From NCBI GenBank assembly GCA_009659925.1, contig PUXW01000019.1:1-64000 (forward strand): DNA of 64,000 nt, in the 5' to 3' direction. The position numbers were made by a program, and so were the translations under genes. Below the pieces are notes generated by a model. That model ran no database searches, had not been told where the DNA came from, and was given only the letters and a program-made list of their open reading frames with translations. The DNA comes from Nitratiruptor sp. Lineage in GTDB: Bacteria > Campylobacterota > Campylobacteria > Campylobacterales > Nitratiruptoraceae. Of this stretch, positions 1 to 64,000 are shown piece by piece. Each line of letters opens with the position of its first letter. Within the stretch, counting starts at the first letter, position 1.

Positions 1-5
1 CCGAT

Positions 6-227
6 TCAAACCACCCTGTACAAAGAAGGATCGAAAAGATAAAAGAGCTCGACTTTGTTCGCACTATCGAAAGATCGATTGGCCAAGAGTAAAGCCTGGG
101 GCACCTCTACCACCCGGGTGTGAAGACGCGGTTGGATCGTTGGTATCTTGCCTAAAATCCCATTGAGAGCGCCAGAGAGGACGAAGATGTTGAGCCCCCA
201 CTTGTTGGTGATGGCGACCCTAAACAT
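6..227 (-). CDS. Hypothetical 73-residue protein, last gene of the trkA-trkH-gph operon
   Basis: I do not recognise this protein. It starts with ATG at 227, eight bases inside the end of the phosphatase gene, which suggests translational coupling. Codon use resembles its neighbours (many ATC, CTC and GTC codons), which favours a real gene. The first 30 residues are moderately hydrophobic (NIFVLSGALNGILG); the C-terminal half is mixed and ends in an aromatic stretch (ELFYLFDPSLYRVV). There is no cysteine pair or clear domain. It could be a small accessory of the upstream genes or an unrelated tail gene. The stop lies six bases from the window edge, so what follows cannot be seen. Confidence 0.5.
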   Translation of the reverse strand: MFRVAITNKWGLNIFVLSGALNGILGKIPTIQPRLHTRVVEVPQALLLANRSFDSANKVELFYLFDPSLYRVV

Positions 228-867
228 CGACGATCTCTTCCAATTGGGCGAAGTGGTGGATGAGGTAGTCTGGTCCGAGGGCCTGGAGGTCTTCCCCTTG
301 GTTGTAGCCGTAGGTGACGGCCACGCAGGGGAGTTGGGCTTGCTGGGCGGCGAGGATGTCGTTCTTGCTATCGCCTACCATTAGCGCTTTTGTGGTTTTC
401 GACCTGTCTAAGATGTAGTGGAGCATGGCAGGATCTGGCTTTTTCCCATGGAGCGTATCACCCCCGACGACGATATCGAAAAGATCGATCTCCAAGGTTT
501 GCAATATGGGCCGGACGAAGCGCTCCGGTTTGTTGGTGGCGATGGCCAGCTTTTTGTGAGAGAGGCTCTCAAGGGTCTCTTTGACCCCTGGATAGAGGGT
601 GGTCTTTGTAACGAGGTTCTTTTCGTAGTGCTCCAAAAAGATCTCCAGGGCCTCCTTGAGGAGGCGATGGGAGAGGGGCTTTGGCTCTTTGGAGCCGCTA
701 AGGGCTCGATGGACCAGCATCTTGGCCCCGTTACCCACCCATGTGCGGATGGTTGCCTCATCGAAAGGTTCTCGACCAAGCCGAGCGAGCATGAAGTTGA
801 CGCTTCGTGCCAGGTCTGGGGCGCTGTCGATGAGGGTGCCATCCAGATCGAAGATGATCAGCTCCAT
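220..867 (-). CDS. gph: Phosphoglycolate phosphatase, HAD superfamily
   Basis: This HAD-family hydrolase of 215 residues probably removes phosphate from 2-phosphoglycolate or a similar small sugar phosphate in the cytoplasm. The N-terminal motif FDLDGTLIDS holds the nucleophile Asp and the acid/base Asp. Motif II is the Thr-Asn of AIATNKPE, motif III the Lys of GKKPDP, and motif IV is MVGDSKNDILAA. An alpha-helical cap follows motif I, as in the Gph/PGP group. Reading could begin at 903, but ATG 867 is preceded by AAGGGAG and places the first motif at residues 5-14, as usual. It follows trkH by 37 bases and is likely co-transcribed with it. Substrate is uncertain, since many HAD proteins share these motifs. 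Confidence 0.82.
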   Translation of the reverse strand: MELIIFDLDGTLIDSAPDLARSVNFMLARLGREPFDEATIRTWVGNGAKMLVHRALSGSKEPKPLSHRLLKEALEIFLEHYEKNLVTKTTLYPGVKETLESLSHKKLAIATNKPERFVRPILQTLEIDLFDIVVGGDTLHGKKPDPAMLHYILDRSKTTKALMVGDSKNDILAAQQAQLPCVAVTYGYNQGEDLQALGPDYLIHHFAQLEEIVDV

Positions 868-904
868 CTTCTCCCTTGCAAAATTTTCGCCATTGTAACA
901 CAAT

Positions 905-2359
905 TCAAAACCGCCGCCAAAACTCGGGACTCAAAAGCAAGATGAAGGTGTAAAATTCGAGCCTGCCCACGATCATAAAGAGGGCAAGTAGGAGCTTCTG
1001 GCCATCGGTGAAGATGGCGAAGTTCTCCGCTGGACCCACATGGCCAAAGCCTGGACCGATGTTCCCGATGGTGGCCAAAGCAGCGCTCACAGAGGTGAGG
1101 AAATCGTAGCCGCTGGCAAAGAGGAAGAGGGCGAGGGCCGTGGTGGTGAGGGTAAAGAGGAAGAAAAAGCCGGTCACACTGGCCAGGATTCGCGGGGGGA
1201 TGGGCCGGTTGTCGATGTAGATGCCAATGAGTGCCCTTGGGTGGAGGATCTGTTTGAGCTGGGCCAGGAGGGTTTTGATTAGGACCAGATAGCGGATCAC
1301 TTTGACCCCTCCAGCTGTACTGCCGGCATTGCCACCGATGAACATCGGCACGAAGATGGTGGCGATCGCGAGGGTCGACCACTTGGAGTAGTCGGTGGAG
1401 GCAAATCCCGTGGTGGTGATGATGGAGGCGATGGTGAAACAGGAGTGGGTCAGGGAGTGCCAGATGGTATCGCCCCCTTCCACCACATGGATGGTGGTTA
1501 GAGCCAGAGAGAGGAGGAGGACGATGGCCAGGAACCACCGCACCTCATCGCTCCCATAACCTCCCCAATCCCCCCGCAAGGCCCGTAGATGGGCGATGAA
1601 GTTGATGGCACTGGCGATCATGAAGAGGGTGGTGACCCAGAGGATAAAGGGGTTGTGCTCCCAGTAACCCAAGGAGGCGTTTTTGGTGGAAAAGCCTCCG
1701 GTGGAGATGGTGGAGAGGGCGTGGTTGATGGCATCGAAGGGTTCCATCCCACCCAGATAGAGGAGCAGGGCGTCGGCGATGGTGAGGAGTCCGTAGATCT
1801 TCCAGAGCCCCAAGGCGGTGTCGCGAATTTTGGGGGTGAGCTTTTCGAGGGTGATGCCGGTCGATTCCGATTTGAAGAGGGTGAGGGAGCCGGTGGGGTT
1901 GATGAGGGTGAGGAGTCCTACCCCAAGGACGACGATCCCCATCCCGCCCAGCCAGTGGGTGAGGGAGCGCAGCATCAGCACCCAATGGGGGAGTGCCTCG
2001 ATGTCGGTGTAGATGGTGGCTCCAGTGGTGGTGAAGCCGCTGATGGCCTCGAAGAAGGCATCGATCAGGGAGATGGAGGAGCCAAGATAGAGGGGGATCC
2101 CTCCGGCGATGCCCAACAAGATCCAGACCAGATTGACCGCCAAGATCGCCTCCTTGATCCCCATGGCCAGGGGCCAGTGGCGCAACCAGATCAAAAGGAT
2201 CCCGTTGAGGCCCAAAAAGGCGGCGACGAAGAGGGCGTAAGAGGTGATCTCTTCGTGCCAGAGGAGGCCTGTGAGCAGGGGGATGCAAAAGAAGAGTCCC
2301 AAGGTCGTTCCGATGATGGAGAGGAATTTGAGGATGGTCTTTAGAGCCCTTCGATCCAT
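905..2359 (-). CDS. trkH: Trk-type potassium uptake membrane protein TrkH
   Basis: This 484-residue inner-membrane protein is the K+-translocating subunit of a Trk system. It has the fourfold repeated membrane-pore-membrane plan. The four filter-like loops are visible near residues 107-115 (SGFTTTGAT), 214-226 (STISTGGFS), 311-321 (SIITTTGFA) and 427-443 (ATIGNIGPGFG), each with the conserved Gly. Length matches the family (about 480-500). The start ATG overlaps the 3' end of trkA by 19 bases, so the two are translationally coupled, and TrkA is its expected cytoplasmic regulatory partner. The first segment also has the typical hydrophobic N-terminal helix (TTLGLFFCIPLLTGLL). Confidence 0.93.
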   Translation of the reverse strand: MDRRALKTILKFLSIIGTTLGLFFCIPLLTGLLWHEEITSYALFVAAFLGLNGILLIWLRHWPLAMGIKEAILAVNLVWILLGIAGGIPLYLGSSISLIDAFFEAISGFTTTGATIYTDIEALPHWVLMLRSLTHWLGGMGIVVLGVGLLTLINPTGSLTLFKSESTGITLEKLTPKIRDTALGLWKIYGLLTIADALLLYLGGMEPFDAINHALSTISTGGFSTKNASLGYWEHNPFILWVTTLFMIASAINFIAHLRALRGDWGGYGSDEVRWFLAIVLLLSLALTTIHVVEGGDTIWHSLTHSCFTIASIITTTGFASTDYSKWSTLAIATIFVPMFIGGNAGSTAGGVKVIRYLVLIKTLLAQLKQILHPRALIGIYIDNRPIPPRILASVTGFFFLFTLTTTALALFLFASGYDFLTSVSAALATIGNIGPGFGHVGPAENFAIFTDGQKLLLALFMIVGRLEFYTFILLLSPEFWRRF

Positions 2360-3645
2360 GGCTTCGCCTCCTGTTCGTAGCGGCTATGGCAAAAGAGGAT
2401 GATCCGATCTCCTGGCTGGAGGATGGTGGTCCCAGGATCGAGGAGCTTGTCTCGCACGACGAAGAGACGTGCTGGAAACCTGGGTGGGGCGATCTTGGTG
2501 CCAACGAGGGTGGAGTCCGGCAAGATCTGGCGCACGAAGAGGCTCCCCCGCCCGCCGCAAAAGTGTCGTTGAGGAGCGATCTTGCTGGATGCGACCCGCT
2601 CCAAGATGGCGTAATAGGCCCCCATTTTGGGACCTCGGATCGGGACGATGGAGAGCTTGTGCATGAGGTCGTAGTAGTGGGGGTCGTTGTTGATGGCGAT
2701 GGTGCGCGGGATACCATGCTCTTTGGCTTCGAGACACTTGACGATGTTGGCTTCGTCGTCGTCGCTGGTGGCGATGACCATGTCGGCCCGATGGAGGTTC
2801 TCTTCGTCGAAGATGGTGTGTTCGGTATACTTGGCGTTGATGATGGTGGCTTGGTTTTGGAGGAGTTCGCTGGCCCTTTGGCACCTAATGGGATCGGTGT
2901 CGATGATCTTGAGCTCCACCTTGGGAGCGATCTGCTGGGCGATCTGGAGTCCTAAGAAGTTGGCTTCAAAGAGGACGACCCGCTTGATGGCGTTTGTGGC
3001 GGAGGTGTTGAGTTGCGAACAAAGAGTGCGGATTCCCTCAGGATAGCCCAAAAGGTAGATGAGGTCCCCCTCCTGGATGGGGCCAGAGGGCAGGAGGAGC
3101 TCCTTGTTTCGTTCCAGAGCTACTGGAGCCACCAGCTCCCCGTGGAGCTCCTCGAAGGTGGCTGGGATCGATCCATTGGCCATGACCGAGACCAGCAGAA
3201 GGTCGTCGCTTCGGGGGATCCCTTTGACGTTGTTGGCTTTGGGAAAGTCCAGGAGCAAGGAGATGGATGTGGCGGTGGTCAAAAATGGGAAGATCGCCTC
3301 GTCGATGCCAAGTCTTTTGGCGATGGAGCTCTTGGCGAAATAGGGGTTGCGCAGCCGGATGAGGGTTTGACTCGCTTGAATGGTGTCGGTGGCGATGAGG
3401 GTGGAGAGGAGATTGGCCTCGTCGCTGTCGGTGATGGCGATGAAGGTGTCGAAGCTGGATCGGGGGAGTTTGCGATAAGTATCTGGATCCTCCACATCTC
3501 CTAAAATCGGGAGAACGTCGATGGTCTCCCCTAAGCGCTCCAGAGCCTCCTGGTTCTTGTCGATGATGTAGACGTTATGGTGTGGGCAGAGGGTGCTGGC
3601 CAGGCGGTAGCCTACCTGTCCGGCTCCAGCGATGAGGATCTCCAT
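2341..3645 (-). CDS. trkA: Trk system potassium uptake regulatory protein TrkA
   Basis: TrkA is a cytoplasmic, peripheral-membrane protein that binds NAD(H)/nucleotides and gates TrkH. The 434 residues form two tandem units, each a Rossmann domain plus a TrkA-C domain. The first unit starts with ILIAGAGQVG at residues 3-12 and has the acidic residue ending strand 2 (VYIIDKN). The second starts near residue 228 (VVLFEANFLG) and has a degenerate glycine motif. The frame is open further upstream, but ATG 3645 puts the nucleotide motif at the N-terminus as in all TrkA proteins. It is first in trkA-trkH-gph-73aa, transcribed away from the efflux operon; the divergent gap is 70 bases. Confidence 0.93.
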   Translation of the reverse strand: MEILIAGAGQVGYRLASTLCPHHNVYIIDKNQEALERLGETIDVLPILGDVEDPDTYRKLPRSSFDTFIAITDSDEANLLSTLIATDTIQASQTLIRLRNPYFAKSSIAKRLGIDEAIFPFLTTATSISLLLDFPKANNVKGIPRSDDLLLVSVMANGSIPATFEELHGELVAPVALERNKELLLPSGPIQEGDLIYLLGYPEGIRTLCSQLNTSATNAIKRVVLFEANFLGLQIAQQIAPKVELKIIDTDPIRCQRASELLQNQATIINAKYTEHTIFDEENLHRADMVIATSDDDEANIVKCLEAKEHGIPRTIAINNDPHYYDLMHKLSIVPIRGPKMGAYYAILERVASSKIAPQRHFCGGRGSLFVRQILPDSTLVGTKIAPPRFPARLFVVRDKLLDPGTTILQPGDRIILFCHSRYEQEAKPWIEGL

Positions 3646-3715
3646 GATCTCTCCTTGTGGCCAGGGTGTAAAAATTATTCTACAATATGGAAAGAGTTCC
3701 AGGCAAAGGAAGAAG
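3646..3715. promoter_or_regulatory. Divergent promoter region between trkA and the efflux operon
   Basis: This 70-base gap separates two divergent start codons. On the + strand TACAAT at 3681-3686 is a -10 candidate for the efflux operon. On the - strand TAGAAT (complement of 3677-3682) is a -10 candidate for trkA, and the two overlap. No consensus -35 is evident, as is common in Campylobacterota. AAAGGA at 3705-3710 is the ribosome site for the ATG at 3716. Confidence 0.5.
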
Positions 3716-4837
3716 ATGAGAAGAAAGTGGGTGGCCACGGGAATCATCATGGCCCTCATCGCCCTTTTCTCCTATCTCGCCTACGATTTTTTCACCTACC
3801 GTAGCAAATATGCCGTGAGCGATGCGGCTTTTATCCGGAGCGACTCTTTGAGCTTTCTAGGATTTAAAGTGGGGGGCAAGGTGGTCCATCTGACCAAGCG
3901 GGAGGGGGAAGGGGTAGAAGCCGGGGAGCTGCTGGCCAGGCTGGATGATCGTGACTTTGTACTGGCCAAAGAGGGGCTTGAAAAGGAGATTGCAAGTTTA
4001 AAAGAGCACAACCAGGCCTTGCGGCTCAAAAGGGAGCGCGTTGCCAAGGATTTAGCCATCGAGCTGGAACTCCATCGCAACGAATATACCGCCGCGAGCC
4101 ACCAGATCGCAGCCCTTGAGGCCAAGATCGAAGGGTTACGAGCCCGGTACGAAAAGGTGGGTGCCGATGCCAGGCGGCTTGAGCGTTTGTGGGAGCGTCG
4201 CCTCATCGCCCGGAGCGATCTGGAGGCGGCCAAAAGCCAGCGGGACTATCTGGCCAAAGAGATCGCGGCCTTGAGGCAAGAGCTTCGGGCCAAGCGGGTT
4301 CAGCTCTCCAACGCCAAACTGGCCATCGAGGCGGTAAAAAATAAGCAAAAACTCCTCCAAGAGTTGGATCGCCAGATCGAAGCTGGAGAGGATCGAATCG
4401 AAGGGCTTGAGAAAGAGCTGGCCCAGATCGAGGAGAAGATCGGCTATTGCAGGCTCTATGCCCCCTTTGCCGGACGCATCGCCAAGCGGTTCGTCAATAT
4501 AGAGCGGGTGGTGGAGGCGGGTAGCCCCATCTACGCCCTCGTCGATCCCAGCCAGCTCCATGTGGAGGTGCTCTTGAGTGAGAAGAAGTTGCGGGGGGTG
4601 GCCCCAGGGAATCGGGTGTTGATCGAGGTGGATGCCTATCCGGATCGGGTCTATCGCGGCAGGGTGGAGGAGATTTTGCCCGCCTCGGCGGCCACCTTCG
4701 CCCTGGTGCCCCGGGACATCGCCAGCGGGGAGTTCACCAAGCTGGATCAGCGCTTCGTGGTCCGTATCCAGCTTTTAAACCCTACCCAGGATTTACGGGT
4801 TGGAATGGGGGCCAGCGTTGCCATCCAACGAAAATAG
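3716..4837 (+). CDS. HlyD/EmrA-family membrane fusion protein
   Basis: This 373-residue periplasmic adaptor would link the inner-membrane pump encoded next to an outer-membrane channel. A single N-terminal membrane anchor (IIMALIALFSYLAYDFF) is followed by the first half of a lipoyl-like domain (about 35-80, FKVGGKVVHL). A long coiled-coil hairpin rich in Glu, Lys and Leu covers about 85-235. The second lipoyl half (YAPFAGRIAKRFVN) and a beta-barrel domain (VEVLLSEKKLRGVAPGNRV) follow. The ATG at 3716 was chosen for its AAAGGAAGAAG ribosome site; 28 upstream in-frame residues look non-coding. It overlaps the next gene and belongs to the EmrA/FarA type rather than RND adaptors, because the partner is an MFS pump. 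Confidence 0.87.
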   Translation: MRRKWVATGIIMALIALFSYLAYDFFTYRSKYAVSDAAFIRSDSLSFLGFKVGGKVVHLTKREGEGVEAGELLARLDDRDFVLAKEGLEKEIASLKEHNQALRLKRERVAKDLAIELELHRNEYTAASHQIAALEAKIEGLRARYEKVGADARRLERLWERRLIARSDLEAAKSQRDYLAKEIAALRQELRAKRVQLSNAKLAIEAVKNKQKLLQELDRQIEAGEDRIEGLEKELAQIEEKIGYCRLYAPFAGRIAKRFVNIERVVEAGSPIYALVDPSQLHVEVLLSEKKLRGVAPGNRVLIEVDAYPDRVYRGRVEEILPASAATFALVPRDIASGEFTKLDQRFVVRIQLLNPTQDLRVGMGASVAIQRK

Positions 4838-6362
4838 GCCTTGGGAGATTGGCCCCAGGGAGCGGGCGCTTTTTACCTTCATCGTCATGGTGGGGGCCTT
4901 CATGGCCATTTTGGATACCACTGTGGTGGATGTGATCGTTCCTAAGCTCACCGGACCTCTGGCCACCGACATGTACGGGGTGCAGTGGATCATCACCAGC
5001 TATATGATCGCCGCGGCTATTGGCCTCTTGGTCTGCGAGTATTTGATCAAGAACTTTGGCTCGAAGCGGGTCTACCTGGCGGGGGTAGCCCTTTTTTCCC
5101 TGGCTTCTCTTGCCTGTGGCCTCTCCCACTCCCTGGAGCAGATCATCGCAGCCCGAATCCTCCAGGGTCTGGCCGAAGCCCTCATCATGGTCACCAGCCA
5201 TGTGATGGTCTTTAGCTATTTCCCTCCCGAAAAGAAGGGGCTTGCCATGGGGATCTTCGCCCTGGGAGTCAGTTTCGCCCCGGCCCTGGGGCCCACGGTG
5301 GGGGGCTATTTGAGCGAGTATTACGGGTGGCGGATGGTCTTCTTCATCAATGTGCCCATCGGGCTCTTGCTGGTGGTCGCCGGGCTCTTCTATTTACCCA
5401 AAGATCGCCATTTGGAAAGGGCAACCCTCAACTTCCTCAGCCTCTTCTTCCTCTCTCTGGCCACCATCGCCCTCTTGATCATGCTCTCCAAGGGGCAGCA
5501 GTTGGGGTGGTTCGATTCGACCCTCATTGGAATGCTCCTTTATGTGAGCGTGGTGGGCTATCTGCTCTACATCTTGAGCGAACTCCATGCCAAGGTGCGG
5601 CTCATCGACTTCAGCCTCTTTAGGCGGAGCGATTTTACCAACGGGATCTTGATCTACTTCATCATCCTGGGCTTTTCGATGTACCAGTACTTCTATCTGC
5701 TGCCCATCTACTACGAGCACATCAAGGGGCTGCCCACCCTCGATGCTGGGATTGCCGTTTTTGCCTTTGCCCTTTTCATCGGGATCTTCTCCCCTATCGC
5801 CGGAATCTTGAGCGATCGCATCGGGGCCAAGGTGACCATCGCCATCGCCAGCCTCATCTATGTCTCCACCGCCCTCTTCCTCTTGCCCCGGCTCAACTAC
5901 TACACCCCCCTCGCCCAGGCGATCCTGCTCACCATTCCCTTTGGGATCGGGATGGGGATGTTCTTCGCCCCGGTGACGGTGCTCATCTTGCAAAGCGCTC
6001 CGGAGCACAAAAGCGAACTGGCCATCGTCTTGATGGACTATGTCCGCTTCGTAGGGGGGAGTTTTGGCACAGCTTTAGCCACCAACAACATGGAGTACTT
6101 CAAGAACTTCCACTTCGATCGGATGGTGGAGATCCAAAATCGCGAATATGTAGAGCTCTTCTTGCGCCAGTTCCAGGAGTTCCTGGGCCTTTCGTGGGAG
6201 GTGGTCCAAGAGCTCTTTCGCCGCTACGAGCTCTTTATGAGCTACAACTACGGCTTTTCCAATACCTTCATCCACGCTGGCTACTGGGCGCTCTTTGGGC
6301 TTGTTTTCGTTGTGGCACTCTTCGTTGCAGGAGGGAAAAGTGCGGGGAATCGTCGTGGTTAG
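4800..6362 (+). CDS. EmrB/QacA-type MFS drug efflux transporter (DHA2, 14 TM)
   Basis: This 520-residue proton-driven exporter of the 14-helix DHA2 family likely exports drugs or other amphiphiles via the adjacent adaptor and outer-membrane channel. Motif D1 (AILDTTVVDVIVP, about 34-46) lies in helix 1 and motif C (LGPTVGGYL) in helix 5. The remainder shows regularly spaced hydrophobic segments. The start is uncertain: TTG at 4800 or TTG at 4818, both inside the adaptor gene; a GGGGG stretch precedes the second. The gene ends 23 bases inside the channel gene. All three efflux genes overlap, so they are expected to be made together. Confidence 0.87.
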   Translation: MEWGPALPSNENRPWEIGPRERALFTFIVMVGAFMAILDTTVVDVIVPKLTGPLATDMYGVQWIITSYMIAAAIGLLVCEYLIKNFGSKRVYLAGVALFSLASLACGLSHSLEQIIAARILQGLAEALIMVTSHVMVFSYFPPEKKGLAMGIFALGVSFAPALGPTVGGYLSEYYGWRMVFFINVPIGLLLVVAGLFYLPKDRHLERATLNFLSLFFLSLATIALLIMLSKGQQLGWFDSTLIGMLLYVSVVGYLLYILSELHAKVRLIDFSLFRRSDFTNGILIYFIILGFSMYQYFYLLPIYYEHIKGLPTLDAGIAVFAFALFIGIFSPIAGILSDRIGAKVTIAIASLIYVSTALFLLPRLNYYTPLAQAILLTIPFGIGMGMFFAPVTVLILQSAPEHKSELAIVLMDYVRFVGGSFGTALATNNMEYFKNFHFDRMVEIQNREYVELFLRQFQEFLGLSWEVVQELFRRYELFMSYNYGFSNTFIHAGYWALFGLVFVVALFVAGGKSAGNRRG

Positions 6363-7605
6363 TCTGGCTTTGAGTCTGTTTGGGGGAGGCTTCGAGGAGT
6401 TCCTTGCAGGCGTTGATGGCAATCTCCTGCTGCGCTCCAAGGATTTCGAGATCCAGGCTAAAAAGTGGCAGGTGCGGGTGGAGGAGGGGAAGGATCTGCC
6501 CCAGGTTGATGGAAAGGTGCACGGAATGCGCCTGGCCACTACGCCGACGATCACCTTGCATCTGCCCCAGGCTTCGATGACTCTACCCATGGGGAGCAAG
6601 AGCCGTTTTGAGGCAGAACTTGCCATCTCCTATCCCCTCTTTACGGGTCACGCCATCGCCCACTCCATCCAGCGGGCCAAGTTGGAGCTGATCAAAGCCA
6701 GATTGGAAAGACGGGACCTGCGCCGCCGACTCTACATGCAAGCAACTCTCCTTTACGGTCGGCTCTACCAGCTCCTTCACGCCAAAAAGGCCCTCCTCAA
6801 AGCCAAAGAGGCCCTCGATGCCAGCTACAAGCGGGCCAAAGGGTTTTATGAGCAGGGGCTCATTCCATTGAGCGATCTATACACCATCGATGCCAAGCGC
6901 TACGAAGTTCAAGCCCAAATCGAAGAGCTTGGAGCCAGAGTTATAGAGGTGCGCAACTTCATGGCCTATTTGGCCGGAGCCGCTCCGACCAAGATCACCC
7001 TTCCCACAATCGACTTACCAGCAAAACTGGATGTCCTGGAGCGGGGGGATATCTTGGCCTTGCGGGAGGCTCTACGCATCGGGGCGGTGGAGGTGGAGCT
7101 GGCCAGATCGAAACTCTTTCCCCGTATCGGGGTGAGGGGGGCGTTGCGCCGTTTTGGCGATAGCCTCAGACTCGATGGGGATGGGTATCGCAATGGGGAT
7201 GAGAGCTATGTGGGGGCGGCCATCACCTACAACTTCTACCATGGAGGCAGCAACAAGGCAGGAGTCGAAGGGGCCAAATACAAGCTCCTGGCTATGAAGA
7301 GCGCCTATGAGGACTATGTGCGCAAGGCCAAGAGCGATCTTGCCAGCGCCAAGGCCCTCCTTCACGCCCTCGAAGCCAAACGAAAGGCTGCCGCCAAGGG
7401 ACTGGAAGCGGCTCAGAGCTACTACGAGCTTACCCTCGGGCGCTATGAGAACCAGCTGGTCAGTGGGGATGAGCTTGCCCGCTCCATCGCCTCCCTGGCC
7501 CGGGCCAGGGCCGATTTGGCCGGAGTGGAAGGGGAGCTCTTCGTGCAAAAGTGCAAGATCTTGCTCCTCTCTTCCCTCAAACACTTCGAGGAGGTGGTTC
7601 GATGA
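6340..7605 (+). CDS. TolC-family outer-membrane efflux protein
   Basis: This 421-residue outer-membrane factor should form the exit duct of the tripartite pump. A hydrophobic signal-like N-terminus (VVVSLALSLFGGG) precedes two alpha-helical hairpin halves rich in Ala, Leu, Lys and Arg. Each half has a Tyr- and Gly-containing strand (ISYPLFTGHAI and ITYNFYHGGSNKAG), typical of outer-membrane efflux proteins. The GTG at 6340 is preceded by GGAGGGAAAA and gives a credible signal peptide; earlier in-frame starts lie deep in the MFS gene. It ends in an ATGA overlap with the phospholipase gene. Signal-peptide strength is modest but the family call is clear from overall design and position. Confidence 0.83.
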   Translation: MRGIVVVSLALSLFGGGFEEFLAGVDGNLLLRSKDFEIQAKKWQVRVEEGKDLPQVDGKVHGMRLATTPTITLHLPQASMTLPMGSKSRFEAELAISYPLFTGHAIAHSIQRAKLELIKARLERRDLRRRLYMQATLLYGRLYQLLHAKKALLKAKEALDASYKRAKGFYEQGLIPLSDLYTIDAKRYEVQAQIEELGARVIEVRNFMAYLAGAAPTKITLPTIDLPAKLDVLERGDILALREALRIGAVEVELARSKLFPRIGVRGALRRFGDSLRLDGDGYRNGDESYVGAAITYNFYHGGSNKAGVEGAKYKLLAMKSAYEDYVRKAKSDLASAKALLHALEAKRKAAAKGLEAAQSYYELTLGRYENQLVSGDELARSIASLARARADLAGVEGELFVQKCKILLLSSLKHFEEVVR

Positions 7606-8459
7606 AGATCGCACTGGTACTTGGAAGTGGGGGAGCCAGAGGATACGCCCATATCGGGGTGATTGAGGAGCTGATAGCACGGGGCCATGAGATCATCTCC
7701 ATCAGTGGATCGTCGATGGGGGCCCTGGTAGGTGGGCTCTATGCGGCAGGGGGGCTGGAGGAGTACAAGGAGTGGGTCTTGGGGCTTGACGCCTTCGATG
7801 TGGCCAAGTTGTTGGACATTAGCTTCGACAAGCGGGGATTCATCAAGGGGGAGCGGATCTTTCGAAAGCTCGAAGAGATCGTGGATCGGCGCCGGATCGA
7901 AGAGCTGCCCATCAAGTTCACTGCCGTGGCCACCGAGGTGCGGCGCAACAGGGAGGTCTGGTTCCAGGAGGGGGATCTCCTCACCGCTATCCGGGCCTCC
8001 ATCGCCATTCCCTCCTTCTTCACCCCCGTGGAGTTGAATGGGATGCTCCTCGTTGATGGTGGAGTCCTCAACCCCTTGCCGGTGGCTCCTGTTATGAGTG
8101 ATCACGCAGATCGGATCGTTGCGGTCAATCTCTACGCCGATCGGCCAAAGCCCCAGATCCAACTGCCCCAGCAGGAGCAAGAGCGCCTCGATCGGCTGGA
8201 GCAGGCCAAAGAGGCCCTCAAAGAGCGGTTCAAGGAGCTTGTGAGCGACGAGGACTACTCGATGTTCGACATCATCACCATGAGTTTCGATGGCATGCAA
8301 AACACCCTCATCCGCTACCGGCTGGCCGGATATCCGCCGGATCTGCTCATCGAGATCTCCAAGGATGTCTGTGGCACCTACGATTTTCACAAGGCCTACG
8401 AGGTGATCGAAGTTGGGCGGATGGTGGCCAGGGAGGCTCTAGACGGGGCTGGGATCTAG
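7602..8459 (+). CDS. Patatin-like phospholipase, RssA type
   Basis: This 285-residue serine hydrolase probably acts on phospholipid or fatty acyl esters. The oxyanion loop GSGGARG is at residues 8-14, the nucleophile elbow GSSMG at 36-40 (Ser38) and the catalytic Asp in VDGG at 151-154 (Asp152). These form the Ser-Asp dyad of patatins. No signal peptide is visible, so it should be cytoplasmic or membrane-peripheral. The start overlaps the efflux channel gene as ATGA, so it is the last gene of the efflux operon. The link to efflux is only contextual; membrane lipid repair under envelope stress would be one explanation. It ends one base from the convergent K+ channel gene. Confidence 0.85.
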   Translation: MKIALVLGSGGARGYAHIGVIEELIARGHEIISISGSSMGALVGGLYAAGGLEEYKEWVLGLDAFDVAKLLDISFDKRGFIKGERIFRKLEEIVDRRRIEELPIKFTAVATEVRRNREVWFQEGDLLTAIRASIAIPSFFTPVELNGMLLVDGGVLNPLPVAPVMSDHADRIVAVNLYADRPKPQIQLPQQEQERLDRLEQAKEALKERFKELVSDEDYSMFDIITMSFDGMQNTLIRYRLAGYPPDLLIEISKDVCGTYDFHKAYEVIEVGRMVAREALDGAGI

Positions 8460-8460
8460 T

Positions 8461-10164
8461 CTAGGCCGCCTGGATCAGCTTGCCCAGGATTCCGGGGATG
8501 AGCTCCTTGCCCGTGCGGACGTAGTGGAGCTCGTAGTAGTTGTTGATGATGTACTCGAAGTCGGTTTTGGCCTCCTCGTCGCTGGCAACCAGCAAGGCGG
8601 CTCCAGGTTCGATCTCCAGATCGTCCGGAGGCAGGAGAATCGTTTCACGCTTTTGGGGGTTGTGGTAGAGGAGGAAGATGATCCGGTTGTGCTCACGCCA
8701 GTTGGCCCGGGAGCGTTTGAGGACCTCTAGGGTGATGGTGGCTCCGGCCATGAGTTCATGGTAGAGGGCGTAAGCCTCTTCCTCGTCGATGGTCACTTCG
8801 AAGAGGAGGGGATTCTTCCCGATGGTGGCCCGGAGCTGCCCCACCAGATTCATTGCCCAGATGTTGTCCTTTTTGTGGATGAGGCGGATAAACTTGTTGG
8901 CCAGGGGGTGGGCGATGAAGTTGTAGGTATATTTGGCCAAGATCCGCTCGAGGATGTAGACCTTGTCGATCCGGGCCGATTTGAAGATGGAGATATCTTC
9001 CAAAGAGTTCTCCCGGGCGATGGTGTAGATGTTGGGGTTGAGCTTCTTGGCGGTGGAGAGGATGGTGAGGTTGATCATATCGTCCTTGGTGGCGGCGATG
9101 ATACAGCTGGCCTCCTTGATGCCGGCCCGGATGAGCATCTGGATATCCTCGGCATCTCCGTAGAGGGCGCTCTGCTTCTTCTTCTTGTAGTCGCTGGATT
9201 TGATGTCGATGGAGACATACTCGATGCCGGCCCGCTCCAGGGCGTGGGCTAGGGCGTGGCCCATCCGGCCATAGCCGCAGATGATATACTTGCCCTTGGG
9301 CAAGAACTCCCGCTTGCGGATCTTCAATATGTGGCCAAAGACCCACATCTCCAGGAGCCAGATGTAGGGAGCGGTGATCTCGAAGTAGAGCCGGTCGGAG
9401 ATGATCTTGAAGGGATCCTCGATGTGGCGGATACCGATGTTACGCAGATGTTCGGTGTTCTCCTTGGTAGTGGACTTGACGATGACATCTACTTTCTTGT
9501 TGAGGAGTTTGCACATGAGGGCGATCTTGGCGTTTTTGATGTCGTCTTCAAAAAGGACCACCACCGCCTTGCAGTTTTTATGGTGGATGCCGGCCAGTTT
9601 GAGGGTGGCCGGTTTGGTGGTATCGGCGCTAATGGCCGGAACTTCGGGGATGTAGTTTTCCAGTTCGATCTGTTCGATCTTGGTCTCGTCCTTGTCTACT
9701 ACCACGATTCGAATCCCCTCCTGGTTGAGGCGGCTGATGATCTCCCGGGTGACATTGTTGTAGCCTAGGACGATGATGAAGGGTTCGGCGATCTTCTCGA
9801 TCTTGGAGCGAAAACGGGCTAGGGCCAGCTCCCGGGCCAGCTTCTTGTCCTGGACCAGGGCGACGATGGTTCCAATCCCGTAAAACCAGCCGATGACAGT
9901 TATGAAGATGGTGAAGTTGACCCAGAGCCGCTGGGGGTAGGTGAACTCGTAGGGAATTTCGCCAAAGCCTATGGTGGTGGCCATGTAGCTGACAAAGTAG
10001 AAGGCGTCGAAGAAGGTGAAGTGGTAGACGTTCCCATCGGCGTCCCGGCCTGGAATGAGCATGAGGCCGGTGATGGAGATGGCGAAGGTGATGATGATCA
10101 CCAGGATGGGGATGCGCATCCGGTGGATGATGATCCAGGCGCTGTTGGAGCTTTCCATGGTCAC
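8461..10164 (-). CDS. RCK-domain potassium channel with two TrkA-N modules
   Basis: This 567-residue protein combines a two-helix pore with two cytoplasmic nucleotide-binding modules. Helix 1 spans about 17-38, the pore loop and filter TTIGFGE lies at 63-69, and helix 2 is about 82-104. RCK module 1 begins near 128 with a degenerate glycine motif (VLGYNNVT). Module 2 begins near 293 with a clear ICGYGRMG. A TrkA-C-like region follows at about 440-550. The filter reads GFGE rather than GYGD. H. pylori HpKchA (HP0490) is the best-known relative. The start shares ATGA with the upstream membrane-protein gene; ATG 10158 is an alternative. It likely sets K+ efflux and membrane potential. Confidence 0.85.
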   Translation of the reverse strand: MTMESSNSAWIIIHRMRIPILVIIITFAISITGLMLIPGRDADGNVYHFTFFDAFYFVSYMATTIGFGEIPYEFTYPQRLWVNFTIFITVIGWFYGIGTIVALVQDKKLARELALARFRSKIEKIAEPFIIVLGYNNVTREIISRLNQEGIRIVVVDKDETKIEQIELENYIPEVPAISADTTKPATLKLAGIHHKNCKAVVVLFEDDIKNAKIALMCKLLNKKVDVIVKSTTKENTEHLRNIGIRHIEDPFKIISDRLYFEITAPYIWLLEMWVFGHILKIRKREFLPKGKYIICGYGRMGHALAHALERAGIEYVSIDIKSSDYKKKKQSALYGDAEDIQMLIRAGIKEASCIIAATKDDMINLTILSTAKKLNPNIYTIARENSLEDISIFKSARIDKVYILERILAKYTYNFIAHPLANKFIRLIHKKDNIWAMNLVGQLRATIGKNPLLFEVTIDEEEAYALYHELMAGATITLEVLKRSRANWREHNRIIFLLYHNPQKRETILLPPDDLEIEPGAALLVASDEEAKTDFEYIINNYYELHYVRTGKELIPGILGKLIQAA

Positions 10165-10541
10165 CGTTTGGATTTGAGGGTATCACCGATAAAAAGGAGC
10201 ACCGAGACGATGTTGGCAAGCAGCGCTCCCCCGCTCATGGAGATGATCACGACGGTACTCTCCAGATCGAGACCGCCCAGCACATAGACCGCCAGAGCCC
10301 AGACGCTAGCGGCCCCAATGAGCTGGATATCGGCCACGAGGCTGGTGGCCAGCAGGACTGAGCCCAGCTGGGTCTTGTCCCCGAGCTTGAGGATGGTGGC
10401 GATGAGGTTGACGATGATGGCAGCGAAAAGCTCCCACTTGCTATGGTATTCGATGTTGGCTGGATCGCCGTAGAAGAAGCCGAAGTTGGTGGTCATGGCG
10501 AGGATGAAGAAGAATCCGCTGATTACCTTTTGAAAGTTCAT
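10161..10541 (-). CDS. Small four-helix membrane protein (DUF6394-like) upstream of the K+ channel
   Basis: This 126-residue protein is mostly hydrophobic. Segments fall at about 5-20, 38-55, 62-88 and 95-120, with a short basic tail (KSKR). I believe it matches a family catalogued as DUF6394 in Campylobacterota, but I hold that loosely; the function is unknown. A good ribosome site (AAAGGAG) precedes ATG 10541. Its last codon overlaps the channel gene start (ATGA), so stoichiometric synthesis is likely and a role as a channel partner is a fair inference. A TACAAT -10 candidate lies on the - strand at 10639-10634. Confidence 0.7.
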   Translation of the reverse strand: MNFQKVISGFFFILAMTTNFGFFYGDPANIEYHSKWELFAAIIVNLIATILKLGDKTQLGSVLLATSLVADIQLIGAASVWALAVYVLGGLDLESTVVIISMSGGALLANIVSVLLFIGDTLKSKR

Positions 10542-10755
10542 CGAACTCCTTTGGCCAAAGTTTTATCGACGCTCCACTTCCCCTCCCCTTGGAGTAGGGA
10601 GTCTCTTTGATGGTACTCCGCTTGTTATGAAGTATTGTAGCGTATTCGTGAAGATGGAGGGAGGCTAAAGGGAGAGAATTATTGGAAAAGCTTATGATTC
10701 TTTAATGGATTTGGAGCCATAATGGAAAGGGCCCCCGAAGAAGAAGGAGGTCGGG
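10542..10755. promoter_or_regulatory. Divergent intergenic region of 214 bases
   Basis: This gap lies between the K+ channel operon (leftward) and a 45-residue membrane protein gene (rightward). On the - strand GCTACAAT at 10641-10634 is a -10 candidate for the channel operon. On the + strand CATAAT at 10718-10723 is a weak -10 candidate for the small gene. No -35 box or clear operator is visible. Confidence 0.4.
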
Positions 10756-10893
10756 ATGTCCAACGAGTACAAGAATATCTACCTCGTGGCGGGGATCTTG
10801 ACTCTTTTCATCGCCTTCATGGCCGTTTCAACCTACATCGTAGTCCAGGAGGTCACTTCAAACCGCTCCTGTTTTCGCACCTGCGACCATTAA
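10756..10893 (+). CDS. 45-residue single-pass membrane microprotein
   Basis: This short gene has ATG 10756 with AAGGAGG at 10744-10750, five bases upstream, an almost ideal ribosome site. The product starts MSNEYKNIYLVAGILTLF, has one hydrophobic helix at about 9-29, and ends in a cysteine-bearing tail (NRSCFRTCDH, Cys40 and Cys43 with CxxC-like spacing after a CF pair). It stops with TAA at 10891-10893, sharing four bases with the stop of the convergent kinase gene. I recognise no family. The tail cysteines could bind a metal or form a disulfide. Reality rests on the ribosome site, the clean membrane helix and the exact stop-stop junction. Confidence 0.6.
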   Translation: MSNEYKNIYLVAGILTLFIAFMAVSTYIVVQEVTSNRSCFRTCDH

Positions 10894-12131
10894 TTTCGGG
10901 GGCCCGGGGGCCTTTGGCCCCCAATCTCGATCTGAAAAGCCGTTACCCCCTTCTCGTGTTTGTAGCGAAGGGTGAAGCCGTGGAGTTTGAGGATGTTGGC
11001 CACCAGATAGAGCCCCAGGCCAAAGCCACTTTGGGGATGGTCTTTGGTGAAGGGCTCCAAATAGTAGGAGAGCTCCCGTTTGAGGGGGGCGCCAAAATTG
11101 GCGATGGTGATCCGACCCCCTTCGATGGTGATGGAAATTGGGAGTTGGTGGGCATACTTGAGGGCGTTGTCGATGAGGTTCTTGAGGGCGATGGCCATCA
11201 GTTTGTAATCGGCGAGGATCTTGGAGCTTTCCCGCTCTTCGATGATAATCTCCTCCTTGTCGAACATACCGATATTGATCGCCTCTTCCACAAGCTCCCG
11301 GAGAGGGATGGGCTCGAGGTTGGGTTTGATCTTGGAATTGACCGCCTCCAAGGCGGCAAATTCGTTGATGAGGGAGTTGAGTTTCTCGAAGATCTGGATA
11401 AGCCGTTGACGCTGCTTGGGATCTTCCACCATCTCGGCGGCGATGCGCCCCTTGGTGATGGGGGTTTTGAGCTCATGCATGATGTTGCGCAACAGGAGTC
11501 GTCGGGAATTTTGAATGGCTTCCAGGGAGCTGGCTGCCTCTTGGAGGGCTGTTGCCACCTCCTCGATCTCTTTGAAGCTCTTGATCGTCAAGGCGAGCTT
11601 GAGCTCCCCCCGGGAAAAACGCTCGATCTCCCTGGTAATCTCTTTGAGGGGGCGAAGTTTGAGGATGAGGAGGGTGTAGAGCAAGAGCAAGAGAAGCATC
11701 ATCAAGGCGAAGATAGCGGTATAGAGAGTGGTGGTGAGCTCCCCTTGGTTCATATCCTTGATGAGAAGGGTGTTGCCCAGAGCGCGGATCCAGATGTAGT
11801 AGTCCTTTCCATGTTGGAGGAGGAGGATCTCCCCGAGGGGATGGATCTTGCGCCGGATGACCTTGGCTCCTTTGATCACTTCGATCACCTCTTTGGGGTA
11901 GGTGATGAGGAGCATGCCGATTTGGGCCAGGTCCTGAGAGAGCTCTTCGATGTCGTGGAGGGCGCTCAACCGCCAGATGAGGGATTGGGAGATGAAATCG
12001 TAGCGCTTTTGGATCTGGATCTGGGAGGCGGTCTTGAGGTATTTGAGGGCGAGGATGTAGGCGGCTCCGATGGCGATGGAGGCGATGAGGAAGATGGAGG
12101 TAATCCAGAAGAAGATGGAGATCGGCCTCAT
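10890..12131 (-). CDS. cprS: Sensor histidine kinase, CprS/ArsS type
   Basis: This 413-residue inner-membrane kinase has two membrane helices (about 8-30 and 138-158) around a periplasmic sensor of about 105 residues. A HAMP-like linker follows, then the HisKA helix with the phospho-accepting His219 in NIMHELKTP. The ATPase domain has an N box (LIDNALKYA) and a G box (GFGLGLYL). The HELKTP motif and short form are typical of the ArsS/CprS group in Campylobacterota. Gene order htrA-cprR-cprS equals that of C. jejuni Cj1228c-Cj1226c, where the system controls envelope genes. It shares ATGA with the regulator gene. The C-terminal codons contain a GGGGGCC/GGCCCCC hairpin (10906-10922). Confidence 0.85.
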   Translation of the reverse strand: MRPISIFFWITSIFLIASIAIGAAYILALKYLKTASQIQIQKRYDFISQSLIWRLSALHDIEELSQDLAQIGMLLITYPKEVIEVIKGAKVIRRKIHPLGEILLLQHGKDYYIWIRALGNTLLIKDMNQGELTTTLYTAIFALMMLLLLLLYTLLILKLRPLKEITREIERFSRGELKLALTIKSFKEIEEVATALQEAASSLEAIQNSRRLLLRNIMHELKTPITKGRIAAEMVEDPKQRQRLIQIFEKLNSLINEFAALEAVNSKIKPNLEPIPLRELVEEAINIGMFDKEEIIIEERESSKILADYKLMAIALKNLIDNALKYAHQLPISITIEGGRITIANFGAPLKRELSYYLEPFTKDHPQSGFGLGLYLVANILKLHGFTLRYKHEKGVTAFQIEIGGQRPPGPRN

Positions 12132-12787
12132 GGCACGAATTTGTAGCCGACCCCCCGAACAGAGACGATGTGGCGAGGATTTTTGGGATCTTCTCCAAGC
12201 TTTTGCCGAATACGGCTGATGATCACATCGATGGTCTTCTCGCTGGCATTTTCACTCAAGCTCTCACACGAGTAGAGGAGCTCCTCCCGATCGATGGGCT
12301 GGTTTGGGTGTTCGATGAGGAAGCTCAAAACCTCGAACTCGGCTGGGGTGAGGTGGAGGATCTTCCCTTGGTAGGAGATCTCCCGCCTGTTCTTGTAGAT
12401 CATGAAGGTCTGGCGGGGCTCCTCCTTTTTGACCCGCCGTCTCGTGATCGCTTTGAGACGGGCTTCGAGCTCCTTGGGATCGTAGGGTTTGGGCAGATAG
12501 TCGTCGGCCCCCAGCTCCAAACCCAACACCTTGTCACTCAGATCGCTCCGGGCACTGGAGATGATGATGGGAATGTCGCTGAATTCCCGGATCTTTTTCA
12601 AAATTTCAAGCCCATCCATGCCGGGGAGGGTCAGATCGAGGATGAGGGCGTCGTAGGGTTTGATGCGAATCGCCGAGAGGGCGATGAAGGGATCTTCGTA
12701 ATTTTCCACTTCGATCCCGTAGCGCTTGAGGTACTCTCCTAGAATCTCGGCCAATTCGGCGTCATCTTCGATCATGACCACTTTCAT
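12128..12787 (-). CDS. cprR: OmpR-family response regulator, CprR type
   Basis: This 219-residue regulator has a receiver domain (1-120) with acidic pocket Asp8-Asp9, phospho-acceptor Asp51 (LILDLTLPG), and conserved Lys100 (LPKPYD). A winged-helix DNA-binding domain follows (about 130-217), ending in the RGVGYKF motif. Its partner is the kinase encoded next, with an ATGA overlap. Upstream htrA is the likely first gene of the operon, as in C. jejuni, where CprR affects htrA. Four 11-bp phased repeats between htrA and the opposite gene (14261-14300) are spaced as OmpR-family sites and may be its autoregulatory target. The ribosome site is AAAGGGAGG. Confidence 0.87.
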   Translation of the reverse strand: MKVVMIEDDAELAEILGEYLKRYGIEVENYEDPFIALSAIRIKPYDALILDLTLPGMDGLEILKKIREFSDIPIIISSARSDLSDKVLGLELGADDYLPKPYDPKELEARLKAITRRRVKKEEPRQTFMIYKNRREISYQGKILHLTPAEFEVLSFLIEHPNQPIDREELLYSCESLSENASEKTIDVIISRIRQKLGEDPKNPRHIVSVRGVGYKFVP

Positions 12788-12801
12788 CGCCTCCCTTTAT
12801 C

Positions 12802-12814
12802 GGGGCAGAGCCCC
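12802..12814 (-). other. Short GC hairpin between htrA and cprR
   Basis: GGGGC at 12802-12806 and GCCCC at 12810-12814 pair around a three-base loop, just after the htrA stop codon. There is no T-run, so it is unlikely to stop transcription completely. It could stabilise the htrA message or partly reduce cprRS expression relative to htrA. Confidence 0.4.
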
Positions 12815-14217
12815 TACTTGATGACGAGGATGAGGGGGATGCCTTGGCGCTTGACGAAGACCTTCTTGGCGCCAGGCTTTTGGAGGGCCTCCTTGAGATC
12901 CTCCACATCTTCGATCTCTCGATCGTCCACCTGGACAATGACATCCCCAGGCTTGATCCCGGCCTTCTCGGCAGCACTCTCCTCCTTCACATCGGTGACG
13001 AAGACCCCCTTCACGTCGCTGGGGATATTATACATCTTTCGAATTCGGGCATCAAGGGTTTGCACTTCCAGCCCCTTGAGGGTCTCCACTACCTCTTCAC
13101 CACCGCTATCGGGACGCTCTTTGAGCCGAACGTAGACCGAGTGGACCTTGCCGTTGCGCTCATAGGTGATCTTGATCCGTTTGCCAGGGGGGAGGGAGCC
13201 GATAAGGTTCTTCAAGTCGTTGGCATCCTCGATGCGCCGTCCATCGACGGCAATGATGAGGTCCCCCCGCTTGAGGCCGGCTTCTGCCGCCGCACTATCC
13301 TTGGTGACATCGACGATGAGGGCCCCATAGTCGTGGCGGTAGACCTCTTTGAGGTCTCCCTTGAGATCTTCGATGAGTACGCCAAGGTAGCCCCGCTCGA
13401 TCTTGCCCTTTTCGATGAGCTTGGTGACCACCTCCTTCATCATGTTGGAGGGGATGGCAAAACCGATACCGTTGTTCCCGCCGCTGCGGGTGATGATGGC
13501 CGAGTTGATCCCGATCAGGGCTCCCCGGGTATCGACCAGGGCTCCACCGCTATTTCCTGGGTTGATGGCGGCGTCGGTTTGGATGAAGTTCTCATAGGTG
13601 TTGATTCCCACATTGGAGCGGTTGGTGGCGCTGACGATCCCCTGGGTCACCGTCTCTCCGATACCGAAGGGGTTTCCGATGGCAAAGACCACGTCGCCGG
13701 GCTTGATCTGGGAGGAGTCGGCGATCTTAATGGCGGGAAGTCCCTGCTTGTCGATCTTGATCACCGCCAGATCGGTGAGGGCGTCCTTGCCGATCACCTT
13801 CGCCTTGTACTCGGTGTCGCTGCCGGGCAGGGTGACGGTGATCTCGTCGGCATTTTTGATGACATGGTTGTTGGTGACGATATACCCGTCACTACTGATG
13901 ATCACCCCAGAGCCGAGGCTTCGCTGGATCCGACTCTTGGGGAGCCGATCCTTGAACATGGGGCCGAAGAACTGCTTGAAGAAGGGATCGTTGAAGAAGG
14001 GCATGTTGCTCATGTTGGGGAGCTTCACCTTCTTCTTGGTGGAGATGTTGACGACGCACTCCTTGGCCTCCTTGATGGCGTCGTAGTAGGAGATGACGAT
14101 GTTGTGACCGCTTTGTGGCATGACCCGTTTGAAGTATTTGGGAGCCTCGTTGAAGCGGATCGTTCCAGCATGGAGCAGTGCCGCCGCAACGAGGGAGAGA
14201 GAAAGTAGCTTGGACAT
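12814..14217 (-). CDS. htrA: Periplasmic serine protease/chaperone HtrA (DegP family)
   Basis: This 467-residue quality-control protease degrades or holds misfolded envelope proteins in the periplasm. It has an N-terminal signal peptide (LLSLSLVAAALLHA, cleavage near residue 17), then a trypsin-like domain with His118 (TNNHVI), Asp149 (LTDLAV) and Ser223 (GNSGGA). Two PDZ domains follow at about 265-355 and 380-460. In pathogenic relatives HtrA is also secreted and cleaves E-cadherin; nothing here shows that role. It heads the operon with cprRS, and its promoter region holds 11-bp phased repeats. A good ribosome site (AAGGAGGCG) precedes ATG 14217. Confidence 0.94.
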   Translation of the reverse strand: MSKLLSLSLVAAALLHAGTIRFNEAPKYFKRVMPQSGHNIVISYYDAIKEAKECVVNISTKKKVKLPNMSNMPFFNDPFFKQFFGPMFKDRLPKSRIQRSLGSGVIISSDGYIVTNNHVIKNADEITVTLPGSDTEYKAKVIGKDALTDLAVIKIDKQGLPAIKIADSSQIKPGDVVFAIGNPFGIGETVTQGIVSATNRSNVGINTYENFIQTDAAINPGNSGGALVDTRGALIGINSAIITRSGGNNGIGFAIPSNMMKEVVTKLIEKGKIERGYLGVLIEDLKGDLKEVYRHDYGALIVDVTKDSAAAEAGLKRGDLIIAVDGRRIEDANDLKNLIGSLPPGKRIKITYERNGKVHSVYVRLKERPDSGGEEVVETLKGLEVQTLDARIRKMYNIPSDVKGVFVTDVKEESAAEKAGIKPGDVIVQVDDREIEDVEDLKEALQKPGAKKVFVKRQGIPLILVIK

Positions 14218-14237
14218 GGAACGCCTCCTTGGTTTGA

Positions 14238-14246
14238 TGGTATAAT
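14238..14246 (+). promoter_or_regulatory. Extended -10 promoter for the inositol-monophosphatase-family gene
   Basis: TGG-TATAAT at 14238-14246 is a full extended -10 element on the + strand. Transcription would begin near 14253, giving an approximately 48-base leader containing the phased repeats. On the opposite strand the same bases offer TATCAT as a -10 for htrA. Confidence 0.55.
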
Positions 14247-14260
14247 GATAGAACAGAAGT

Positions 14261-14300
14261 TTAAACGGAGATTAAACGAAAGGTAAGCGAAGGTTAATGG
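14261..14300. promoter_or_regulatory. Four 11-bp phased direct repeats, candidate CprR site
   Basis: Units start at 14261 (TTAAACG), 14272 (TTAAACG), 14283 (GTAAGCG) and 14294 (TTAATGG), exactly 11 bases apart. OmpR/PhoB-family regulators bind such head-to-tail repeats. The block lies just upstream of the htrA -10 candidate and downstream of the start point inferred for the divergent gene, so one bound regulator could activate htrA and block the other. Confidence 0.55.
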
Positions 14301-15053
14301 ATGTTGCGTGGAGTTGTGGCCGAGGCCGGTGAGCTCTTGCGATCGGGCTATTTTCGTCGAAAGCAGGTGGAGTTCAAGGGGGTGATCGATCTCGTTACCG
14401 AGTATGACCGGCGGATCGAGGAGTTTTTGAGCCAGCGGCTCGCCTCCTTGGGGTTGCCCATCGTAGGGGAGGAGAGTTTCGAGGGGGAGATTCCACCAAG
14501 TGCTATCTTCATCGATCCCATCGATGGGACCACTAACTTCGTCCATCAGATCCCCTTTTGCGCCATCTCTGTGGCTATTTGGCGCGATGGCCTCCCCGTG
14601 GAGGGGGTGGTCTACAATCCAATAACCGCCGAAATGTTCTACGCCAAGCGGGGGGAGGGGGCCCTTTGCAACGGGGAGCCCATTGGTGTCAGCCAGACCG
14701 ATCGACTCATCGAGGCCCTCATTGCCACGGGTTTTCCCTATGCCAAGATAGAGCGTGGTAGCGAGTATCACTTTGTCCTCCGGGCTCTAGAGCGCCTTTT
14801 ACCAGTGACCAGGGATATCCGCCGTTTGGGGAGTGCCGCCTTGGATTTGTGCTACGTGGCGGCTGGCCGCTTCGATGGTTTCTATGAAATTGGCTTGAAA
14901 CCCTGGGATACGGCGGCTGGGCTCCTCATCGTCCAAGAGGCGGGGGGAGTCGTGACCAACCATTTGGGGGAGCCCTATCGATTTGGGGATGTGATTGTTG
15001 CAAGTAATGGCAAAATAGGGAATAATTTGATAGAACTTCTTGCGAAAGGATAG
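14301..15053 (+). CDS. Inositol monophosphatase family protein (SuhB-like)
   Basis: This 250-residue Mg2+-dependent phosphatase probably acts on inositol-1-phosphate or another sugar or nucleotide phosphate. Metal ligands are visible: Glu57-Glu58 (VGEES), Asp72 and Asp75 in IDPIDGTTNF (71-80), and the later Asp in WDTAAG (about 197-202). Length is usual. The start ATG 14301 has only a weak ribosome site; ATG 14297 is out of frame. A 3-base gap separates it from the large repeat protein gene, suggesting co-transcription. Substrates of SuhB-like proteins in this phylum are not settled; CysQ-like activity is less likely from the motifs. Confidence 0.82.
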   Translation: MLRGVVAEAGELLRSGYFRRKQVEFKGVIDLVTEYDRRIEEFLSQRLASLGLPIVGEESFEGEIPPSAIFIDPIDGTTNFVHQIPFCAISVAIWRDGLPVEGVVYNPITAEMFYAKRGEGALCNGEPIGVSQTDRLIEALIATGFPYAKIERGSEYHFVLRALERLLPVTRDIRRLGSAALDLCYVAAGRFDGFYEIGLKPWDTAAGLLIVQEAGGVVTNHLGEPYRFGDVIVASNGKIGNNLIELLAKG

Positions 15054-15056
15054 ATT

Positions 15057-17081
15057 ATGGGGAAGCGAATTTTTGTGAGTCTTACACTGGCTCAAGCCCT
15101 GCTTTTTGGAGGGAATCTCCTGCACAACGGGGGATTTGAGCTCTTCGATGCCCAAAAGGTCAACAAGTGGAAGTATGTCCATCTGGAAGGTTGGGAGGGA
15201 TTGGCCGAGGTGTGGAGCAATAGGAAGGGGCGCATCTCCCGGGACGGAGAGTACAAGATCGAACTCGATACCAAAGAGAGCGTGCTCGATCACCTCTCCC
15301 AGGTGGTGGTGACCCAGGAGGGGCAACACTACCTCATCACCCTCGATGCCTATGCCCGGCGCAGTGGTACTAGCGACTTCGAAGTCCTCGTAGATGGGGA
15401 GGTGATTGCCCGGGTGAGCCCCACCAACCGCTGGTACACCTACGGCGCCATCTTCGTAGGGAAGGGGGGAGAGCAGACCATCGCCATCCGGGAGCTTCCA
15501 GAGCAAAATGATGGCTATGGGGCCTTGATCGATCGAGTTGTCTTGCAAAGTGGCGATCTCCAGGAGCTAGAACGCACCCTCGACAAGAAGCGAAGCCATT
15601 ACGAGATCCTCGAACCCCAAGGGCTCGATCAGATCGTCGAGATCATCGATCAGGACCGGCGCATCGCCTACAAGGTGAGCCCTGAAGAGATCGAAAGGGC
15701 CAAGGAGGCCGCCTTGCACATGAACGAGCTCATCAAGGAGGCGATCCGGGAGAATGGTCTAGCCAACGATGGACGACTCCTTGCCTCCGATGTGATGGAG
15801 ATCAACCGCTACCTAACCGCCAACTACTCCTCCCAGTGGCGTGAACTTCGGGAGGATTTCGCCAAGGTGGAGAAGTATGGGGAGATCTACGCCATCGGCC
15901 ACCACGCCGCCCGGAGCGTATGGGCCAAGATCTACAACCTGGGCCTCTCCCCCTACGATGGAAGACACACCGCCAAACTCGACGGCTCCAAAGGGGATCG
16001 CTTCACCTATGTGGCCTTCCTTCTGGATGAGGTGGCCAACAAGGAGAGCTTGAAAAACCCCGACTACCGCGAGGTTCAAGGGAGCACGGGAACCGGACTG
16101 GATCGCATCGTTCAGGTGATCCTCACCGACCGGGGACTCAATGACAAGAATCCCACCAGTACCCTCCGGGCTGGAGCTCGCTATGCCGATGAGATGAACC
16201 ATCTTATCGTTGAAGGGATCAAGGCTACTGGAATCGCCAACGATGGCCACTTCTCCCCCGCCGATATCCGGACCCTCAACCACTACCTAGTCGATCGCTA
16301 TCAGGAGCGCTGGGCCCAGCTTCATGGAGATGACGAGGAGAATGAGGAGTATGGCTACCACCTGATCCAAAATGATGGGGCGACGACTCGGATGTTCGGC
16401 CACAATGTGATCAACACCATCGCCGATGGGATCTATCATCTCGGCTATCCCACCGACCACAAATACCATCTAGTCAACGAGGATGGCAATCGGAATCAGA
16501 GTTTCGAAGATGTGGCCTGGTGGCTCGAACAGGGCCTTGCAGCCGATATGGAGAGCCTCAAGAACCCTGCCGTCCAAGAGGTTCGGGGCACGACGGGTAC
16601 TGCCCTGGATCGGATCATCGAGGTCATCTACCACGACGAGGGGCTCTTGCGCAAGGTGTCGATGGAGGATATCCGGATCGCTGCTCGAAACGCCAACCGG
16701 ATGAATGAGCTCATTGTCGAGGCGATTCGAGAACTGGGAATTGCTCGGGACCGCTTCATTTCCTCAGAGGAGGTCAAGGCGATGAACCGCTACCTGGTAG
16801 AACGCTACCAAGAGGAGTGGGCCCAACTCCACGGGGATGACGAGGAGGGGAGCGAGACCGGTTTTCATCGAATCCAAAACGATGGGGCCATCAGCCGCAT
16901 CGAAGGGCGTAACCTCATTAATACCGTAGCCGATGGGATCTATCACCTGGGCTATCCCACCCGATTCTCCAGCCATCTGGTCAACGAAGACGGCAATCGG
17001 AACCAGAGCTTTTACAATGTAGCCTACTGGCTCACCCGCCATCTGCGAGCCGACATGGAGGCCGGCAAGCTGGACAAGTAG
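15057..17081 (+). CDS. Secreted 674-residue protein with N-terminal beta domain and three tandem repeats
   Basis: I do not recognise a named family. A signal peptide (IFVSLTLAQALLFGG) leads into a beta-rich domain (about 20-165) beginning LLHNGGFELFD, the style of carbohydrate-binding or DUF642-like modules. A charged linker follows, then three repeats of about 157-168 residues starting near 189, 346 and 514. Repeats 2 and 3 share LHGDDEE, IQNDGA, ADGIYHLGYP and LVNEDGNRNQSF; repeat 1 is diverged. The acidic DD/ND/EDGN motifs suggest calcium or other cation binding. Similar motifs occur, to my memory, in large secreted proteins of marine bacteria. It would act in the periplasm or outside the cell. 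It follows the phosphatase gene by three bases. Confidence 0.7.
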   Translation: MGKRIFVSLTLAQALLFGGNLLHNGGFELFDAQKVNKWKYVHLEGWEGLAEVWSNRKGRISRDGEYKIELDTKESVLDHLSQVVVTQEGQHYLITLDAYARRSGTSDFEVLVDGEVIARVSPTNRWYTYGAIFVGKGGEQTIAIRELPEQNDGYGALIDRVVLQSGDLQELERTLDKKRSHYEILEPQGLDQIVEIIDQDRRIAYKVSPEEIERAKEAALHMNELIKEAIRENGLANDGRLLASDVMEINRYLTANYSSQWRELREDFAKVEKYGEIYAIGHHAARSVWAKIYNLGLSPYDGRHTAKLDGSKGDRFTYVAFLLDEVANKESLKNPDYREVQGSTGTGLDRIVQVILTDRGLNDKNPTSTLRAGARYADEMNHLIVEGIKATGIANDGHFSPADIRTLNHYLVDRYQERWAQLHGDDEENEEYGYHLIQNDGATTRMFGHNVINTIADGIYHLGYPTDHKYHLVNEDGNRNQSFEDVAWWLEQGLAADMESLKNPAVQEVRGTTGTALDRIIEVIYHDEGLLRKVSMEDIRIAARNANRMNELIVEAIRELGIARDRFISSEEVKAMNRYLVERYQEEWAQLHGDDEEGSETGFHRIQNDGAISRIEGRNLINTVADGIYHLGYPTRFSSHLVNEDGNRNQSFYNVAYWLTRHLRADMEAGKLDK

Positions 17082-17097
17082 CCCTAGCGGCTACTTG
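17075..17097. terminator. 9-bp hairpin holding both convergent stop codons
   Basis: CAAGTAGCC (17075-17083) and GGCTACTTG (17089-17097) form a perfect stem with a five-base loop. Each arm contains the Lys-stop (AAG TAG) end of one of the two convergent genes. There is no T-run on either side, so efficiency as a terminator is uncertain, but the position between convergent genes fits bidirectional termination. Confidence 0.55.
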
Positions 17098-17807
17098 CGC
17101 CACTCACACCAGCCGAGAAACTCCTTGTACTTGGGAATGAAGAGGGTATCCTTGGGGCGGATGTCGATCCCGAAGGTACGCAACAGCTGCTCCCGAACCT
17201 CTTTGATCCGCCAGAAGAAGAGGAGATCCCCTTTGTAGGGGGTGGTGGTCCAAGCCCCGATGCGTAAGGTATTGCTCCACTCGTTGGCAATCTTGTTTTG
17301 AACCTCGATGATGTAGGGTTCAAGGGGGCTACCCTCCAGGGCTTTGTGTTCCTGTTGGGCCAGACCCCGGGCGTAGCTGAGGAGGGCCGTTTGGAGGAGT
17401 TGGGGATTGTCCGACTCGATGGAAAATTCCTCGATAACTCCTCGGAAGACCTCCTTGAAGAGGTGTTGGGTGAAGGTTTTGCGCTGGTGGTCGAATCGCT
17501 CGATATGGACCCGCTCGATTCCCTCCTCGGGAAGGTAGATCTTCTCTGGCAGGGAGATGGTGATGGGGTGGCGCTGGAAGGTTTGGGCCTTGATCCGCTT
17601 GGCTAGATCCTTGAGCTTGGGACGGGTGTCGGTTTCGAGAATCAAGCGCCGAAGGGCCCTCTCCAGGGCTGGGTCCCGCTTGATGAGGTAGAAGACCAGG
17701 GCGCTCTCAATCCCTTCAAGTACCTCATTCCTGGGGATGTAAGCTCCCCGTTGATCTCGGAGGAACTCCTCCCCTTCGGGAGCGATGGCGTTCCAGGCGA
17801 TGAGCAT
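17091..17807 (-). CDS. Putative RAMP-superfamily protein, Csm5-like
   Basis: This 238-residue protein has no certain name. Several features recall the type III CRISPR RAMP Csm5. YIPRNEVLEGIESAL (about 23-37) aligns with the YIPGSSIKGAIRTAL element. The C-terminal part has LRIGAWTT (near 185), then FIPKYKEFLGWCEW at the end, as in the LRLGxGT...PKxRxLGW pattern. The usual N-terminal glycine-rich part seems shortened, and the IPGSS serines are lost. No cas10, csm2-4, cas6, cas1/2 or repeat array is near. The upstream gene overlaps as TAATG, so the two form an operon. It could be an orphan or repurposed RAMP, or the likeness may be chance. Confidence 0.45.
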   Translation of the reverse strand: MLIAWNAIAPEGEEFLRDQRGAYIPRNEVLEGIESALVFYLIKRDPALERALRRLILETDTRPKLKDLAKRIKAQTFQRHPITISLPEKIYLPEEGIERVHIERFDHQRKTFTQHLFKEVFRGVIEEFSIESDNPQLLQTALLSYARGLAQQEHKALEGSPLEPYIIEVQNKIANEWSNTLRIGAWTTTPYKGDLLFFWRIKEVREQLLRTFGIDIRPKDTLFIPKYKEFLGWCEWRK

Positions 17808-18484
17808 TAGACAAACTCCGCCAAGGCTTTGTCGATCTTTTGAGCAATCTGCTCATCGAAAAGGGCGATGGTGGGGACCATCCAGTGGAGCCAGTAGCGG
17901 GCCCGTCCATCCTTGTTCTCCCCGAAGTAGGCTAGAGCGATGCGACCAAATCCCATCTCCTTTTCGATCTTCTTCGCATCCCGCAGGAAGCGCCTGGGAA
18001 CGGGGGGAAGCTGGTCGAAAGGAAGGGGTTTGCCCTCTTCTCCATGGTGTTTGACGAGGCTAGCGGCACTGCCCAGGTTGCGCAAGGCTTCGATGAGCTT
18101 GGCGAATTTATGCTTTTTGAGGAAGGCCAGGAGGATCTCTCCGGCTGGGAGCTGAAGGATCGGGGTATTGTGCTCTCCTTCCCGCAAATCGACAAGGAGA
18201 AAGGCCTGCCCTTCGATCATCTCGATATAGGCGTAAACCTGGCTATTTTTGGGAAGCTCCTGGAGTACCTCCACCACCTCGAACTGCTCTCCGTCACTCT
18301 CGTAGGCATCTCCGGCCTTCTTGCCTGCTGTGGCGAAGTAGGTCTCTTCGCCATCCCGCTTCCCGAAGACCAGATCGAATCCCCACTTCTTCAGCTGTTT
18401 CAATTTGAACTGGCGTTCCCGCTCGGGGTTGCCGAGGGTCTCGAAAACCAAGGTATTGAGGAGCATCGCCTCCTTGAGATCCAT
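17807..18484 (-). CDS. Hypothetical 225-residue protein paired with the RAMP-like gene
   Basis: I do not recognise this protein. ATG 18484 has AAGGAG seven bases upstream; the frame is open ten codons further but without a ribosome site. The product is soluble, mixed alpha/beta and charged, with no membrane segment or signal peptide. Early residues [17 protein letters not shown] are basic, a central part ([20 protein letters not shown]) looks beta-rich, and the end is amphipathic helix ([14 protein letters not shown]). There is no Walker motif, HD motif or zinc cluster. It overlaps the next gene by one base (TAATG), so joint function is likely. A nucleic-acid or RAMP partner role is only inference from the neighbour. 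Confidence 0.55.
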
Positions 18485-18572
18485 ACCGACTCCTTTTTTC
18501 TCCGATTCTACCATGTTTTGGATCTCGAGGGAGCAACTAAAGTATCACCCCCTCCCTGGAGCTTGAGGGCCC

Positions 18573-18601
18573 TTGACAAAGGGGGGAAAGCGTCCTATAA
18601 T
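18573..18601 (+). promoter_or_regulatory. Consensus sigma-70 promoter of the SRP RNA gene
   Basis: TTGACA at 18573-18578 and TATAAT at 18596-18601 are both perfect matches to the consensus, with the ideal 17-base spacer. It is the only full two-box consensus promoter I saw in the window. Transcription should begin near 18608. Confidence 0.9.
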
Positions 18602-18644
18602 TTCGTAGCGTGAGTGGAGCGTTGAAGGTTCGAAGAGCTTTGAG

Positions 18645-18750
18645 CGCTCCGCTCAGACCCGTGCGACGGAGTTCTGGGGCAACGCTTCAGGGCGGGAACG
18701 CAGCAGAGCACCCCAGGGCTCCGGGCGCCGCGGGGATCTGGGCGGAGTCT
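18645..18750 (+). ncRNA. ffs: Signal recognition particle RNA (4.5S-like)
   Basis: This is the small bacterial SRP RNA, which binds Ffh (encoded at 51545) and the receptor to target nascent membrane proteins. The conserved apical part reads TTCAGGGCGGGAACGCAGCAG (18687-18706 region), matching the CAGG...GGAA...AGCAG core of domain IV. It sits on a 13-bp stem (18667-18679 with 18711-18723). An outer perfect 11-bp helix pairs 18647-18657 with 18737-18747. A T-rich run from 18748 ends the transcript. A strong promoter lies about 50 bases upstream of the outer helix, so the primary transcript carries a leader of roughly 37 bases, itself able to fold (18615-18620 with 18645-18650). E. coli 4.5S RNA also has a processed leader. 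Confidence 0.88.
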
Positions 18751-18763
18751 TCTTTTTTTCTTC
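18748..18763 (+). terminator. Intrinsic terminator of ffs
   Basis: The T-rich tract from 18748 (seven consecutive T at 18753-18759) follows directly on the outer GC-rich helix of the SRP RNA, so the mature RNA's own end helix serves as the terminator stem. Confidence 0.75.
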
Positions 18764-18843
18764 TCCCGATGTCAATTCTCTCCCATTGTGCCAGCAAGCC
18801 TTCTTCACACGAAGAAATGAGACCATCGATCCCATTGGGGCCA

Positions 18844-18865
18844 AATCCCCCGTCAATGGGGGATT
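18844..18865. terminator. Hairpin at the end of the 31-residue gene
   Basis: AATCCCCC (18844-18851) and GGGGGATT (18858-18865) form a perfect 8-bp stem that includes part of the small gene's stop codon. A T-run is lacking, so it may act as a transcript 3' boundary rather than a classic terminator. Confidence 0.45.
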
Positions 18866-18959
18866 AACTCTCTTTCTTGAGGTTGAATCCGATCCACGCT
18901 AGGGCTGAAACACCCATGATCGTTCCATAGACGAGTCCGAGAATCTCAGATGGGGTCAT
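18864..18959 (-). CDS. 31-residue membrane microprotein
   Basis: ATG 18959 is preceded by AAGGAG six bases upstream. The product (starting MTPSEILGLVYGTIMGVSAL) is one amphipathic-to-hydrophobic helix of about 22 residues with a Trp near its end and a positive tail (NLKKES), a layout typical of single-pass small subunits with the C-terminus in the cytoplasm. It is of CydX/CcoQ size but I see no diagnostic residues of those families. It stops with TAA at 18866-18864 within a strong hairpin. No oxidase or transporter gene is adjacent. Existence rests on the ribosome site, helix and hairpin end; it is too short for coding statistics. Confidence 0.5.
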   Translation of the reverse strand: MTPSEILGLVYGTIMGVSALAWIGFNLKKES

Positions 18960-19113
18960 CGTCGCTCCTTATGGATAGAATTGGCAAAGGGGATCCCCTT
19001 GCTCTCTATCATAATAGACCCTTTTTCTTGAAGGGAAGTTGAAAGGGGGGGAGGGGGGGAAGGGAAAGGGGAGGAATTGGCCTGCAAGGGGGGAAGAGAA
19101 TCAGCTTTGCTGA

Positions 19114-20241
19114 TTAGGAGGATCGATCCTTTTGATCTTGTTGGCCACTTTTCGCCTGGGCGATGAGGACATCTTCGATGATCTTGTCCAAGTCGCCATC
19201 GAGGATGGCTTCCACATTGGAGTAGGCCTTGTTGCTGCGAAGGTCCTTGACCTGCTGGTAGGGGGCAAGGACATAGCTGCGGATCTGGTGGCCCCACCCG
19301 ATCTCGCTCTTCTCGATCCCCTCCTCTTCTGCCTTGCGCTTTTCCAACTCCAACTCATAGAGGCGGGAGCGCAACATCTTCATCGCCGTCGCCCTGTTCT
19401 TGTGTTGGCTCCGATCACTTTGACACTGGACGACGATTCCCGTTGGAATGTGGGTGATTCGGATAGCCGAATCGGTCTTGTTGACATGCTGGCCCCCAGC
19501 TCCACTGGCCCGGTAGGTATCGACCCGAATGTCCTTCTCTTCGATGACGATGTCGATGGTATCGTCCACCTCGGGACTCACCATGACCGAGGCGAAGGAG
19601 GTATGGCGTCTGGCGTTGGAGTCGAAGGGGCTAATGCGTACGAGGCGGTGGATTCCATTTTCGGTTTTGAGGTAGCCGTAGGCGTTCTCCCCTTTGATGA
19701 TGAAACTCACATCCTTGATCCCAGCCTCTTCCCCCTCCTGGTAATCTAGAAGCTCCACTTTGAAGCCGTGGCGCTCTGCCCAGCGCAAATACATGCGATA
19801 GAGGATCGAGGCCCAATCCTGGCTTTCGGTCCCTCCGGCTCCGGGGTGGATGGTGATGATGGCGTTCTTGTCATCGTGTTCTCCGCTGAGCATCGTCTCG
19901 ATCTCGATCTTACTCACCTTCTCTTCCAGCTCCTTGGCTTCGGCAAAGAGGCTCTCAAGGGTTTCGCTATCTTCCTCTTCCATTGCCAATTGGAAGAGCT
20001 CCTGGGCATCTTCGACGCTATTTCTTGCCTCCTGGAAGCGTTGGAGAATCCGCTCAATCTTGTTCTTCTCCTTTTGGATCTGGGCCGCCTTTTGGGCGTT
20101 GCTCCAGAAGGTCGGATCGTTTTCGAGCCCTTGAATCTGGGCGAGGCGTTCCTGGAGCTCCTGGGGTTTGATGATGTCCTGGATGTTGGCGATCTTCTGG
20201 GAGAGCCGTTTCAGGAGCTCTCCATATTCGTAACTATCCAC
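19114..20241 (-). CDS. prfB: Peptide chain release factor 2
   Basis: RF2 reads UGA and UAA stop codons and triggers peptide release on the ribosome. The 375 residues contain the helical N-terminal domain (1-120), the anticodon-like SPF at 204-206 that marks RF2 rather than RF1 (PxT), and the catalytic GGQ at 249-251. The reading frame is uninterrupted from ATG 20241, so the +1 frameshift near codon 26 that autoregulates E. coli prfB is absent. It is transcribed away from panC with a 51-base divergent gap. A 7-bp hairpin (19099-19115) overlaps its stop codon. Confidence 0.95.
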
Positions 20242-20292
20242 AACCCCTCCTGTTTGGGTAAAATTGTATTGAAATTATATCAAAGGGGGCCG

Positions 20293-21114
20293 ATGGAGAC
20301 CATCACCAAGGTCCAGGAGATGATGGAGCGGCGCAAAGGCCTGGAGGGGCGGGTTGGCTTTGTGCCTACGATGGGGGCCCTCCACCAAGGGCACCTCTCC
20401 CTCATCGAGCGCAGTCTCAAGGAGAATGACCATACCATCGTATCCATCTTCGTCAATCCGACCCAATTCCTGCCAGGAGAAGATTACGAGCGCTATCCCC
20501 GGCGCTACGAGGCCGATAGGCGCATTTGCGAGGTGGCGGGGGTGGAATTGCTCTTCATGCCTGAGGTTCACGAGATCTATGGCGTGGATGAGGTAGGGAT
20601 CAAAGCTCCCAAGGTCAAGGGGTACATCCTCGAGGGCTACTTTCGTCCGGGCCACTTCGATGGAGTGTTACAGATTGTGACCAAACTCTTCCATATCGTC
20701 CGTCCGGATCGGGCCTATTTTGGCAAGAAGGATGCCCAGCAACTCTATCTGGTGCAAAAGATGGTCCGGGACCTCTTCTGGGATATCGAGATCGTTCCGT
20801 GTGAGATTGTGCGGGATCGGGATGGATTGGCGCTTAGTAGTCGCAATCTCTACCTCTCCCCTCAGGAGCGCTCCCAGGCCCTCCTTTTATCCAAATCTTT
20901 GAAAAGGGCTGCTAAAATGGTACAAGAGGGGATCTTGGATGCTCAAACCATCAAGGCGCAGATGGAGGAGATCTTAGCACCGCTGGAGGTAGAGTATGTG
21001 GAGATTGTGGATCGGGAGTTCAACCGGCTCGACCAGGTCGAAATTGGCAATACCATCATCCTCGTTGCTGCCTACAGTGGTGGGACGCGGCTTATTGACA
21101 ACATCTGGATCTAG
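20293..21114 (+). CDS. panC: Pantothenate synthetase
   Basis: PanC joins pantoate and beta-alanine with ATP to make pantothenate, the precursor of coenzyme A. The 273 residues carry the HIGH-like element [11 protein letters not shown], the pantoate/ATP loop [27 protein letters not shown], and the KMSKS-like SSRNLYL region. Length is standard. The frame is open for 175 codons upstream, opposite prfB, but ATG 20293 has AAAGGGGG upstream and aligns with family starts. A TAAAAT -10 candidate lies at 20259-20264. Three bases separate it from the diguanylate cyclase gene. Confidence 0.93.
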
Positions 21115-21117
21115 GAA

Positions 21118-22131
21118 GTGGCGATGATCAACTGTAAAGAGATTTTGAGGCAAAATAGGGTCCAGAGTCCTCTGCAGGAGGAGGAGATCCAAAAGATCGC
21201 CAAACTGACCATCAACTTCTTGACCAAGCACAATATGCCCCTGACCCCCATCAACTACGATGAGTGGTTCTATGTCATCTGCAAGGCGATCCACGATCGC
21301 CATGTCCTCAGCGAGAAGAATTTGCGCGTGCTCTACAAGAAATACCGTAAAGAGTTGCTCGAAGAGATCGATCATGAGTACAAAGAGATGAAGGAGATCT
21401 CGGTGGGGCTCAAGGATGTGACCCAGAAATCCAATGAAATCCTCGACACTTTCGATTCGAGTATCGACCAGCACTCCACCCTCTTGGGAGAGAGCCTCGA
21501 TGCCTTGGACCGCCAGGATCGGGGGAAGATCGAGGAGTTGCGCCGGAAGATTGAACAGCTCGAAGAGGAGAATCGCCGGCTCCGGGACTATCTGGAGACC
21601 AACAAGCGGCGGTTGGAGATCATTGAGGCAAAATTTGCCGAAACCAGACGGGAGGCCGATCTCGATCCCCTCACCAGAGTCTTCAACCGGAAGCGGTTCG
21701 AGCGGGATCAGCGGGAGTTTGAGCGAGGGTGTGAGACCTATAGCGTCATCTTCCTCGATATCGACAACTTCAAGAAGATCAACGATACCTATGGCCACGC
21801 CATTGGGGATCGGGTGCTCCAGGAGGTTGGGGAGATCCTCACCAACTATGTGCGGCGCAATACCTATACCTACCGCTACGGGGGGGAGGAGTTCGTCATC
21901 GTCCTGCCCGAAGGGGGGCTCGATGCCGCCAAGGCGGTGGCCGAGCGACTTCGTGGGGTCATCGAAAATCGGGCGGTGGTCCTAGACGATCAGCACTCCC
22001 TCCATTTTACCGCCAGTTTCGGTGCTGCCCAGAAGCGCCCGGGAGAGCGGTTCGAGGATGTACTCAAACGGGCCGATGCGGCGCTCTATGAGGCCAAACG
22101 GGGAGGAAAGAATCGGGTGGTCCTCAAATAG
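21118..22131 (+). CDS. Diguanylate cyclase (GGDEF domain) with N-terminal helical domain
   Basis: This 337-residue cytoplasmic protein should make cyclic di-GMP from two GTP. The C-terminal domain (about 178-337) has DPLTRVFNR, the metal Asp of FLDIDNFKKIND, and the active GGEEF at 255-259. The allosteric RxxD site is not present at the expected place (246-249 read RRNT), so product inhibition by that route is unlikely. The N-terminal 100 residues are helical, followed by a coiled coil (about 125-178) suited to dimerisation; no membrane segment is seen. The start may be GTG 21118 or ATG 21124. It overlaps the end of convergent murG by 8 bases. Confidence 0.88.
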   Translation: MAMINCKEILRQNRVQSPLQEEEIQKIAKLTINFLTKHNMPLTPINYDEWFYVICKAIHDRHVLSEKNLRVLYKKYRKELLEEIDHEYKEMKEISVGLKDVTQKSNEILDTFDSSIDQHSTLLGESLDALDRQDRGKIEELRRKIEQLEEENRRLRDYLETNKRRLEIIEAKFAETRREADLDPLTRVFNRKRFERDQREFERGCETYSVIFLDIDNFKKINDTYGHAIGDRVLQEVGEILTNYVRRNTYTYRYGGEEFVIVLPEGGLDAAKAVAERLRGVIENRAVVLDDQHSLHFTASFGAAQKRPGERFEDVLKRADAALYEAKRGGKNRVVLK

Positions 22132-23110
22132 CTTCCAAGATCTTCCCAACGATCTCCTTGGCTCCCCCTGGTTTGGCAAGTTCCAGTAGGCGTTGGCTCA
22201 TGGAGGCCAGATCGAGGTGGTCGAGTTGGATGGAGGGATGATATTCCAGGGCACCACCCCGCTGGATGAAGAAGTGGGCATTCTTGCGCTGGTGGTCCCC
22301 GGCTGCGTGGGGGTAGGGGCACAAAAGGGCGGGAAGCCCATTGGCCGCCAGCTCCCAGAGGGTCGAAGCCCCAGCCCGGCTAATGGCTAGATCGGCCTGG
22401 GCCATCTTGGTGGCGAGATCGTGGGCAAAGGGGAAGAGGTCGACCTCGATACCAAGGCGACCATACTCCTCCTTGAGCCACTGGAAGTCCTTCCAACCAC
22501 ACTGGTGGATAATCTGGATCCCTCGAGCCTGGAGGCGGGGGGCGAGTTGGAGGGCGATCTCGTTGATCTGGGTGGCTCCCTGGCTTCCTCCAAGGAAGAT
22601 CAAACGCTCCAACCGCTCCCGTCGTCGGGCCAGCTGGAAGAAGGTAGATTGGATGGGATAGGGGTCGTAGGGGGGGAGGAAGGAGCAAAAGAGGCGATGG
22701 CTGACAGGGCGCAGGAGTTGGTTGAGCCGGCCAAGCTGGGCATTTTGCTCATGGATGAAGAGGGGAACCCGGGCGAGGGGGGCTGCCAGGGCGGCTGGGG
22801 CCGCTGAGTAGCCCCCCACGCTCACTACTGCCTTGATCCGATGGCGTTTGATGATCCTCAGGGCCGTGGCGATGAGGGGGGTGAGGGCGGCAAGAGTTGC
22901 AAGTTTGCCCAGCCCTTGTTGGTTGACGACCCCTTTGCTTGGGAGGAAGTAGCGCTCTCGAAACCCTTCGTCCTCTTGGAACCAGTGGCGGTCTTGCCCC
23001 CTCGTAGAGCCGACGAAGATGGGATGGATCCCCTCTTGGAGAAAGGCTTCTTGGAGGGCCTTGGCAATGGAGAGATGGCCTCCGGTTCCCCCTCCGGTAA
23101 TGAGGATCAA
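22124..23110 (-). CDS. murG: UDP-GlcNAc:lipid I N-acetylglucosaminyltransferase MurG
   Basis: MurG makes lipid II on the inner face of the cytoplasmic membrane. It is a GT-B fold protein of 328 residues, a little shorter than E. coli MurG. The N-terminal Gly-rich loop GGGTGGHL is at 6-13, SVGGYSAAP near 95, HEQNAQLG near 119, and the donor-site region LGGSQGA...INE near 173. The acceptor-side loop ISRAGASTLWE is near 240. The start overlaps ftsW as ATGA, placing both in one cell-wall/division operon. Confidence 0.94.
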   Translation of the reverse strand: MILITGGGTGGHLSIAKALQEAFLQEGIHPIFVGSTRGQDRHWFQEDEGFRERYFLPSKGVVNQQGLGKLATLAALTPLIATALRIIKRHRIKAVVSVGGYSAAPAALAAPLARVPLFIHEQNAQLGRLNQLLRPVSHRLFCSFLPPYDPYPIQSTFFQLARRRERLERLIFLGGSQGATQINEIALQLAPRLQARGIQIIHQCGWKDFQWLKEEYGRLGIEVDLFPFAHDLATKMAQADLAISRAGASTLWELAANGLPALLCPYPHAAGDHQRKNAHFFIQRGGALEYHPSIQLDHLDLASMSQRLLELAKPGGAKEIVGKILEAI

Positions 23111-24267
23111 GTCCCACTCCGTTTACTCAAGAGCAAGACCAATCCAATCCCGAGGGCGGTGGCGATCATCGAGCTTCCTCCGTAGCTCAAGAGGGGGACG
23201 GTGATCCCTTTGACCGGGACGAGGCTGGTGACCCCGAAGGAGTTGATGAGGAAGGAGAAGCCGATGAGGGAGGCCATGCCGACGCTAAAGAGGTAGGTGG
23301 TCATATCTTTGGTCCGGTTGGCAATGCGAAAGAGGCGGTGGATGAGGAGGATGTACAAGAAGGCGATCCCGAAGATCCCGAGAAAGCCGATCTCCTCGGC
23401 CAGACCTGCCAGGACGAAGTCGGTGTGGACGTCGCTTAAAAAGCCCAGTTTGATCTGGCCATTCCCCAGACCTTGACCAAGAAATCCTCCGTTGTGGATG
23501 GCGTTGAGGGAGTTGATGATCTGGTAGGACTCCTTGGCGTTGTCGATTTTAAGCTCCTGGGCCAGGGAGGGGGGGAGGTAGGAGAGAATGATGTTCTGGG
23601 CGCTGGCCCACCACATCTTGATCCGGGCGATGCGGTTCTCGGAGATGGAGACGAAGAGGATGAAGAGGGCGATAGCGAGACCGATAAGGGTGAAGAAGAG
23701 CTTGAAACTGCGCCCGGCAAAAAGGAGCATGAAGCTCAGGGTCAGTCCTAGGACCATCACCTGGCCAATATCGTTTTGGAAGACGGCAATAGAGAGGACG
23801 GCGATGAAGAAGATCACCATATAGGGGAAGATGGCAGCCAGCTCCTTAGAGAGAGTGGTGCGTTGGTAGTTCTTGAACTTGCGGGTAAAGCTCCAGGCCA
23901 GAAAGTAGACGAAGCCGACTTTGAAGAACTCCACTGGGGCAATGGAGATTCCAGGGAGTTTGATCCACCGCTTAGCTCCCCCGATGGCGGTGACGAGGGA
24001 GGAGGGCATGAAGATCATAGCGAGCATGAGGAAAAAGGAGAGGATAAAGAGCCCAAGACCGAGGCGGTTGACCTGGTGGAGGGGGAACTTGGTGGCCAGG
24101 AACCAGATGAGCAGGATGGCCAGGAAGCCGCTGGCCAACTGGCGGACGAAGAAGTGGTCCGAGGAGTAGCCGTAGTAGAGGGTGACATAGGTGGTGAGGG
24201 TGTAGGAGGCGAGGATACTCAAGCCGATGAGCAAAGCTGTGATGAAGAAGAGACTTTTATCTTGCAT
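23107..24267 (-). CDS. ftsW: Lipid II polymerase FtsW (SEDS family)
   Basis: FtsW is the septal peptidoglycan glycosyltransferase working with the class B penicillin-binding protein FtsI, encoded divergently here. The 386 residues form about ten membrane helices. SEDS signatures are visible: GAKRWI (about 97-102) and the later periplasmic loop HTDFVLAGLAEEIGFLG with the essential Asp, plus the C-terminal GGSSMIA. RodA shares these, but position beside murG and opposite ftsI supports FtsW. It starts 74 bases from ftsI in a divergent arrangement. Confidence 0.88.
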   Translation of the reverse strand: MQDKSLFFITALLIGLSILASYTLTTYVTLYYGYSSDHFFVRQLASGFLAILLIWFLATKFPLHQVNRLGLGLFILSFFLMLAMIFMPSSLVTAIGGAKRWIKLPGISIAPVEFFKVGFVYFLAWSFTRKFKNYQRTTLSKELAAIFPYMVIFFIAVLSIAVFQNDIGQVMVLGLTLSFMLLFAGRSFKLFFTLIGLAIALFILFVSISENRIARIKMWWASAQNIILSYLPPSLAQELKIDNAKESYQIINSLNAIHNGGFLGQGLGNGQIKLGFLSDVHTDFVLAGLAEEIGFLGIFGIAFLYILLIHRLFRIANRTKDMTTYLFSVGMASLIGFSFLINSFGVTSLVPVKGITVPLLSYGGSSMIATALGIGLVLLLSKRSGT

Positions 24268-24341
24268 GGTTCTCTTTAGGTTGCTGTTTATCGTTTTGAG
24301 GTATTATTTTATCCAAAAAAAGAAACAGAAAACGCGATTCC

Positions 24342-26084
24342 ATGGCAACTTCAAGCAAAACCTTAAAGATCGCCTCCCTCTTCCTGCTCTTCGTCTTGGG
24401 TATCTTGATCTTCCTCTTGGCGGTGGTGAAGATCGTCGTGGAAGATCGCAAGCTTCCCAAACTGGTGATTACCGACAAGAATCGGGCGGTCCGGGGGTCG
24501 ATCATCAGCGCCGATGGATACCAGCTCACCTATTCCAACAAACTCTACAAGGTCGCAGTCAATACCCGCTGTATCGATCCAGCCAAGCGGGATCTTTTCA
24601 TCAATCTCGTCCACATCTACAGCGACATCCCCAAGGATGTGTTGCGCCGGAAGCTTCAGAAGAGGGGGTATGTGGTCCTCTCCTACAACATCGACGCCAA
24701 GCGGGCCTACCAGCTCAAACTCCTCTCCCGCAAGCTCTATCAAATGGATATGTTCGTCCCCTATCGGGTGGGCAACAACTACATCAAACAGGGGCTCACC
24801 ATCCAAGAGAGTGGGGAGACCCGGAAATTCCCCTACCACGACATCCTCACCCCGGTGATCGGGTATGTGCGCAAGTATGAGGAGGAGGGATACACGAAGA
24901 TCAGTGGGGTCAAGGGGCTTGAGCGCTACTATGAGGATTGGATCAAACCCCGTCAGGATGGGTTGATCCGGGGCAAACGGGATATCGGGAACAACATCAT
25001 CCTCAACAAGGAAGCCATCATCAAGAAGCGCATCGATGGCTATAACATCCACCTCAACGTCAACGTTCTCTTGCAAAAGATCCTCGAACACATTATCGAT
25101 ACCCATCGGGCCGATCTGGGGGCCAAGGAGATTCTCGCGGCGGTGATGGAGAGCGATACGGGGAGGATCTTGGCGATGGCCACCTCCAACCGGTTCGATC
25201 CCGCCCACATCCGCAAGAGGGATTACGATGCCCTCAACGCCAAGTTCGTCGAATACCCCTTCGAACCCGGCTCGGTTATGAAGCCCATTACCTTCGCCCT
25301 CCTCCTCGAGCACAAATTGGTCAACCCCTTCGAGGTGGTCAAGGGGTACAACGGACGCTACAAGCTTGGGAACAAGGTGATCACCGACGAGCATAAGCGG
25401 GCCTGGCTGAGTGCGGAGAATGTGATCGTCTACTCCAGCAATATTGGGATCGCCCAGCTGGCCCAGCGCCTTCCCTACGACCTCTTCTACACCGGTTTGC
25501 GCCGCTTCGGTTTTGGTCAAAAGACCGGCATCGACCTCCCATATGAGCATAGCGGCTCCCTCATGCCCTTACAGCGCTTCAAACAGGAGATCTACAAGGC
25601 GACCATCGGCTACGGGTACAGTATCCGGGCCACCTTCGTCCAGCTCCTCTACGCCTACAACGCCTTCAACAACGAAGGGCGAACCATCACCCCTCGAATT
25701 GCCGCCTTCTTGAGCGAAGCCAATGGGAAGCGCAAAGAGCTCCCCCAGCCCAAGATCCGTCAAGTCATCTCCTCCAAGACCGCCAACACCGTGCGTCAGA
25801 TCCTCAAGAAGGTGGTGGAGAAGGGGACTGGAACCGCCGCCAAGATCGATGGCCTCTTCATCGCAGGAAAGACCGGAACGGCCCATATCGCCAGGAATGG
25901 ACGCTACACCAACAGCTACAATAGCTCCTTTTTCGGTTTTGCCAACGACGGGAAGCACCGCTACACCATCGGCGTGACCGTCATCGAACCGACCGAACGC
26001 TACTTCGCCTCCCAGACGGCGGTTCCCGTCTTCCGGGATATCGTCTTGGAGCTGGTCAATGAGGGCTACCTCACCCCCCAATAG
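24342..26084 (+). CDS. ftsI: Peptidoglycan transpeptidase FtsI (class B PBP)
   Basis: This 580-residue septal transpeptidase cross-links peptidoglycan at division. A short cytoplasmic N-terminus and one membrane helix (about 10-32) precede the pedestal domain (RGSIISADG near 50). The penicillin-binding domain has SVMK with active Ser311, SSN at 365-367 and KTG at 510-512. The SEDS partner FtsW is transcribed divergently from the same 74-base gap, where TATTAT (+ strand) and TAAAAT-like (- strand) elements can serve as -10 boxes. PBP2 is the alternative, but length and motif spacing fit FtsI. Confidence 0.9.
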   Translation: MATSSKTLKIASLFLLFVLGILIFLLAVVKIVVEDRKLPKLVITDKNRAVRGSIISADGYQLTYSNKLYKVAVNTRCIDPAKRDLFINLVHIYSDIPKDVLRRKLQKRGYVVLSYNIDAKRAYQLKLLSRKLYQMDMFVPYRVGNNYIKQGLTIQESGETRKFPYHDILTPVIGYVRKYEEEGYTKISGVKGLERYYEDWIKPRQDGLIRGKRDIGNNIILNKEAIIKKRIDGYNIHLNVNVLLQKILEHIIDTHRADLGAKEILAAVMESDTGRILAMATSNRFDPAHIRKRDYDALNAKFVEYPFEPGSVMKPITFALLLEHKLVNPFEVVKGYNGRYKLGNKVITDEHKRAWLSAENVIVYSSNIGIAQLAQRLPYDLFYTGLRRFGFGQKTGIDLPYEHSGSLMPLQRFKQEIYKATIGYGYSIRATFVQLLYAYNAFNNEGRTITPRIAAFLSEANGKRKELPQPKIRQVISSKTANTVRQILKKVVEKGTGTAAKIDGLFIAGKTGTAHIARNGRYTNSYNSSFFGFANDGKHRYTIGVTVIEPTERYFASQTAVPVFRDIVLELVNEGYLTPQ

Positions 26085-26100
26085 CCTTTTTCGCCCTTTT

Positions 26101-26109
26101 TGGTAAAAT
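26101..26109 (+). promoter_or_regulatory. Extended -10 promoter for the alaS operon
   Basis: TGG-TAAAAT at 26101-26109 is an extended -10 element 27 bases before the alaS start. It would drive the long operon reaching mrcA. Confidence 0.5.
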
Positions 26110-26136
26110 TATACAAACTATCGCAAAGAGGCGTTG

Positions 26137-28704
26137 ATGGATATTCGCAAAGCGTTCCTGGACTATTTCGCCACCAAAGGACACCAGCTTCGCCCGAGTG
26201 CTCCGCTGGTTCCCGAAGATCCGACCCTCCTTTTCACCAACGCGGGGATGGTCCCTTTCAAGAAGTACTTCACTGGGGAGCTCCCACCTCCAACGCCCCG
26301 GATCGCCAGTTGTCAAACCTGTATCCGGGCGGGGGGCAAACACAACGACTTGGAAAATGTAGGCTACACCGCTCGCCACCACACCTTTTTTGAGATGCTT
26401 GGAAACTTCAGTTTCGGCGACTACTTCAAGGAGGAGGCCATCGCCTACGCCTGGGAGTTTGTGACCCAGGTCCTCGAACTTCCCAAGGAACGGCTCTGGA
26501 TCACGGTCCACGAGAGCGACGACGAAGCGGAACGGATCTGGCGCAAACTGGTTCCCAAGGAGCGGATCAAACGGTTCGGGGACAAGGACAACTTTTGGCA
26601 GATGGGCGATACGGGGCCGTGCGGTCCGTGTAGCGAGATCTTCTACGATCAGGGGGCCGAACACTTCAACTCTCCAGAGGACTACCTAGGGGGAGATGGG
26701 GACCGCTTCCTGGAGATCTGGAACCTGGTCTTCATGCAGTATGAGCGCAACGAGGCCGGTGAACTCTTGCCCTTGCCAAAACCGAGTATCGACACGGGGA
26801 TGGGGTTGGAACGGATCGTGGCTATCAAGGAGGGGGTTTTGAGCAACTACGATAGCTCCCTCTTCATGCCCATCATCCGCCGAATCGAAGAGATGGCGAA
26901 GCGGCCCTACCGCTACGAAGAGGGGGCCAGTTTCCGGGTGATTGCCGATCACATCCGCTCGGTCACCTTCCTCTTGGCTCAGGGAGTCGCCTTCGCCAAT
27001 GAGGGGCGGGGCTATGTGCTGCGCCGTATCTTGCGGCGCGGAGTGCGCCACGGCTACCTCTTGGGTTTCAAGGAGCCCTTCTTCCACCGCCTGGTCGACC
27101 AGGTGGTCGAGCTCATGGGAGACCACTACGACTATCTCCCCCAGCGCGCTCCGGCCATCAAGGAGCAGATCAAAGCCGAAGAGGAGCGGTTCTATCGAAC
27201 CATCGAGGCTGGAATGCGCCTTTTTGAGGAGGAGCTTGCCCGTACCAAGAGCAAACGTTTTAGCGGCGACGTGGCCTTTAAACTCTACGATACCTTCGGC
27301 TTCCCCCTCGATTTGACCGAGGATATGCTCCGGGAGCGGGGCATGGAGGTGGACCGGGACCGTTTTGACGAGCTCATGCGTCAGCAGAAAGAGCGGGCCA
27401 AGGCGGCCTGGAAGGGGAGTGGCGATAGGCTTGTCGAGGGGGATTTCAAAGAGCTGGTAGGGCTGGAGAGTCGGTTCGTAGGCTACGAGCGGTTGGAGGT
27501 TGGCACCATTGTCTTGGCCCTCTTGGACCAGGATTTTAAGCGCAAGGAGCATCTAGAGGCTGGAGAGCGGGGCTGGGTCCTGCTGGAAGAGACCCCTTTT
27601 TACGCCCAAGGGGGTGGTCAAGTCGGCGACCGGGGGGAGCTCTGGCTCCATGAGGGGGGGCTCATAGCCCGGGTCCTCGATACCCAGAAGATTATGGGGT
27701 TTCACTTAAGCGCCATCGAAGTGGTGGATCGCATCGGTGTGGATGAGTCGGTGCGGGCCGTCGTGGATCGCTCCCGCATCGAAATTGCCAAGCACCACTC
27801 GGCCACCCACCTCCTCCATGCCGCCTTGCGCCAGATTCTCGGGGAGCATGTGGCCCAGCAGGGCTCCCTGGTAGAGGCGAACCGCCTCCGGTTCGACTTC
27901 TCCCATCCCAAGGCCTTAAGTTCGGAAGAGGTCGAGCGGATCGAGGCCTTCGTCAATGGTTTGGTTGGAGCCGCCCTGGCGGCCCGGGTGGAGGAGATGC
28001 CCTTGGAGCTTGCCAAGCGTCGGGGGGCTATCGCTCTTTTCGACGAGAAGTATGGGGAGAGGGTGCGGGTTGTCTCTTTCGGCGATGTGAGTGTGGAGCT
28101 GTGTGGGGGGACCCATGTGGCCAACACCGCCGAAATTGGTAGCTTTTTCATCACCAAGGAGTCGGGAGTAAGCAGTGGGGTACGCCGGATCGAGGCGGTG
28201 TGTGGGCGGGCTGCCTGGGAGTTGGCCAAGGAGTGGCGCTCCCAGATTCACGAGGCCCGCAATTTGCTTAAAGGAGATCTCCTTGCGGGCATTGGCAAAC
28301 TTCAAAACCAGGTGGCCCAACTCAAGAGGGAGCTGGAGCTAGCCAATCGCTCCAAGGCCAAGGAGCTGGCTGCCCAGCAGATCGGTCCGGTCCGGCTCAT
28401 CGTCGATCGAATCGAAGGGGGAGGGGACATCAAGGGGCTCATCGACGATGTGAAGAATGGAAACCAGCAGGTTGCCGTCATGCTCTTCCAACCCAAGGGA
28501 GAGAAGGTGACCATCGCCGCTGGGGTAAAGGGGGTCGATGGCCTCCATGCTGGAGAGTGGGTGAAGGCTGTAGCCTCCATTCTGGGTGGAGGTGGTGGCG
28601 GACGAGCCGACTTCGCCCAGGCCGGTGGGCGCCATTTGGAAGCCCTCGATAAAGCGATGGAGGCTGCCCGGGCCTTTGTGAAAGAGCGGGTGAAAGGAAA
28701 GTGA
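26137..28704 (+). CDS. alaS: Alanyl-tRNA synthetase
   Basis: AlaRS charges tRNA-Ala and clears mis-charged Ser/Gly. The 855 residues show the class II catalytic core at the N-terminus (DYFATKGHQ, motif 2 region [18 protein letters not shown]), the tRNA-recognition middle, the editing domain with zinc ligands [13 protein letters not shown] (HxxxH) and CGGTHV, and the C-terminal oligomerisation domain ending in a glycine-rich stretch ([15 protein letters not shown]). ATG 26137 is preferred over TTG 26134. It leads a run of overlapping genes (membrane protein, speH, maf, kinase-like, bioF-like, ABC ATPase, mrcA). Confidence 0.96.
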
Positions 28705-29171
28705 TGGAGTACCTCATCTATGTGATCTTCTTCCACATTCTCTCGGCGGTGGTCTGGGTCGGTGGAATGATCGCCGTACGCCTGGCGGTCCATCCGGTCT
28801 TGCAAAATATCGGGGATGACCATTTGCGGCTGGCCCGCACCCTCGAAGTGATGGGGCGCCTCTTTACCCTGGTCTTCCCTTTCATCGTGATCCTCCTGGC
28901 CACGGGTCTCTATCTCGCCTTCCTCTTTGGCTTTCGCGGGGAGACGAAGCTGAGCACCATCGTCCATGTCAAAGAGGCGATCTGGCTCCTCATGGCCCTC
29001 AACTACGGAGCCATGGTTTGGCTGCGCCGCAAGGCCCAAGAGGCCTACCTCAAGAGCGATCTGGCCACTACGAAGAAGCTCCTGGCACCCATACCGAAGT
29101 TTATGCTCCCCCTCAATATCTTCCTCGGGATGGTGGCGATCTTTTTCGGATTGGTGTTGCGGGGATTTTAA
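28704..29171 (+). CDS. Four-helix membrane protein, CopD/DUF2269-like
   Basis: This 155-residue inner-membrane protein has four hydrophobic segments (about 4-25, 52-74, 84-103 and 130-152). The first contains FFHILSAVVWVGGM, with a His in the helix typical of CopD/HemJ-like membrane proteins, where it may bind haem or copper. A second His (HVKEAIW) begins helix 3. I cannot choose among these families by eye. It starts in TGATG overlap with the alaS stop and is followed by speH after 15 bases, so it is inside the alaS operon. Confidence 0.6.
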   Translation: MEYLIYVIFFHILSAVVWVGGMIAVRLAVHPVLQNIGDDHLRLARTLEVMGRLFTLVFPFIVILLATGLYLAFLFGFRGETKLSTIVHVKEAIWLLMALNYGAMVWLRRKAQEAYLKSDLATTKKLLAPIPKFMLPLNIFLGMVAIFFGLVLRGF

Positions 29172-29186
29172 GGAAAAAGGAAGGGG

Positions 29187-29606
29187 ATGAAGTCACTGGG
29201 AAAACATCTACTGGCCGAATATTACCGCTGTGACGAAGCGGCGATCAATGACGTGAAACGGGTGGAGGAGGCATTGGTCAAGGCGGCCCAGATTGCTGGG
29301 GCTACGGTGATTGGAACCTCCTTCCATCGGTTCGAACCCTATGGGGTGAGCGGGGTGGTGGTCATTAGCGAGAGCCATTTGACCATCCATACCTGGCCTG
29401 AGTATGGCTTTGCTGCTGTCGATGTCTTTACCTGTGGGGACCATGTCGATCCGATGAAGGCCCACAACTATCTCAAAGAGGTCTTCAAAACCCAAAATGC
29501 TACGGTTGAAACCATCCTCCGAGGGGTCCTCAACATTCCAGACTTACGCCATAAACCTGGAGGCAGTTGTGTCCGAGGCGAGTGTTGGGAGAAGGGGATT
29601 GGTTAG
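29187..29606 (+). CDS. speH: S-adenosylmethionine decarboxylase proenzyme, prokaryotic class
   Basis: This 139-residue proenzyme cleaves itself to give a pyruvoyl enzyme that decarboxylates AdoMet for spermidine synthesis. The autocleavage site is Glu62-Ser63 in [13 protein letters not shown]; His68 and Cys83 (FTCGDH) match the processing and catalytic residues of the Thermotoga/Bacillus-type enzyme at the same numbers. Length is right for the short dimeric class. AAGGAAGGGG precedes ATG 29187. It overlaps maf by eight bases. No spermidine synthase gene is in the window. Confidence 0.94.
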
Positions 29607-30162
29607 GCTAGCCAGTGCAAGTCCAACCAGAGCCCAACTGCTCGAAGAGGCTGGAATTGCCTATGTCCAATCTCCGGTTGATGTGAATGAGGAGGCCCTG
29701 TTGGAGCGCTTCAGCGATCCCAAGGAGTTCGTGTGTGCCGTGGCCCGGGAGAAGATGGCGGCGGCCAAGGAGCGCTACGGCCTCTCGATACCTCTCGTCG
29801 TCGCCGATACAGTAGTCAGCGCCGATGGGAAGATCTTGGGCAAGGCGAAGGATCTGCAAGAGGCGAGGGAGCTTTTGAAGATTCAAAGTGGCAATCGGGT
29901 CGACATCCATACCTGTATGATCTACGACGATGGAGAGAGGCGTATCGAAGATCTCGATACCACCAGCTACCTCTTTGCCCCCTTCGATCCCGAGGCCTTG
30001 GAGGCCTATCTAGCCAGCGGCCAGTGGCAGGGTAAGGCTGGAGCCTGTATGGTGGAGGGGTTTTGCAAGGAGTATATCCGCCAAGTAGTAGGGCGCGAAT
30101 CGACGGCCCGGGGGCTCCAGGTAGAGCGGCTCAAAGAGATCCTCGATGGAAAAGCTCTTTGA
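29599..30162 (+). CDS. maf: Maf/YhdE-family nucleotide pyrophosphatase
   Basis: Maf proteins hydrolyse non-canonical or canonical NTPs (dTTP/UTP/m7GTP types) to monophosphates. The 187 residues begin with the family signature [15 protein letters not shown]; the Ser/Arg/Leu motif binds the triphosphate. The catalytic Asp is in VVADTVVS, followed by GKILGKAKD and a SGN loop. ATG is lacking: TTG 29599, preceded by AGAAGGGGA, gives the exact family N-terminus and overlaps the speH stop. Substrate class cannot be told from this reading. Confidence 0.88.
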
Positions 30163-30661
30163 GGGGAATCGGGGAGAGATCTTCCTCATCGACTATCGAG
30201 GGGAAAAGGCGATCTTGAAGCGGTTGCGTCCTGGCAAACCCAACACCTTGTCCAAAGAGGGGGCCATCCTGCGCCACCTCAAGCGCTATGTCCCCAAACT
30301 CTACGAGGTGGGTCCCGACTATTTGATCATGGAGTACATCCAGGGAGTCGATCTCAAGGAGGCTTTACGGCGCCAACCCCGACGGGCCATTCGCCTCGCC
30401 CTGGAGGCCTGCTACTATCTGGACGGAATGGGAATCTACCACAAGGAGCTGGGACGCTACCGCCACATCCTCTACGAAGGGGAGTTCGATCGGGTGCGGG
30501 TCATCGACTTCGAACGGGCCACATGGCGTCCCGATCCCCGAAACCTCCTCCAATTTGTAGGATTCTACCTGCGTGGGTACGATCTGGCCCCGTGGGTGGA
30601 GCTTTATAAACGGGACCGCCACCAGGGGTTCCAGGCTATCTTGGAGGCCTTGGATGTATGA
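30146..30661 (+). CDS. Small kinase-like protein with altered catalytic motifs
   Basis: This 171-residue protein looks like a minimal protein-kinase-like fold of the RIO/lipopolysaccharide-kinase kind. GNRGEIFLIDYRGEKAILKRL (8-28) reads as a glycine loop plus the ATP Lys; LIMEYIQG (about 60) as the hinge. The catalytic loop reads HKELGRYRHIL where HxDxxxxN is expected, and the metal motif is DFE instead of DFG (VIDFERA). So Asp and Asn are replaced, and activity is doubtful. It starts 17 bases inside maf and ends overlapping the bioF-like gene. Function is unknown; envelope-sugar phosphorylation or a pseudokinase role are possibilities. Confidence 0.6.
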   Translation: MEKLFEGNRGEIFLIDYRGEKAILKRLRPGKPNTLSKEGAILRHLKRYVPKLYEVGPDYLIMEYIQGVDLKEALRRQPRRAIRLALEACYYLDGMGIYHKELGRYRHILYEGEFDRVRVIDFERATWRPDPRNLLQFVGFYLRGYDLAPWVELYKRDRHQGFQAILEALDV

Positions 30662-31721
30662 GCGGGAGCTTCAGGCCCTCCAGCGGGCTGGGCGATTTCG
30701 AAAGCGTCGCCTCTTTTCTGAGGATCTCCGGGACTTCGCCTCCAACGACTACCTGGGGCTTGCCCATGACAAGGATCTACTGGAGCGGGCCTACCAGCGG
30801 GTGCGGGCCTATCCAGCCAACGCGGCCAAAGCCTCCCAACTCATCAACGGTTATACTCCCCTCCATGCTGCCTTTGAGGAGCGGCTCAAGGAGTTGACCG
30901 GCTTTGCCGGGGCCATTACGGTTGGCAGTGGCTTTCTGGCCAACCTGGCCCTTATTGAGTCACTCGTGCGCAAGGGGGATCGCCTCTTCCTCGATAGCGA
31001 ATTCCATGCCAGTGGCAATTTGGCGGCCCGGCTGGTGGAGGATGTGGTAGTCTTCCCCCACAACGATCCCGAAGCACTTGAGAGCCACCTTCGGGCTGGA
31101 GGCTATCGCCGAGCCATTGTCGCGGTGGAGGGGATCTATTCCATGAGTGGGGATCGCCTCGACCCGGGTATCATGGAGGTGGCCAATAGCTACGATGCCC
31201 TGCTCATCATAGACGAGGCCCATAGTGTTGGGGTAGTGGGGGAGCGGCTTTTGGGAGTGTGTGATGGGACCATCCGTCCCAACTATATCAAGATGGGAAC
31301 CTTAGGGAAGGCCCTCGGGAGCTACGGGGCCTACATCTTGGCCCAAGAGGAGATCATCTCTTTCCTGGAGAATCGGGCCAAAGGGATCATCTACACCACC
31401 GCCCTCTCCCTCATGGATGTAGCCCTGGGATGGGAGGGGCTGGAAGCCCTCATAGCCCGGCGCAAGGAGTTTCAGGTCGCAATCGCCAAGCGTCAGGCCC
31501 TGGCCCAGAAGTTTGGCTACTCCATGGATGGACTCATCCTCGATATCCCCTGCCCCGATCCCATCAAGGCCCAGGAGCGCCTTTTGCAGGAGGGCTATCT
31601 CGTAGGAGCGATCCGACCTCCCACCACCAGACGACCTATCTTGCGGATCATCGCCAGACTTGGCGAGCCCTTGGAGGCCTTCCATCAACTGTTGGAGCGT
31701 GTGGACGATGTTTGTCTGTAG
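30654..31721 (+). CDS. bioF: BioF/KBL-type alpha-oxoamine synthase (8-amino-7-oxononanoate synthase-like)
   Basis: This PLP enzyme of 355 residues condenses an acyl-CoA or acyl-ACP with an amino acid; in the BioF case pimeloyl-thioester plus alanine, for biotin. PLP-binding Lys219 is in TLGKALG; His119 (FHAS) stacks on the ring and Asp188 (IDEAHS) contacts its nitrogen. The protein is about 30 residues shorter than E. coli BioF at the N-terminus. ATG 30654 overlaps the preceding gene. No other biotin gene is near, so glycine C-acetyltransferase or another oxoamine synthase is possible, but the short form fits BioF of this phylum. Confidence 0.75.
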   Translation: MYERELQALQRAGRFRKRRLFSEDLRDFASNDYLGLAHDKDLLERAYQRVRAYPANAAKASQLINGYTPLHAAFEERLKELTGFAGAITVGSGFLANLALIESLVRKGDRLFLDSEFHASGNLAARLVEDVVVFPHNDPEALESHLRAGGYRRAIVAVEGIYSMSGDRLDPGIMEVANSYDALLIIDEAHSVGVVGERLLGVCDGTIRPNYIKMGTLGKALGSYGAYILAQEEIISFLENRAKGIIYTTALSLMDVALGWEGLEALIARRKEFQVAIAKRQALAQKFGYSMDGLILDIPCPDPIKAQERLLQEGYLVGAIRPPTTRRPILRIIARLGEPLEAFHQLLERVDDVCL

Positions 31722-32394
31722 GGAGTTGCAAATTTGGCGGGGGGAGGAGTTGGTGGTGGAGATCGCCTGTAGGATCCGCCACGCCCTAGCCCTGGTGGGA
31801 GCTAGTGGGAGTGGGAAGAGCCTCACCCTTAAAGCCCTCTTGGACCTCTTGCCCAAGGGGTTCTGGCGCAAGTTGGAGGTGGAGTGGGACTATCCCCTGA
31901 TCCGGGGGCGTACCATCTCCCTCGTTCCCCAGGACCCCTTTACCGCTTTGAGCCCCTTGACCACCATCAGGGATCAGTTCTTCAGTGAAGAGGCCCCTCG
32001 GCTCCTGGAACTTGTAGGACTTGATGCCAGCCTCCTCGATCGCTACCCTCCCCAGCTCAGCGGAGGTCAGCTCCAGCGTATTGTCATCGCCATGGCCCTC
32101 TCCCATCGTCCCAAGCTCCTCCTCCTGGATGAGCCGACTACTGCCCTCGATCCAAAGAGCAAGGAGATGGTCATCCAGCTCTTTCAGAAGCTCCAGAAGG
32201 AGTTGGGGTTTTTGATCCTCTTCGTCACCCACGAGATCCATGTAGCTCAGCGTTTGTGCCAGGAGATCGCCGTTTTGAAGGATGGACGCATTGTCGAGGC
32301 TGGGCCTATGGAGGAGGTCCTCCAGGCCCCCAAGAGCCCCTACACCCGCGCCCTTATCGAGGCCAATTTCGCCAATAGGAAGTTCCGCCAATGA
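31708..32394 (+). CDS. ABC transporter ATP-binding protein, DppD/NikD-like, without adjacent permease
   Basis: This 228-residue ATPase has Walker A GASGSGKS (about 30-37), Q-loop VPQDP, signature LSGGQLQR, Walker B LLLLDEPTTALD and the switch His in FVTHE. The spacing and the PTRALIEA tail are those of oligopeptide/nickel importer ATPases, although the C-terminal Cys-rich extension of Dpp/Opp ATPases is absent. It starts 14 bases inside the bioF-like gene and ends in ATGA overlap with mrcA. No permease or binding protein is close, so it must partner with a distant one or serve a non-transport role. Confidence 0.82.
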   Translation: MFVCRELQIWRGEELVVEIACRIRHALALVGASGSGKSLTLKALLDLLPKGFWRKLEVEWDYPLIRGRTISLVPQDPFTALSPLTTIRDQFFSEEAPRLLELVGLDASLLDRYPPQLSGGQLQRIVIAMALSHRPKLLLLDEPTTALDPKSKEMVIQLFQKLQKELGFLILFVTHEIHVAQRLCQEIAVLKDGRIVEAGPMEEVLQAPKSPYTRALIEANFANRKFRQ

Positions 32395-34349
32395 GACTCC
32401 TCTTCAAGACCTTCACCACTCTCCTGCTTCTCCTCCTGTTGGGTGGGATGATCTGGGGGATCTCCTACCTTGCCATGACCTACGCCAAGGTGGCCCCCAA
32501 GGCCCAGACCATCATCGACTACAACCCCAAGTTGACCACCCGGATCTACGACCGCCATGGGGAGCTTATCGCGACCCTCTTCGAGGGAGAGCATCGGGAA
32601 TATGTCCCCTATGAAGCCATCCCTGGGCGGATCATCGAAGCCCTTTTGGCCATCGAAGATACCAACTTCTTCGAGCACCACGGGATCAATGTGGACGCCA
32701 TCGTCCGGGCCCTCATCAAAGATATCAAGGCTGGCCGATTTGTGGAAGGGGCCAGCACCATCACCCAACAGCTGGTCAAGAACATGGTGCTCTCCCGCAA
32801 GAAGCGGATTGAGCGAAAGATCCAGGAGATTCTCATCGCCCTGGAGGTAGAGCGCCACCTCTCCAAGGAGGAGATCCTTGAGCGCTACCTCAACCAGGTC
32901 TACTTTGGCCATGGCTACTATGGGATTGCCACCGCCGCCCGGGGCTATTTCAACAAGGGGCTCAACCAGCTCACCCTCAAAGAGATCGCCATGCTCGTCG
33001 GTCTCCCCCGGGCTCCCAGCTACTACGATCCCACCAAGAACTATGCTGCATCCCTCAAGCGGGCTGATCGGGTCTTGAGCCGGATGCATGAGCTGGGTTG
33101 GATCGACGATCGGGAGTTCTTCGCCGCTTTGCAGGAGCGTCCCCGGGTCTACGATCGAAGCCTCACCCTCAACCGGGCCCCCTATGTGGTGGACGAGGTT
33201 CTCCGCCTCCTCAAGGGCAAGATCTCCAACTTGCGCACCGGAGGCTACGAGATCGTCACAACCATCGATCTGGAGTACCAGCGAATCCTCGAAAGCCAGC
33301 TGGCCAAGGGATACCGGGCCATTTTGGAGCGGGGGAAGGGGTATGACTATTCCAAACTCAATGGGGCCGGTATCGTTTTGCGCCAGCGCACCGGTGAGGT
33401 GCTCGCTCTAGTGGGTGGGGTGGACTATCTAGCAAGCCCTTTCAATCGGGCCACCCAGGCGAAACGCCAGCCGGGGAGTGCTTTCAAACCCTTCGTCTAC
33501 TTGGTGGCCCTCGATCTTGGCTTCTCGCCGGCCAGCAAGATTCCCGATGTGGCACGAACCTACAAGGTGCGCATCCGGGGCAAGGAGAAGCTCTGGCAAC
33601 CCAAGAACTACGAGCGCAACTTCACCGGGGTCATCACCTTGCGCCAAGCCCTGGTCCACTCCAGAAACCTGGCCACCATCAATCTGGTGGAGGCCATCGG
33701 ATTGGATCGACTCTACCAGGAGCTGGAGCGCTTCGGTTTTCGCAACCTGCCCAAGGATTTGTCCCTGGCCCTTGGGAGCATGAGCTTTTCTCCTTGGCAG
33801 TTGGCGGGCTATTACACCATCATCTCCAATTACGGCACCAAGACGAGCCCCCAACTCATCGAAAGGATCCGCTCCCCCAAAGGGGAGGAGCTCTACCGCT
33901 TCGAGCCGATCCAGGAGGAGGTGGAGCAGCCCCAACAGGCCTACTTGATGATCGATATCCTCAAGGATGTGGTCCGTCGCGGTACGGGTCACCGGGCCCG
34001 GGTCAAGGGGGTCGAGGTGGCTGGCAAGACGGGAACCACCAACAACTACAAAGATGCCTGGTTTTGCGGATTCACCCCTGATATCGAGGTGATCGTCTGG
34101 TTTGGCCAGGATGACAATACCCCGTTGCGCCAAGGGGAATCGGGGGGACGGGCGGCGGCTCCCGTGGTTGGGGGGACGATCCGGGAAATCTACCGGGCCC
34201 ACCCCGAGCTCTCCCGCACCTTTCCCCGCCCCAAAGGGGTCTACGAGATCGAGATCGATGGGCGTAGGGAGCTTTTCACCGATATTTCCAAGCCTTCCCG
34301 GGAAGATGTGGAGCCTTCGAGCGGAAGTGAAGAGGAACTCCTCTTCTAA
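32391..34349 (+). CDS. mrcA: Bifunctional penicillin-binding protein 1A
   Basis: This 652-residue class A PBP polymerises and cross-links peptidoglycan outside the inner membrane. A membrane anchor (about 8-30) precedes the GT51 domain with catalytic Glu89 (IEDTNFFEHHG), and motifs GASTITQQL and RKIQEI. The transpeptidase domain has SAFK with active Ser363, SRN (near 425) and KTGTT (near 548). The start ATG overlaps the ABC gene stop (ATGA). The stop shares CTAA with the convergent antiporter gene. The C-terminus is acidic (SSGSEEELLF). Confidence 0.95.
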   Translation: MRLLFKTFTTLLLLLLLGGMIWGISYLAMTYAKVAPKAQTIIDYNPKLTTRIYDRHGELIATLFEGEHREYVPYEAIPGRIIEALLAIEDTNFFEHHGINVDAIVRALIKDIKAGRFVEGASTITQQLVKNMVLSRKKRIERKIQEILIALEVERHLSKEEILERYLNQVYFGHGYYGIATAARGYFNKGLNQLTLKEIAMLVGLPRAPSYYDPTKNYAASLKRADRVLSRMHELGWIDDREFFAALQERPRVYDRSLTLNRAPYVVDEVLRLLKGKISNLRTGGYEIVTTIDLEYQRILESQLAKGYRAILERGKGYDYSKLNGAGIVLRQRTGEVLALVGGVDYLASPFNRATQAKRQPGSAFKPFVYLVALDLGFSPASKIPDVARTYKVRIRGKEKLWQPKNYERNFTGVITLRQALVHSRNLATINLVEAIGLDRLYQELERFGFRNLPKDLSLALGSMSFSPWQLAGYYTIISNYGTKTSPQLIERIRSPKGEELYRFEPIQEEVEQPQQAYLMIDILKDVVRRGTGHRARVKGVEVAGKTGTTNNYKDAWFCGFTPDIEVIVWFGQDDNTPLRQGESGGRAAAPVVGGTIREIYRAHPELSRTFPRPKGVYEIEIDGRRELFTDISKPSREDVEPSSGSEEELLF

Positions 34350-36031
34350 GAGTCCCCTTCTGGTTTTTTGAGCCGTTCTATCTCCTCTTTGCGCTCCTTT
34401 AAGGACTCTTCCCGCTGGTAGGGGCGATCGAAACGGCAGTAGAAGAGTTTTTCCACCATCGCCGCCGAGAGGACCTCGGTGGTGACGATCAGCTCGTCGA
34501 TGGGGGTTTCCCGCAGGGCCTCTTGCTCCTTGCTATCGCGGACCCGGGCCACCAGATAGGCATGGGGGGCGAGATCGAGGACCGCTTGGGCGACGAGGCG
34601 GATCTTCTCCAGGTTGTGGAAGGTGATCACGACGGCGCAGCTCTTCTTGACCCCCAGCTGCTCCAAGACGCTGCGCTGGGCGGCGTTGGCGAAGAAGACC
34701 GGTTCATTGGCCTTTTGGGCCTCTTCGTAAAGGGTCAGATCGTGTTCGAGGATGATGTACTGGAAGCCCCGCTCCTTGAGGGAGTGGGCTACTACTTTAC
34801 CCAGGGGCCCATAGCCGCAGACGACGATATGGTTGGCAAAACCTGCCGAATCGATGGCGAGCTCCGGCGTTGGCTCCTTGAAGATCCAATCGGCCAGGCG
34901 GCGGAGGTTTTTCAAGATGAAGGGGGTGAGGATCATCGAGAGGATGACACTTGCAGCCAGAATATTGACCTCCTCTTGGTCCAAGAAGCCGTTGTTTTGG
35001 GCCAGGACGAAGATGGCCAGGGCGAACTCCCCGATCTGGGCTAGGGCGAGGGCAGTCTTGAAGGCGGTGCGGCGCTGTTCGAAGAGGGAGAGGATGAGGT
35101 AGATGCTGGCCGCTTTGAGGAGCATGACCGAGATGGTAATGAAGAGGATCATCCCGATGTGCTGGGTGACAAGGGAGAGGTCGATCTTGTTCCCTACGGC
35201 GAAGAAGAAGACCCCAAGGAGCAGATCCCGAAAGGGAGCCAAGTCGGCTTCGATCTGGTATTTGTAGTGGGATTCGGCCAGGAGCATTCCAGCGAAGAAG
35301 GCTCCCAGGGAGTAGCTAAAACCGAAGAAGTGGGCCACCTCGGCACTGGCCAGAACGATGAAGAAGATGGCGAGTAGAAAGATCTCCTGGTTCTTGGTGA
35401 CGATGGCGTAGTGGAGGTAGCGGTCGATGAGGAACTTGCCCAGGAAGTAGAGGAGGAGGAAAAAGAGGAGCATGTTCCCCAGGGTTTGAAGGAGGAGGGC
35501 CGAAATAGAGATCTCTTTGGTGAAGATCTCGATCATGAGGAGGATGGGGATGACGGCTATATCTTGGAAGAGGAGGATTCCTAGGGCTTTGCGTCCGTAG
35601 CTGGCGTGGATGTCCCCATTTTCGTTGAGGATCTTCAAGACGATTGCGGTGGAGGAGAGGGCCAGGGCTGAGCCGACGATGATGGCGCTCTTTGTCTCCA
35701 GACCGAAGAGGAGGTGGCCAAAGAGGGCGAAGAGGATGGAGCCAGAGAGAACTTGCAAGGAGCCGTAGAGGAAGACCTCCCGCTTCATGGCCCGGAGCTC
35801 CTGGAATGAGAATTCGAGCCCGATGGTGAACATCAAGAAGATAATCCCGATCTCGGCGATGTGTTCGAGGACTTTGGAACTTTCGCTGGTGAGGCCAAAG
35901 AGCTCACCGACGACGAGTCCGGTGAAGATATAGCCAATGGCTGTGGGGAGATCGGCCTTCTTGAAGAGGATGTTTAAAAGCGAAGCGATGAAGATAGCCA
36001 GGAGAATGACGGCGAGCTGTTCCATCCGCAT
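34346..36031 (-). CDS. CPA2-family K+/H+ antiporter with TrkA-N domain (Kef type)
   Basis: This 561-residue protein has about 12 membrane helices (1-380) followed by a cytoplasmic Rossmann domain (about 400-520, HIVVCGYGPLGKVVAHSL). The membrane part shows the CPA2 pattern: FTGLVVGELFGL, FLMFTIGLEFSF and the SALALSSTAIVLK region. It would exchange K+ (or Na+) for protons, controlled by nucleotide or redox signals through the RCK domain. A tail of charged helix follows. Start is ATG 36031 or 36025. It faces mrcA convergently (CTAA shared) and diverges from yidB. KefB/KefC glutathione gating cannot be judged here. Confidence 0.87.
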   Translation of the reverse strand: MRMEQLAVILLAIFIASLLNILFKKADLPTAIGYIFTGLVVGELFGLTSESSKVLEHIAEIGIIFLMFTIGLEFSFQELRAMKREVFLYGSLQVLSGSILFALFGHLLFGLETKSAIIVGSALALSSTAIVLKILNENGDIHASYGRKALGILLFQDIAVIPILLMIEIFTKEISISALLLQTLGNMLLFFLLLYFLGKFLIDRYLHYAIVTKNQEIFLLAIFFIVLASAEVAHFFGFSYSLGAFFAGMLLAESHYKYQIEADLAPFRDLLLGVFFFAVGNKIDLSLVTQHIGMILFITISVMLLKAASIYLILSLFEQRRTAFKTALALAQIGEFALAIFVLAQNNGFLDQEEVNILAASVILSMILTPFILKNLRRLADWIFKEPTPELAIDSAGFANHIVVCGYGPLGKVVAHSLKERGFQYIILEHDLTLYEEAQKANEPVFFANAAQRSVLEQLGVKKSCAVVITFHNLEKIRLVAQAVLDLAPHAYLVARVRDSKEQEALRETPIDELIVTTEVLSAAMVEKLFYCRFDRPYQREESLKERKEEIERLKKPEGDS

Positions 36032-36094
36032 CCTTTAGTCGATCTTAAAACTTGATGAAGTGTAATTGTAGCAAAAAGAGTTTTTGATCAGTTA

Positions 36095-36103
36095 TGCTAC
36101 AAT
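36095..36103 (+). promoter_or_regulatory. Extended -10 promoter for the yidB-kbp pair
   Basis: TGC-TACAAT at 36095-36103 is an extended -10 element preceded by a T-rich tract (36081-36085). The ribosome site AAGGAG is at 36121-36126. Confidence 0.6.
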
Positions 36104-36131
36104 AGCACTACCATCTTGGAAAGGAGTTGCC

Positions 36132-36575
36132 ATGGATTGGGAACGACTCTTGCAAATGGGTGCAGAGTACATCCGCAACAACGACGATGAGGCAACGAGT
36201 AACCTCGACATTGGAGCTATCGTCGGGGCTTTGAGCTCCATTTTAGGGGATAGTGAGAAGGGAATCGATCTGGGCTCTTTGATCCAGCAGGCCCAGCAGA
36301 GCGGTCTGGTGGATGTTGTGATGAGTTGGGTTGGAAGTGGTGAGAACGAGCCCATTGCTCCAGAGAATGTGACCGATCTCATTCCACCCGAAAAGATTAC
36401 CGAGTTTGCCCAGCAGCTTGGCATCAGCGAGGAGAGTGCTCGCAAAGCCCTTGCCGATGTGTTGCCAAGCGTCATCGATCAGGCCACCAACGAAGAGCCT
36501 TCCCTCGCCGAGCAGATCTTCCAGCAGATTGGGGGCGTGGAAGGGGCTATCAACATCTTGCGTAAATTCATCTAA
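36132..36575 (+). CDS. YidB-like protein (DUF937 family)
   Basis: This 147-residue soluble protein resembles E. coli YidB. The shared pattern includes GSLIQQAQQSGLVDVVMSWV (about 56-75), an IPPEKITEFAQQLGISE segment and ADVLPSVIDQAT. It is nearly all alpha-helical and acidic. Function is unknown in the family. ATG 36132 with AAGGAG is clear. Fourteen bases separate it from the Kbp-like gene, whose start has AAAGGAGG, so the two are an operon with strong translation signals. A paired role in osmotic or K+ stress is inference. Confidence 0.75.
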   Translation: MDWERLLQMGAEYIRNNDDEATSNLDIGAIVGALSSILGDSEKGIDLGSLIQQAQQSGLVDVVMSWVGSGENEPIAPENVTDLIPPEKITEFAQQLGISEESARKALADVLPSVIDQATNEEPSLAEQIFQQIGGVEGAINILRKFI

Positions 36576-36589
36576 CAAAGGAGGTTTCT

Positions 36590-37024
36590 ATGTTCGATTT
36601 CATCAAGGATATTGGCAAGAAGATCTTCGGATCCAAGGAGGAGGCTCCTGAGAAGCTCAAAGAGTATATCGAGGAGGACAACCCTGGGGTTGAGAATCTG
36701 CAAGTTGAAATCGACGATGAAGGGAAGGTAAGCCTCTCAGGAGAGGCCAAGGATACCGACGCCCTCCAGAAGGCGGTCCTCATGGCTGGCAATGTGGAAG
36801 GGGTCTCCCAGGTCGATCCCAGCGGGGTTGTGGTCCAGGAGGAGAAGGAGGTCAAGGTCGAGATCTACGAGATCCAAAAGGGAGATACCCTTTGGGCCAT
36901 CGCCGAGAAGTTCTATGGCGACGGGAACAAGTGGAAGAAGATCTACGAGGACAACAAAGAGGTGATCAAAGATCCCGACCTCATCTATCCTGGCCAAAAG
37001 ATTCGAATCGTCCTAGAAGATTGA
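36590..37024 (+). CDS. kbp: Potassium-binding BON-LysM protein Kbp (YgaU)
   Basis: This 144-residue protein matches E. coli YgaU/Kbp in length and order: a short N-terminal helix (MFDFIKDIGKKIF), a BON domain (about 20-85, with VSLSGEA and AGNVEGVSQVD) and a C-terminal LysM domain (about 93-142, YEIQKGDTLWAIAEKFYG...YPGQKIRI). In E. coli it is a cytoplasmic, highly specific K+ sensor. No signal peptide is present, consistent with that. It is expressed with the yidB-like gene. It overlaps convergent glsA by 12 bases. The window's other K+ genes fit this theme. Confidence 0.87.
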   Translation: MFDFIKDIGKKIFGSKEEAPEKLKEYIEEDNPGVENLQVEIDDEGKVSLSGEAKDTDALQKAVLMAGNVEGVSQVDPSGVVVQEEKEVKVEIYEIQKGDTLWAIAEKFYGDGNKWKKIYEDNKEVIKDPDLIYPGQKIRIVLED

Positions 37025-37936
37025 GAGCCCCGTCTTTGAGGTAAAGAGTTCCAGGGCGATGGTGCCTGCGTAGGAGTTGCCGTAGCGGTTGAGGGGCGGC
37101 GACCAGACGCAGATGCCCATCTTGCCCGGAACAACAGCGACGATACCCCCTCCAACCCCACTCTTTCCTGGCAATCCCACATGAAAAGCAAACTCCCCAC
37201 TGGCATCGTAATGGCCGCATGTGAGCATGACGGCGTTGATCCGCTTGGCTTGGGTCGGGGTGACATACTCCCGTTTGGAGATGGGATCGACCCCCCTGTT
37301 GGCTAGAAAGAGCATAGAGCGGGCCAACTCCTCGCTGCTCATCTCCACGGCACACTGCTTGGAATAGGTCTCCACGACGGTGAGGGGGTCGTTGTCCAAG
37401 TTGCCAAAATCCTTGATCAAGTTGGCCAGGGCCCTGTTGCGAAAGCCATGGTCGAGTTCACTCTTGGCTACCGAGGGGTTGATGTTGATATCGGGGGTGT
37501 GGCTGAGGGAGCGGAGGAAGTTGAGGATATGTTCGAGGGTGATGAACTCATCCTGGTAGTGGCGAATCAAGCTGTCGGTGATGACGAGGGCCCCGGCGTT
37601 GATAAAGGGGTTTCGGGGTTTGCCGTGTTCATATTCCAGCTGGACCAGGGAGTTGAAGGGGTTCCCGCTTGGCTCGACGCCGACCCGCTCGTAGAGTTTG
37701 GTGGAGTAGATCTTGAGGGCCATGGTGAAGGTGAAGAGTTTGGAGATGCTCTGGATGGAGAAGCGCTTCTGGTGGAGCCCCACATGGTAGCTCTCCCCAT
37801 CGAGGGTAACGAGGCTCATGGCGAAGTCCTTGGGGTTGGCCTTGGCCAGCTCGGGGATGTAGTCGGCCACTTTCCCTTTCCCCAGATGGGGTTTGATCTC
37901 CTTGTAGATCTCGTCGAGGATCTTTTGATAATCCAT
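37013..37936 (-). CDS. glsA: Glutaminase
   Basis: Glutaminase hydrolyses glutamine to glutamate and ammonia. It is a beta-lactamase-fold, class A protein of 307 residues, the usual length. The active SxxK is SISK (about 63-66: FSIQSISKLF), and the second catalytic elements are seen in EPSGNPFNS, NPFINAGAL and the Tyr of Y-HYDASGEFA. GKSGVGGG near the end is the oxyanion loop. A TATAAT on the - strand (37962-37957) is its -10 candidate. Ammonia release may support acid resistance or feed glutamine synthetase, encoded 2.5 kb away. Confidence 0.94.
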   Translation of the reverse strand: MDYQKILDEIYKEIKPHLGKGKVADYIPELAKANPKDFAMSLVTLDGESYHVGLHQKRFSIQSISKLFTFTMALKIYSTKLYERVGVEPSGNPFNSLVQLEYEHGKPRNPFINAGALVITDSLIRHYQDEFITLEHILNFLRSLSHTPDININPSVAKSELDHGFRNRALANLIKDFGNLDNDPLTVVETYSKQCAVEMSSEELARSMLFLANRGVDPISKREYVTPTQAKRINAVMLTCGHYDASGEFAFHVGLPGKSGVGGGIVAVVPGKMGICVWSPPLNRYGNSYAGTIALELFTSKTGLSIF

Positions 37937-37994
37937 CTCGTCCCTTTTTGGGTGGAATTATACTCAAAAGTGGTGGCGTTGGGACGATAATGGG

Positions 37995-38052
37995 ATTGTG
38001 GGAGTAAGAAGCCGCCCCAGTGGGAGGGGCGGCGTAGGTGTATTGTGGGAGT
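37995..38052. repeat. GC hairpin flanked by 11-bp direct repeats
   Basis: ATTGTGGGAGT occurs at 37995-38005 and again at 38042-38052. Between them GCCGCCCC (38011-38018) and GGGGCGGC (38026-38033) form a perfect 8-bp stem. The hairpin follows the lipoprotein stop and can act as its terminator (a short pyrimidine run TTCTT follows on that strand). The flanking repeats are unexplained. Confidence 0.55.
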
Positions 38053-39242
38053 TAGTAGGTGAGTCCGAGGGCTTTGAGGGTTTCGATGGTCAAGGCGCCC
38101 CGAGCAAAGCCGTGGTCGCGCTGATAGGCGTCAACCGCTTTGGCAGTGAGGGGTCCATAGATACCATCGATTGGCCCTTTGTAGTAGCCCAGCTCTTTGA
38201 GTTTTCGCTGGAGTTTGGTGACCAGGTTGGGAGTGATGTTGGTCTTACACACGACAGGTTCGAACTTGTATTGGATGTCGCGAACCTTGACCCGTCGGGT
38301 TACATACTCGTAGCGTGGTGGGATCTCTTCGGTGACGGTTCGGGCAGGCTCGACCAGCTCCTTGACCCGGATCGTCTTGTAAACTGGTGGAATCTTGACC
38401 ACTTTTGTACCGGCAGGTTTGACGAGAACCTTCTTGGTGATGGTTTTGTACTGGGCTGGAACTTTGACGGTCTTGGTCACAGGTGGCTCAACCATCACCT
38501 TCTTGCGGATTGTTTTGTACTTGGGTGGAACCTTGACAAGACACATAACTTCACCGACGCTGGGATTGTACTGCTTGTCCAAAACCCGCAAATTCTCTTT
38601 GGTCTGATGGAGCAGTGATCCTCGAACCCACTCGGTGCGCTCTGGCTCGACCAGAATCTTTTCGGTGACCCACTTATATTTGGCTGGGCGCACGACGACG
38701 ATCTTCTCGCTCTCAGGCTTGACCAGAACCCGCTCGGTTACGGTCTTGTAGACCGGTGGAGTTGGGACGATCTTCTCACCAGCTTCCCGGACGAGAACTT
38801 TCTTGGTAACCCAGCGATACTTGGCGGGAATGACCCGGACCCGCTCACCACCAGCATCGACGAGGACCTTCTCTCGTACGATCTCATATTTTGGTGGGAT
38901 TACCACCTTTCCGTAACACTCACCCGGTTTAGCGTCTGGGGGTAGCAGAACCAGTCCAGACTGGGGTACTTTGATGGCTTTGGCTGCCTTTTCCCGCTCC
39001 TCTTCGACCATGCGCTTACAGTTATTCACATCGGCTTTGAGCTTGGATACCTCACTCTCTTTTTCCGCCAAAAGTGCCTGGGTTCGGGCCAGCTCCTCCT
39101 CTTTTTGCTTGGCTAGCTGGGCACACTCCTCAATTGTCGAACAATTAGCCGGCAAGTTGCTCGCACTCTTTTGAGCACATCCGGTCGCGATGAAGCTGAG
39201 CGCCACCGCTCCCATGAGCAGCTTATAGCGAACGCTACCCAT
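38052..39242 (-). CDS. Repeat-rich lipoprotein with C-terminal peptidoglycan-binding domain
   Basis: This 396-residue protein has a lipoprotein signal (LLMGAVALSFIATGC, lipid Cys near residue 22). A coiled-coil stretch (about 35-80) is followed by eight imperfect repeats of about 23 residues of the form PPxYKTVTxKVLVKPxxxKxVxI (about 95-320; repeat 4 carries a 30-residue insertion with a Cys). The C-terminus (about 335-396) is a PG_binding_1 domain (LQRKLKELGYYKGPIDGIYG). It likely sits in the outer or inner membrane, spans the periplasm and holds the wall. AAAGGAGG precedes ATG 39242. I know no described family with this architecture. It may have a structural role. Confidence 0.78.
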   Translation of the reverse strand: MGSVRYKLLMGAVALSFIATGCAQKSASNLPANCSTIEECAQLAKQKEEELARTQALLAEKESEVSKLKADVNNCKRMVEEEREKAAKAIKVPQSGLVLLPPDAKPGECYGKVVIPPKYEIVREKVLVDAGGERVRVIPAKYRWVTKKVLVREAGEKIVPTPPVYKTVTERVLVKPESEKIVVVRPAKYKWVTEKILVEPERTEWVRGSLLHQTKENLRVLDKQYNPSVGEVMCLVKVPPKYKTIRKKVMVEPPVTKTVKVPAQYKTITKKVLVKPAGTKVVKIPPVYKTIRVKELVEPARTVTEEIPPRYEYVTRRVKVRDIQYKFEPVVCKTNITPNLVTKLQRKLKELGYYKGPIDGIYGPLTAKAVDAYQRDHGFARGALTIETLKALGLTY

Positions 39243-39274
39243 CTTTTCCTCCTTTCCAAATTTGGTTGCACCTA

Positions 39275-39280
39275 AATATA
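39275..39280 (-). promoter_or_regulatory. -10 candidate for the lipoprotein gene
   Basis: TATATT on the - strand (complement of 39275-39280) lies 33 bases from the start codon in an AT-rich stretch that contrasts with the GC-rich surroundings. No -35 box is clear. Confidence 0.4.
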
Positions 39281-39350
39281 TCAAACTAATTTTTATGCTT
39301 TCTTTAAATTACTCTACACAAAGGCAAAAAAATAATCTGACAGCTAATGT

Positions 39351-39369
39351 GTAAATACCGTGTATTTAC
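39351..39369. promoter_or_regulatory. Perfect 8-bp inverted repeat, candidate operator
   Basis: GTAAATAC (39351-39358) and GTATTTAC (39362-39369) are separated by CGT. It lies about 75 bases upstream of the lipoprotein -10 candidate. A tandem 9-bp repeat (AGGATTTTG at 39392 and 39401) sits nearby. The short spacing suits a dimeric regulator. Confidence 0.5.
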
Positions 39370-39482
39370 GGCATACAGCTTTTTCCAACCTAGGATTTTG
39401 AGGATTTTGAGGAAAATTGAAGGAGGGAGGGGAGGCAAGGAGATAGAAAGGCAGAAGGAGCCGACGACTTTGGGGTATGGGG

Positions 39483-39501
39483 TGGGGGAGGGGCTCCCCC
39501 A
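39483..39501 (-). terminator. Hairpin after glnA
   Basis: TGGGGGAG (39483-39490) and CTCCCCCA (39494-39501) form a perfect 8-bp stem around GGG, seven bases beyond the glnA stop. No T-run follows, so it is a transcript-end stabiliser or weak terminator. Confidence 0.55.
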
Positions 39502-39507
39502 GGGGAT

Positions 39508-40941
39508 TTAGCAGCTGTAGTAGAGTTTGAACTCGTAGGGGTGGGGGCGTCCCTCGACGGGGTTCACCTCGACTTCATACTTCCAGTCGATGTACTCTTT
39601 GATGAAGTCTTCGCTCATGACGCCACCAGCCGTGAGGAAGTCGTGGTCGCGCTTGAGGGCTTCCAGGGCCTCTCGCAGGGTGGCTGGCATCGTTTTGATC
39701 CCTTGATCGCGCAGCTCTTCGAGGGTGTATTGGAAAAGATCCTCGTCTCGAGGCTCTCCTGGGTCGATCTGGTTCTTGATGCCATCAATTCCAGCCATGA
39801 GGATTGCTGTGAAGGCGAGGTATGGGCAGCTGGAGCTGTCAGGGCTGCGGAACTCGACCCGGACACTCTTTTCCCCGGCTCCATAGGGAATGCGGAAACA
39901 GGCGCTGCGGTTGCGTGCGCTGTAGGCCAAGACGGAGGGGGCCTCAAATCCTGGCATCAGCCGCTTGTAGGAGTTGGTGGATGGGTTGGTGAAGGCGGCG
40001 ACGGCTCCGGCATGTTTGATGATCCCTCCGATGAACCACTTGGCGATATCGCTCAAGTTGCCATACTCGCCTGCTTTGAAAAAGAGGTTCTTTCCATCCT
40101 TCCAGATGGAGCAGTGGACATGCATTCCGTTTCCGTTGTCCCCATAGATGGGCTTGGGCATGAAGGTGGCCGTTTTGCCGTTGATGTGAGCCACATTTTT
40201 GACGACATATTTATACTTTTGTACATTGTCGGCGGCGGTGATGATGTCGCCAAATTTGACGCCGATCTCCCCTTGCCCAGCGGTACCGACCTCATGGTGG
40301 ACCACATAGGTTTCAATGCCGATCTCTTCGAGGACATTGACCATCTCGGCCCGGATATCCATCTGGCTGTCTACTGGAGGTACAGGGAAGTAGCCCTCCT
40401 TGTATGCTGGTCGGTGGCCGATGTTGTAGCCTCCCTCGTCTCGGGGATCCTTTTTCCAGTTCCACTCACCCTCTTCTGAATCGACCTCGTAGCACTGCTT
40501 GTTAGGCTCGTCTACCACATGGACATGGTCGAAGATGAAGAACTCATTTTCAGGGCCAAAATAGGCGGCATCACCAATCCCACTCTCTTCCAGGTAGGCC
40601 AGGGCCTTCTTGGCGATGGTGCGGGGATCCTTGTAGTAGGGGGTTCCATCGACATCGTGGACCGAGCAGATGACTACAGCCGTAGGATCGGCGGTGAAGG
40701 GATCGATGAAGACGGTGGAGGCGTCGGGCATGAGGAGGGTGTCGGACTCGCTGATGTCCTTCCACATGCGGATCGAACTTCCATCGAAGGGGATCCCCTT
40801 CTCGAACATCTCTTCTGTGACCGCCTTGGCGTTATAGGCTACATGGTGCCAGCGGCCAAAGACATCGGTAAAGCGAAAATCGACGAACTCGATCTCTTCT
40901 TCCTTGAGGAGGGTGAAGAAACTCTTGACGGCGTCGCTCAT
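39508..40941 (-). CDS. glnA: Glutamine synthetase, type I, lacking the adenylylation tyrosine
   Basis: GlnA makes glutamine from glutamate, ammonia and ATP as a cytoplasmic dodecamer. The 477 residues include the beta-grasp domain (FDGSSI near 52-57), metal ligands in [10 protein letters not shown] (128-137), the glutamate site [10 protein letters not shown] (271-280), and the ATP region [13 protein letters not shown]. Where E. coli has the adenylylated Tyr397 of NLYDLP, this protein reads DLFQYT with Phe403. H. pylori GlnA also has Phe there and is not adenylylated. Control is more likely transcriptional: a 9-bp inverted repeat overlays the promoter (40961-40988). AAGGAGCC precedes the start. 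Confidence 0.95.
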
Positions 40942-40960
40942 AGAGGCTCCTTCTTGGTAG

Positions 40961-40988
40961 TTGGGATATGCCCCATATTATATCCCAA
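40961..40988. promoter_or_regulatory. glnA: 9-bp inverted repeat over the glnA -10 box
   Basis: TTGGGATAT (40961-40969) and ATATCCCAA (40980-40988) are perfect inverted copies separated by ten bases. On the glnA strand TATAAT occupies 40982-40977, inside one arm. A protein bound here would cover the -10 and the start point. The overlapping CCAATTGG (40985-40992) is a further palindrome. Confidence 0.6.
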
Positions 40989-41030
40989 TTGGATGGGATG
41001 GTGTTGTTTAAAAAGTAGTCAATTGGCTTT

Positions 41031-41039
41031 TGCTATAAT
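41031..41039 (+). promoter_or_regulatory. Extended -10 promoter for the coiled-coil membrane protein gene
   Basis: TGC-TATAAT at 41031-41039 is a full extended -10 element 26 bases from ATG 41065. It is divergent from the glnA promoter about 50 bases away. Confidence 0.6.
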
Positions 41040-41064
41040 CGAAAAAATGGACAAGGGGGATTCA

Positions 41065-41625
41065 ATGGCCAATGTAGAGAAGAGTTTGCAAAAGGTTGCC
41101 CTCGTTCTGGATCGCTTGGTTCAAAAGGTAGAAGAGATCGACAAGCGCTTGAAGCGAGTGGAGGAGAGGGTTTTGAATTCCTCCCAAGAGGAGGGCAGGG
41201 AGAATAAGGGTCCAGGAAGGGGTATGGAGCTTTCCAAAGGGAATATGGCTCCATCCCAAGAGGCTCTATCCCCCCGCTCAACCTCTTCTTTTGGAGCCAA
41301 TGCGGGAGCCTCCTTCCTCGGTTCCCTGGCTGGGGTTGTGGCCGGCATGGGGCTCTACCATCTCCTCTTCGACGATGGGGTAGAGCCCAAGGAGATGGCC
41401 GAGAAGATGGGTATGGATGAGAGTGCTCTGGAGGGAATCGAAGAGCGCCTTGCGGGAATTGAGGAGCAGTTAGAAGATCTCGACCAAGAGCTCGATGCCC
41501 TCTTGGCCCAGGAGGAGGATGGCGGTTTGGATGGGGAGGAGTTTGTGAGTTTGGACGACTATTTAGCCAGTGAAGAGGGGGAGATGGGCGGCTTCGACGA
41601 GGATTTGGGAGTCGACGAGGTTTAA
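41065..41625 (+). CDS. Hypothetical coiled-coil protein with a glycine-rich membrane segment
   Basis: This 186-residue protein has no recognised name. Residues 1-45 form a heptad-like coiled coil (VALVLDRLVQKVEEIDKRL). A low-complexity Ser/Pro/Gly stretch follows. A Gly/Ala-rich hydrophobic segment (about 80-105, FGANAGASFLGSLAGVVAGMG) could enter a membrane. The C-terminus (about 115-186) is strongly acidic. It resembles inserted or vesicle-inducing glycine-zipper proteins in style only. ATG 41065 with AAGGGGGA is preferred; ATG 41047 lacks a ribosome site. Its stop shares TTAA with the convergent PHP gene. Confidence 0.65.
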   Translation: MANVEKSLQKVALVLDRLVQKVEEIDKRLKRVEERVLNSSQEEGRENKGPGRGMELSKGNMAPSQEALSPRSTSSFGANAGASFLGSLAGVVAGMGLYHLLFDDGVEPKEMAEKMGMDESALEGIEERLAGIEEQLEDLDQELDALLAQEEDGGLDGEEFVSLDDYLASEEGEMGGFDEDLGVDEV

Positions 41626-42413
41626 AGGGGAATGAGCTCCATCGTACGCTCCCGGAAGATGGCCTGTTTGCTAAAGCCAAGCTCTCTGGCCAGAGCCCGG
41701 GCCTCTGGCTGTCCCAATCCCACTTGATCGGGAGCATGGGCATCGCTGCCGAAGGTGATGGGAATGTCGAGCTCTCCGATCTCTTGGAGCAAGAGGAGGG
41801 AGGGGTAGGGCTCTTGGACCGGTTTGCGCATACCCGCCGTATTGATCTCCACTGCCATCTGGCTCTCCTTGATAGCCTTGAGGGCCCCTTTGGCCAGGAG
41901 GCGGATGTCCCGCCTGGGGCGGTGGCCGAAGAGTTTGATAAGGTCGATATGGCCGACAATGTCGAAGAGACCACTTCGAGCCATGGCCTCGATCCCTTGG
42001 AAGTAGCGTTGGTAGATGGTATCCACGTCGACACTCTTCCAAGTCCCGATGAATTCCGGATTGTCAAAGCCCCAAAGCTCTCCGTGGAGCGGGAGGAAGT
42101 GGATCGATCCGATGAGATAGTCCACTGGGGCTTTGAGGATGCGCTCTTCTAAATAGTTGGGCAAGAAGTCAACTTCGTAGCCCAGGAGGATTTGGATCTC
42201 TCCCTGGTAGCGCTCCCGGAGGCTCAGCACCTCCTCCTCGTAGCGGTCCGCTTCTTGCAAATTCATCCGGTACCGCTGGTCGAAGGCCATCGGAGCGTGG
42301 TCGCTAAAGCCAAAGAGGTGAATCCCCTTGGCGATAGCCTCCTGGACGAATTGCTCCATCGAACCTGTGGCGTGATTGCAAAGTGGTGTATGGTTGTGTA
42401 AGTCGACGACCAT
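41622..42413 (-). CDS. PHP-domain histidinol-phosphatase (HisJ/HisK type)
   Basis: This 263-residue PHP-family phosphatase probably dephosphorylates histidinol phosphate in histidine synthesis. Metal ligands include DLHNHT (His6, His8), the FSDHAP motif (about 36-41), Glu of GYEVDFLP (near 80), His of GSIHFLP, HIDLIK (near 152) and the final SDAHAP (about 229-234), all needed for the trinuclear site. Length is usual for HisK. It diverges from the ankyrin gene with a 53-base gap. General PHP phosphoesterase activity is the alternative. Confidence 0.85.
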   Translation of the reverse strand: MVVDLHNHTPLCNHATGSMEQFVQEAIAKGIHLFGFSDHAPMAFDQRYRMNLQEADRYEEEVLSLRERYQGEIQILLGYEVDFLPNYLEERILKAPVDYLIGSIHFLPLHGELWGFDNPEFIGTWKSVDVDTIYQRYFQGIEAMARSGLFDIVGHIDLIKLFGHRPRRDIRLLAKGALKAIKESQMAVEINTAGMRKPVQEPYPSLLLLQEIGELDIPITFGSDAHAPDQVGLGQPEARALARELGFSKQAIFRERTMELIPL

Positions 42414-42426
42414 CCTTCCCCCATTG

Positions 42427-42435
42427 TGCTATAAT
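42427..42435 (+). promoter_or_regulatory. Extended -10 promoter for the ankyrin gene
   Basis: TGC-TATAAT at 42427-42435 lies 31 bases before ATG 42467. The same nine-base form occurs at 41031-41039. Confidence 0.6.
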
Positions 42436-42466
42436 TGATCCAATTATACCACGAGGGGGGATGGCG

Positions 42467-42943
42467 ATGGATCTTTTTACCCAGATCCGCAATGATAGCC
42501 TCTTTGGGGTGCGCAAGGCCTTAGAAGGGATCGAGGATCTAGCCGGCTTACGCAATGAGAAGGGGGAGTCCCCCCTACAGGTAGCCATTCGTACAGGGGC
42601 TTCTCTAGAGCTTTTTGCCCTCTTGGTGGAGGCCGGGGCCGATATCTTCGAGGTGGACGAGGAGGGGGTAGGGCTCTTGGACGAGGCCATCAAGAAGGGG
42701 CGTCTCGATATTGTCCGCTTCCTCGTGGAGCAAGGGATCGATCCCAATACGACCAGACGCAAGTCCGGCTTTACCCCCTTCATGGCCGCTATGGCCTACG
42801 GAGACGAGCCCATCGCCCGCTACCTCCTCTTCGAGTGCGGGGTCGATCCGGATGTGCGGGATAGCTTCCACAAAAGTGCCGCCGATTACGCCAGGATGAC
42901 TGGCTATGGCCACCTGGTCCAACTTTTAGAGCAACGCCGTTAG
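42467..42943 (+). CDS. Ankyrin-repeat protein
   Basis: This 158-residue cytoplasmic protein has four ankyrin-like repeats. Visible units are GESPLQVAIRTGASLELFALLVEAG (about 34-58), GVGLLDEAIKKGRLDIVRFLVEQG (about 68-91), GFTPFMAAMAYGDEPIARYLL (about 101-121) and the end cap SFHKSAADYARMTGYGHLVQLL. Such folds mediate protein contacts; no partner can be inferred. ATG 42467 fits the GAGGGGGG ribosome site, while ATG 42461 is too close to it. A 23-base gap leads to the U32 gene, so co-expression is likely. Confidence 0.82.
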   Translation: MDLFTQIRNDSLFGVRKALEGIEDLAGLRNEKGESPLQVAIRTGASLELFALLVEAGADIFEVDEEGVGLLDEAIKKGRLDIVRFLVEQGIDPNTTRRKSGFTPFMAAMAYGDEPIARYLLFECGVDPDVRDSFHKSAADYARMTGYGHLVQLLEQRR

Positions 42944-42966
42944 GAGGTTTCGTGGAGGAAGGGTCG

Positions 42967-44229
42967 ATGCGGGAGGTCGAGCTTCTCGCTCCAGCCGGTA
43001 ACTTGAAGAAGCTCAAGATCGCCCTGGCCTATGGGGCCGATGCAGTTTATGGGGGGGTGAGCCACTTTAGTCTGCGTCTGCGCAGTGGGAAGGAGTTCAC
43101 CTACGAGAGCTTCGCCGAGGGGGTAGAGTATGCCCACCAACTGGGACGCAAGGTCTATGTGACCATCAACGGTTTTCCCTTCAACTCCCAACTCAAACTC
43201 TACGCCTCCCACATCGAGCGGATGGCGGCCATGGAGCCGGATGGTTTCATCGTCTCCACCCCCGGGGTGATCCGGCTCTGCCAGCAGATTGCCCCCCATA
43301 TTCCAATCCACCTCTCCACCCAGGCCAATGTGATGAACTACCTCGACGCCCAGGTCTACTACGAGTTGGGGGTGCGTCGGATCATCGCTGCCCGGGAGAT
43401 CAGCCTCAAGGATCTTGTCGAGATCAAGTCCCACCTCCCCGATTTGGAGTTGGAAGTCTTCGTCCATGGGAGTATGTGCTTCGCCTATAGTGGGCGCTGC
43501 CTCATTAGCTCCTTGCAAAGTGGGCGGGTTCCCAACCGGGGGAGTTGTGCGAACGATTGCCGCTTCGAGTATACCCTCTATGCCGAAAATCCCGAGACAG
43601 GAACCCTCTTGCGTCTGGAAGAGGTGGAGGGGGAGGGGACCTACATCATGAATGCCAAGGACCTCAACCTCGCCAGCCATTTGAAGGAGATTGTCGAGAG
43701 CGGAGTGGTCGATAGTCTCAAGATCGAAGGGCGTACCAAGAGCGACTACTATGTGGCCATCACAACCAAGGCCTACCGGATGGCCCTGGAGGATCTAGCG
43801 GCTGGGCGCTTTCGCCCCCAGCTCTACCAGGCTGAGTTGGCCACCACCAAACACCGAGGCTTTACCGACGGCTACCTGGTTCACCGCCCCTTTGAGCGCT
43901 TCGACACCCAAAAGCTCGATAGTTCCATTGGAGAGGGAACCCACCAGGTCGTCGGAGAGGTAAGGGAGGATGGCCTCTCTTTCTTGGCCAAGGATCGGGT
44001 ATGCCAAGGGGATGTGGTGGAGGTGGTCCTTCCCCAGGCAGAAGAGCCGACTCCCTGCCGTAACGAGCTGGGGGAGCTCTTCGCCCGGGAGGGGCGCTGG
44101 TATTTGCGCCTCAACCGGATCGAGGCTGGAGGACGGGAGTATGAGTGTATCCACAGCGGAAACACCAATCCGGTCCGCCTCCCTTGCCCCCTGCCCCCCT
44201 ATGCCTTGTTAAGGAGGTCCCTTGATTAG
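42967..44229 (+). CDS. U32 peptidase-family protein (TrhP/RlhA-like RNA hydroxylation)
   Basis: U32 proteins, once called collagenase-like, act in tRNA wobble-uridine (TrhP) or 23S rRNA (RlhA) hydroxylation and carry an iron-sulfur cluster. The 420 residues start ELLAPAGNLKKLKIALAYGADAVY-like, the family hallmark. The U32 signature EVFVHGSMCFAYSGRCLIS (about 160-178) and GSCANDCR give the conserved cysteines. The C-terminal beta domain (about 325-420) is present. ATG 42967 with GGAGG eight bases upstream is preferred to GTG 42952. The stop overlaps the next gene's TTG start. Confidence 0.87.
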   Translation: MREVELLAPAGNLKKLKIALAYGADAVYGGVSHFSLRLRSGKEFTYESFAEGVEYAHQLGRKVYVTINGFPFNSQLKLYASHIERMAAMEPDGFIVSTPGVIRLCQQIAPHIPIHLSTQANVMNYLDAQVYYELGVRRIIAAREISLKDLVEIKSHLPDLELEVFVHGSMCFAYSGRCLISSLQSGRVPNRGSCANDCRFEYTLYAENPETGTLLRLEEVEGEGTYIMNAKDLNLASHLKEIVESGVVDSLKIEGRTKSDYYVAITTKAYRMALEDLAAGRFRPQLYQAELATTKHRGFTDGYLVHRPFERFDTQKLDSSIGEGTHQVVGEVREDGLSFLAKDRVCQGDVVEVVLPQAEEPTPCRNELGELFAREGRWYLRLNRIEAGGREYECIHSGNTNPVRLPCPLPPYALLRRSLD

Positions 44230-44506
44230 GGCGATCCTGCCCGTTTGGTGGGCCTGGCAGTGGCGGGTTCTCGTGGCGGTCTTCCTGGCCAATATGGCCA
44301 TCTTCTTCCTCTTACTCTTGCTGCGCCTCTTCTTAGGTCTTTCTCAAGAGAGTTTGATTATAATAAACAACCTCTTTTCCCTGGGCGTGACTATCTATGC
44401 GTCCATCTATTTTCTGGCCTACGCTTTGGGACTATCCTATCCCCACATTCGGATAGTGATCCTCCCGAAGGAGGCCGATCCCTATCGCATAGCTGCAAGG
44501 AAGTAA
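44222..44506 (+). CDS. Small two-helix membrane protein
   Basis: This 94-residue protein is not recognised. It starts at TTG 44222 with AAGGAGGTCCC immediately upstream, overlapping the U32 gene by eight bases. It has two membrane helices: about 14-42 (VLVAVFLANMAIFFLLLLL) and 52-74 (LGVTIYASIYFLAYALGL). Trp residues (WWAWQW) mark the first interface, and a short basic tail follows. Purine gene purE begins 11 bases after the stop. It is likely a small inner-membrane protein of unknown job. Confidence 0.65.
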   Translation: MIRAILPVWWAWQWRVLVAVFLANMAIFFLLLLLRLFLGLSQESLIIINNLFSLGVTIYASIYFLAYALGLSYPHIRIVILPKEADPYRIAARK

Positions 44507-44517
44507 AGGAGTCTTTT

Positions 44518-45027
44518 GTGCGATTCGTCTCGATTATTATGGGAAGCAAGAGTGACTATGAAGTGATGCGGGAGTGTGCCAAGGTATTGGAGAAGTTTGG
44601 GGTCCAATATGAGATGATCATCTCCAGCGCCCATAGGAGTCCCCATAGAACCAAGAGCTATGTGACCCAGGCCGAGGAGCGGGGGGCCAAGGTCTTCATC
44701 TGCGCTGCTGGAATGGCGGCCCATCTGGCCGGAGTTGTGGCGAGTTTGACCGTGAAACCGGTTATCGGAGTCCCGATGAAGGGGGGATTCCTCGACGGGA
44801 TGGATGCCCTCCTTTCGACGGTCCAAATGCCGGCTGGAATGCCTGTGGCCACCGTGGCCGTTGGAAAGCCCGGGGCGGTCAACGCCGCCTATTTGGCCAT
44901 GCAGATCCTTGCTATCGATGATCCCGAACTCCGGGCCAAGCTCGAAGAGGACCGCCTGGCCAAGGCCAAAAAGGTCGAACTCGATTCCAAGGAGATCGAG
45001 GTACTCATCGGGGATAAAGAGGGCTGA
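44518..45027 (+). CDS. purE: N5-carboxyaminoimidazole ribonucleotide mutase
   Basis: PurE class I converts N5-CAIR to CAIR in purine synthesis. The 169 residues have the phosphate/ribose loop MGSKSDYEVM, catalytic His in SSAHRSPHRT, AGMAAHLAG, and the conserved PVIGVPMKGG...GMPVATVAVG block. The start is GTG 44518 with AAAGGAG six bases upstream, giving the standard family N-terminus (FVSIIMGSKSD). purK is not adjacent. The stop overlaps the DUF89 gene as TGATG. Confidence 0.93.
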   Translation: MRFVSIIMGSKSDYEVMRECAKVLEKFGVQYEMIISSAHRSPHRTKSYVTQAEERGAKVFICAAGMAAHLAGVVASLTVKPVIGVPMKGGFLDGMDALLSTVQMPAGMPVATVAVGKPGAVNAAYLAMQILAIDDPELRAKLEEDRLAKAKKVELDSKEIEVLIGDKEG

Positions 45028-45902
45028 TGTGGATGAAACCCGAATGCCTGGTCTGCCTCTTCGACCAGGCTCTGCGAACCGCTCGGATCCTCCAGTGTGA
45101 TGATGGGTGTGCCGCTTCCATCTTGCATTTAGCGGCTAGGGATATCGAAGGCTTCGATCTGGACCAAACACCTCCCGAGGCTGCCGCCAAACTCTATCCC
45201 GATATCGCCGCTTTCCTGGGCCAGGAAGATCTTTATGCGGCTAAGAAGATCGAATCGACCAACAAAGCCCTGGCCTACCTCGACTTCGTTTGGGCCCAGA
45301 TCGATCAAGCCCCGTGCAAGATCGACGCCGCTTTGCGGGCTGCGGTGGCTGGAAATGTCATCGACTTTGCCACCCAGGTCCATTTTTCCATCGAAGAGGA
45401 GATCGCGAAGGTCTTCGAGGCGGAGTTTGCCATCGACGAGAAGCCCCAGTTCATCCAGCGTCTGGAAAAGGCCCGGACTTTCATGCTCGTCGGAGATAAT
45501 GTCGGGGAGCATGTCTTCGACAAGGTGCTCTTGGAGGTGATTGAGGAGTACTACCCCGATTTGCAGAAGTACTATGTCGTCCGAGGTAGGCCGATCATCA
45601 ACGATGTAACTGCCAAGGAGGCCCGGGCTATCGGGATCGATACCCTGGCTACAATCGTCGATAGTGGGGTCGACACTCCAGGGCTCTTGCTGGAGCGGGC
45701 CAACGAGCAGACCCGGCGGCTCTTTGAGGAGGTCGACCTCATCCTAGCCAAGGGGATGGGGAACTTCGAGTGTCTCGATACCCTGGGGGATGGGCGGCTC
45801 TTTCACCTTTTTAAGGTAAAATGCCAGGTCGTGGCGGATCGGGTCGGCCGAGATGTAGGGGATTTGATCGCCCTTTGGAACAACCATATCAAGGAGGTGT
45901 GA
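45027..45902 (+). CDS. DUF89-family metal-dependent phosphatase (damage-control type)
   Basis: This 291-residue protein belongs to the DUF89/ARMT1-like family, which in other organisms dephosphorylates damaged or overflow sugar phosphates. Seen elements: N-terminal CLVCLFDQAL with two Cys, AGNVIDFAT (near 109), VGDNVGEHVFDKVLLE with the metal Asp-Asn (near 154-169), VRGRPIINDVT, DSGVDTPG and AKGMGNFECL (near 239). These are the metal and phosphate motifs of subfamily I, normally found in bacteria and archaea. It overlaps purE (TGATG) and glutaredoxin (TGATG). The substrate is unknown; proximity to purE hints at a ribose or nucleotide phosphate. Confidence 0.85.
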   Translation: MWMKPECLVCLFDQALRTARILQCDDGCAASILHLAARDIEGFDLDQTPPEAAAKLYPDIAAFLGQEDLYAAKKIESTNKALAYLDFVWAQIDQAPCKIDAALRAAVAGNVIDFATQVHFSIEEEIAKVFEAEFAIDEKPQFIQRLEKARTFMLVGDNVGEHVFDKVLLEVIEEYYPDLQKYYVVRGRPIINDVTAKEARAIGIDTLATIVDSGVDTPGLLLERANEQTRRLFEEVDLILAKGMGNFECLDTLGDGRLFHLFKVKCQVVADRVGRDVGDLIALWNNHIKEV

Positions 45903-46144
45903 TGAGTCAAAAGAAACGGGTCGTTCTCTTCACCAGTCCAGGCTGTGTCTGGTGTACCAGGGCGAAGCAGTTCTTCCGCAAACATGGGATCAAGTTCAAG
46001 GAGATCGACATCTCCAAGGATCAGAAGGCGGCGCAAGATTGTATGCGCCATGGGTGTCGGGGGGTCCCTGTCGTCTTGGTAGGCAACCGCTGGATTTGTG
46101 GATTCGATCAGGCCAAGATCGAAAAGGAGCTGGGAATCGCCTAA
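45902..46144 (+). CDS. Glutaredoxin-like protein
   Basis: This 80-residue thioredoxin-fold protein has a redox CVWC motif (about 15-18, SPGCVWCTRAK) and the cis-Pro loop GVPVVLVG. The C-terminal GFDQAKIEKEL helix matches glutaredoxin/NrdH-like proteins. With no upstream glutathione genes in view, it may receive electrons from thioredoxin reductase as NrdH does. ATG 45902 overlaps the DUF89 stop. A 60-base gap leads to glyQ. Confidence 0.85.
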   Translation: MSQKKRVVLFTSPGCVWCTRAKQFFRKHGIKFKEIDISKDQKAAQDCMRHGCRGVPVVLVGNRWICGFDQAKIEKELGIA

Positions 46145-46204
46145 GCTCCAGCCACAAGGGAGAGATCTCCCCCTCTTTCCAATTCGTCGCATAAGGCAGG
46201 GTTC

Positions 46205-47059
46205 ATGATCACCTTCACCCAACTCCTCCTCAAACTCCAGGATTTTTGGGCCAACCAGGGCTGTACAATTCTCCAGCCCTACGATATCCCAAGTGGTGCG
46301 GGTACCTTCCATCCCGCTACCTTCCTCAAGACCCTCGATCCAAGACCGTGGGCGACGGCCTATGTGGCGCCGAGCCGCCGCCCCACCGACGGGCGTTACG
46401 GGGAAAACCCCAACCGGCTGGGAAGCTACTACCAGTTCCAGGTGATCATCCAGCCAAGTCCGGATAACATCCAAGAGCTCTACCTGGAGAGCCTCGCGGC
46501 TTTGGGGCTCGATTTGAAAGAGCACGACATCCGTTTCGTCGAAGACAACTGGGAGAGTCCGACCCTTGGGGCCTGGGGCCTTGGCTGGGAGGTCTGGCTC
46601 GATGGGATGGAGGTGACCCAGTTTACCTACTTCCAGCAGATTGGAGGGTTCGAGTGCCATCCGGTTGCGGTGGAGATCACCTATGGAACCGAGCGGCTGG
46701 CTATGTATTTGCAAGGGGTCGAGAGTGTCTTCGACATCCTCTGGAGTCCAGGGGTTACCTACGGCGATGTCCACAAACGCAGTGAATACGAGATGAGTAA
46801 GTACCACTTCGAGTTGGCCGATACCAAGATGCTCTTTGATCAGTTCGACGCCTATGTGCGGGAGTGTAATCGCTGCCTTGAAGCCAAACTCCCCCTGCCC
46901 GCCTACGATTATTGCCTTCTGGCCAGCCACACCTTCAACATGCTGGATGCCCGAAAGGCCATTAGTGTAACCCAGCGGCAAAACTACATTTTAAAGGTGC
47001 GGGAGTTGGCCAAGGGGTGTGCCCAGGTCTACAAGGAGCAGCTCGATGCGCGTGGCTGA
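46205..47059 (+). CDS. glyQ: Glycyl-tRNA synthetase alpha subunit
   Basis: GlyQ is the catalytic subunit of the bacterial alpha2beta2 GlyRS. The 284 residues contain motif 2 and 3 type sequences of the class IIc fold: [18 protein letters not shown] near the start, [24 protein letters not shown], and [22 protein letters not shown]. Length fits (E. coli 303). The beta subunit gene glyS is not in the window. The next genes follow the H. pylori order HP0960-HP0956. The 3' end overlaps the Nif3-like gene by 14 bases. Confidence 0.95.
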
Positions 47060-47777
47060 GTATCTCCAACTCCTCGATACCATCTCCCCCTTCGCCCTCC
47101 AGGAGGAGTGGGATAACAGCGGGTTGCAGGTAGGCCATAGGGAGTGGGAGGTGGAGGGGGTCGTCGTCGCCATCGATTTGGATCGAGAACTTCTGGAGAT
47201 CCTCCCTCCCCGGGCCCTCCTCATCACCCACCACCCCCTGCTCTTTGCTCCCCTCAAGCGTTTCGATCTGGCAGGTTATCCGGCGGGTCTCATCGCAGGG
47301 CTTTTAGAAAAGCGCATCGCCCATATCGCCTTGCACACCAACTTCGACAAGAGCCACCTCAACCGCTATGTGGCCCAGAAGGTGCTGGGAGTGGAGGAGG
47401 TGGTCTGTGAGGGGCTGGTCTGCTCTTTCCAGCGTCCTATGGATTTTGAGGAGGCGCTCCAGTGGATCCAGCAGGCCTTCAAACTCCCTTACGTACGCTA
47501 TGTCCCCCCAGCCAGCAAGGAGGTCAAGGATTTCGCCCTGACTACAGGCAGTGGGGGAGGGCTCATCGGAAAGATCGATGCCGATCTCTTCCTCACGGGG
47601 GACTTGAAGTACCACGATGCCATGCGGGCGAGGGTTCTCGGTCTTGGGGTCGTCGATATCGGCCACTTCGAGAGCGAGATCCACTTTGCTCCGGCCCTAG
47701 CCGAAGAATTGAAAAAAAAGGGAATAGAGGCTATAATTGCACCAGTTGAAAACCCCCTACGCTACAAAGGCAGTTGA
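47046..47777 (+). CDS. Nif3-like dinuclear metal protein (YbgI family)
   Basis: This 243-residue protein matches the Nif3/YbgI family (often called GTP cyclohydrolase 1 type 2), hexameric with a dinuclear metal centre. Metal ligands are LITHHPLLF (about 59-67), ALHTNFDKS and the late HFESE (about 211-215). ATG 47046 overlaps glyQ, and its stop overlaps the next gene as TGATG. It corresponds to H. pylori HP0959 by position. The biochemical role remains unsettled. Confidence 0.85.
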
Positions 47778-48493
47778 TGAAGCAGTTTATCGACCAGTTG
47801 GTGGAGCTCTCCAAGATCGACAAGCAGATCGACGAATTTGGGCCCAAGATCGAGGCGGTAGAAGAGAAGCTCAAGCGGGCCCAGGAGGAGGTGGAGAGCC
47901 TCAAACGGGGGATTGACGAGATCGACGAAGAGATCAAGGAGTGCCAGGTCAAGCAGGCCAAGAATGAGCTCCATCTCAAAGAGCTGGCCGAAAAGCTGAA
48001 AGAGATCGAGAAGAAGAGTGCCCAGGTCAAGACCGAAAAGGAGCTCAAGGCCCTCCAGCTCGAAGAGGATATCGCCAGGGAGCAGATCAACTTCGCCAAC
48101 GAGGAGATCGAACGGCTAGAGCGGCTTTGCACCACCAAACGGGAGGAGCGGGAAGAGCTTCTGGCCAAATTGCAAGAGCAGGAGAGCGCCCTCGCTCAGA
48201 TCAAGGAGGCAGTGGAAGAGGAGCTGGCCAACCTCAACGCCCAGCGGGAAGCCCTCTTCGAGAAGAAGAGCCAGCTCATTGCCAAGATTCCCCAGCCTAT
48301 TCTGGTCTTCTACGAGAAGATTCGCCGCTGGGCCGGTAATAGCGCCGTCGTCCCCGTACGCAAGCAGGCCTGTATGGGGTGTTATATGAAGATCAACGAC
48401 AAAACCTACGCCCAGGTGATCAAAGGGGAGGAGATCACAACCTGTCCCCACTGCGGTCGCATCCTCTACCTGGAGGAGGAAGAGCAGCCCTAG
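47777..48493 (+). CDS. Coiled-coil zinc-ribbon protein, HP0958/FlgZ homologue
   Basis: This 238-residue protein has a long antiparallel coiled coil (about 5-170, almost continuous Glu/Lys/Leu heptads) and a C-terminal zinc ribbon with CMGCY (near 200) and CPHCGR (near 225). In H. pylori, HP0958 stabilises sigma-54 (RpoN) and binds flaA mRNA, and is needed for flagella. The neighbours glyQ, Nif3-like and waaA are in the same order there. It starts as TGATG with the upstream stop. Whether this organism is flagellated is not shown in the window. Confidence 0.87.
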   Translation: MKQFIDQLVELSKIDKQIDEFGPKIEAVEEKLKRAQEEVESLKRGIDEIDEEIKECQVKQAKNELHLKELAEKLKEIEKKSAQVKTEKELKALQLEEDIAREQINFANEEIERLERLCTTKREEREELLAKLQEQESALAQIKEAVEEELANLNAQREALFEKKSQLIAKIPQPILVFYEKIRRWAGNSAVVPVRKQACMGCYMKINDKTYAQVIKGEEITTCPHCGRILYLEEEEQP

Positions 48494-48496
48494 GAG

Positions 48497-49639
48497 ATGT
48501 TCCCCTATCTCTACACCGCGGCTACCGCCTGCCTCAATCTCCTCGCCCTCCCACTCCTGCCCCTCTTCGCCCTGCGCCCCAAGTATCGCCGCTCCCTGCC
48601 GGCCCGCTTCTTCCCCGTCGCCAACCCCCCGCTTCCTGGGGATGGAATCCACCTGCATGCATGCTCCCTTGGGGAGGTACGGGCACTGGCTCCATTGATG
48701 GACCGCCTTTCCAAGCCTCGGGTCAGTGTCGTGACCCAAACCGGATACGAGGCGGCCAAAGGGTATGGGGTCCCCCTGGCCTATCTCCCCTTTGAACCTT
48801 GGCTCTGGCTCTGGTTGCGGCCCCAGCGGGCCTTGGTGGTCATGGAGGCGGAGTTGTGGTACCTCCTCTTCTTCCTGGCCAAGCGTCGGGGGGCCAAGAC
48901 GATCCTCCTCAACGGACGCATCAGTGATCGCAGCTATCCGAAATATCGCCGCTTCGCCTGGTTCTATCGACGCCTCTTGAGCCATGTCGACCTGGTCCTC
49001 GCCCAGACTACCAAGGATCGGGAGCGCTTCAAGGAGCTTGGGGCAAAACGGGTAGAGGTAGCGGGGAATGTCAAATTCCTTGCCCGCCCCGTGGCTACAG
49101 GGCGCTACCCGAAGCCTGAAGGACGGCTCATCGTCGCGGCCAGTACCCACGATCCCGAAGAGGAGATCATTGCAACTGCTTGGATCGAGGCCGGCCGTCC
49201 AGGGCGGCTCCTCATCGTCCCCCGCCATCCGGAGCGTTTCGACGAGGTAGACCAGCTCTTGAACCACATCGCCAAACGGGAGGGGATAGGCTACCATCGT
49301 CTCTCCCAGCGAGGTGATCTGGAAGGGGATTTGATCCTGGCCGATCGGATGGGGGAGTTGGTCGAATTCTACTCCATCGCCGACCTAGTGGTTTTGGGGG
49401 GAAGTTTCGTGCCCCACGTAGGGGGGCATAATCCCATCGAGGCGGCCCATTTCCAAAAGCCCATTGTCAGCGGTCCCTACTACTACAACCAAGAGAGCAG
49501 CTACGCTGGAGTGGAAGGGATCACCATCGCAGATCCCCAAGAGCTGGCCAAATTCCTGAAGACCCCCCTGCCCCCAAGCCGGATTGTGCAGGGCTTTGAT
49601 GTGGGGTTGCTGGTGAAGGAGTTGGAAGATGTGGTATGA
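48497..49639 (+). CDS. waaA: Kdo transferase WaaA (KdtA)
   Basis: This 380-residue GT-B glycosyltransferase adds Kdo to lipid A on the inner leaflet. A short N-terminal membrane anchor (TACLNLLALPLLPLFAL) precedes the GT30 N-domain with HACSLGEVRAL, whose Glu is the catalytic base. The C-domain has STHDPEEEII and GGSFVPHVGGHNPIEAAH, the Kdo/CMP site signature. E. coli has 425 residues; the shorter form is usual in this phylum. GGAG abuts ATG 48497, and an AGGAGG further up in the preceding gene may assist. It overlaps the YggU-like gene by 11 bases. Confidence 0.92.
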   Translation: MFPYLYTAATACLNLLALPLLPLFALRPKYRRSLPARFFPVANPPLPGDGIHLHACSLGEVRALAPLMDRLSKPRVSVVTQTGYEAAKGYGVPLAYLPFEPWLWLWLRPQRALVVMEAELWYLLFFLAKRRGAKTILLNGRISDRSYPKYRRFAWFYRRLLSHVDLVLAQTTKDRERFKELGAKRVEVAGNVKFLARPVATGRYPKPEGRLIVAASTHDPEEEIIATAWIEAGRPGRLLIVPRHPERFDEVDQLLNHIAKREGIGYHRLSQRGDLEGDLILADRMGELVEFYSIADLVVLGGSFVPHVGGHNPIEAAHFQKPIVSGPYYYNQESSYAGVEGITIADPQELAKFLKTPLPPSRIVQGFDVGLLVKELEDVV

Positions 49640-49940
49640 GTGGGATGGAGAGTGGTGTTCGCTTTTGCTCAAGATCCAACCTAGCGCCAGTCGGAACCGG
49701 ATCGCTGGCTTGTGGGATGGACGGCTCAAAGTGAACCTTGCCGCTCCAGCGGTGGAGGGGGCTGCCAATCGGGAGCTGGTCCATTTCTTGAGCAAACTCT
49801 TTCGAGTCCCCAAGGGGGAGATTGAGATCGTGGCCGGGGAGCGTTCCAAACTCAAACGGGTTCGCCTTCCCCGGAGCCAGAAGTTGGAGGCTTTCATAAA
49901 GGAGATGGATGCGAGAGAGCGCCTACAAGGTTCTAGCTAG
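49629..49940 (+). CDS. DUF167/YggU-family protein
   Basis: This 103-residue protein belongs to the small alpha/beta YggU family of unknown function. The key pattern is IQPSASRNRIAGLWDGRLKVNLAAPAVEGAANREL (about 17-51, shown by the positions of PSA and AxxVxGAAN), then VPKGEIEIVAGERSKLKRVRL. It overlaps the pseudouridine synthase gene by 32 bases, an unusually long overlap, and starts inside waaA. Confidence 0.87.
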   Translation: MWYEWDGEWCSLLLKIQPSASRNRIAGLWDGRLKVNLAAPAVEGAANRELVHFLSKLFRVPKGEIEIVAGERSKLKRVRLPRSQKLEAFIKEMDARERLQGSS

Positions 49941-50637
49941 ACAGCTGCAAATTTCCAACAAGCGGGCTAAGGAGCTCATCGATCGGGGGCTGGTCTATGT
50001 GGGTAATCGAAAGGTGCAAATTGCCCGGGGGCTGGTGGATACGAAGACCAAATTCCGTGTCAAAGAGGTCGCAAAGCCCAAGGTCCTCTTCGAGGACGAG
50101 TATATCGTGGCCATCGACAAACCTCCCCATCGCACCAGTGAGGAGATTGCCCGCCAATTTGGCCACAAGCTGCTCCACCGACTCGACAAGGAGACGAGCG
50201 GTGTCCTCTTGCTGGTCAAGGATGAGGACTTTCGCCGGCGGGCCATCGAGGAGTTTCGTGGGGGGAGGGTCTACAAGGAGTATCTCGCTTGGGTGGAGGG
50301 GATCGTTCCTGAAGCCTTTACCATCGACTATCCCATTCTCACCATCAAGCGAGGAGGCCGGGCCAAGAGCCGCCTCTCCCGCTCCAAGGGGAAACCGGCC
50401 AAGACCCATGTGGAGCCCCTGGAGGTTCACGGGAAAAAGAGCAAGGTCAAAGCCACCATCGAGACGGGGCGCACCCACCAGATTCGGGTCCACCTGGCCA
50501 GGAGTGGCCACCCGATTCTCGGAGACACCCTCTATGGAGGCAAACCCTGGGATCGCCTCATGCTCCATGCCAAGCGGATCCGCCTCCTCGATTACGACAT
50601 CAGCGCCCCAGAACCTAGAGACTTTGCCATGGGGTGA
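49909..50637 (+). CDS. RluA-family pseudouridine synthase
   Basis: This 242-residue enzyme isomerises uridine in rRNA or tRNA. An N-terminal S4-like RNA-binding segment (about 5-55, ISNKRAKELIDRGLVYV) precedes the catalytic domain with HRLDKETSGVLLL (about 84-96, catalytic Asp87) and RTHQIRVHLA near 187. It corresponds by order to H. pylori HP0956. The target site cannot be inferred; RluD/RluC-like specificity is possible. DUF808 follows after three bases. Confidence 0.87.
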   Translation: MRESAYKVLARQLQISNKRAKELIDRGLVYVGNRKVQIARGLVDTKTKFRVKEVAKPKVLFEDEYIVAIDKPPHRTSEEIARQFGHKLLHRLDKETSGVLLLVKDEDFRRRAIEEFRGGRVYKEYLAWVEGIVPEAFTIDYPILTIKRGGRAKSRLSRSKGKPAKTHVEPLEVHGKKSKVKATIETGRTHQIRVHLARSGHPILGDTLYGGKPWDRLMLHAKRIRLLDYDISAPEPRDFAMG

Positions 50638-50640
50638 GGA

Positions 50641-51486
50641 ATGGCTAGTGGACTTTTTGCCCTATTAGACGATATTGCCGCTTTGATGGATGATGTGGCG
50701 GTGATGACCAAGGTGGCTGGGAAGAAGACCGCCGCGATCCTTGGGGACGACCTTGCAGTCAACGCCCAAAAGGCCAGTGGTTTTGCCGCATCCAGGGAGC
50801 TGCCAGTCATTTGGGAGATCACCAAGGGCTCCTTGATCAACAAGCTGATCGTCCTGCCCCTGGTCTTCCTTCTCGACTACTTCTACCCGCCCCTCATCCA
50901 CTGGCTCCTCGTCGTCGGAGGGCTCTATCTTGCCTTCGAGGGGGCCGAAAAGATCTTGGAGTGGCTCTTCCACTCCCACTCTGCCCACCAGCGTCCCCAG
51001 CTCCAGGACTCCCCCGAGGCGATCTTGGCCAAGGAGCGCAAGAAGATTCGCTCCGCCATCCTCACCGACCTCATCCTCTCCTTGGAGATCGTGATCATCG
51101 CCATTAGCGCCGTGGGTGATCAGGAGCTAGCGGTCAAGGTCTTGAGTGTGAGTCTCGTCGCCTTCCTGGCGACCATTGGAATTTATGGTCTCGTCGCCCT
51201 CATCGTCCGGCTCGACGACATGGGGGTGGCCTTGATCCAGTGGGGGTGGGAATCTGTAGGAAAGGCCCTTATCTGGCTTTTGCCCCGGATCATCAAGGCC
51301 CTTTCCATCTTGGGAACCCTTGCGATGCTCTTAGTGGCGGGGGGTATCTTCCTCCACCAGCTCCCCTTGTTAGAAGAGCTCTTCCACTCCTGGCCCCCGA
51401 TCCTTGCCGAACTGCTCTTGGGATTTGGAGTCGGGGTGGTGCTGGTGGGGATCGTGACCTTGGCGAAAAAGATTAAATTTAGCTAA
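50641..51486 (+). CDS. DUF808/YedI-family membrane protein
   Basis: This 281-residue inner-membrane protein matches the YedI/DUF808 family, function unknown. Typical are the N-terminal SGLFALLDDIAALMDD (about 3-18), GKKTAAILGDDLAVN (about 28-42) and six or so membrane segments from about 68 on. EIVIIAISAVGD at mid-length is another family element. Start ATG 50641 is three bases after the previous stop. Its last codons lie in a 28-base near-perfect palindrome (51469-51496). Confidence 0.87.
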   Translation: MASGLFALLDDIAALMDDVAVMTKVAGKKTAAILGDDLAVNAQKASGFAASRELPVIWEITKGSLINKLIVLPLVFLLDYFYPPLIHWLLVVGGLYLAFEGAEKILEWLFHSHSAHQRPQLQDSPEAILAKERKKIRSAILTDLILSLEIVIIAISAVGDQELAVKVLSVSLVAFLATIGIYGLVALIVRLDDMGVALIQWGWESVGKALIWLLPRIIKALSILGTLAMLLVAGGIFLHQLPLLEELFHSWPPILAELLLGFGVGVVLVGIVTLAKKIKFS

Positions 51487-51496
51487 AATTAATCTT
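51469..51496. promoter_or_regulatory. 28-base AT-rich near-perfect palindrome upstream of ffh
   Basis: AAGATTAA (51469-51476) and TTAATCTT (51489-51496) flank the 10-base palindrome TTTAGCTAAA (51478-51487); only the A/A pair at 51477/51488 breaks symmetry. It covers the DUF808 stop and lies about 50 bases before the ffh start, near a TAGAAT -10 candidate (51505-51510). It may be a bidirectional terminator, operator or both. Confidence 0.55.
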
Positions 51497-51544
51497 GATT
51501 TAAGTAGAATTGCAAACCACGATCAACCCGAAAGGAGCCCCGGT

Positions 51545-52894
51545 TTGTTCGAGGCCATTAGCAACTCCCTTGGCAACGCCATCAAGAAGATCCGCTTCAA
51601 GGATGATGAAAAGGCCCTCAAACGGGCTTTGAGCGAGCTGAAAAAGTCCCTCTTGCGGGCCGATGTCCACCACAAGGTGGTCAAGGAGCTCCTGCGCAGT
51701 GTCGAACTAAAAACCAAGGAGTACGGCATTGGGCGCGAGAGCTTCTTACGGGCGTTGCGGGAGAGTTTGCAGGCTATCCTTGAAGCCCCCGGGCGCCAGG
51801 GTTTCGTTTTCGCTTCCAAGCCCCCCACCATCGTCCTCATGACCGGGCTTCAAGGGAGTGGAAAGACCACGACGACGGGAAAGTTGGCCTACTACTTGAA
51901 GTTGCGCAAGAAGAAGGTCCTCCTCATTGCCGCCGACTTGCAGCGCCTCGCGGCGGTGGAGCAGCTGCGCCAGATCGCCCAGCAGGTGGAGGTCGATATC
52001 TATGCTCCCGATGGGGCCAGCGATCCGGTGGAAGTGGTGCGGGAGGGCCTTCAAGTAGCGCGCCAGAAATTCTACGATGTGGTCCTCATCGATACGGCTG
52101 GGCGGCTGGCTATCGATCAAGAGCTCATGGAGGAGCTGGCTCGCATCAAAGAGAGTGCCCAGCCCGACGAGATCTTCTATGTCGCCGACGCCCTCACGGG
52201 ACAAGATGCAGTCCGCAGCGCCGCCCAGTTCCATGAGCAAGTTGGCATTACCGGGGTGATCCTCACCAAGTTCGATGGGGATAGCAAAGGGGGTGTGGCC
52301 CTCTCGATCGCCCACCAGATTGGGGTTCCATTACGCTTCATCGGGAGCGGGGAGAAGATGCCCGATCTGGAACCCTTCATCCCGGATCGCATTGTCGGGC
52401 GGCTCATGGGAGCCGGGGATATCGAATCTCTCGCGGAAAAGACGGCTGCGGTTATCGACGAAAAGCGGGCCAAGGAGCTCAACAAGAAGATCGCCAAGGG
52501 GAAGTTCAACTTCGAGGACTTCCTGGAGCAGTTGGAGTCGATCAAGAAGATGGGGAGTTTGAAGAACCTCATCTCCATGCTCCCTGGCATGGGCACGATG
52601 GCCAAGGCTATCAAGGATCTCGACTTGGAGAACTCCAAAGAGATCCGCAAGATCAAGGCGATGATCAACTCCATGACCCCCAAGGAGCGGCGGGATCCCG
52701 ACTTGATCCTCAAGAGCAGTTCCCGGAAGCGGCGTATCGCTCAAGGGGCGGGTTTGAGCATCCAAGAGGTGAATAAGATCCTCAAACAGTTCCACCACGC
52801 CGCCAAATTTGCCAAGCGTTTCGCTGGTAAACGGGGGATGGGGGATTTGCAGGCGATGATGCGCCAGATGGAGGGACCCAAGATCCCTCGCTAG
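51545..52894 (+). CDS. ffh: Signal recognition particle protein Ffh (SRP54)
   Basis: Ffh binds the SRP RNA (ffs at 18645) and signal sequences on ribosomes and docks with FtsY. The 449 residues form N (1-90), G (about 95-295; G1 GLQGSGKTT, G3 DTAGR, G4 TKFDG) and the Met-rich M domain (about 325-449, with KKMGSLKNLISMLPGM). TTG 51545 gives the family N-terminus (FEAISNSLGNAI) and is preceded by AAAGGAG. It heads ffh-rpsP-khpA-rimM-trmD-rplS, an order conserved widely in bacteria. Confidence 0.95.
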   Translation: MFEAISNSLGNAIKKIRFKDDEKALKRALSELKKSLLRADVHHKVVKELLRSVELKTKEYGIGRESFLRALRESLQAILEAPGRQGFVFASKPPTIVLMTGLQGSGKTTTTGKLAYYLKLRKKKVLLIAADLQRLAAVEQLRQIAQQVEVDIYAPDGASDPVEVVREGLQVARQKFYDVVLIDTAGRLAIDQELMEELARIKESAQPDEIFYVADALTGQDAVRSAAQFHEQVGITGVILTKFDGDSKGGVALSIAHQIGVPLRFIGSGEKMPDLEPFIPDRIVGRLMGAGDIESLAEKTAAVIDEKRAKELNKKIAKGKFNFEDFLEQLESIKKMGSLKNLISMLPGMGTMAKAIKDLDLENSKEIRKIKAMINSMTPKERRDPDLILKSSSRKRRIAQGAGLSIQEVNKILKQFHHAAKFAKRFAGKRGMGDLQAMMRQMEGPKIPR

Positions 52895-52970
52895 TGCCCA
52901 AAGCCCAGTCCTTCAAGGAGGGTTGCGCTTTGTGCACCAATTTTAATTCAACTACGAGCAAGGAGCGAAG

Positions 52971-53213
52971 ATGGTACGGATTCGATTGGCACGCTTTGGA
53001 CGCAAGAAACGACCTTTCTATCGGATCGTTGCTACCGATAGCCGGAAGCGGCGGGATAGTGGTTGGATCGAGGTTTTGGGCTATTATAGCCCGCTGACCG
53101 ATCCAATTACCCTCAAGATCGACCAGGAGCGGCTCAACTACTGGCTCGGGGTTGGAGCCAAGATGAGTGACCGGGTGGCAAAACTGGCCAAAATCGCCCA
53201 AGAGCGAGGTTGA
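52971..53213 (+). CDS. rpsP: 30S ribosomal protein S16
   Basis: S16 stabilises the body of the 30S subunit. The 80 residues include the universal [19 protein letters not shown]-type start (first 20) and [22 protein letters not shown] precedes ATG 52971. The TGATG overlap couples it to khpA. Confidence 0.96.
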
Positions 53214-53455
53214 TGGTCCAAAAGTTCGTCGAGCGTTTCGCCCGGTTGCTTGCCAGCCATCCCGAGGATATCGCTGTGGAGTACCGCCAAGTCGGGGAGG
53301 GGTACGCCGAGATCATCATCTACGCCAACAAGGCCGATGCTGGGAAGATCATCGGGAAAGAGGGGAAGATGATCGGTGCCATCAAGACCCTCATTGGCGG
53401 CTGCAAAGCCAAGGATGGGATTGGGTACAAGGTGAGCGTAGTGCCAAGGAGCTAG
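53213..53455 (+). CDS. khpA: KH-domain RNA-binding protein KhpA
   Basis: This 80-residue protein is a single KH domain with the GxxG loop in GKIIGKEGKMIGAI (about 45-58). KhpA commonly sits between rpsP and rimM and, with KhpB in Firmicutes, binds many RNAs and affects cell size. No KhpB is in the window. The start ATG 53213 overlaps the rpsP stop. Confidence 0.9.
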   Translation: MVQKFVERFARLLASHPEDIAVEYRQVGEGYAEIIIYANKADAGKIIGKEGKMIGAIKTLIGGCKAKDGIGYKVSVVPRS

Positions 53456-53456
53456 C

Positions 53457-53978
53457 GTGGCGAAGCGGATGGCCATCGCCAGGTTGGGGCGCAGCGTCGG
53501 GCTGCGGGGGGATATGCGCTTCCACTTACTCAGCGACTTTCCCGAGCAGTTCCGAAAAGGGGCCACCTTCGAGAGTGATCGGGGGCCCTTGACCATCGAG
53601 CGCTACGATCCCAAGCGGGGGACCATCAAGTTCGTCGGAATCGACTCCCCCGAAGCGGCCCGGCGCTACACCAACGCCTACCTCTACAGCGACGAGGAGC
53701 AGACCCGGGAGCAAATTCCCCTGGAGGAGGGGGAGTACTTCTGGTTCGACATTATCGGCTGCCACCTCTACGAGGGGGAGGAGTGTCTCGGGGTCGTGGA
53801 GGATATCCAGCGCCTTCCCAGTGCCGACTATCTCGTGGTGCGCACCAGTGAGGAGCTGGCTCAGAAGTTGCCCAAGCGCTTCCTCGTCCCCTATCAAGAC
53901 CCCTTTATCGAGGAGGTCGATTTGGAGCAAAAGCGGATCCAAGCCCAGGGGGCCCGGGCCATTTTGGAAGCTTCCTGA
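53457..53978 (+). CDS. rimM: 16S rRNA processing protein RimM
   Basis: RimM binds S19 and aids 30S head maturation. The 173 residues have the N-terminal RimM barrel (IARLGRSVGLRGDMRFHLLSD) and C-terminal PRC barrel (EGEYFWFDIIGCHLY, LVPYQDPFIEEVD). The start is GTG 53457, one base after the khpA stop. It overlaps trmD by one base. Confidence 0.93.
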   Translation: MAKRMAIARLGRSVGLRGDMRFHLLSDFPEQFRKGATFESDRGPLTIERYDPKRGTIKFVGIDSPEAARRYTNAYLYSDEEQTREQIPLEEGEYFWFDIIGCHLYEGEECLGVVEDIQRLPSADYLVVRTSEELAQKLPKRFLVPYQDPFIEEVDLEQKRIQAQGARAILEAS

Positions 53979-54658
53979 TGCGTTTCACCTTCCTCACCCT
54001 CTTCCCCCAACTCATCGAAGGCTACTTCCAAGCCTCCATTTTGGCTAAAGCCAGGGAGCGGGGGCTCTTTGAGGTAGACTTCGTCGACTTTCGCCGCTAT
54101 AGCCAGGATCGCCACAAGCGGGTGGATCGTCCTAAGGCTGGAGGTGGCGCTGGAATGGTCCTCATGGCCGATCCCCTGGTTAGGGCTATCGAGGATCTTC
54201 GTGGACCCCAAAGCCGGGTTATCTTCGTCACTCCGGCGGGGAAGCGGTTCAACCAGAAGGATGCCAAGCGGTTGGCGGAGTACCCTTCCCTCCTCTTCGT
54301 CTGCGGTCGCTACGAGGGCTTTGACGAGCGGGCTATCGAGCTGTGTGCCGACGAGGTCTTGAGTCTGGGGGATTTCATCCTCACTGGAGGGGAGTTGGCC
54401 GCTTTGGCCATGTGCGATGCCATTGCCAGGAACATCCCTGGGGTCCTGGGAAACGAGGAGTCCTTGGTAGAGGAGAGCTTCGAGGAGGGGCTCATCGAAG
54501 CTCCCACCTTCACCAAGCCCAACAGCTACCGCAACCTCCCGATCCCTTCAGAGTTTTTAAAGGGAAATCATGTTAGACTATCGGCCTTAAAACGGGAGAT
54601 GGCCCGCTTTCGCACCAACTACTATCAGGCAACACCCATCAAGAAGGAAGATCGATGA
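53978..54658 (+). CDS. trmD: tRNA (guanine37-N1)-methyltransferase
   Basis: TrmD methylates G37 next to the anticodon using AdoMet, preventing frameshifts. It is a SPOUT trefoil-knot dimer of 226 residues. [15 protein letters not shown] at the start, [12 protein letters not shown] (about 54-65), [14 protein letters not shown] (about 107-120) and [12 protein letters not shown] (about 128-139) are the knot and AdoMet-binding motifs. The start directly follows the rimM stop (overlap). It shares ATGA with rplS. Confidence 0.96.
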
Positions 54659-55014
54659 GGAACAGATATATCGAGCGCTTCGAAGAGCAGCAGATCGCAA
54701 GCAAGCAGATCCCCGAGTTTCGCGCTGGAGATACGATCCGGGTCGCCGTTGAGATCAAGGAGGGGGAGAAGAAGCGGATCCAGAACTTCGAAGGGGTTTG
54801 CATCTCCATCCGAGGTACGGGGACCGGGCGAACCTTCACGGTACGCAAAATTGGGGCCAACAATATTGGCGTCGAGCGGATCTTCCCCTTGTACAGCGAT
54901 TCGATCAAGGAGATCCAAGTGCTCCGCCGCGGCCGGGTACGACGGGCCAAACTCTACTACCTGCGGGATCGCAAAGGTAAGGCGGCCCGAATCCGCGAGC
55001 GCGACCGCAAGTAA
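54655..55014 (+). CDS. rplS: 50S ribosomal protein L19
   Basis: L19 lies at the 30S-50S interface. The 119 residues show [19 protein letters not shown], the [12 protein letters not shown] motif and [15 protein letters not shown], all standard. The C-terminus is basic ([11 protein letters not shown]). It ends the ffh operon. A TATAAT 27 bases after the stop begins the next unit. Confidence 0.96.
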
Positions 55015-55040
55015 TCCACAATTACTCCACAACCGGGGCG

Positions 55041-55068
55041 TATAATCCCTCCAAAAGGGTTTGGAGGG
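55041..55068 (+). promoter_or_regulatory. TATAAT plus hairpin masking a ribosome site
   Basis: TATAAT at 55041-55046 is followed directly by CCCTCCAAA (55047-55055) and TTTGGAGGG (55060-55068), a perfect 9-bp inverted repeat with an AGGG loop. The second arm contains the GGAGGG ribosome site for ATG 55073. A message reading through from rplS would hide that site, whereas one starting near 55053 would lose most of the first arm and stay open. Confidence 0.6.
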
Positions 55069-55072
55069 TTCC

Positions 55073-55573
55073 ATGCGCCACCTCATCTCTTTGCTCCTCC
55101 TCATGCTTCCTCTAGCGGCCAAACCCCTTTGTGGCATTGAAGAGCGTCTCTTTTGGCAACTCCCTTTGCAAGAGCGCAATCGCATCTGCAAGAGCTATCT
55201 GGACCATCGCTCCTCCCTCAAAGGAGAGGAGAAGGGTTGGGATCTGCCTGGAAAGAATTGGGGGCTCTCCCTGACGATTCAAGGCTTTATCGAGCGCTAT
55301 GGCCGCTCTTGGCCCATTGGTCCCGTGACTTTCTCCCTTACCCCTGGACTCAATAGGATCTGTCTTGCTCGGGAGCGATGTTTCTGGGTGGCTTTCAACG
55401 GAGGGCGCCTCTTCATCCCCGTGCGGCCCCGTTGGAAGGTGGCTGGGGCAGGGGGCTTTGGTCCCTTCGACCCCCTACCCCACACCACATCGATCCCCCA
55501 AGGGGAAGATCGTTGGCTCCTTTTTAGCCACAAGGGCCACATCTACCGCCTCTTTTTGCGTTGGGGCTCCTAA
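55073..55573 (+). CDS. Secreted hypothetical protein, 166 residues
   Basis: I do not recognise it. It has a clear signal peptide ([17 protein letters not shown], cleavage near residue 15-18). The mature part has paired Cys (Cys19, Cys39-type positions and a later CLARERCFW), Trp-rich segments, and ends in a beta-like YRLFLRWGS. Cys spacing suggests disulfides, hence the periplasm. ATG 55073 has GGAGGG four bases before it; TTG 55061 is an unlikely alternative. The stop shares CTAA with convergent smpB. It is probably independently transcribed. Confidence 0.65.
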
Positions 55574-56022
55574 CGATAACCCTTCATCGCCGCTTGGGCC
55601 TCCCGCTCGAGGATCTTGCGTTTGAGACTCTCCCGTTTGTCGTGGAGGGTTTTTCCCTTGGCTAGGGCAATTTGGAGTTTGGCGAGGTTGCGCTGGTTGA
55701 AGTAGAGTTTGAGGGGAACGATGGTGTAGCCCTTCTCACTGGCCTTACCCAGGAGTTTATTGATCTCCTTCTTGTTGAGCAAGAGCTTTCGGGGCCGCTT
55801 CTCGTCGGGTTTAAAGTAGGGATTGGCCGAGTCGAGATGGCTGATATGCATTCCAAAGACGAAGGGCTCCCCCTTGACGAACTTGACGAAACTATCCTTC
55901 AAATTGACCCGTCCAGCCCGGATCGCTTTGACCTCGCTTCCGCTGAGAACCAATCCAGCCTCATACTTATCGAGGATCTCGAAGTCGTGGTAGGCCTTCT
56001 TGTTGGTGGCGATCACCTTCAT
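55570..56022 (-). CDS. smpB: SsrA-binding protein SmpB
   Basis: SmpB delivers tmRNA to stalled ribosomes. The 150 residues begin [16 protein letters not shown], include [23 protein letters not shown]-type OB-fold motifs (about 22-45), [12 protein letters not shown], and a basic C-terminal tail ([16 protein letters not shown]). ATG 56022 gives the family start. The ssrA gene is not in the window. The gene begins within the 3' end of ispE, overlapping 56 bases. Confidence 0.94.
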
Positions 56023-56776
56023 CGGCGCTCCTAAAGAGTGTACTCCCGCTGCCGCTGAGATAGTAACCTGCCTCGGGATAGGGGGCAAGTTCTGGGCATA
56101 GCTTCATGGCACTGCCAAACAGGTCGTTGGCCTGGAGTGGGGCTATTGTAGCCAAAATTTCCTTACTTGTCATCTGGCTGAGCTCATGGGCGAGGTCGAG
56201 ATCGAAGGAGCCAGGGAAGGTTTGCCGCCACTTGGTGTAGACCGCTTTGGTGTTGCATTCGATCCCTGGGAAGTGGAGGGCCAGGGGGGGGATGGAGTCG
56301 TCTACTGGTGTAATACGCTCGCCAATTCCTTCCACATTGGCAGCTGGATAGTCGTAGATGAAAAAGGGGACATCGGCCCCGATGGTGGCTCCCAGCTGGG
56401 CCATCTCTTCTAGGTCCATGCCCAGATCGAGGACCTGGTTGAGGAGTTTGATGAGGCCAGCGGCATTGGAACTTCCCCCACCTAGACCTGAGCCCATGGG
56501 GATACGCTTTTGGATCGAGATCTTGTGGGCTTGGAAGAAGGGTTCAATTTGGGGGAAGCGCTGGCGGAGGCGGTGGTAGACCTGGGTGAGGATGTTGGCT
56601 TCCAGGGGGATCTCGATCCCTTCGATCCGGAGCCCATTCCCTGATTCGGGGATGAGCGTGATGGTATCAAAGAGGGAATCGTAACGGATGAAGCGAGAGC
56701 GGATGAGGTGGTAGTCCCCGCGAAAGCCCACGATTTTGAGGAAGATATTGAGCTTGGCTGGGGTTTTAATTTGCAC
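55967..56776 (-). CDS. ispE: 4-diphosphocytidyl-2-C-methyl-D-erythritol kinase
   Basis: IspE phosphorylates CDP-ME in the MEP isoprenoid pathway. This GHMP kinase of 269 residues has [14 protein letters not shown] at the N-terminus (catalytic Lys), the ATP loop [15 protein letters not shown] (about 94-108), and LSGSGSTLF near 245. The start is GTG 56776 with AAGGAG five bases upstream. The last 18 or so residues (after STLF) are read in an alternate frame of smpB and look unlike family C-termini, so the long overlap may be recent stop loss or a sequencing slip. It overlaps truB by 11 bases. Confidence 0.9.
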
Positions 56777-57599
56777 TGGAGCTCCTTGGGACCTTGTTGA
56801 GACGGTAGAAGACTTTTCCATCGGCCACCTCGACGATGGTAAAAAAGTGGTCGAAGACCAGGTGGTAGAGGCCGTCGTCCCGAAGTGCTAGATCCTGGAG
56901 TCGGATCCGGTGGCCTTGGGCGATGGCTTCAGGGGGGAGAGTGGTTTGGTTGGGGGTTGAGAGGAGGTAATCCAAGGGATCGAGGGGGCGCTCTTGGTCA
57001 TAAGCAAAGGCCCCCTCTTGGAGGCGTTCTAGATAGCTCAAGACCCCTGTTGTCCCGAGGGCTTGGGCTATAGCCGCCGCGAGGCTGCGGATGTAGGTGC
57101 CCTCGCTTACCAGGGCTTCGAAAGTGAGGAAGGGGTGGGTATAGTTGACCAGACGCAGTTGGTAGATGGTTGATGTGATGGGATCGAGTTGGAGAGACTT
57201 CCCCTGGTGGGCGAGCTGGTAGGCCCGCTTCCCCCCGATCTTCTTGGCGCTGAAGAGGGGTGGGGTGTAGGTAAAGGGGCCTTGGAAGTTGGCGAGGGTT
57301 TGGAGAATGGTCTCCAGGGGGATGGGGGGGATCTCCCGGATAGCCTCGATGCCTTCGATGTCTAGGGTTGGACTAGAGGTGCCAAGCCAGAGGGTGGCCC
57401 GGTAGCGTTTGGGGTACTTGCGCAGATAGGGGAAGAGTCTGGTATAAGCGCCGAAGGCTACCACGAGGGTCCCGCAGGCGAAGGGGTCGAGGATTCCTGA
57501 GAAGCCCCCTTTTTTGACTTTGTAGCGCCTTTTGAGATGGCTCAGGTAGGTATTGGAGGTGGTGTAGGGGGGCTTGTAGGCGACGAAGAGGCGGTTCAT
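56766..57599 (-). CDS. truB: tRNA pseudouridine-55 synthase
   Basis: TruB makes pseudouridine 55 in tRNA T loops. The 277 residues include KVKKGGFSGILDPFACGTLVV-type core, with the catalytic Asp in GILDPFA (about 36-42), YRATLWLGTSSPTLD, KIGGKRAYQLA and GTYIRSLAAAIA. Typical TruB proteins start with a VNKPxGxTS element; here AYKPPYTTSN fills it. ATG 57599 shares ATGA with uvrD. Confidence 0.92.
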   Translation of the reverse strand: MNRLFVAYKPPYTTSNTYLSHLKRRYKVKKGGFSGILDPFACGTLVVAFGAYTRLFPYLRKYPKRYRATLWLGTSSPTLDIEGIEAIREIPPIPLETILQTLANFQGPFTYTPPLFSAKKIGGKRAYQLAHQGKSLQLDPITSTIYQLRLVNYTHPFLTFEALVSEGTYIRSLAAAIAQALGTTGVLSYLERLQEGAFAYDQERPLDPLDYLLSTPNQTTLPPEAIAQGHRIRLQDLALRDDGLYHLVFDHFFTIVEVADGKVFYRLNKVPRSSSAN

Positions 57600-59647
57600 A
57601 TCCGCTCCACGAAGGAGGCGAGGATCTCCCGAATCTGGCCGCCGAAGTTGATGGAGAGCTTGAACTCCTTCCCGGCCCGCCCCACTCCAACGACCCGCCC
57701 GATGCCAAAGAGTTTGTGCTTGACCAGATCCCCCTTCTTGAAGGTCGCTTTCCGCTCGATCCGGATCCGTCCCTGGCAAAGCCCCGCCTCGCTCAGGAAG
57801 CGGCTTTGCTCCAACTGGGTGCGCCGCCCCTTGTAGAATCGGCTCTTGGCGTAACTGAGGGTTAATCGCTCTTTGGCCCGGGTGATGGCCACATATCCGA
57901 GTCTGCGCTCCTCTTCGATGTCGCACCCATCTCCAGTCAGCGGGAAGAAGCCCTCTTCCAGGCCGATGACGAAGAGGTGCTGGAACTCCAAGCCCTTGCT
58001 GGCATGGATGCTCATGATGGAGATGGCTCCCCCTCCCAGCTGATCTTGCTCGCTTTGCAGCGAGAGTTCGGCTAGGAACTCTTCGAGGGTGGCGGAGGGG
58101 TTCTTCTTGAAGTAGTCCCGGAAGAGGCCGTAGAATTCGTCGATGTTGGAGACTCGATCGGAGGCGTCTGGAAGTTGGCGGTAGTAGTGGCGCACCCCAA
58201 GGATCTCCTCGAATCGGTCGATGAAATTGCTCAAAGGGCCCTGGACCTCCCGGCGCAGCTCTTTGAGCCCGCCGACGAAGGTCTCGAAGGCAACAGCCCC
58301 CTTCTTGCCGATCAAGGCGGCGAGTTCTTGGGAGGAGAGGAGTTCTGGAAGCTGGAGAATACCGACCCCAAGACGCTGGGCCTCCTGGTGGAGCCGTTCG
58401 TAGGTGATCTTGCCAATGCCCCGCTTGGGACGGTTGATGATCCGCTTCAGGCTGAACTCGTCGTAGGGGTTGGCGATGAGGCGCAGGTAGCTGATGATGT
58501 CCTTGATCTCGGCTCGCTCGTAGAAGCGAATCGTTCCAACCAGCTGGAACTTGATTCCAAGGCGGTTGAAGGCCTCTTCGAGGGAGCGGGAGAGGGCGTT
58601 GATCCGAAAGAGGACAGCGATTTGGCTTGGATCTTCCCCCTGGGCGATGAGGTTCTGGATGGCCTGGGCAATTTTGAGGGCCTCTTCCTGCTCATCCTGG
58701 TTGGCTAGAATGGTAATTTCGGGTCCGGGGCCCTTGGTAGCTTCCAACCGCTTGCCCAATCGCTTCCGATTGTGCTGGATCAAGTTGTTGGCCGCCTCCA
58801 AGATCTGCTGGGTGGAGCGGTAGTTGCGTTCGAGTTTGATAAGTTTGGTCCCGGGGAAGCGGTCTTGGAAGTGGAGGATATTCTTCACATTGGCCCCCCG
58901 CCATCCATAGATGCTCTGGTCATCGTCCCCCACGACGCAGATGTTGCTATGGGCGGAGCAGAGCTTCATGAGGAGGCGGTTTTGGATCTCATTGGTGTCC
59001 TGGTACTCATCCACCATGATGTAGCGGTAGTGTTGGCTAATCTGGTGGGCGAGCTGGGGGTCCATCTCCAAGATGGTGTAGGGGAGCACCAAAAGGTCGT
59101 CGAAGTCGATGAGGTTGTTGGCCAAGAGGTAGGCCTCGTAGGCTTGGTAGACCTTGGCAATCTCCTTGAAGTTGGGGAGTTTTGCTGTGGCGATAGCCTC
59201 CTTGGGAGAGATGAGGGAGTTCTTATAGCGGCTGATCTCGGTGGCGACGAGGGAGAGGGGGAGTTGGGTTTGGAGGGATTTGAGGATCCGCTTCTTGTCG
59301 TCGGTGTCGATGATGATAAAGTTGTTGTCCCGATTCAAGCGGTTGATGTACATCTTGAGGAAGAGGAGGCCAAACTTGTGGAAGGTACACAGGAGGGGGG
59401 GATGGCTGGGCAGATCGGTGCCGATGAGCTCAAAAGCCCGTTGGCGCATCTCTTTGGCTGCTTTGTTGGTGAAGGTGAGGGTGAGGATCGAGGCTGGATC
59501 GATGCCAAGGGAGATGAGATAGGCGAGGCGGGAGGTGATGGTTTTGGTCTTCCCCGTCCCAGCGCCTGCTAGAACCAGAAGGGGACCGTCGATGGTTTGA
59601 ACCGCCGCTTGCTGTTGGGGATTGAGTTGGGAGAGGATCGAATCCAT
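57596..59647 (-). CDS. uvrD: UvrD/Rep/PcrA-family DNA helicase
   Basis: This 683-residue SF1A helicase unwinds DNA 3'-5' in repair or replication restart. Motif I is AGAGTGKTKT (about 27-36), Ia TLTFTNKAAKEM, II VDEYQDTN (about 215-222), III GDDDQSIYGWRGA, IV VLFRINALSRSLEEA, V IMSIHASKGLEF and VI VAITRAKERL. A C-terminal Tudor-like tail is present (FKKGDLVKHKLFGIGRVVG), as in PcrA/UvrD. UvrD versus Rep cannot be decided by eye; in this phylum one UvrD-like helicase does both. It starts the uvrD-truB-ispE-smpB run. Confidence 0.9.
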   Translation of the reverse strand: MDSILSQLNPQQQAAVQTIDGPLLVLAGAGTGKTKTITSRLAYLISLGIDPASILTLTFTNKAAKEMRQRAFELIGTDLPSHPPLLCTFHKFGLLFLKMYINRLNRDNNFIIIDTDDKKRILKSLQTQLPLSLVATEISRYKNSLISPKEAIATAKLPNFKEIAKVYQAYEAYLLANNLIDFDDLLVLPYTILEMDPQLAHQISQHYRYIMVDEYQDTNEIQNRLLMKLCSAHSNICVVGDDDQSIYGWRGANVKNILHFQDRFPGTKLIKLERNYRSTQQILEAANNLIQHNRKRLGKRLEATKGPGPEITILANQDEQEEALKIAQAIQNLIAQGEDPSQIAVLFRINALSRSLEEAFNRLGIKFQLVGTIRFYERAEIKDIISYLRLIANPYDEFSLKRIINRPKRGIGKITYERLHQEAQRLGVGILQLPELLSSQELAALIGKKGAVAFETFVGGLKELRREVQGPLSNFIDRFEEILGVRHYYRQLPDASDRVSNIDEFYGLFRDYFKKNPSATLEEFLAELSLQSEQDQLGGGAISIMSIHASKGLEFQHLFVIGLEEGFFPLTGDGCDIEEERRLGYVAITRAKERLTLSYAKSRFYKGRRTQLEQSRFLSEAGLCQGRIRIERKATFKKGDLVKHKLFGIGRVVGVGRAGKEFKLSINFGGQIREILASFVERI

Positions 59648-59705
59648 GGGCCACTTTTTCTTTTAATTATAGCAAAAGTTCTCCTCTGCAGACCATAAAC
59701 GCAAG

Positions 59706-59752
59706 TTATAATCTATCCATTTCGATAAAGTTTGGTTATAATTTTGATAAAG
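59706..59752. promoter_or_regulatory. Tandem AT-rich repeats upstream of the LysR gene
   Basis: TTATAAT occurs at 59706-59712 and 59736-59742, and GATAAAG at 59724-59730 and 59746-59752. The first TTATAAT or the second can be a -10. Repeats 22 and 30 bases apart upstream of a LysR gene suit autoregulation or a duplicated promoter. Confidence 0.5.
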
Positions 59753-59778
59753 GAAATGTAGTTGAAAAGGGAGCGGGT

Positions 59779-60678
59779 ATGCTCAAGGATTTCACCAAAT
59801 TGGAAACCTTCCTTGTGGTCGTCAAGGAGCGGAGTTTCTCCAAAGCGAGTGCCAAGTTGGGGATCTCCCAACCTGCAGTGACCCAGCAGATCAAACACCT
59901 GGAAGAGATGTTGGACGCTAAGCTGATCGAACGGAAGAAGAATGGGGTGCGCTTGACCAAAGAGGGAGAGGAGGTCTACAAGATCGCCTCCAGGCTAGCC
60001 AAGTGCCTCCAAAATGCCGAGCAGGAGCTGATCAAGATCATCAACAAGGAGATCACCTTCATCCTCGGGGCTTCCTTTACCATTGGAAACTATATCCTCC
60101 CTGAAATCATGAAGGATTTGAAAGAGACATGCAGCAACGACATCCTCATCCGGGTGGAGCTCAGCGATGTGGTGGTCCAAAATGTCTTGGAGAAGAAGTT
60201 CGACCTTGGCCTCATCGAATCCCCCATATTCAAGGATGGCCTCATCTATCGGGAGTGGATGGAGGATGAATTGGTCCTCTTTAGCAATACCAAACTCCCC
60301 AAATATATCCGTCCCGAGGATCTCTACCGCTTCAACTGGATCTGCCGGGAGGAGGGGAGCCACACCCGCAAGATGGTGGCCGAAGCCTTCGAAAAGTTGG
60401 GGGTTAGCTGCAAGAAGTTCAACGTCATCAGCGAGGTAAGTTCCTCTACAGCGGTGGTCAACGCCGTCTTGAAAAGCCCCATTGACAAGGAGCATCCGAC
60501 GGTCTCCATCATCTCCCGCTACGCCATCGAGCACGAGGTCCAGGCGGGACGGCTCTTTGAGTCTAAGATCAAGGGGGAGAAAATCAAGCGCAAGTTCTAT
60601 ATCTGCTACCTCAAAGAGCGCAAACACGACCCCTATTTGCTCAAGATCGTCGAACTCCTCCTCCGTTTGAAGAAGTGA
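59779..60678 (+). CDS. LysR-family transcriptional regulator
   Basis: This 299-residue LTTR has the N-terminal winged helix (KLETFLVVVKERSFSKASAKLGISQPAVTQQIKHLE region, about 7-42; recognition helix around SQPAVTQQI) and a periplasmic-binding-protein-like effector domain (about 90-295). The Ser/Thr-rich effector hinge (SSSTAVVNAVLKS) is visible near 220. No adjacent divergent operon betrays the target; uvrD is the divergent neighbour. AAGGGAG precedes ATG 59779. It ends exactly abutting the SspB-like gene at TGATCA. Confidence 0.85.
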   Translation: MLKDFTKLETFLVVVKERSFSKASAKLGISQPAVTQQIKHLEEMLDAKLIERKKNGVRLTKEGEEVYKIASRLAKCLQNAEQELIKIINKEITFILGASFTIGNYILPEIMKDLKETCSNDILIRVELSDVVVQNVLEKKFDLGLIESPIFKDGLIYREWMEDELVLFSNTKLPKYIRPEDLYRFNWICREEGSHTRKMVAEAFEKLGVSCKKFNVISEVSSSTAVVNAVLKSPIDKEHPTVSIISRYAIEHEVQAGRLFESKIKGEKIKRKFYICYLKERKHDPYLLKIVELLLRLKK

Positions 60679-61119
60679 TCAGCCCTTGTTCAAGAACTTC
60701 TGGTTCTCGGGATTGGAGAGGAAGATCTCCATCGAATCCTTAGCTGAAGGCTGGTTCCCCTTGATGGTGGCGGTCAGGTTGATGAAGATCGGAGTCTCAT
60801 CGACAACGATCTCAACGATGGCATCGAGGGGGATGGAGACGAGGGAGCCGAAATTTTGAGGTCCAAACCCCGCCTCGAAGCGGAGTCGCTCCCCTTCGAG
60901 TCTCGCGGTTTGAAAGGTGTAGTTGACCAGGAGAAAAAGGGGGAATTCGGGAAGAGCCTCGAAGAGCTCCTTTGGCAAAGGGGGCTCAAAGGTGACCCGT
61001 TCCAAATCGGCCACTACCGCGAACTCTTGCCCCTCTTCCAGGAGATAGGTGAGCAAATCGGCGCTATGGGAGCGCAAGAGGGCGGCGAAGCGTCGGTCTT
61101 GCAGTAGATCGTAGAGCAT
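60679..61119 (-). CDS. SspB-like ClpXP adaptor candidate
   Basis: This 146-residue protein resembles the stringent starvation protein B fold. Elements: helical N-terminus (1-30, LLRSHSADLLTYLLEEG), AVVADLERVTFEPPLPKEL, FLLVNYTFQTARL, then LRFEAGFGPQNFGSLVSIPLDAIVEIVV (about 78-106), the strand-rich part where E. coli SspB binds ssrA-tag peptides (compare VRFNARFGG, VSVPLAAVLAIY). A disordered C-terminal tail in E. coli ends in the ClpX-binding motif; here the end NPENQKFLNKG lacks an obvious one. It may deliver substrates to ClpXP. GAAAGGAGG precedes the start. Confidence 0.6.
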   Translation of the reverse strand: MLYDLLQDRRFAALLRSHSADLLTYLLEEGQEFAVVADLERVTFEPPLPKELFEALPEFPLFLLVNYTFQTARLEGERLRFEAGFGPQNFGSLVSIPLDAIVEIVVDETPIFINLTATIKGNQPSAKDSMEIFLSNPENQKFLNKG

Positions 61120-61131
61120 GGCAACCTCCTT

Positions 61132-61719
61132 TCATCCTATCGGCTCAACAATCTTCCACTGCTTCAATTCGTAAAAGCCGACCATGGCGTTGAGCAGGGC
61201 GAAGCCTTGGTAATTTTCGATCTCGTGAACTGGGATATCGGCCTCGTGGAGCACTCCAGCATCGATGAGCCTGGCCCGGGTGGTTCCAGGAAGGAGGGGG
61301 CGGGCGGGGGTGAGCCATTTGATGCCATCGAAGAGAGCGATATTGGCCCGAGAGGTATCGGTGAGGAGGCCATCCTTGACAATGATGATCTCATCGGCCT
61401 CACCCCGCTTGGCAAAAAACTCCTCAATGGGGGAGCGGTCTAGGTATTTGTAGGGGTAGTCGATGGAGGCTTCCACGAGTGCCAAGGTGGTGATAGTCGC
61501 CGGGGTATAGGGGGAGTACTCGACCCCCTCGATCCGATTGGTGTAGACCACTTTGGCTCTGAAGAGACCTTGAGAAGGGGGATCGACGAGGAAATTGGCC
61601 AGGTCGATGGGGGGTTGGGGAGGGAAGTGGTGGGCGATGGTGGTGTTGAGCCGGCGGTTGTGGTAGTCCAAGTGTTTGGGTTTGCCATCTTCGATGCGGA
61701 TCGTCTCGAAGAACCTCAT
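61132..61719 (-). CDS. pabC: Aminodeoxychorismate lyase-like class IV PLP enzyme
   Basis: This 195-residue fold-type IV PLP protein likely converts aminodeoxychorismate to p-aminobenzoate. It begins FFETIRIEDG, has DYHNRRLNTT (about 18-27), the region YKYLDRSP with the candidate PLP Lys near 90, DEIIIVKDGLLTDTSRANI (about 108-126) with the ring-N Glu/Asp, and PLLPGTTRARL. It is shorter than branched-chain aminotransferases (about 300). Together with cysK (ATGA-type overlap of four bases), it is the end of that operon. D-amino-acid aminotransferase is a remote alternative. Confidence 0.78.
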   Translation of the reverse strand: MRFFETIRIEDGKPKHLDYHNRRLNTTIAHHFPPQPPIDLANFLVDPPSQGLFRAKVVYTNRIEGVEYSPYTPATITTLALVEASIDYPYKYLDRSPIEEFFAKRGEADEIIIVKDGLLTDTSRANIALFDGIKWLTPARPLLPGTTRARLIDAGVLHEADIPVHEIENYQGFALLNAMVGFYELKQWKIVEPIG

Positions 61720-62588
61720 CCAAAGAGCTCCGTCGAGAGGTAGCGTTCGGCTCCGTCGGGAAAGAGGGTGAGGATCCTGTGGTCCGGATAGCGTTGGGCC
61801 AATTTGCGGGCCGCGGCTAAGTTGGCGCCGGAGCTGATACCGACCAGGACCCCGTGCTCTCTGGCCAGCTGGCGGCTGGTTTCCATGGCCTCTTCGTCTT
61901 CGATGGGGATGATCTCATCCAGGAGGGATAGATCGAGGATGGGGGGGATGAATCCCGCTCCGATCCCTTGTATTTTGTGGCTTCCGGGCGGATGGCCGCT
62001 TAAAACGGCGCTCCTTTTAGGTTCGACGGCCACAATACGCACCCCCCGCTGGCGCAAAGGGGCCCCAATGCCCATAATGCTCCCCCCTGTTCCAACCCCA
62101 GCGACGAAGATGTCTACGGGGAGGGCTTGGAGGATCTCTTGGGCCGTTGTCTCCTGGTGGGTCCTGGGGTTGGCTGGGTTGGAGAATTGATCGAGCATGA
62201 AGTAGCCTTGCTCCACCAATTCCCTGGCCTTGCGTACGGCTCCCGCCATCCCTTGGGCTCCAGGGGTGAGGATCACCTTGGCTCCCAGGAACTCCAGGAG
62301 TTTGCGCCGCTCAATACTCATCGACTCGGGCATGGTAAGGGTGAGTTTCATCCCGAGGCTTGCCGCCACCATCGCTAGTCCAATTCCTGTATTGCCGCTG
62401 GTTGGCTCGACGAGGGGGGTATCCTTGGTGATGCGCCCCGTCTCGAGAGCTTCCCGGATCATGCCATAGGCGATGCGATCCTTGATGCTCCCCCCCGGGT
62501 TGAGGAATTCACACTTGGCCCAGATGGTCGGTTCGATCTGGAGGATCGGGGTGTTGCCGATGAGCTGGGTGATGGTGGTGGCGACCAT
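61716..62588 (-). CDS. cysK: Cysteine synthase (O-acetylserine sulfhydrylase)
   Basis: This PLP fold-type II enzyme makes cysteine from O-acetylserine and sulfide. The 290 residues have Lys36 in GGSIKDR, the substrate loop PTSGNTGIGLA (about 62-72), GVGTGGSIMGIG phosphate loop (about 164-175), and VGISSGAN with the pyridine-N Ser. CysM rather than CysK is possible, because the sequence is short and lacks the CysE-binding site pattern I can check. It starts 10 bases after the lnt stop and overlaps pabC by four bases. Confidence 0.88.
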   Translation of the reverse strand: MVATTITQLIGNTPILQIEPTIWAKCEFLNPGGSIKDRIAYGMIREALETGRITKDTPLVEPTSGNTGIGLAMVAASLGMKLTLTMPESMSIERRKLLEFLGAKVILTPGAQGMAGAVRKARELVEQGYFMLDQFSNPANPRTHQETTAQEILQALPVDIFVAGVGTGGSIMGIGAPLRQRGVRIVAVEPKRSAVLSGHPPGSHKIQGIGAGFIPPILDLSLLDEIIPIEDEEAMETSRQLAREHGVLVGISSGANLAAARKLAQRYPDHRILTLFPDGAERYLSTELFG

Positions 62589-62597
62589 GGAGCCTCC

Positions 62598-63854
62598 TTA
62601 GTAGATAACCGCTGTCTTGGCGATGTTGGTAGCGTGGTAGACCCGTTTGTGGAAAATTGTAGCATAATATTTGATGAGCATCTGTTGAAGAGTTGGCTCA
62701 ATGGAGGGGGTGAACCAGGCATTGTTGGAGATGGCGATGATGAAGGGGGGATCGGTCCGGTAGATGAGGGGGTGGGTGGCCTCGTAGCAGATGGCGTTGG
62801 TGAAGGGAATCCCTTTGATGGTATAAGTGGCCGGTTTGCGGGCCGGGGTGTAGTCGCTACTGCCTGCGAAGAAGAGGCGGTTGATCCAGCGGGCTAGAGG
62901 TTGGGGGAGGGGGATCGCCTCTCCAAAGGGGACTAGGACCACCTTGTCGAAGATGGAGAAGGTACCATCGTGAAAGAGGTAGGTGGAGTTGTAGTAGTGG
63001 CCATCCTTGAAGTGGAGGGCCCCGGTGACGATGGTGATCTGGGAGCTGAGCTCTTGGAGGCGTTGGAGGAGGGTGGGGCTTTGATCGAGGAAGAGGGGGA
63101 AGGCGCTCTCGGGTAGGACCACCACATCGAAGCCTTTCTCGATGGCCTTGGTGATGGCAGCCAAATTCTCTGCGATGATCTTGGGGCGTTGGGTGGGATC
63201 CCATTTGCGATCCTGGGAGAGTTTGGTAGTAACTAGATGGATACGCAGGGGCGGTGGCTGGACGGGGTTGGAGTGGGGTTGGAGGAGGGGAATGGCGATG
63301 GCAAGGAGCAGCAGTTTCCCCCAACGGGGGAGATGGATGGCCCCAGCACTCAGGAGGAGTAGGGCAAAGGAGCTCTTTTGAGGCTCTATGAGGCTTTGGG
63401 CCAGAAGCATGTCGGGCAGGAACCAGTTGAAACCGAAGGGGTGGATGGAGCCAACCAGGAGCCAGAAGAGCATCTTTCCTCCAAGGGCAAGCCATGGCCC
63501 TGGGAGGAGGGTTGCCAGTTTGTAGCCTAGGGCAAAGATGCCTCCGTAGATGAGGCCAATGGCCAGCAGGAGTAGGGGAGCCAGGGGGAGGAGGTCGTAG
63601 TAGCGCAGACTCAAGGCGATCCAGTGGAACCAGAGGAGCCCGGTGAAAAAGCCGCTCCAAAAGGCCTCTTTGGGGTCCAATCCAAGGAGGAGGGCAAAGG
63701 CGCTCCAGAGGATAATGGTATCAAGCCATGGGGTGGCAAGCTCCAGATGGTGGAGGAGGATAGGACTCCAAAGGAGCAGGGCGCTCACAAAGCCTTTTAT
63801 TAGCAAATTGATGCTAAAATAGGGCCTAAACTTCTGGAGCAAAGGATAGACCAT
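62598..63854 (-). CDS. lnt: Apolipoprotein N-acyltransferase
   Basis: Lnt adds the third acyl chain to outer-membrane lipoproteins. The 418 residues comprise N-terminal membrane helices (about 15-195) and a nitrilase-like domain. The catalytic triad is visible: Glu in VVLPESAFP, Lys in FDKVVLVPFGE, Cys in NAICYEATHP. Length is short relative to E. coli (512) but usual in the phylum. The start is uncertain: ATG 63854 shares CATG with the divergent yajC ATG 63853 and has no ribosome site; TTG 63806 or GTG 63788 would leave room for promoters. The frame is open further up but opposite yajC. Confidence 0.88.
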   Translation of the reverse strand: MVYPLLQKFRPYFSINLLIKGFVSALLLWSPILLHHLELATPWLDTIILWSAFALLLGLDPKEAFWSGFFTGLLWFHWIALSLRYYDLLPLAPLLLLAIGLIYGGIFALGYKLATLLPGPWLALGGKMLFWLLVGSIHPFGFNWFLPDMLLAQSLIEPQKSSFALLLLSAGAIHLPRWGKLLLLAIAIPLLQPHSNPVQPPPLRIHLVTTKLSQDRKWDPTQRPKIIAENLAAITKAIEKGFDVVVLPESAFPLFLDQSPTLLQRLQELSSQITIVTGALHFKDGHYYNSTYLFHDGTFSIFDKVVLVPFGEAIPLPQPLARWINRLFFAGSSDYTPARKPATYTIKGIPFTNAICYEATHPLIYRTDPPFIIAISNNAWFTPSIEPTLQQMLIKYYATIFHKRVYHATNIAKTAVIY

Positions 63855-64000
63855 GGAACAGCAGGGTGCAGCGAGCATTCTTGGATCCCTCTTCCCGTTG
63901 ATTCTCATCTTCGTCATCTTCTACTTCCTCATCATTCGCCCCCAGCAGCAGCAGCAGAAAAAGCATAAAGAGATGGTGGAGGGCCTCAAAAAGGGTGACA
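63853..64000 (+). CDS. yajC: Preprotein translocase subunit YajC (truncated by window end)
   Basis: Forty-nine codons are visible. The protein begins MEQQGAASILGSLF, has one membrane helix (about 9-29, FPLILIFVIFYFLII) and the hallmark RPQQQQQKKHKEM after it. YajC accompanies SecD/SecF in the holotranslocon. secD is expected next but lies outside the window. AAAGGAT precedes ATG 63853; TAAAAT at 63815-63820 is a -10 candidate lying inside lnt's 5' end. Confidence 0.9.
   Translation, partial: MEQQGAASILGSLFPLILIFVIFYFLIIRPQQQQQKKHKEMVEGLKKGD

Follow-up and report, generated by a model that had tools for sequence, protein, structure and literature searches.

A candidate CprR operator of four 11-bp units upstream of the htrA-cprR-cprS-type operon in Nitratiruptor

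The intergenic region between htrA and a divergent phosphatase gene in Nitratiruptor sp. holds a block of four repeat units that is very probably the CprR operator of htrA-cprRS. The analysis took in a 64,000-nt stretch of the genome, here called the window, together with related genomes, and its conclusions are drawn from sequence comparison. We judge it likely that the block is the operator of a CprR-type regulator that would activate its own htrA-cprR-cprS operon, binding as CprR~P in two tandem dimers; the protease is probably switched on by the regulator of this operator.

The repeat block and its promoters

The genes at the locus are as follows.

12814..14217, minus strand: htrA, Do-family periplasmic serine protease with two PDZ domains (TIGR02037, 484.7 bits; cut-off 416.2)
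12128..12787, minus strand: cprR, OmpR/PhoB-type response regulator (REC and Trans_reg_C profile matches; PF00072, PF00486)
10890..12131, minus strand: sensor kinase of the ArsS family in the CprS position (NF038389, 353.2 bits; cut-off 250)
14301..15053, plus strand: inositol monophosphatase-family phosphatase, divergent from htrA (PF00459, 6.2e-60)
15057..17081, plus strand: repeat-protein gene, 3 nt behind the phosphatase gene (open reading frame)

In the window, the operator sits upstream of an htrA-cprR-cprS-type operon: 26 nt separate htrA from cprR, cprR and the kinase gene overlap by 4 nt, and 83 bp of intergenic DNA lie between the starts of htrA and the phosphatase gene. The name cprR was assigned from gene order, not from a curated family match; in the 1.44-Mb genome of the window, the ArsS-family cut-off is passed by the kinase in the CprS position alone. 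Across the genus, htrA stands next to cprR in 14 of 16 genomes; in one of the others (G005) the two genes lie on different contigs, while the remaining one (G011) has a truncated htrA and yielded no ortholog.

A first-pass annotation of this DNA had described four TTAAACG-like units exactly 11 bp apart, and this arrangement was borne out. Two of the units match at every position (TTAAACG at 14261-14267 and at 14272-14278, both 7/7) and two in part (GTAAGCG at 14283-14289 and TTAATGG at 14294-14300, both 5/7), every step being exactly 11 bp. The lattice scores 24/28 against TTAAACG, compared with a best score of 19 in 40 shuffles of the 64-kb window, and 24 was reached by none of 5000 shuffles of the 83-bp intergenic region. 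In a test that presupposes no word, four tandem 11-mers shared 82% identical letters against 61% in shuffles, none of 500 of which scored as high (p < 1/500 for period 11); period 12 was next best (p = 0.05), followed by 8 (p = 0.212), 14 (p = 0.61), 13 (p = 0.822), 10 (p = 0.934) and 9 (p = 0.996). The word TTAAACG stood only in part: its TTA cores are real, but CG is not conserved, and the closest relative (L009), which reads TTAAATG twice, keeps the TTA cores with altered spacer letters, CG among them. The conserved core is TTAA or TTAC when the units are read towards htrA (TTAACCTTCGC TTACCTTTCGT TTAATCTCCGT TTAAACTTCTG). A genome-wide search for TTAAACG-N4 repeats, which the same annotation had proposed, was run and found TTAAACG-N4-TTAAACG as one exact copy in the 1.44-Mb genome; with up to three mismatches there was no genome-wide enrichment (44 matches versus 100 for the backward control). 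An Rfam search of 13900-14600 gave no match at E <= 1.

The block and the signals around it are given below, both transcription starts being predictions.

14254..14297, minus strand: candidate operator, four units on an 11-bp lattice, conserved in 16/16 genus genomes
14297-14287, minus strand (read towards htrA): unit A, TTAACCTTCGC
14286-14276, minus strand (read towards htrA): unit B, TTACCTTTCGT
14275-14265, minus strand (read towards htrA): unit C, TTAATCTCCGT
14264-14254, minus strand (read towards htrA): unit D, TTAAACTTCTG
14245..14250, minus strand: htrA -10, TATCAT, with unit A starting 47 bp away; transcription of htrA predicted to begin near 14238
14238..14246, plus strand: phosphatase extended -10, TGGTATAAT, a perfect extended -10; predicted start near 14253
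14290..14293, plus strand: phosphatase Shine-Dalgarno AAGG, 7 nt before the ATG at 14301 and within unit A (AAGGTTAA on the plus strand)

In the window, the overlapping divergent promoters are real. The TATAAT (14241-14246) of TGGTATAAT and the htrA TATCAT overlap by 2 bp, so that polymerase would hardly be able to sit on both promoters, and the operator spans about +2 to +45 of the predicted phosphatase transcript or, counted for htrA, about -16 to -59. A search of 14150-14360 revealed no sigma70-type site that has a -35. On the phosphatase strand, 14 of the 16 genus genomes have a -10-like hexamer with at most one mismatch next to the block's htrA end, a count that has no chance control; these hexamers start 27 to 0 bases before that end, and TGn precedes nine of them. 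In G003 and G006, no such hexamer was found at this threshold.

All 16 genus genomes carry the block, with the consensus TTAACCTTTCA TTAATTTTTNA TTAATTTTTGT TTAA towards htrA. Its first TTA lies 47 bp from the htrA -10 in 14 genomes and 48 bp in two, and the -10 at this distance reads TATCAT, TACAAT, TATTAT or TAAGAT in the 15 genomes inspected. Unit D is the weakest, its TTAA having been lost in several genomes. Where the htrA-phosphatase gap is enlarged to 288 bp (L013), the block and its -10 are still together. With a sequence-only profile of the four units, the block was the best match in each of the 16 genomes (E from 1.5e-11 to 2.4e-4), and no other match fell below E 0.044. These E-values are rough, and the profile was trained on the same sites. 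The profile scored 150 of 212 to 1448 first-look candidates in 14 of the 16 genomes and all 88 in the genome of the window.

The invariance of AAGG (16/16 genomes), a few bases before the phosphatase start, could mean that unit A (AAGGTTAA on the plus strand) is kept only as the ribosome-binding site of that gene. We regard this as quite unlikely: equivalent lattice units occur where the phosphatase gene is hundreds of bases off or not seen, unit A of L138 holds AAGG with the phosphatase gene 352 nt off, and units B to D would be left unexplained. As an operator unit that also holds AAGG 7 nt before the phosphatase ATG in 16/16 genomes, unit A would be doubly constrained.

Upstream DNA of htrA across the order

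Matches to HtrA at E <= 1e-60 were obtained in 156 of the 199 genomes of the order. Outside the genus there were 145 such genomes, 79 of which contributed the 80 loci of the survey. Twenty of these loci were the best search matches, and 60 were picked, mainly to spread over genera, before their upstream DNA had been seen. The gene cprR lies within 200 nt after htrA in 49 loci and does not in 30, with one locus unassigned; L213 was omitted from the non-adjacent group for having too little downstream sequence. "Non-adjacent" here means that no cprR with more than 45% identity was found in the 200 nt after htrA, and in such genomes it may lie elsewhere.

The strict pair RTTWAC-N5-RTTWAC was found within 600 nt upstream of htrA in 36/49 cprR-adjacent loci versus 2/30 non-adjacent loci, counts to which no exact probability is attached, since the sequences had already been read when the pattern was chosen, and the loci are not independent (16/49 belong to family f4). 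A limit of 300 nt had given 31/49 and was raised to 600 after the sites of one family were seen further up, which left the non-adjacent count unchanged at 2/30. At spacings of 7-10 and 12-16, RTTWAC pairs occurred in 0/49 adjacent and 0/30 non-adjacent loci, and control patterns in the same upstream DNA were rare (reverse complement 1/49, backwards 3/49, complement 0/49), as was the pair itself inside htrA coding DNA (0/49). By hand tally, the pair is present in nine of the 11 families with adjacency (f1, f4, f6, f7, f9, f10, f19, f20 and f22); it was not seen in f11 and f15, where cprR is also adjacent to htrA. A second htrA in G101 (L210), with no cprR beside it, has no pair, and two loci (L196 and L214) carry the strict pair at the htrA promoter with cprR not next to htrA, where cprR may act from elsewhere.

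Of the 13 adjacent loci that lack the strict pair, one has only 23 nt of upstream sequence. Seven of the other 12 carry a single RTTWAC at 16+11k bp from a -10-like hexamer, a number with no chance estimate, and in the remaining five no single RTTWAC was found at 16+11k.

The position of the pair relative to the promoter is fixed. In 33 of the 36 loci, counting from where the second unit begins, a TATAAT-like hexamer (at most one mismatch) follows after exactly 16 or 38 bp, against 0.8 expected from its density elsewhere; 11 loci fall in the 16-bp class and 22 in the 38-bp class, the difference of 22 bp being two units. Across the order, the same operator may occur in two discrete helical phases, as if a whole dimer site had shifted by exactly two turns. 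The window falls in the 38-bp class, its units C and D occupying the two turns nearer the promoter. It has no strict RTTWAC pair, the only exact RTTWAC being in unit A (ATTAAC), and it is tied to the order-wide element by lattice phase and intermediate relatives. In the GTTTAC register, its units read GTTTAA, GTTTAA, GCTTAC and CATTAA, which are near but not exact, and a locus of a sister genus (L141) has three exact GTTTAC units at 11 bp.

Campylobacter promoters are described, in the available portions of two sources, as carrying a periodic A/T pattern instead of a -35 box (PMC3656092, PMC3847290), which could by itself yield T tracts every 11 bp. That the repeats are merely such an A/T-rich periodic signal of Campylobacterota promoters, with no dedicated regulator, is nevertheless very unlikely in our estimation, given that one particular word, RTTWAC, recurs at exactly 11 bp in 36/49 loci with cprR adjacent versus 2/30 without, and that the block extends to about -59 in the window. 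Because the strict pair tracks cprR and keeps a fixed -10 phase, we favor a regulator operator on a fixed helical lattice over A/T-rich periodicity.

The predicted htrA leader in the window is only about 21 nt. In L013 (1850-2139) and L123, an additional stretch of about 200 bp, containing an inverted repeat, separates htrA from its promoter, operator and -10 being intact. In L018 (3351-4003; also L139), a long htrA-phosphatase intergenic region contains a duplicated segment of about 200 bp that ends at the operator, and shorter inverted repeats with differing arms were noted by eye in the htrA leaders of the genus relatives L014, L016, L124 and L010. A long hairpin between promoter and htrA was seen in family f4 (L142-L149, L151-L153, L155, L156, L208 and L209; 15/15 leaders folded, z -1.5 to -4.2); its arms differ between many species, and its loops are pyrimidine-rich, several with CTTACTCC and CTCCTTTCCT. 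One f4 leader searched in 12 family genomes matched in four, at htrA and nowhere else in each, and Rfam returned nothing for 14 loci, 11 of them from f4. This hairpin is possibly an undescribed leader RNA element.

The regulator and its mode of action

The genome of the window has 15 matches to the window regulator, itself counted, and one other regulator has apparent 11-bp phased repeats of its own upstream, so the site could in principle be owned by another OmpR-family regulator. We think this very improbable, as the strict pair tracks cprR beside htrA and was absent from 15 other regulator loci of the genus within the 2.2-3.7 kb searched. No motif was found upstream of a paralogous regulator on C12 or of its counterpart in G004, the C12 search covering only about 25 nt. 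The first-pass annotation had likened the units to OmpR-family sites and assigned them to CprR; this part is supported, given a period of 11 bp, which agrees with the 10-11 bp between direct half-sites in tandem operators of the OmpR/PhoB family, a regulator with REC and winged-helix domains, a strict pair that tracks cprR, and fixed orientation and phase. Its switch interpretation as a whole is partly supported.

A genome-wide regulon was considered and rejected, the four-unit profile being strong only at htrA with the next match at E 0.044 or worse. Searched over both strands of the 16 genomes, the strict pair occurred 54 times versus 39 for the backward pattern, and no regulon is claimed from this. 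As the genome yielded no further strong copy of the block, the operator reading draws no support from a regulon. Nor was peb4 supported as a second target in the genus: no RTTWAH pair spaced 9-13 bp was found in the 150 nt before 12 peb4-like genes, a search in which two of the 16 genomes had no peb4-like match and two of the 14 loci gave a wrong reading frame, and target sets may differ from those of C. jejuni. Two weak matches in the window's own genome were set aside as well, one on C14 that is not a comparable block and one on C2 that precedes another regulator with phased repeats of its own. Those C2 repeats (L002 1490-1560; G000:C2, before the regulator at 12541-13191, minus strand) are, by eye, A/T-rich and phased at 11 bp with a different word, and a second phased operator in the genome is possible there.

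In H. pylori, ArsR represses its own operon, according to an excerpt of PMC9449129, and units C and D overlap the region contacted by RNA polymerase; CprR might likewise bind the block and repress htrA-cprRS by negative autoregulation, with the phosphatase gene unaffected or relieved. We hold this to be unlikely. Discrete phases of 16 or 38 bp and an almost invariable orientation suit an activator, and a repressor has little need of either. Activation of htrA is preferred over repression mainly because a fixed phase suits an activator that contacts RNA polymerase.

For activation, we propose the following sequence of events. Envelope stress would activate the sensor kinase, and two CprR~P dimers, arranged head to tail, would occupy about -16 to -59 of the htrA promoter. 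This promoter has no recognisable -35, and CprR~P would recruit RNA polymerase there; transcription of htrA-cprR-cprS would then close a positive feedback loop.

Svensson et al. reportedly described in 2015, in Mol Microbiol 96:189, a C. jejuni CprR consensus of GTAAAC and binding at the htrA promoter. The gene order of C. jejuni is htrA-cprR-cprS, as in the window. Our literature search returned, among the matches listed, no text joining GTAAAC and CprR. On the opposite strand GTAAAC reads GTTTAC, which is among the four RTTWAC half-sites that occur across the order. The window differs in having four 11-bp units with mostly TTAA-type cores, a comparison in which the C. jejuni site is represented by the reported consensus, and in that its units face a divergent phosphatase gene and adjoin its promoter and ribosome-binding site. 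According to an excerpt of one review, CprRS has a part in the control of htrA and peb4 in C. jejuni (PMC4518328), and an excerpt of another describes CprR as essential in this species, with a regulon that is little known (PMC9449129). A C. jejuni htrA promoter pull-down named CosR, NssR, Fur and Cj1000, and not CprR, as predicted transcription factors in the portion of the source available (PMC13189099).

The ArcA boxes of E. coli, as presented in the accessible text of PMC3798270, are likewise direct repeats 11 bp apart from centre to centre; most ArcA sites hold three to five, four repeats should accommodate two neighbouring dimers across ~44 bp, and some sites lie downstream of the start. 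The same text describes the ArcA sites of activated genes as having no conserved location or orientation, and as numbering well over a hundred (PMC3798270). The block described here differs from ArcA sites in having a fixed position and orientation, and each genome yields a single strong match to the profile. In class II activation by PhoB at the pho box, tandem direct half-sites replace the -35 and end about 10 bp before the -10. The 16-bp class of the order-wide operator resembles this arrangement; the window differs from it, being in the 38-bp class with its best-conserved pair two turns further upstream. The operator is very probably a variant of OmpR-family sites in which four 11-bp units face a divergent phosphatase gene.

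The phosphatase side and its meaning

The operator may also switch the phosphatase gene off, repression being plausible by geometry. Activated htrA would lower phosphatase transcription by exclusion at the overlapping -10 boxes, and the bound operator, ribosome-binding site included, would act as a roadblock on the phosphatase transcript. Such lowering is expected because the -10 boxes overlap and the operator covers about +2 to +45, and we put the combined effect of exclusion and roadblock at slightly under an even chance.

The distance from operator to phosphatase start is 10 nt (L141), 57 nt (L140), 322, 352 and 495 nt in sister genera, and the phosphatase gene was not seen in ~3 kb at htrA in other families. 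Because these distances vary and the gene is unseen in other families, blocking the phosphatase cannot be the general role of the operator; as judged from these loci, the toggle geometry is restricted to this genus and some neighbours. The repeat-protein gene, which the first-pass annotation had placed under the same block, was found at one of 12 relative loci (L009, 84% identity), several of which have little sequence there. A further proposal is a tentative one that we think somewhat doubtful: in the genus, the outermost CprR half-site would be fused with the phosphatase Shine-Dalgarno and the -10 boxes would overlap, forming a reciprocal toggle between envelope proteolysis and the phosphatase, built on an order-wide two-phase operator.

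The analysis provides a letter-level, testable definition of a candidate operator for a regulator that is essential in C. jejuni, and it tells a regulator site apart from the A/T periodicity that promoters of this group show. With its two fixed phases, the element would offer a natural test of how an OmpR-family activator contacts RNA polymerase at promoters without a -35 box.
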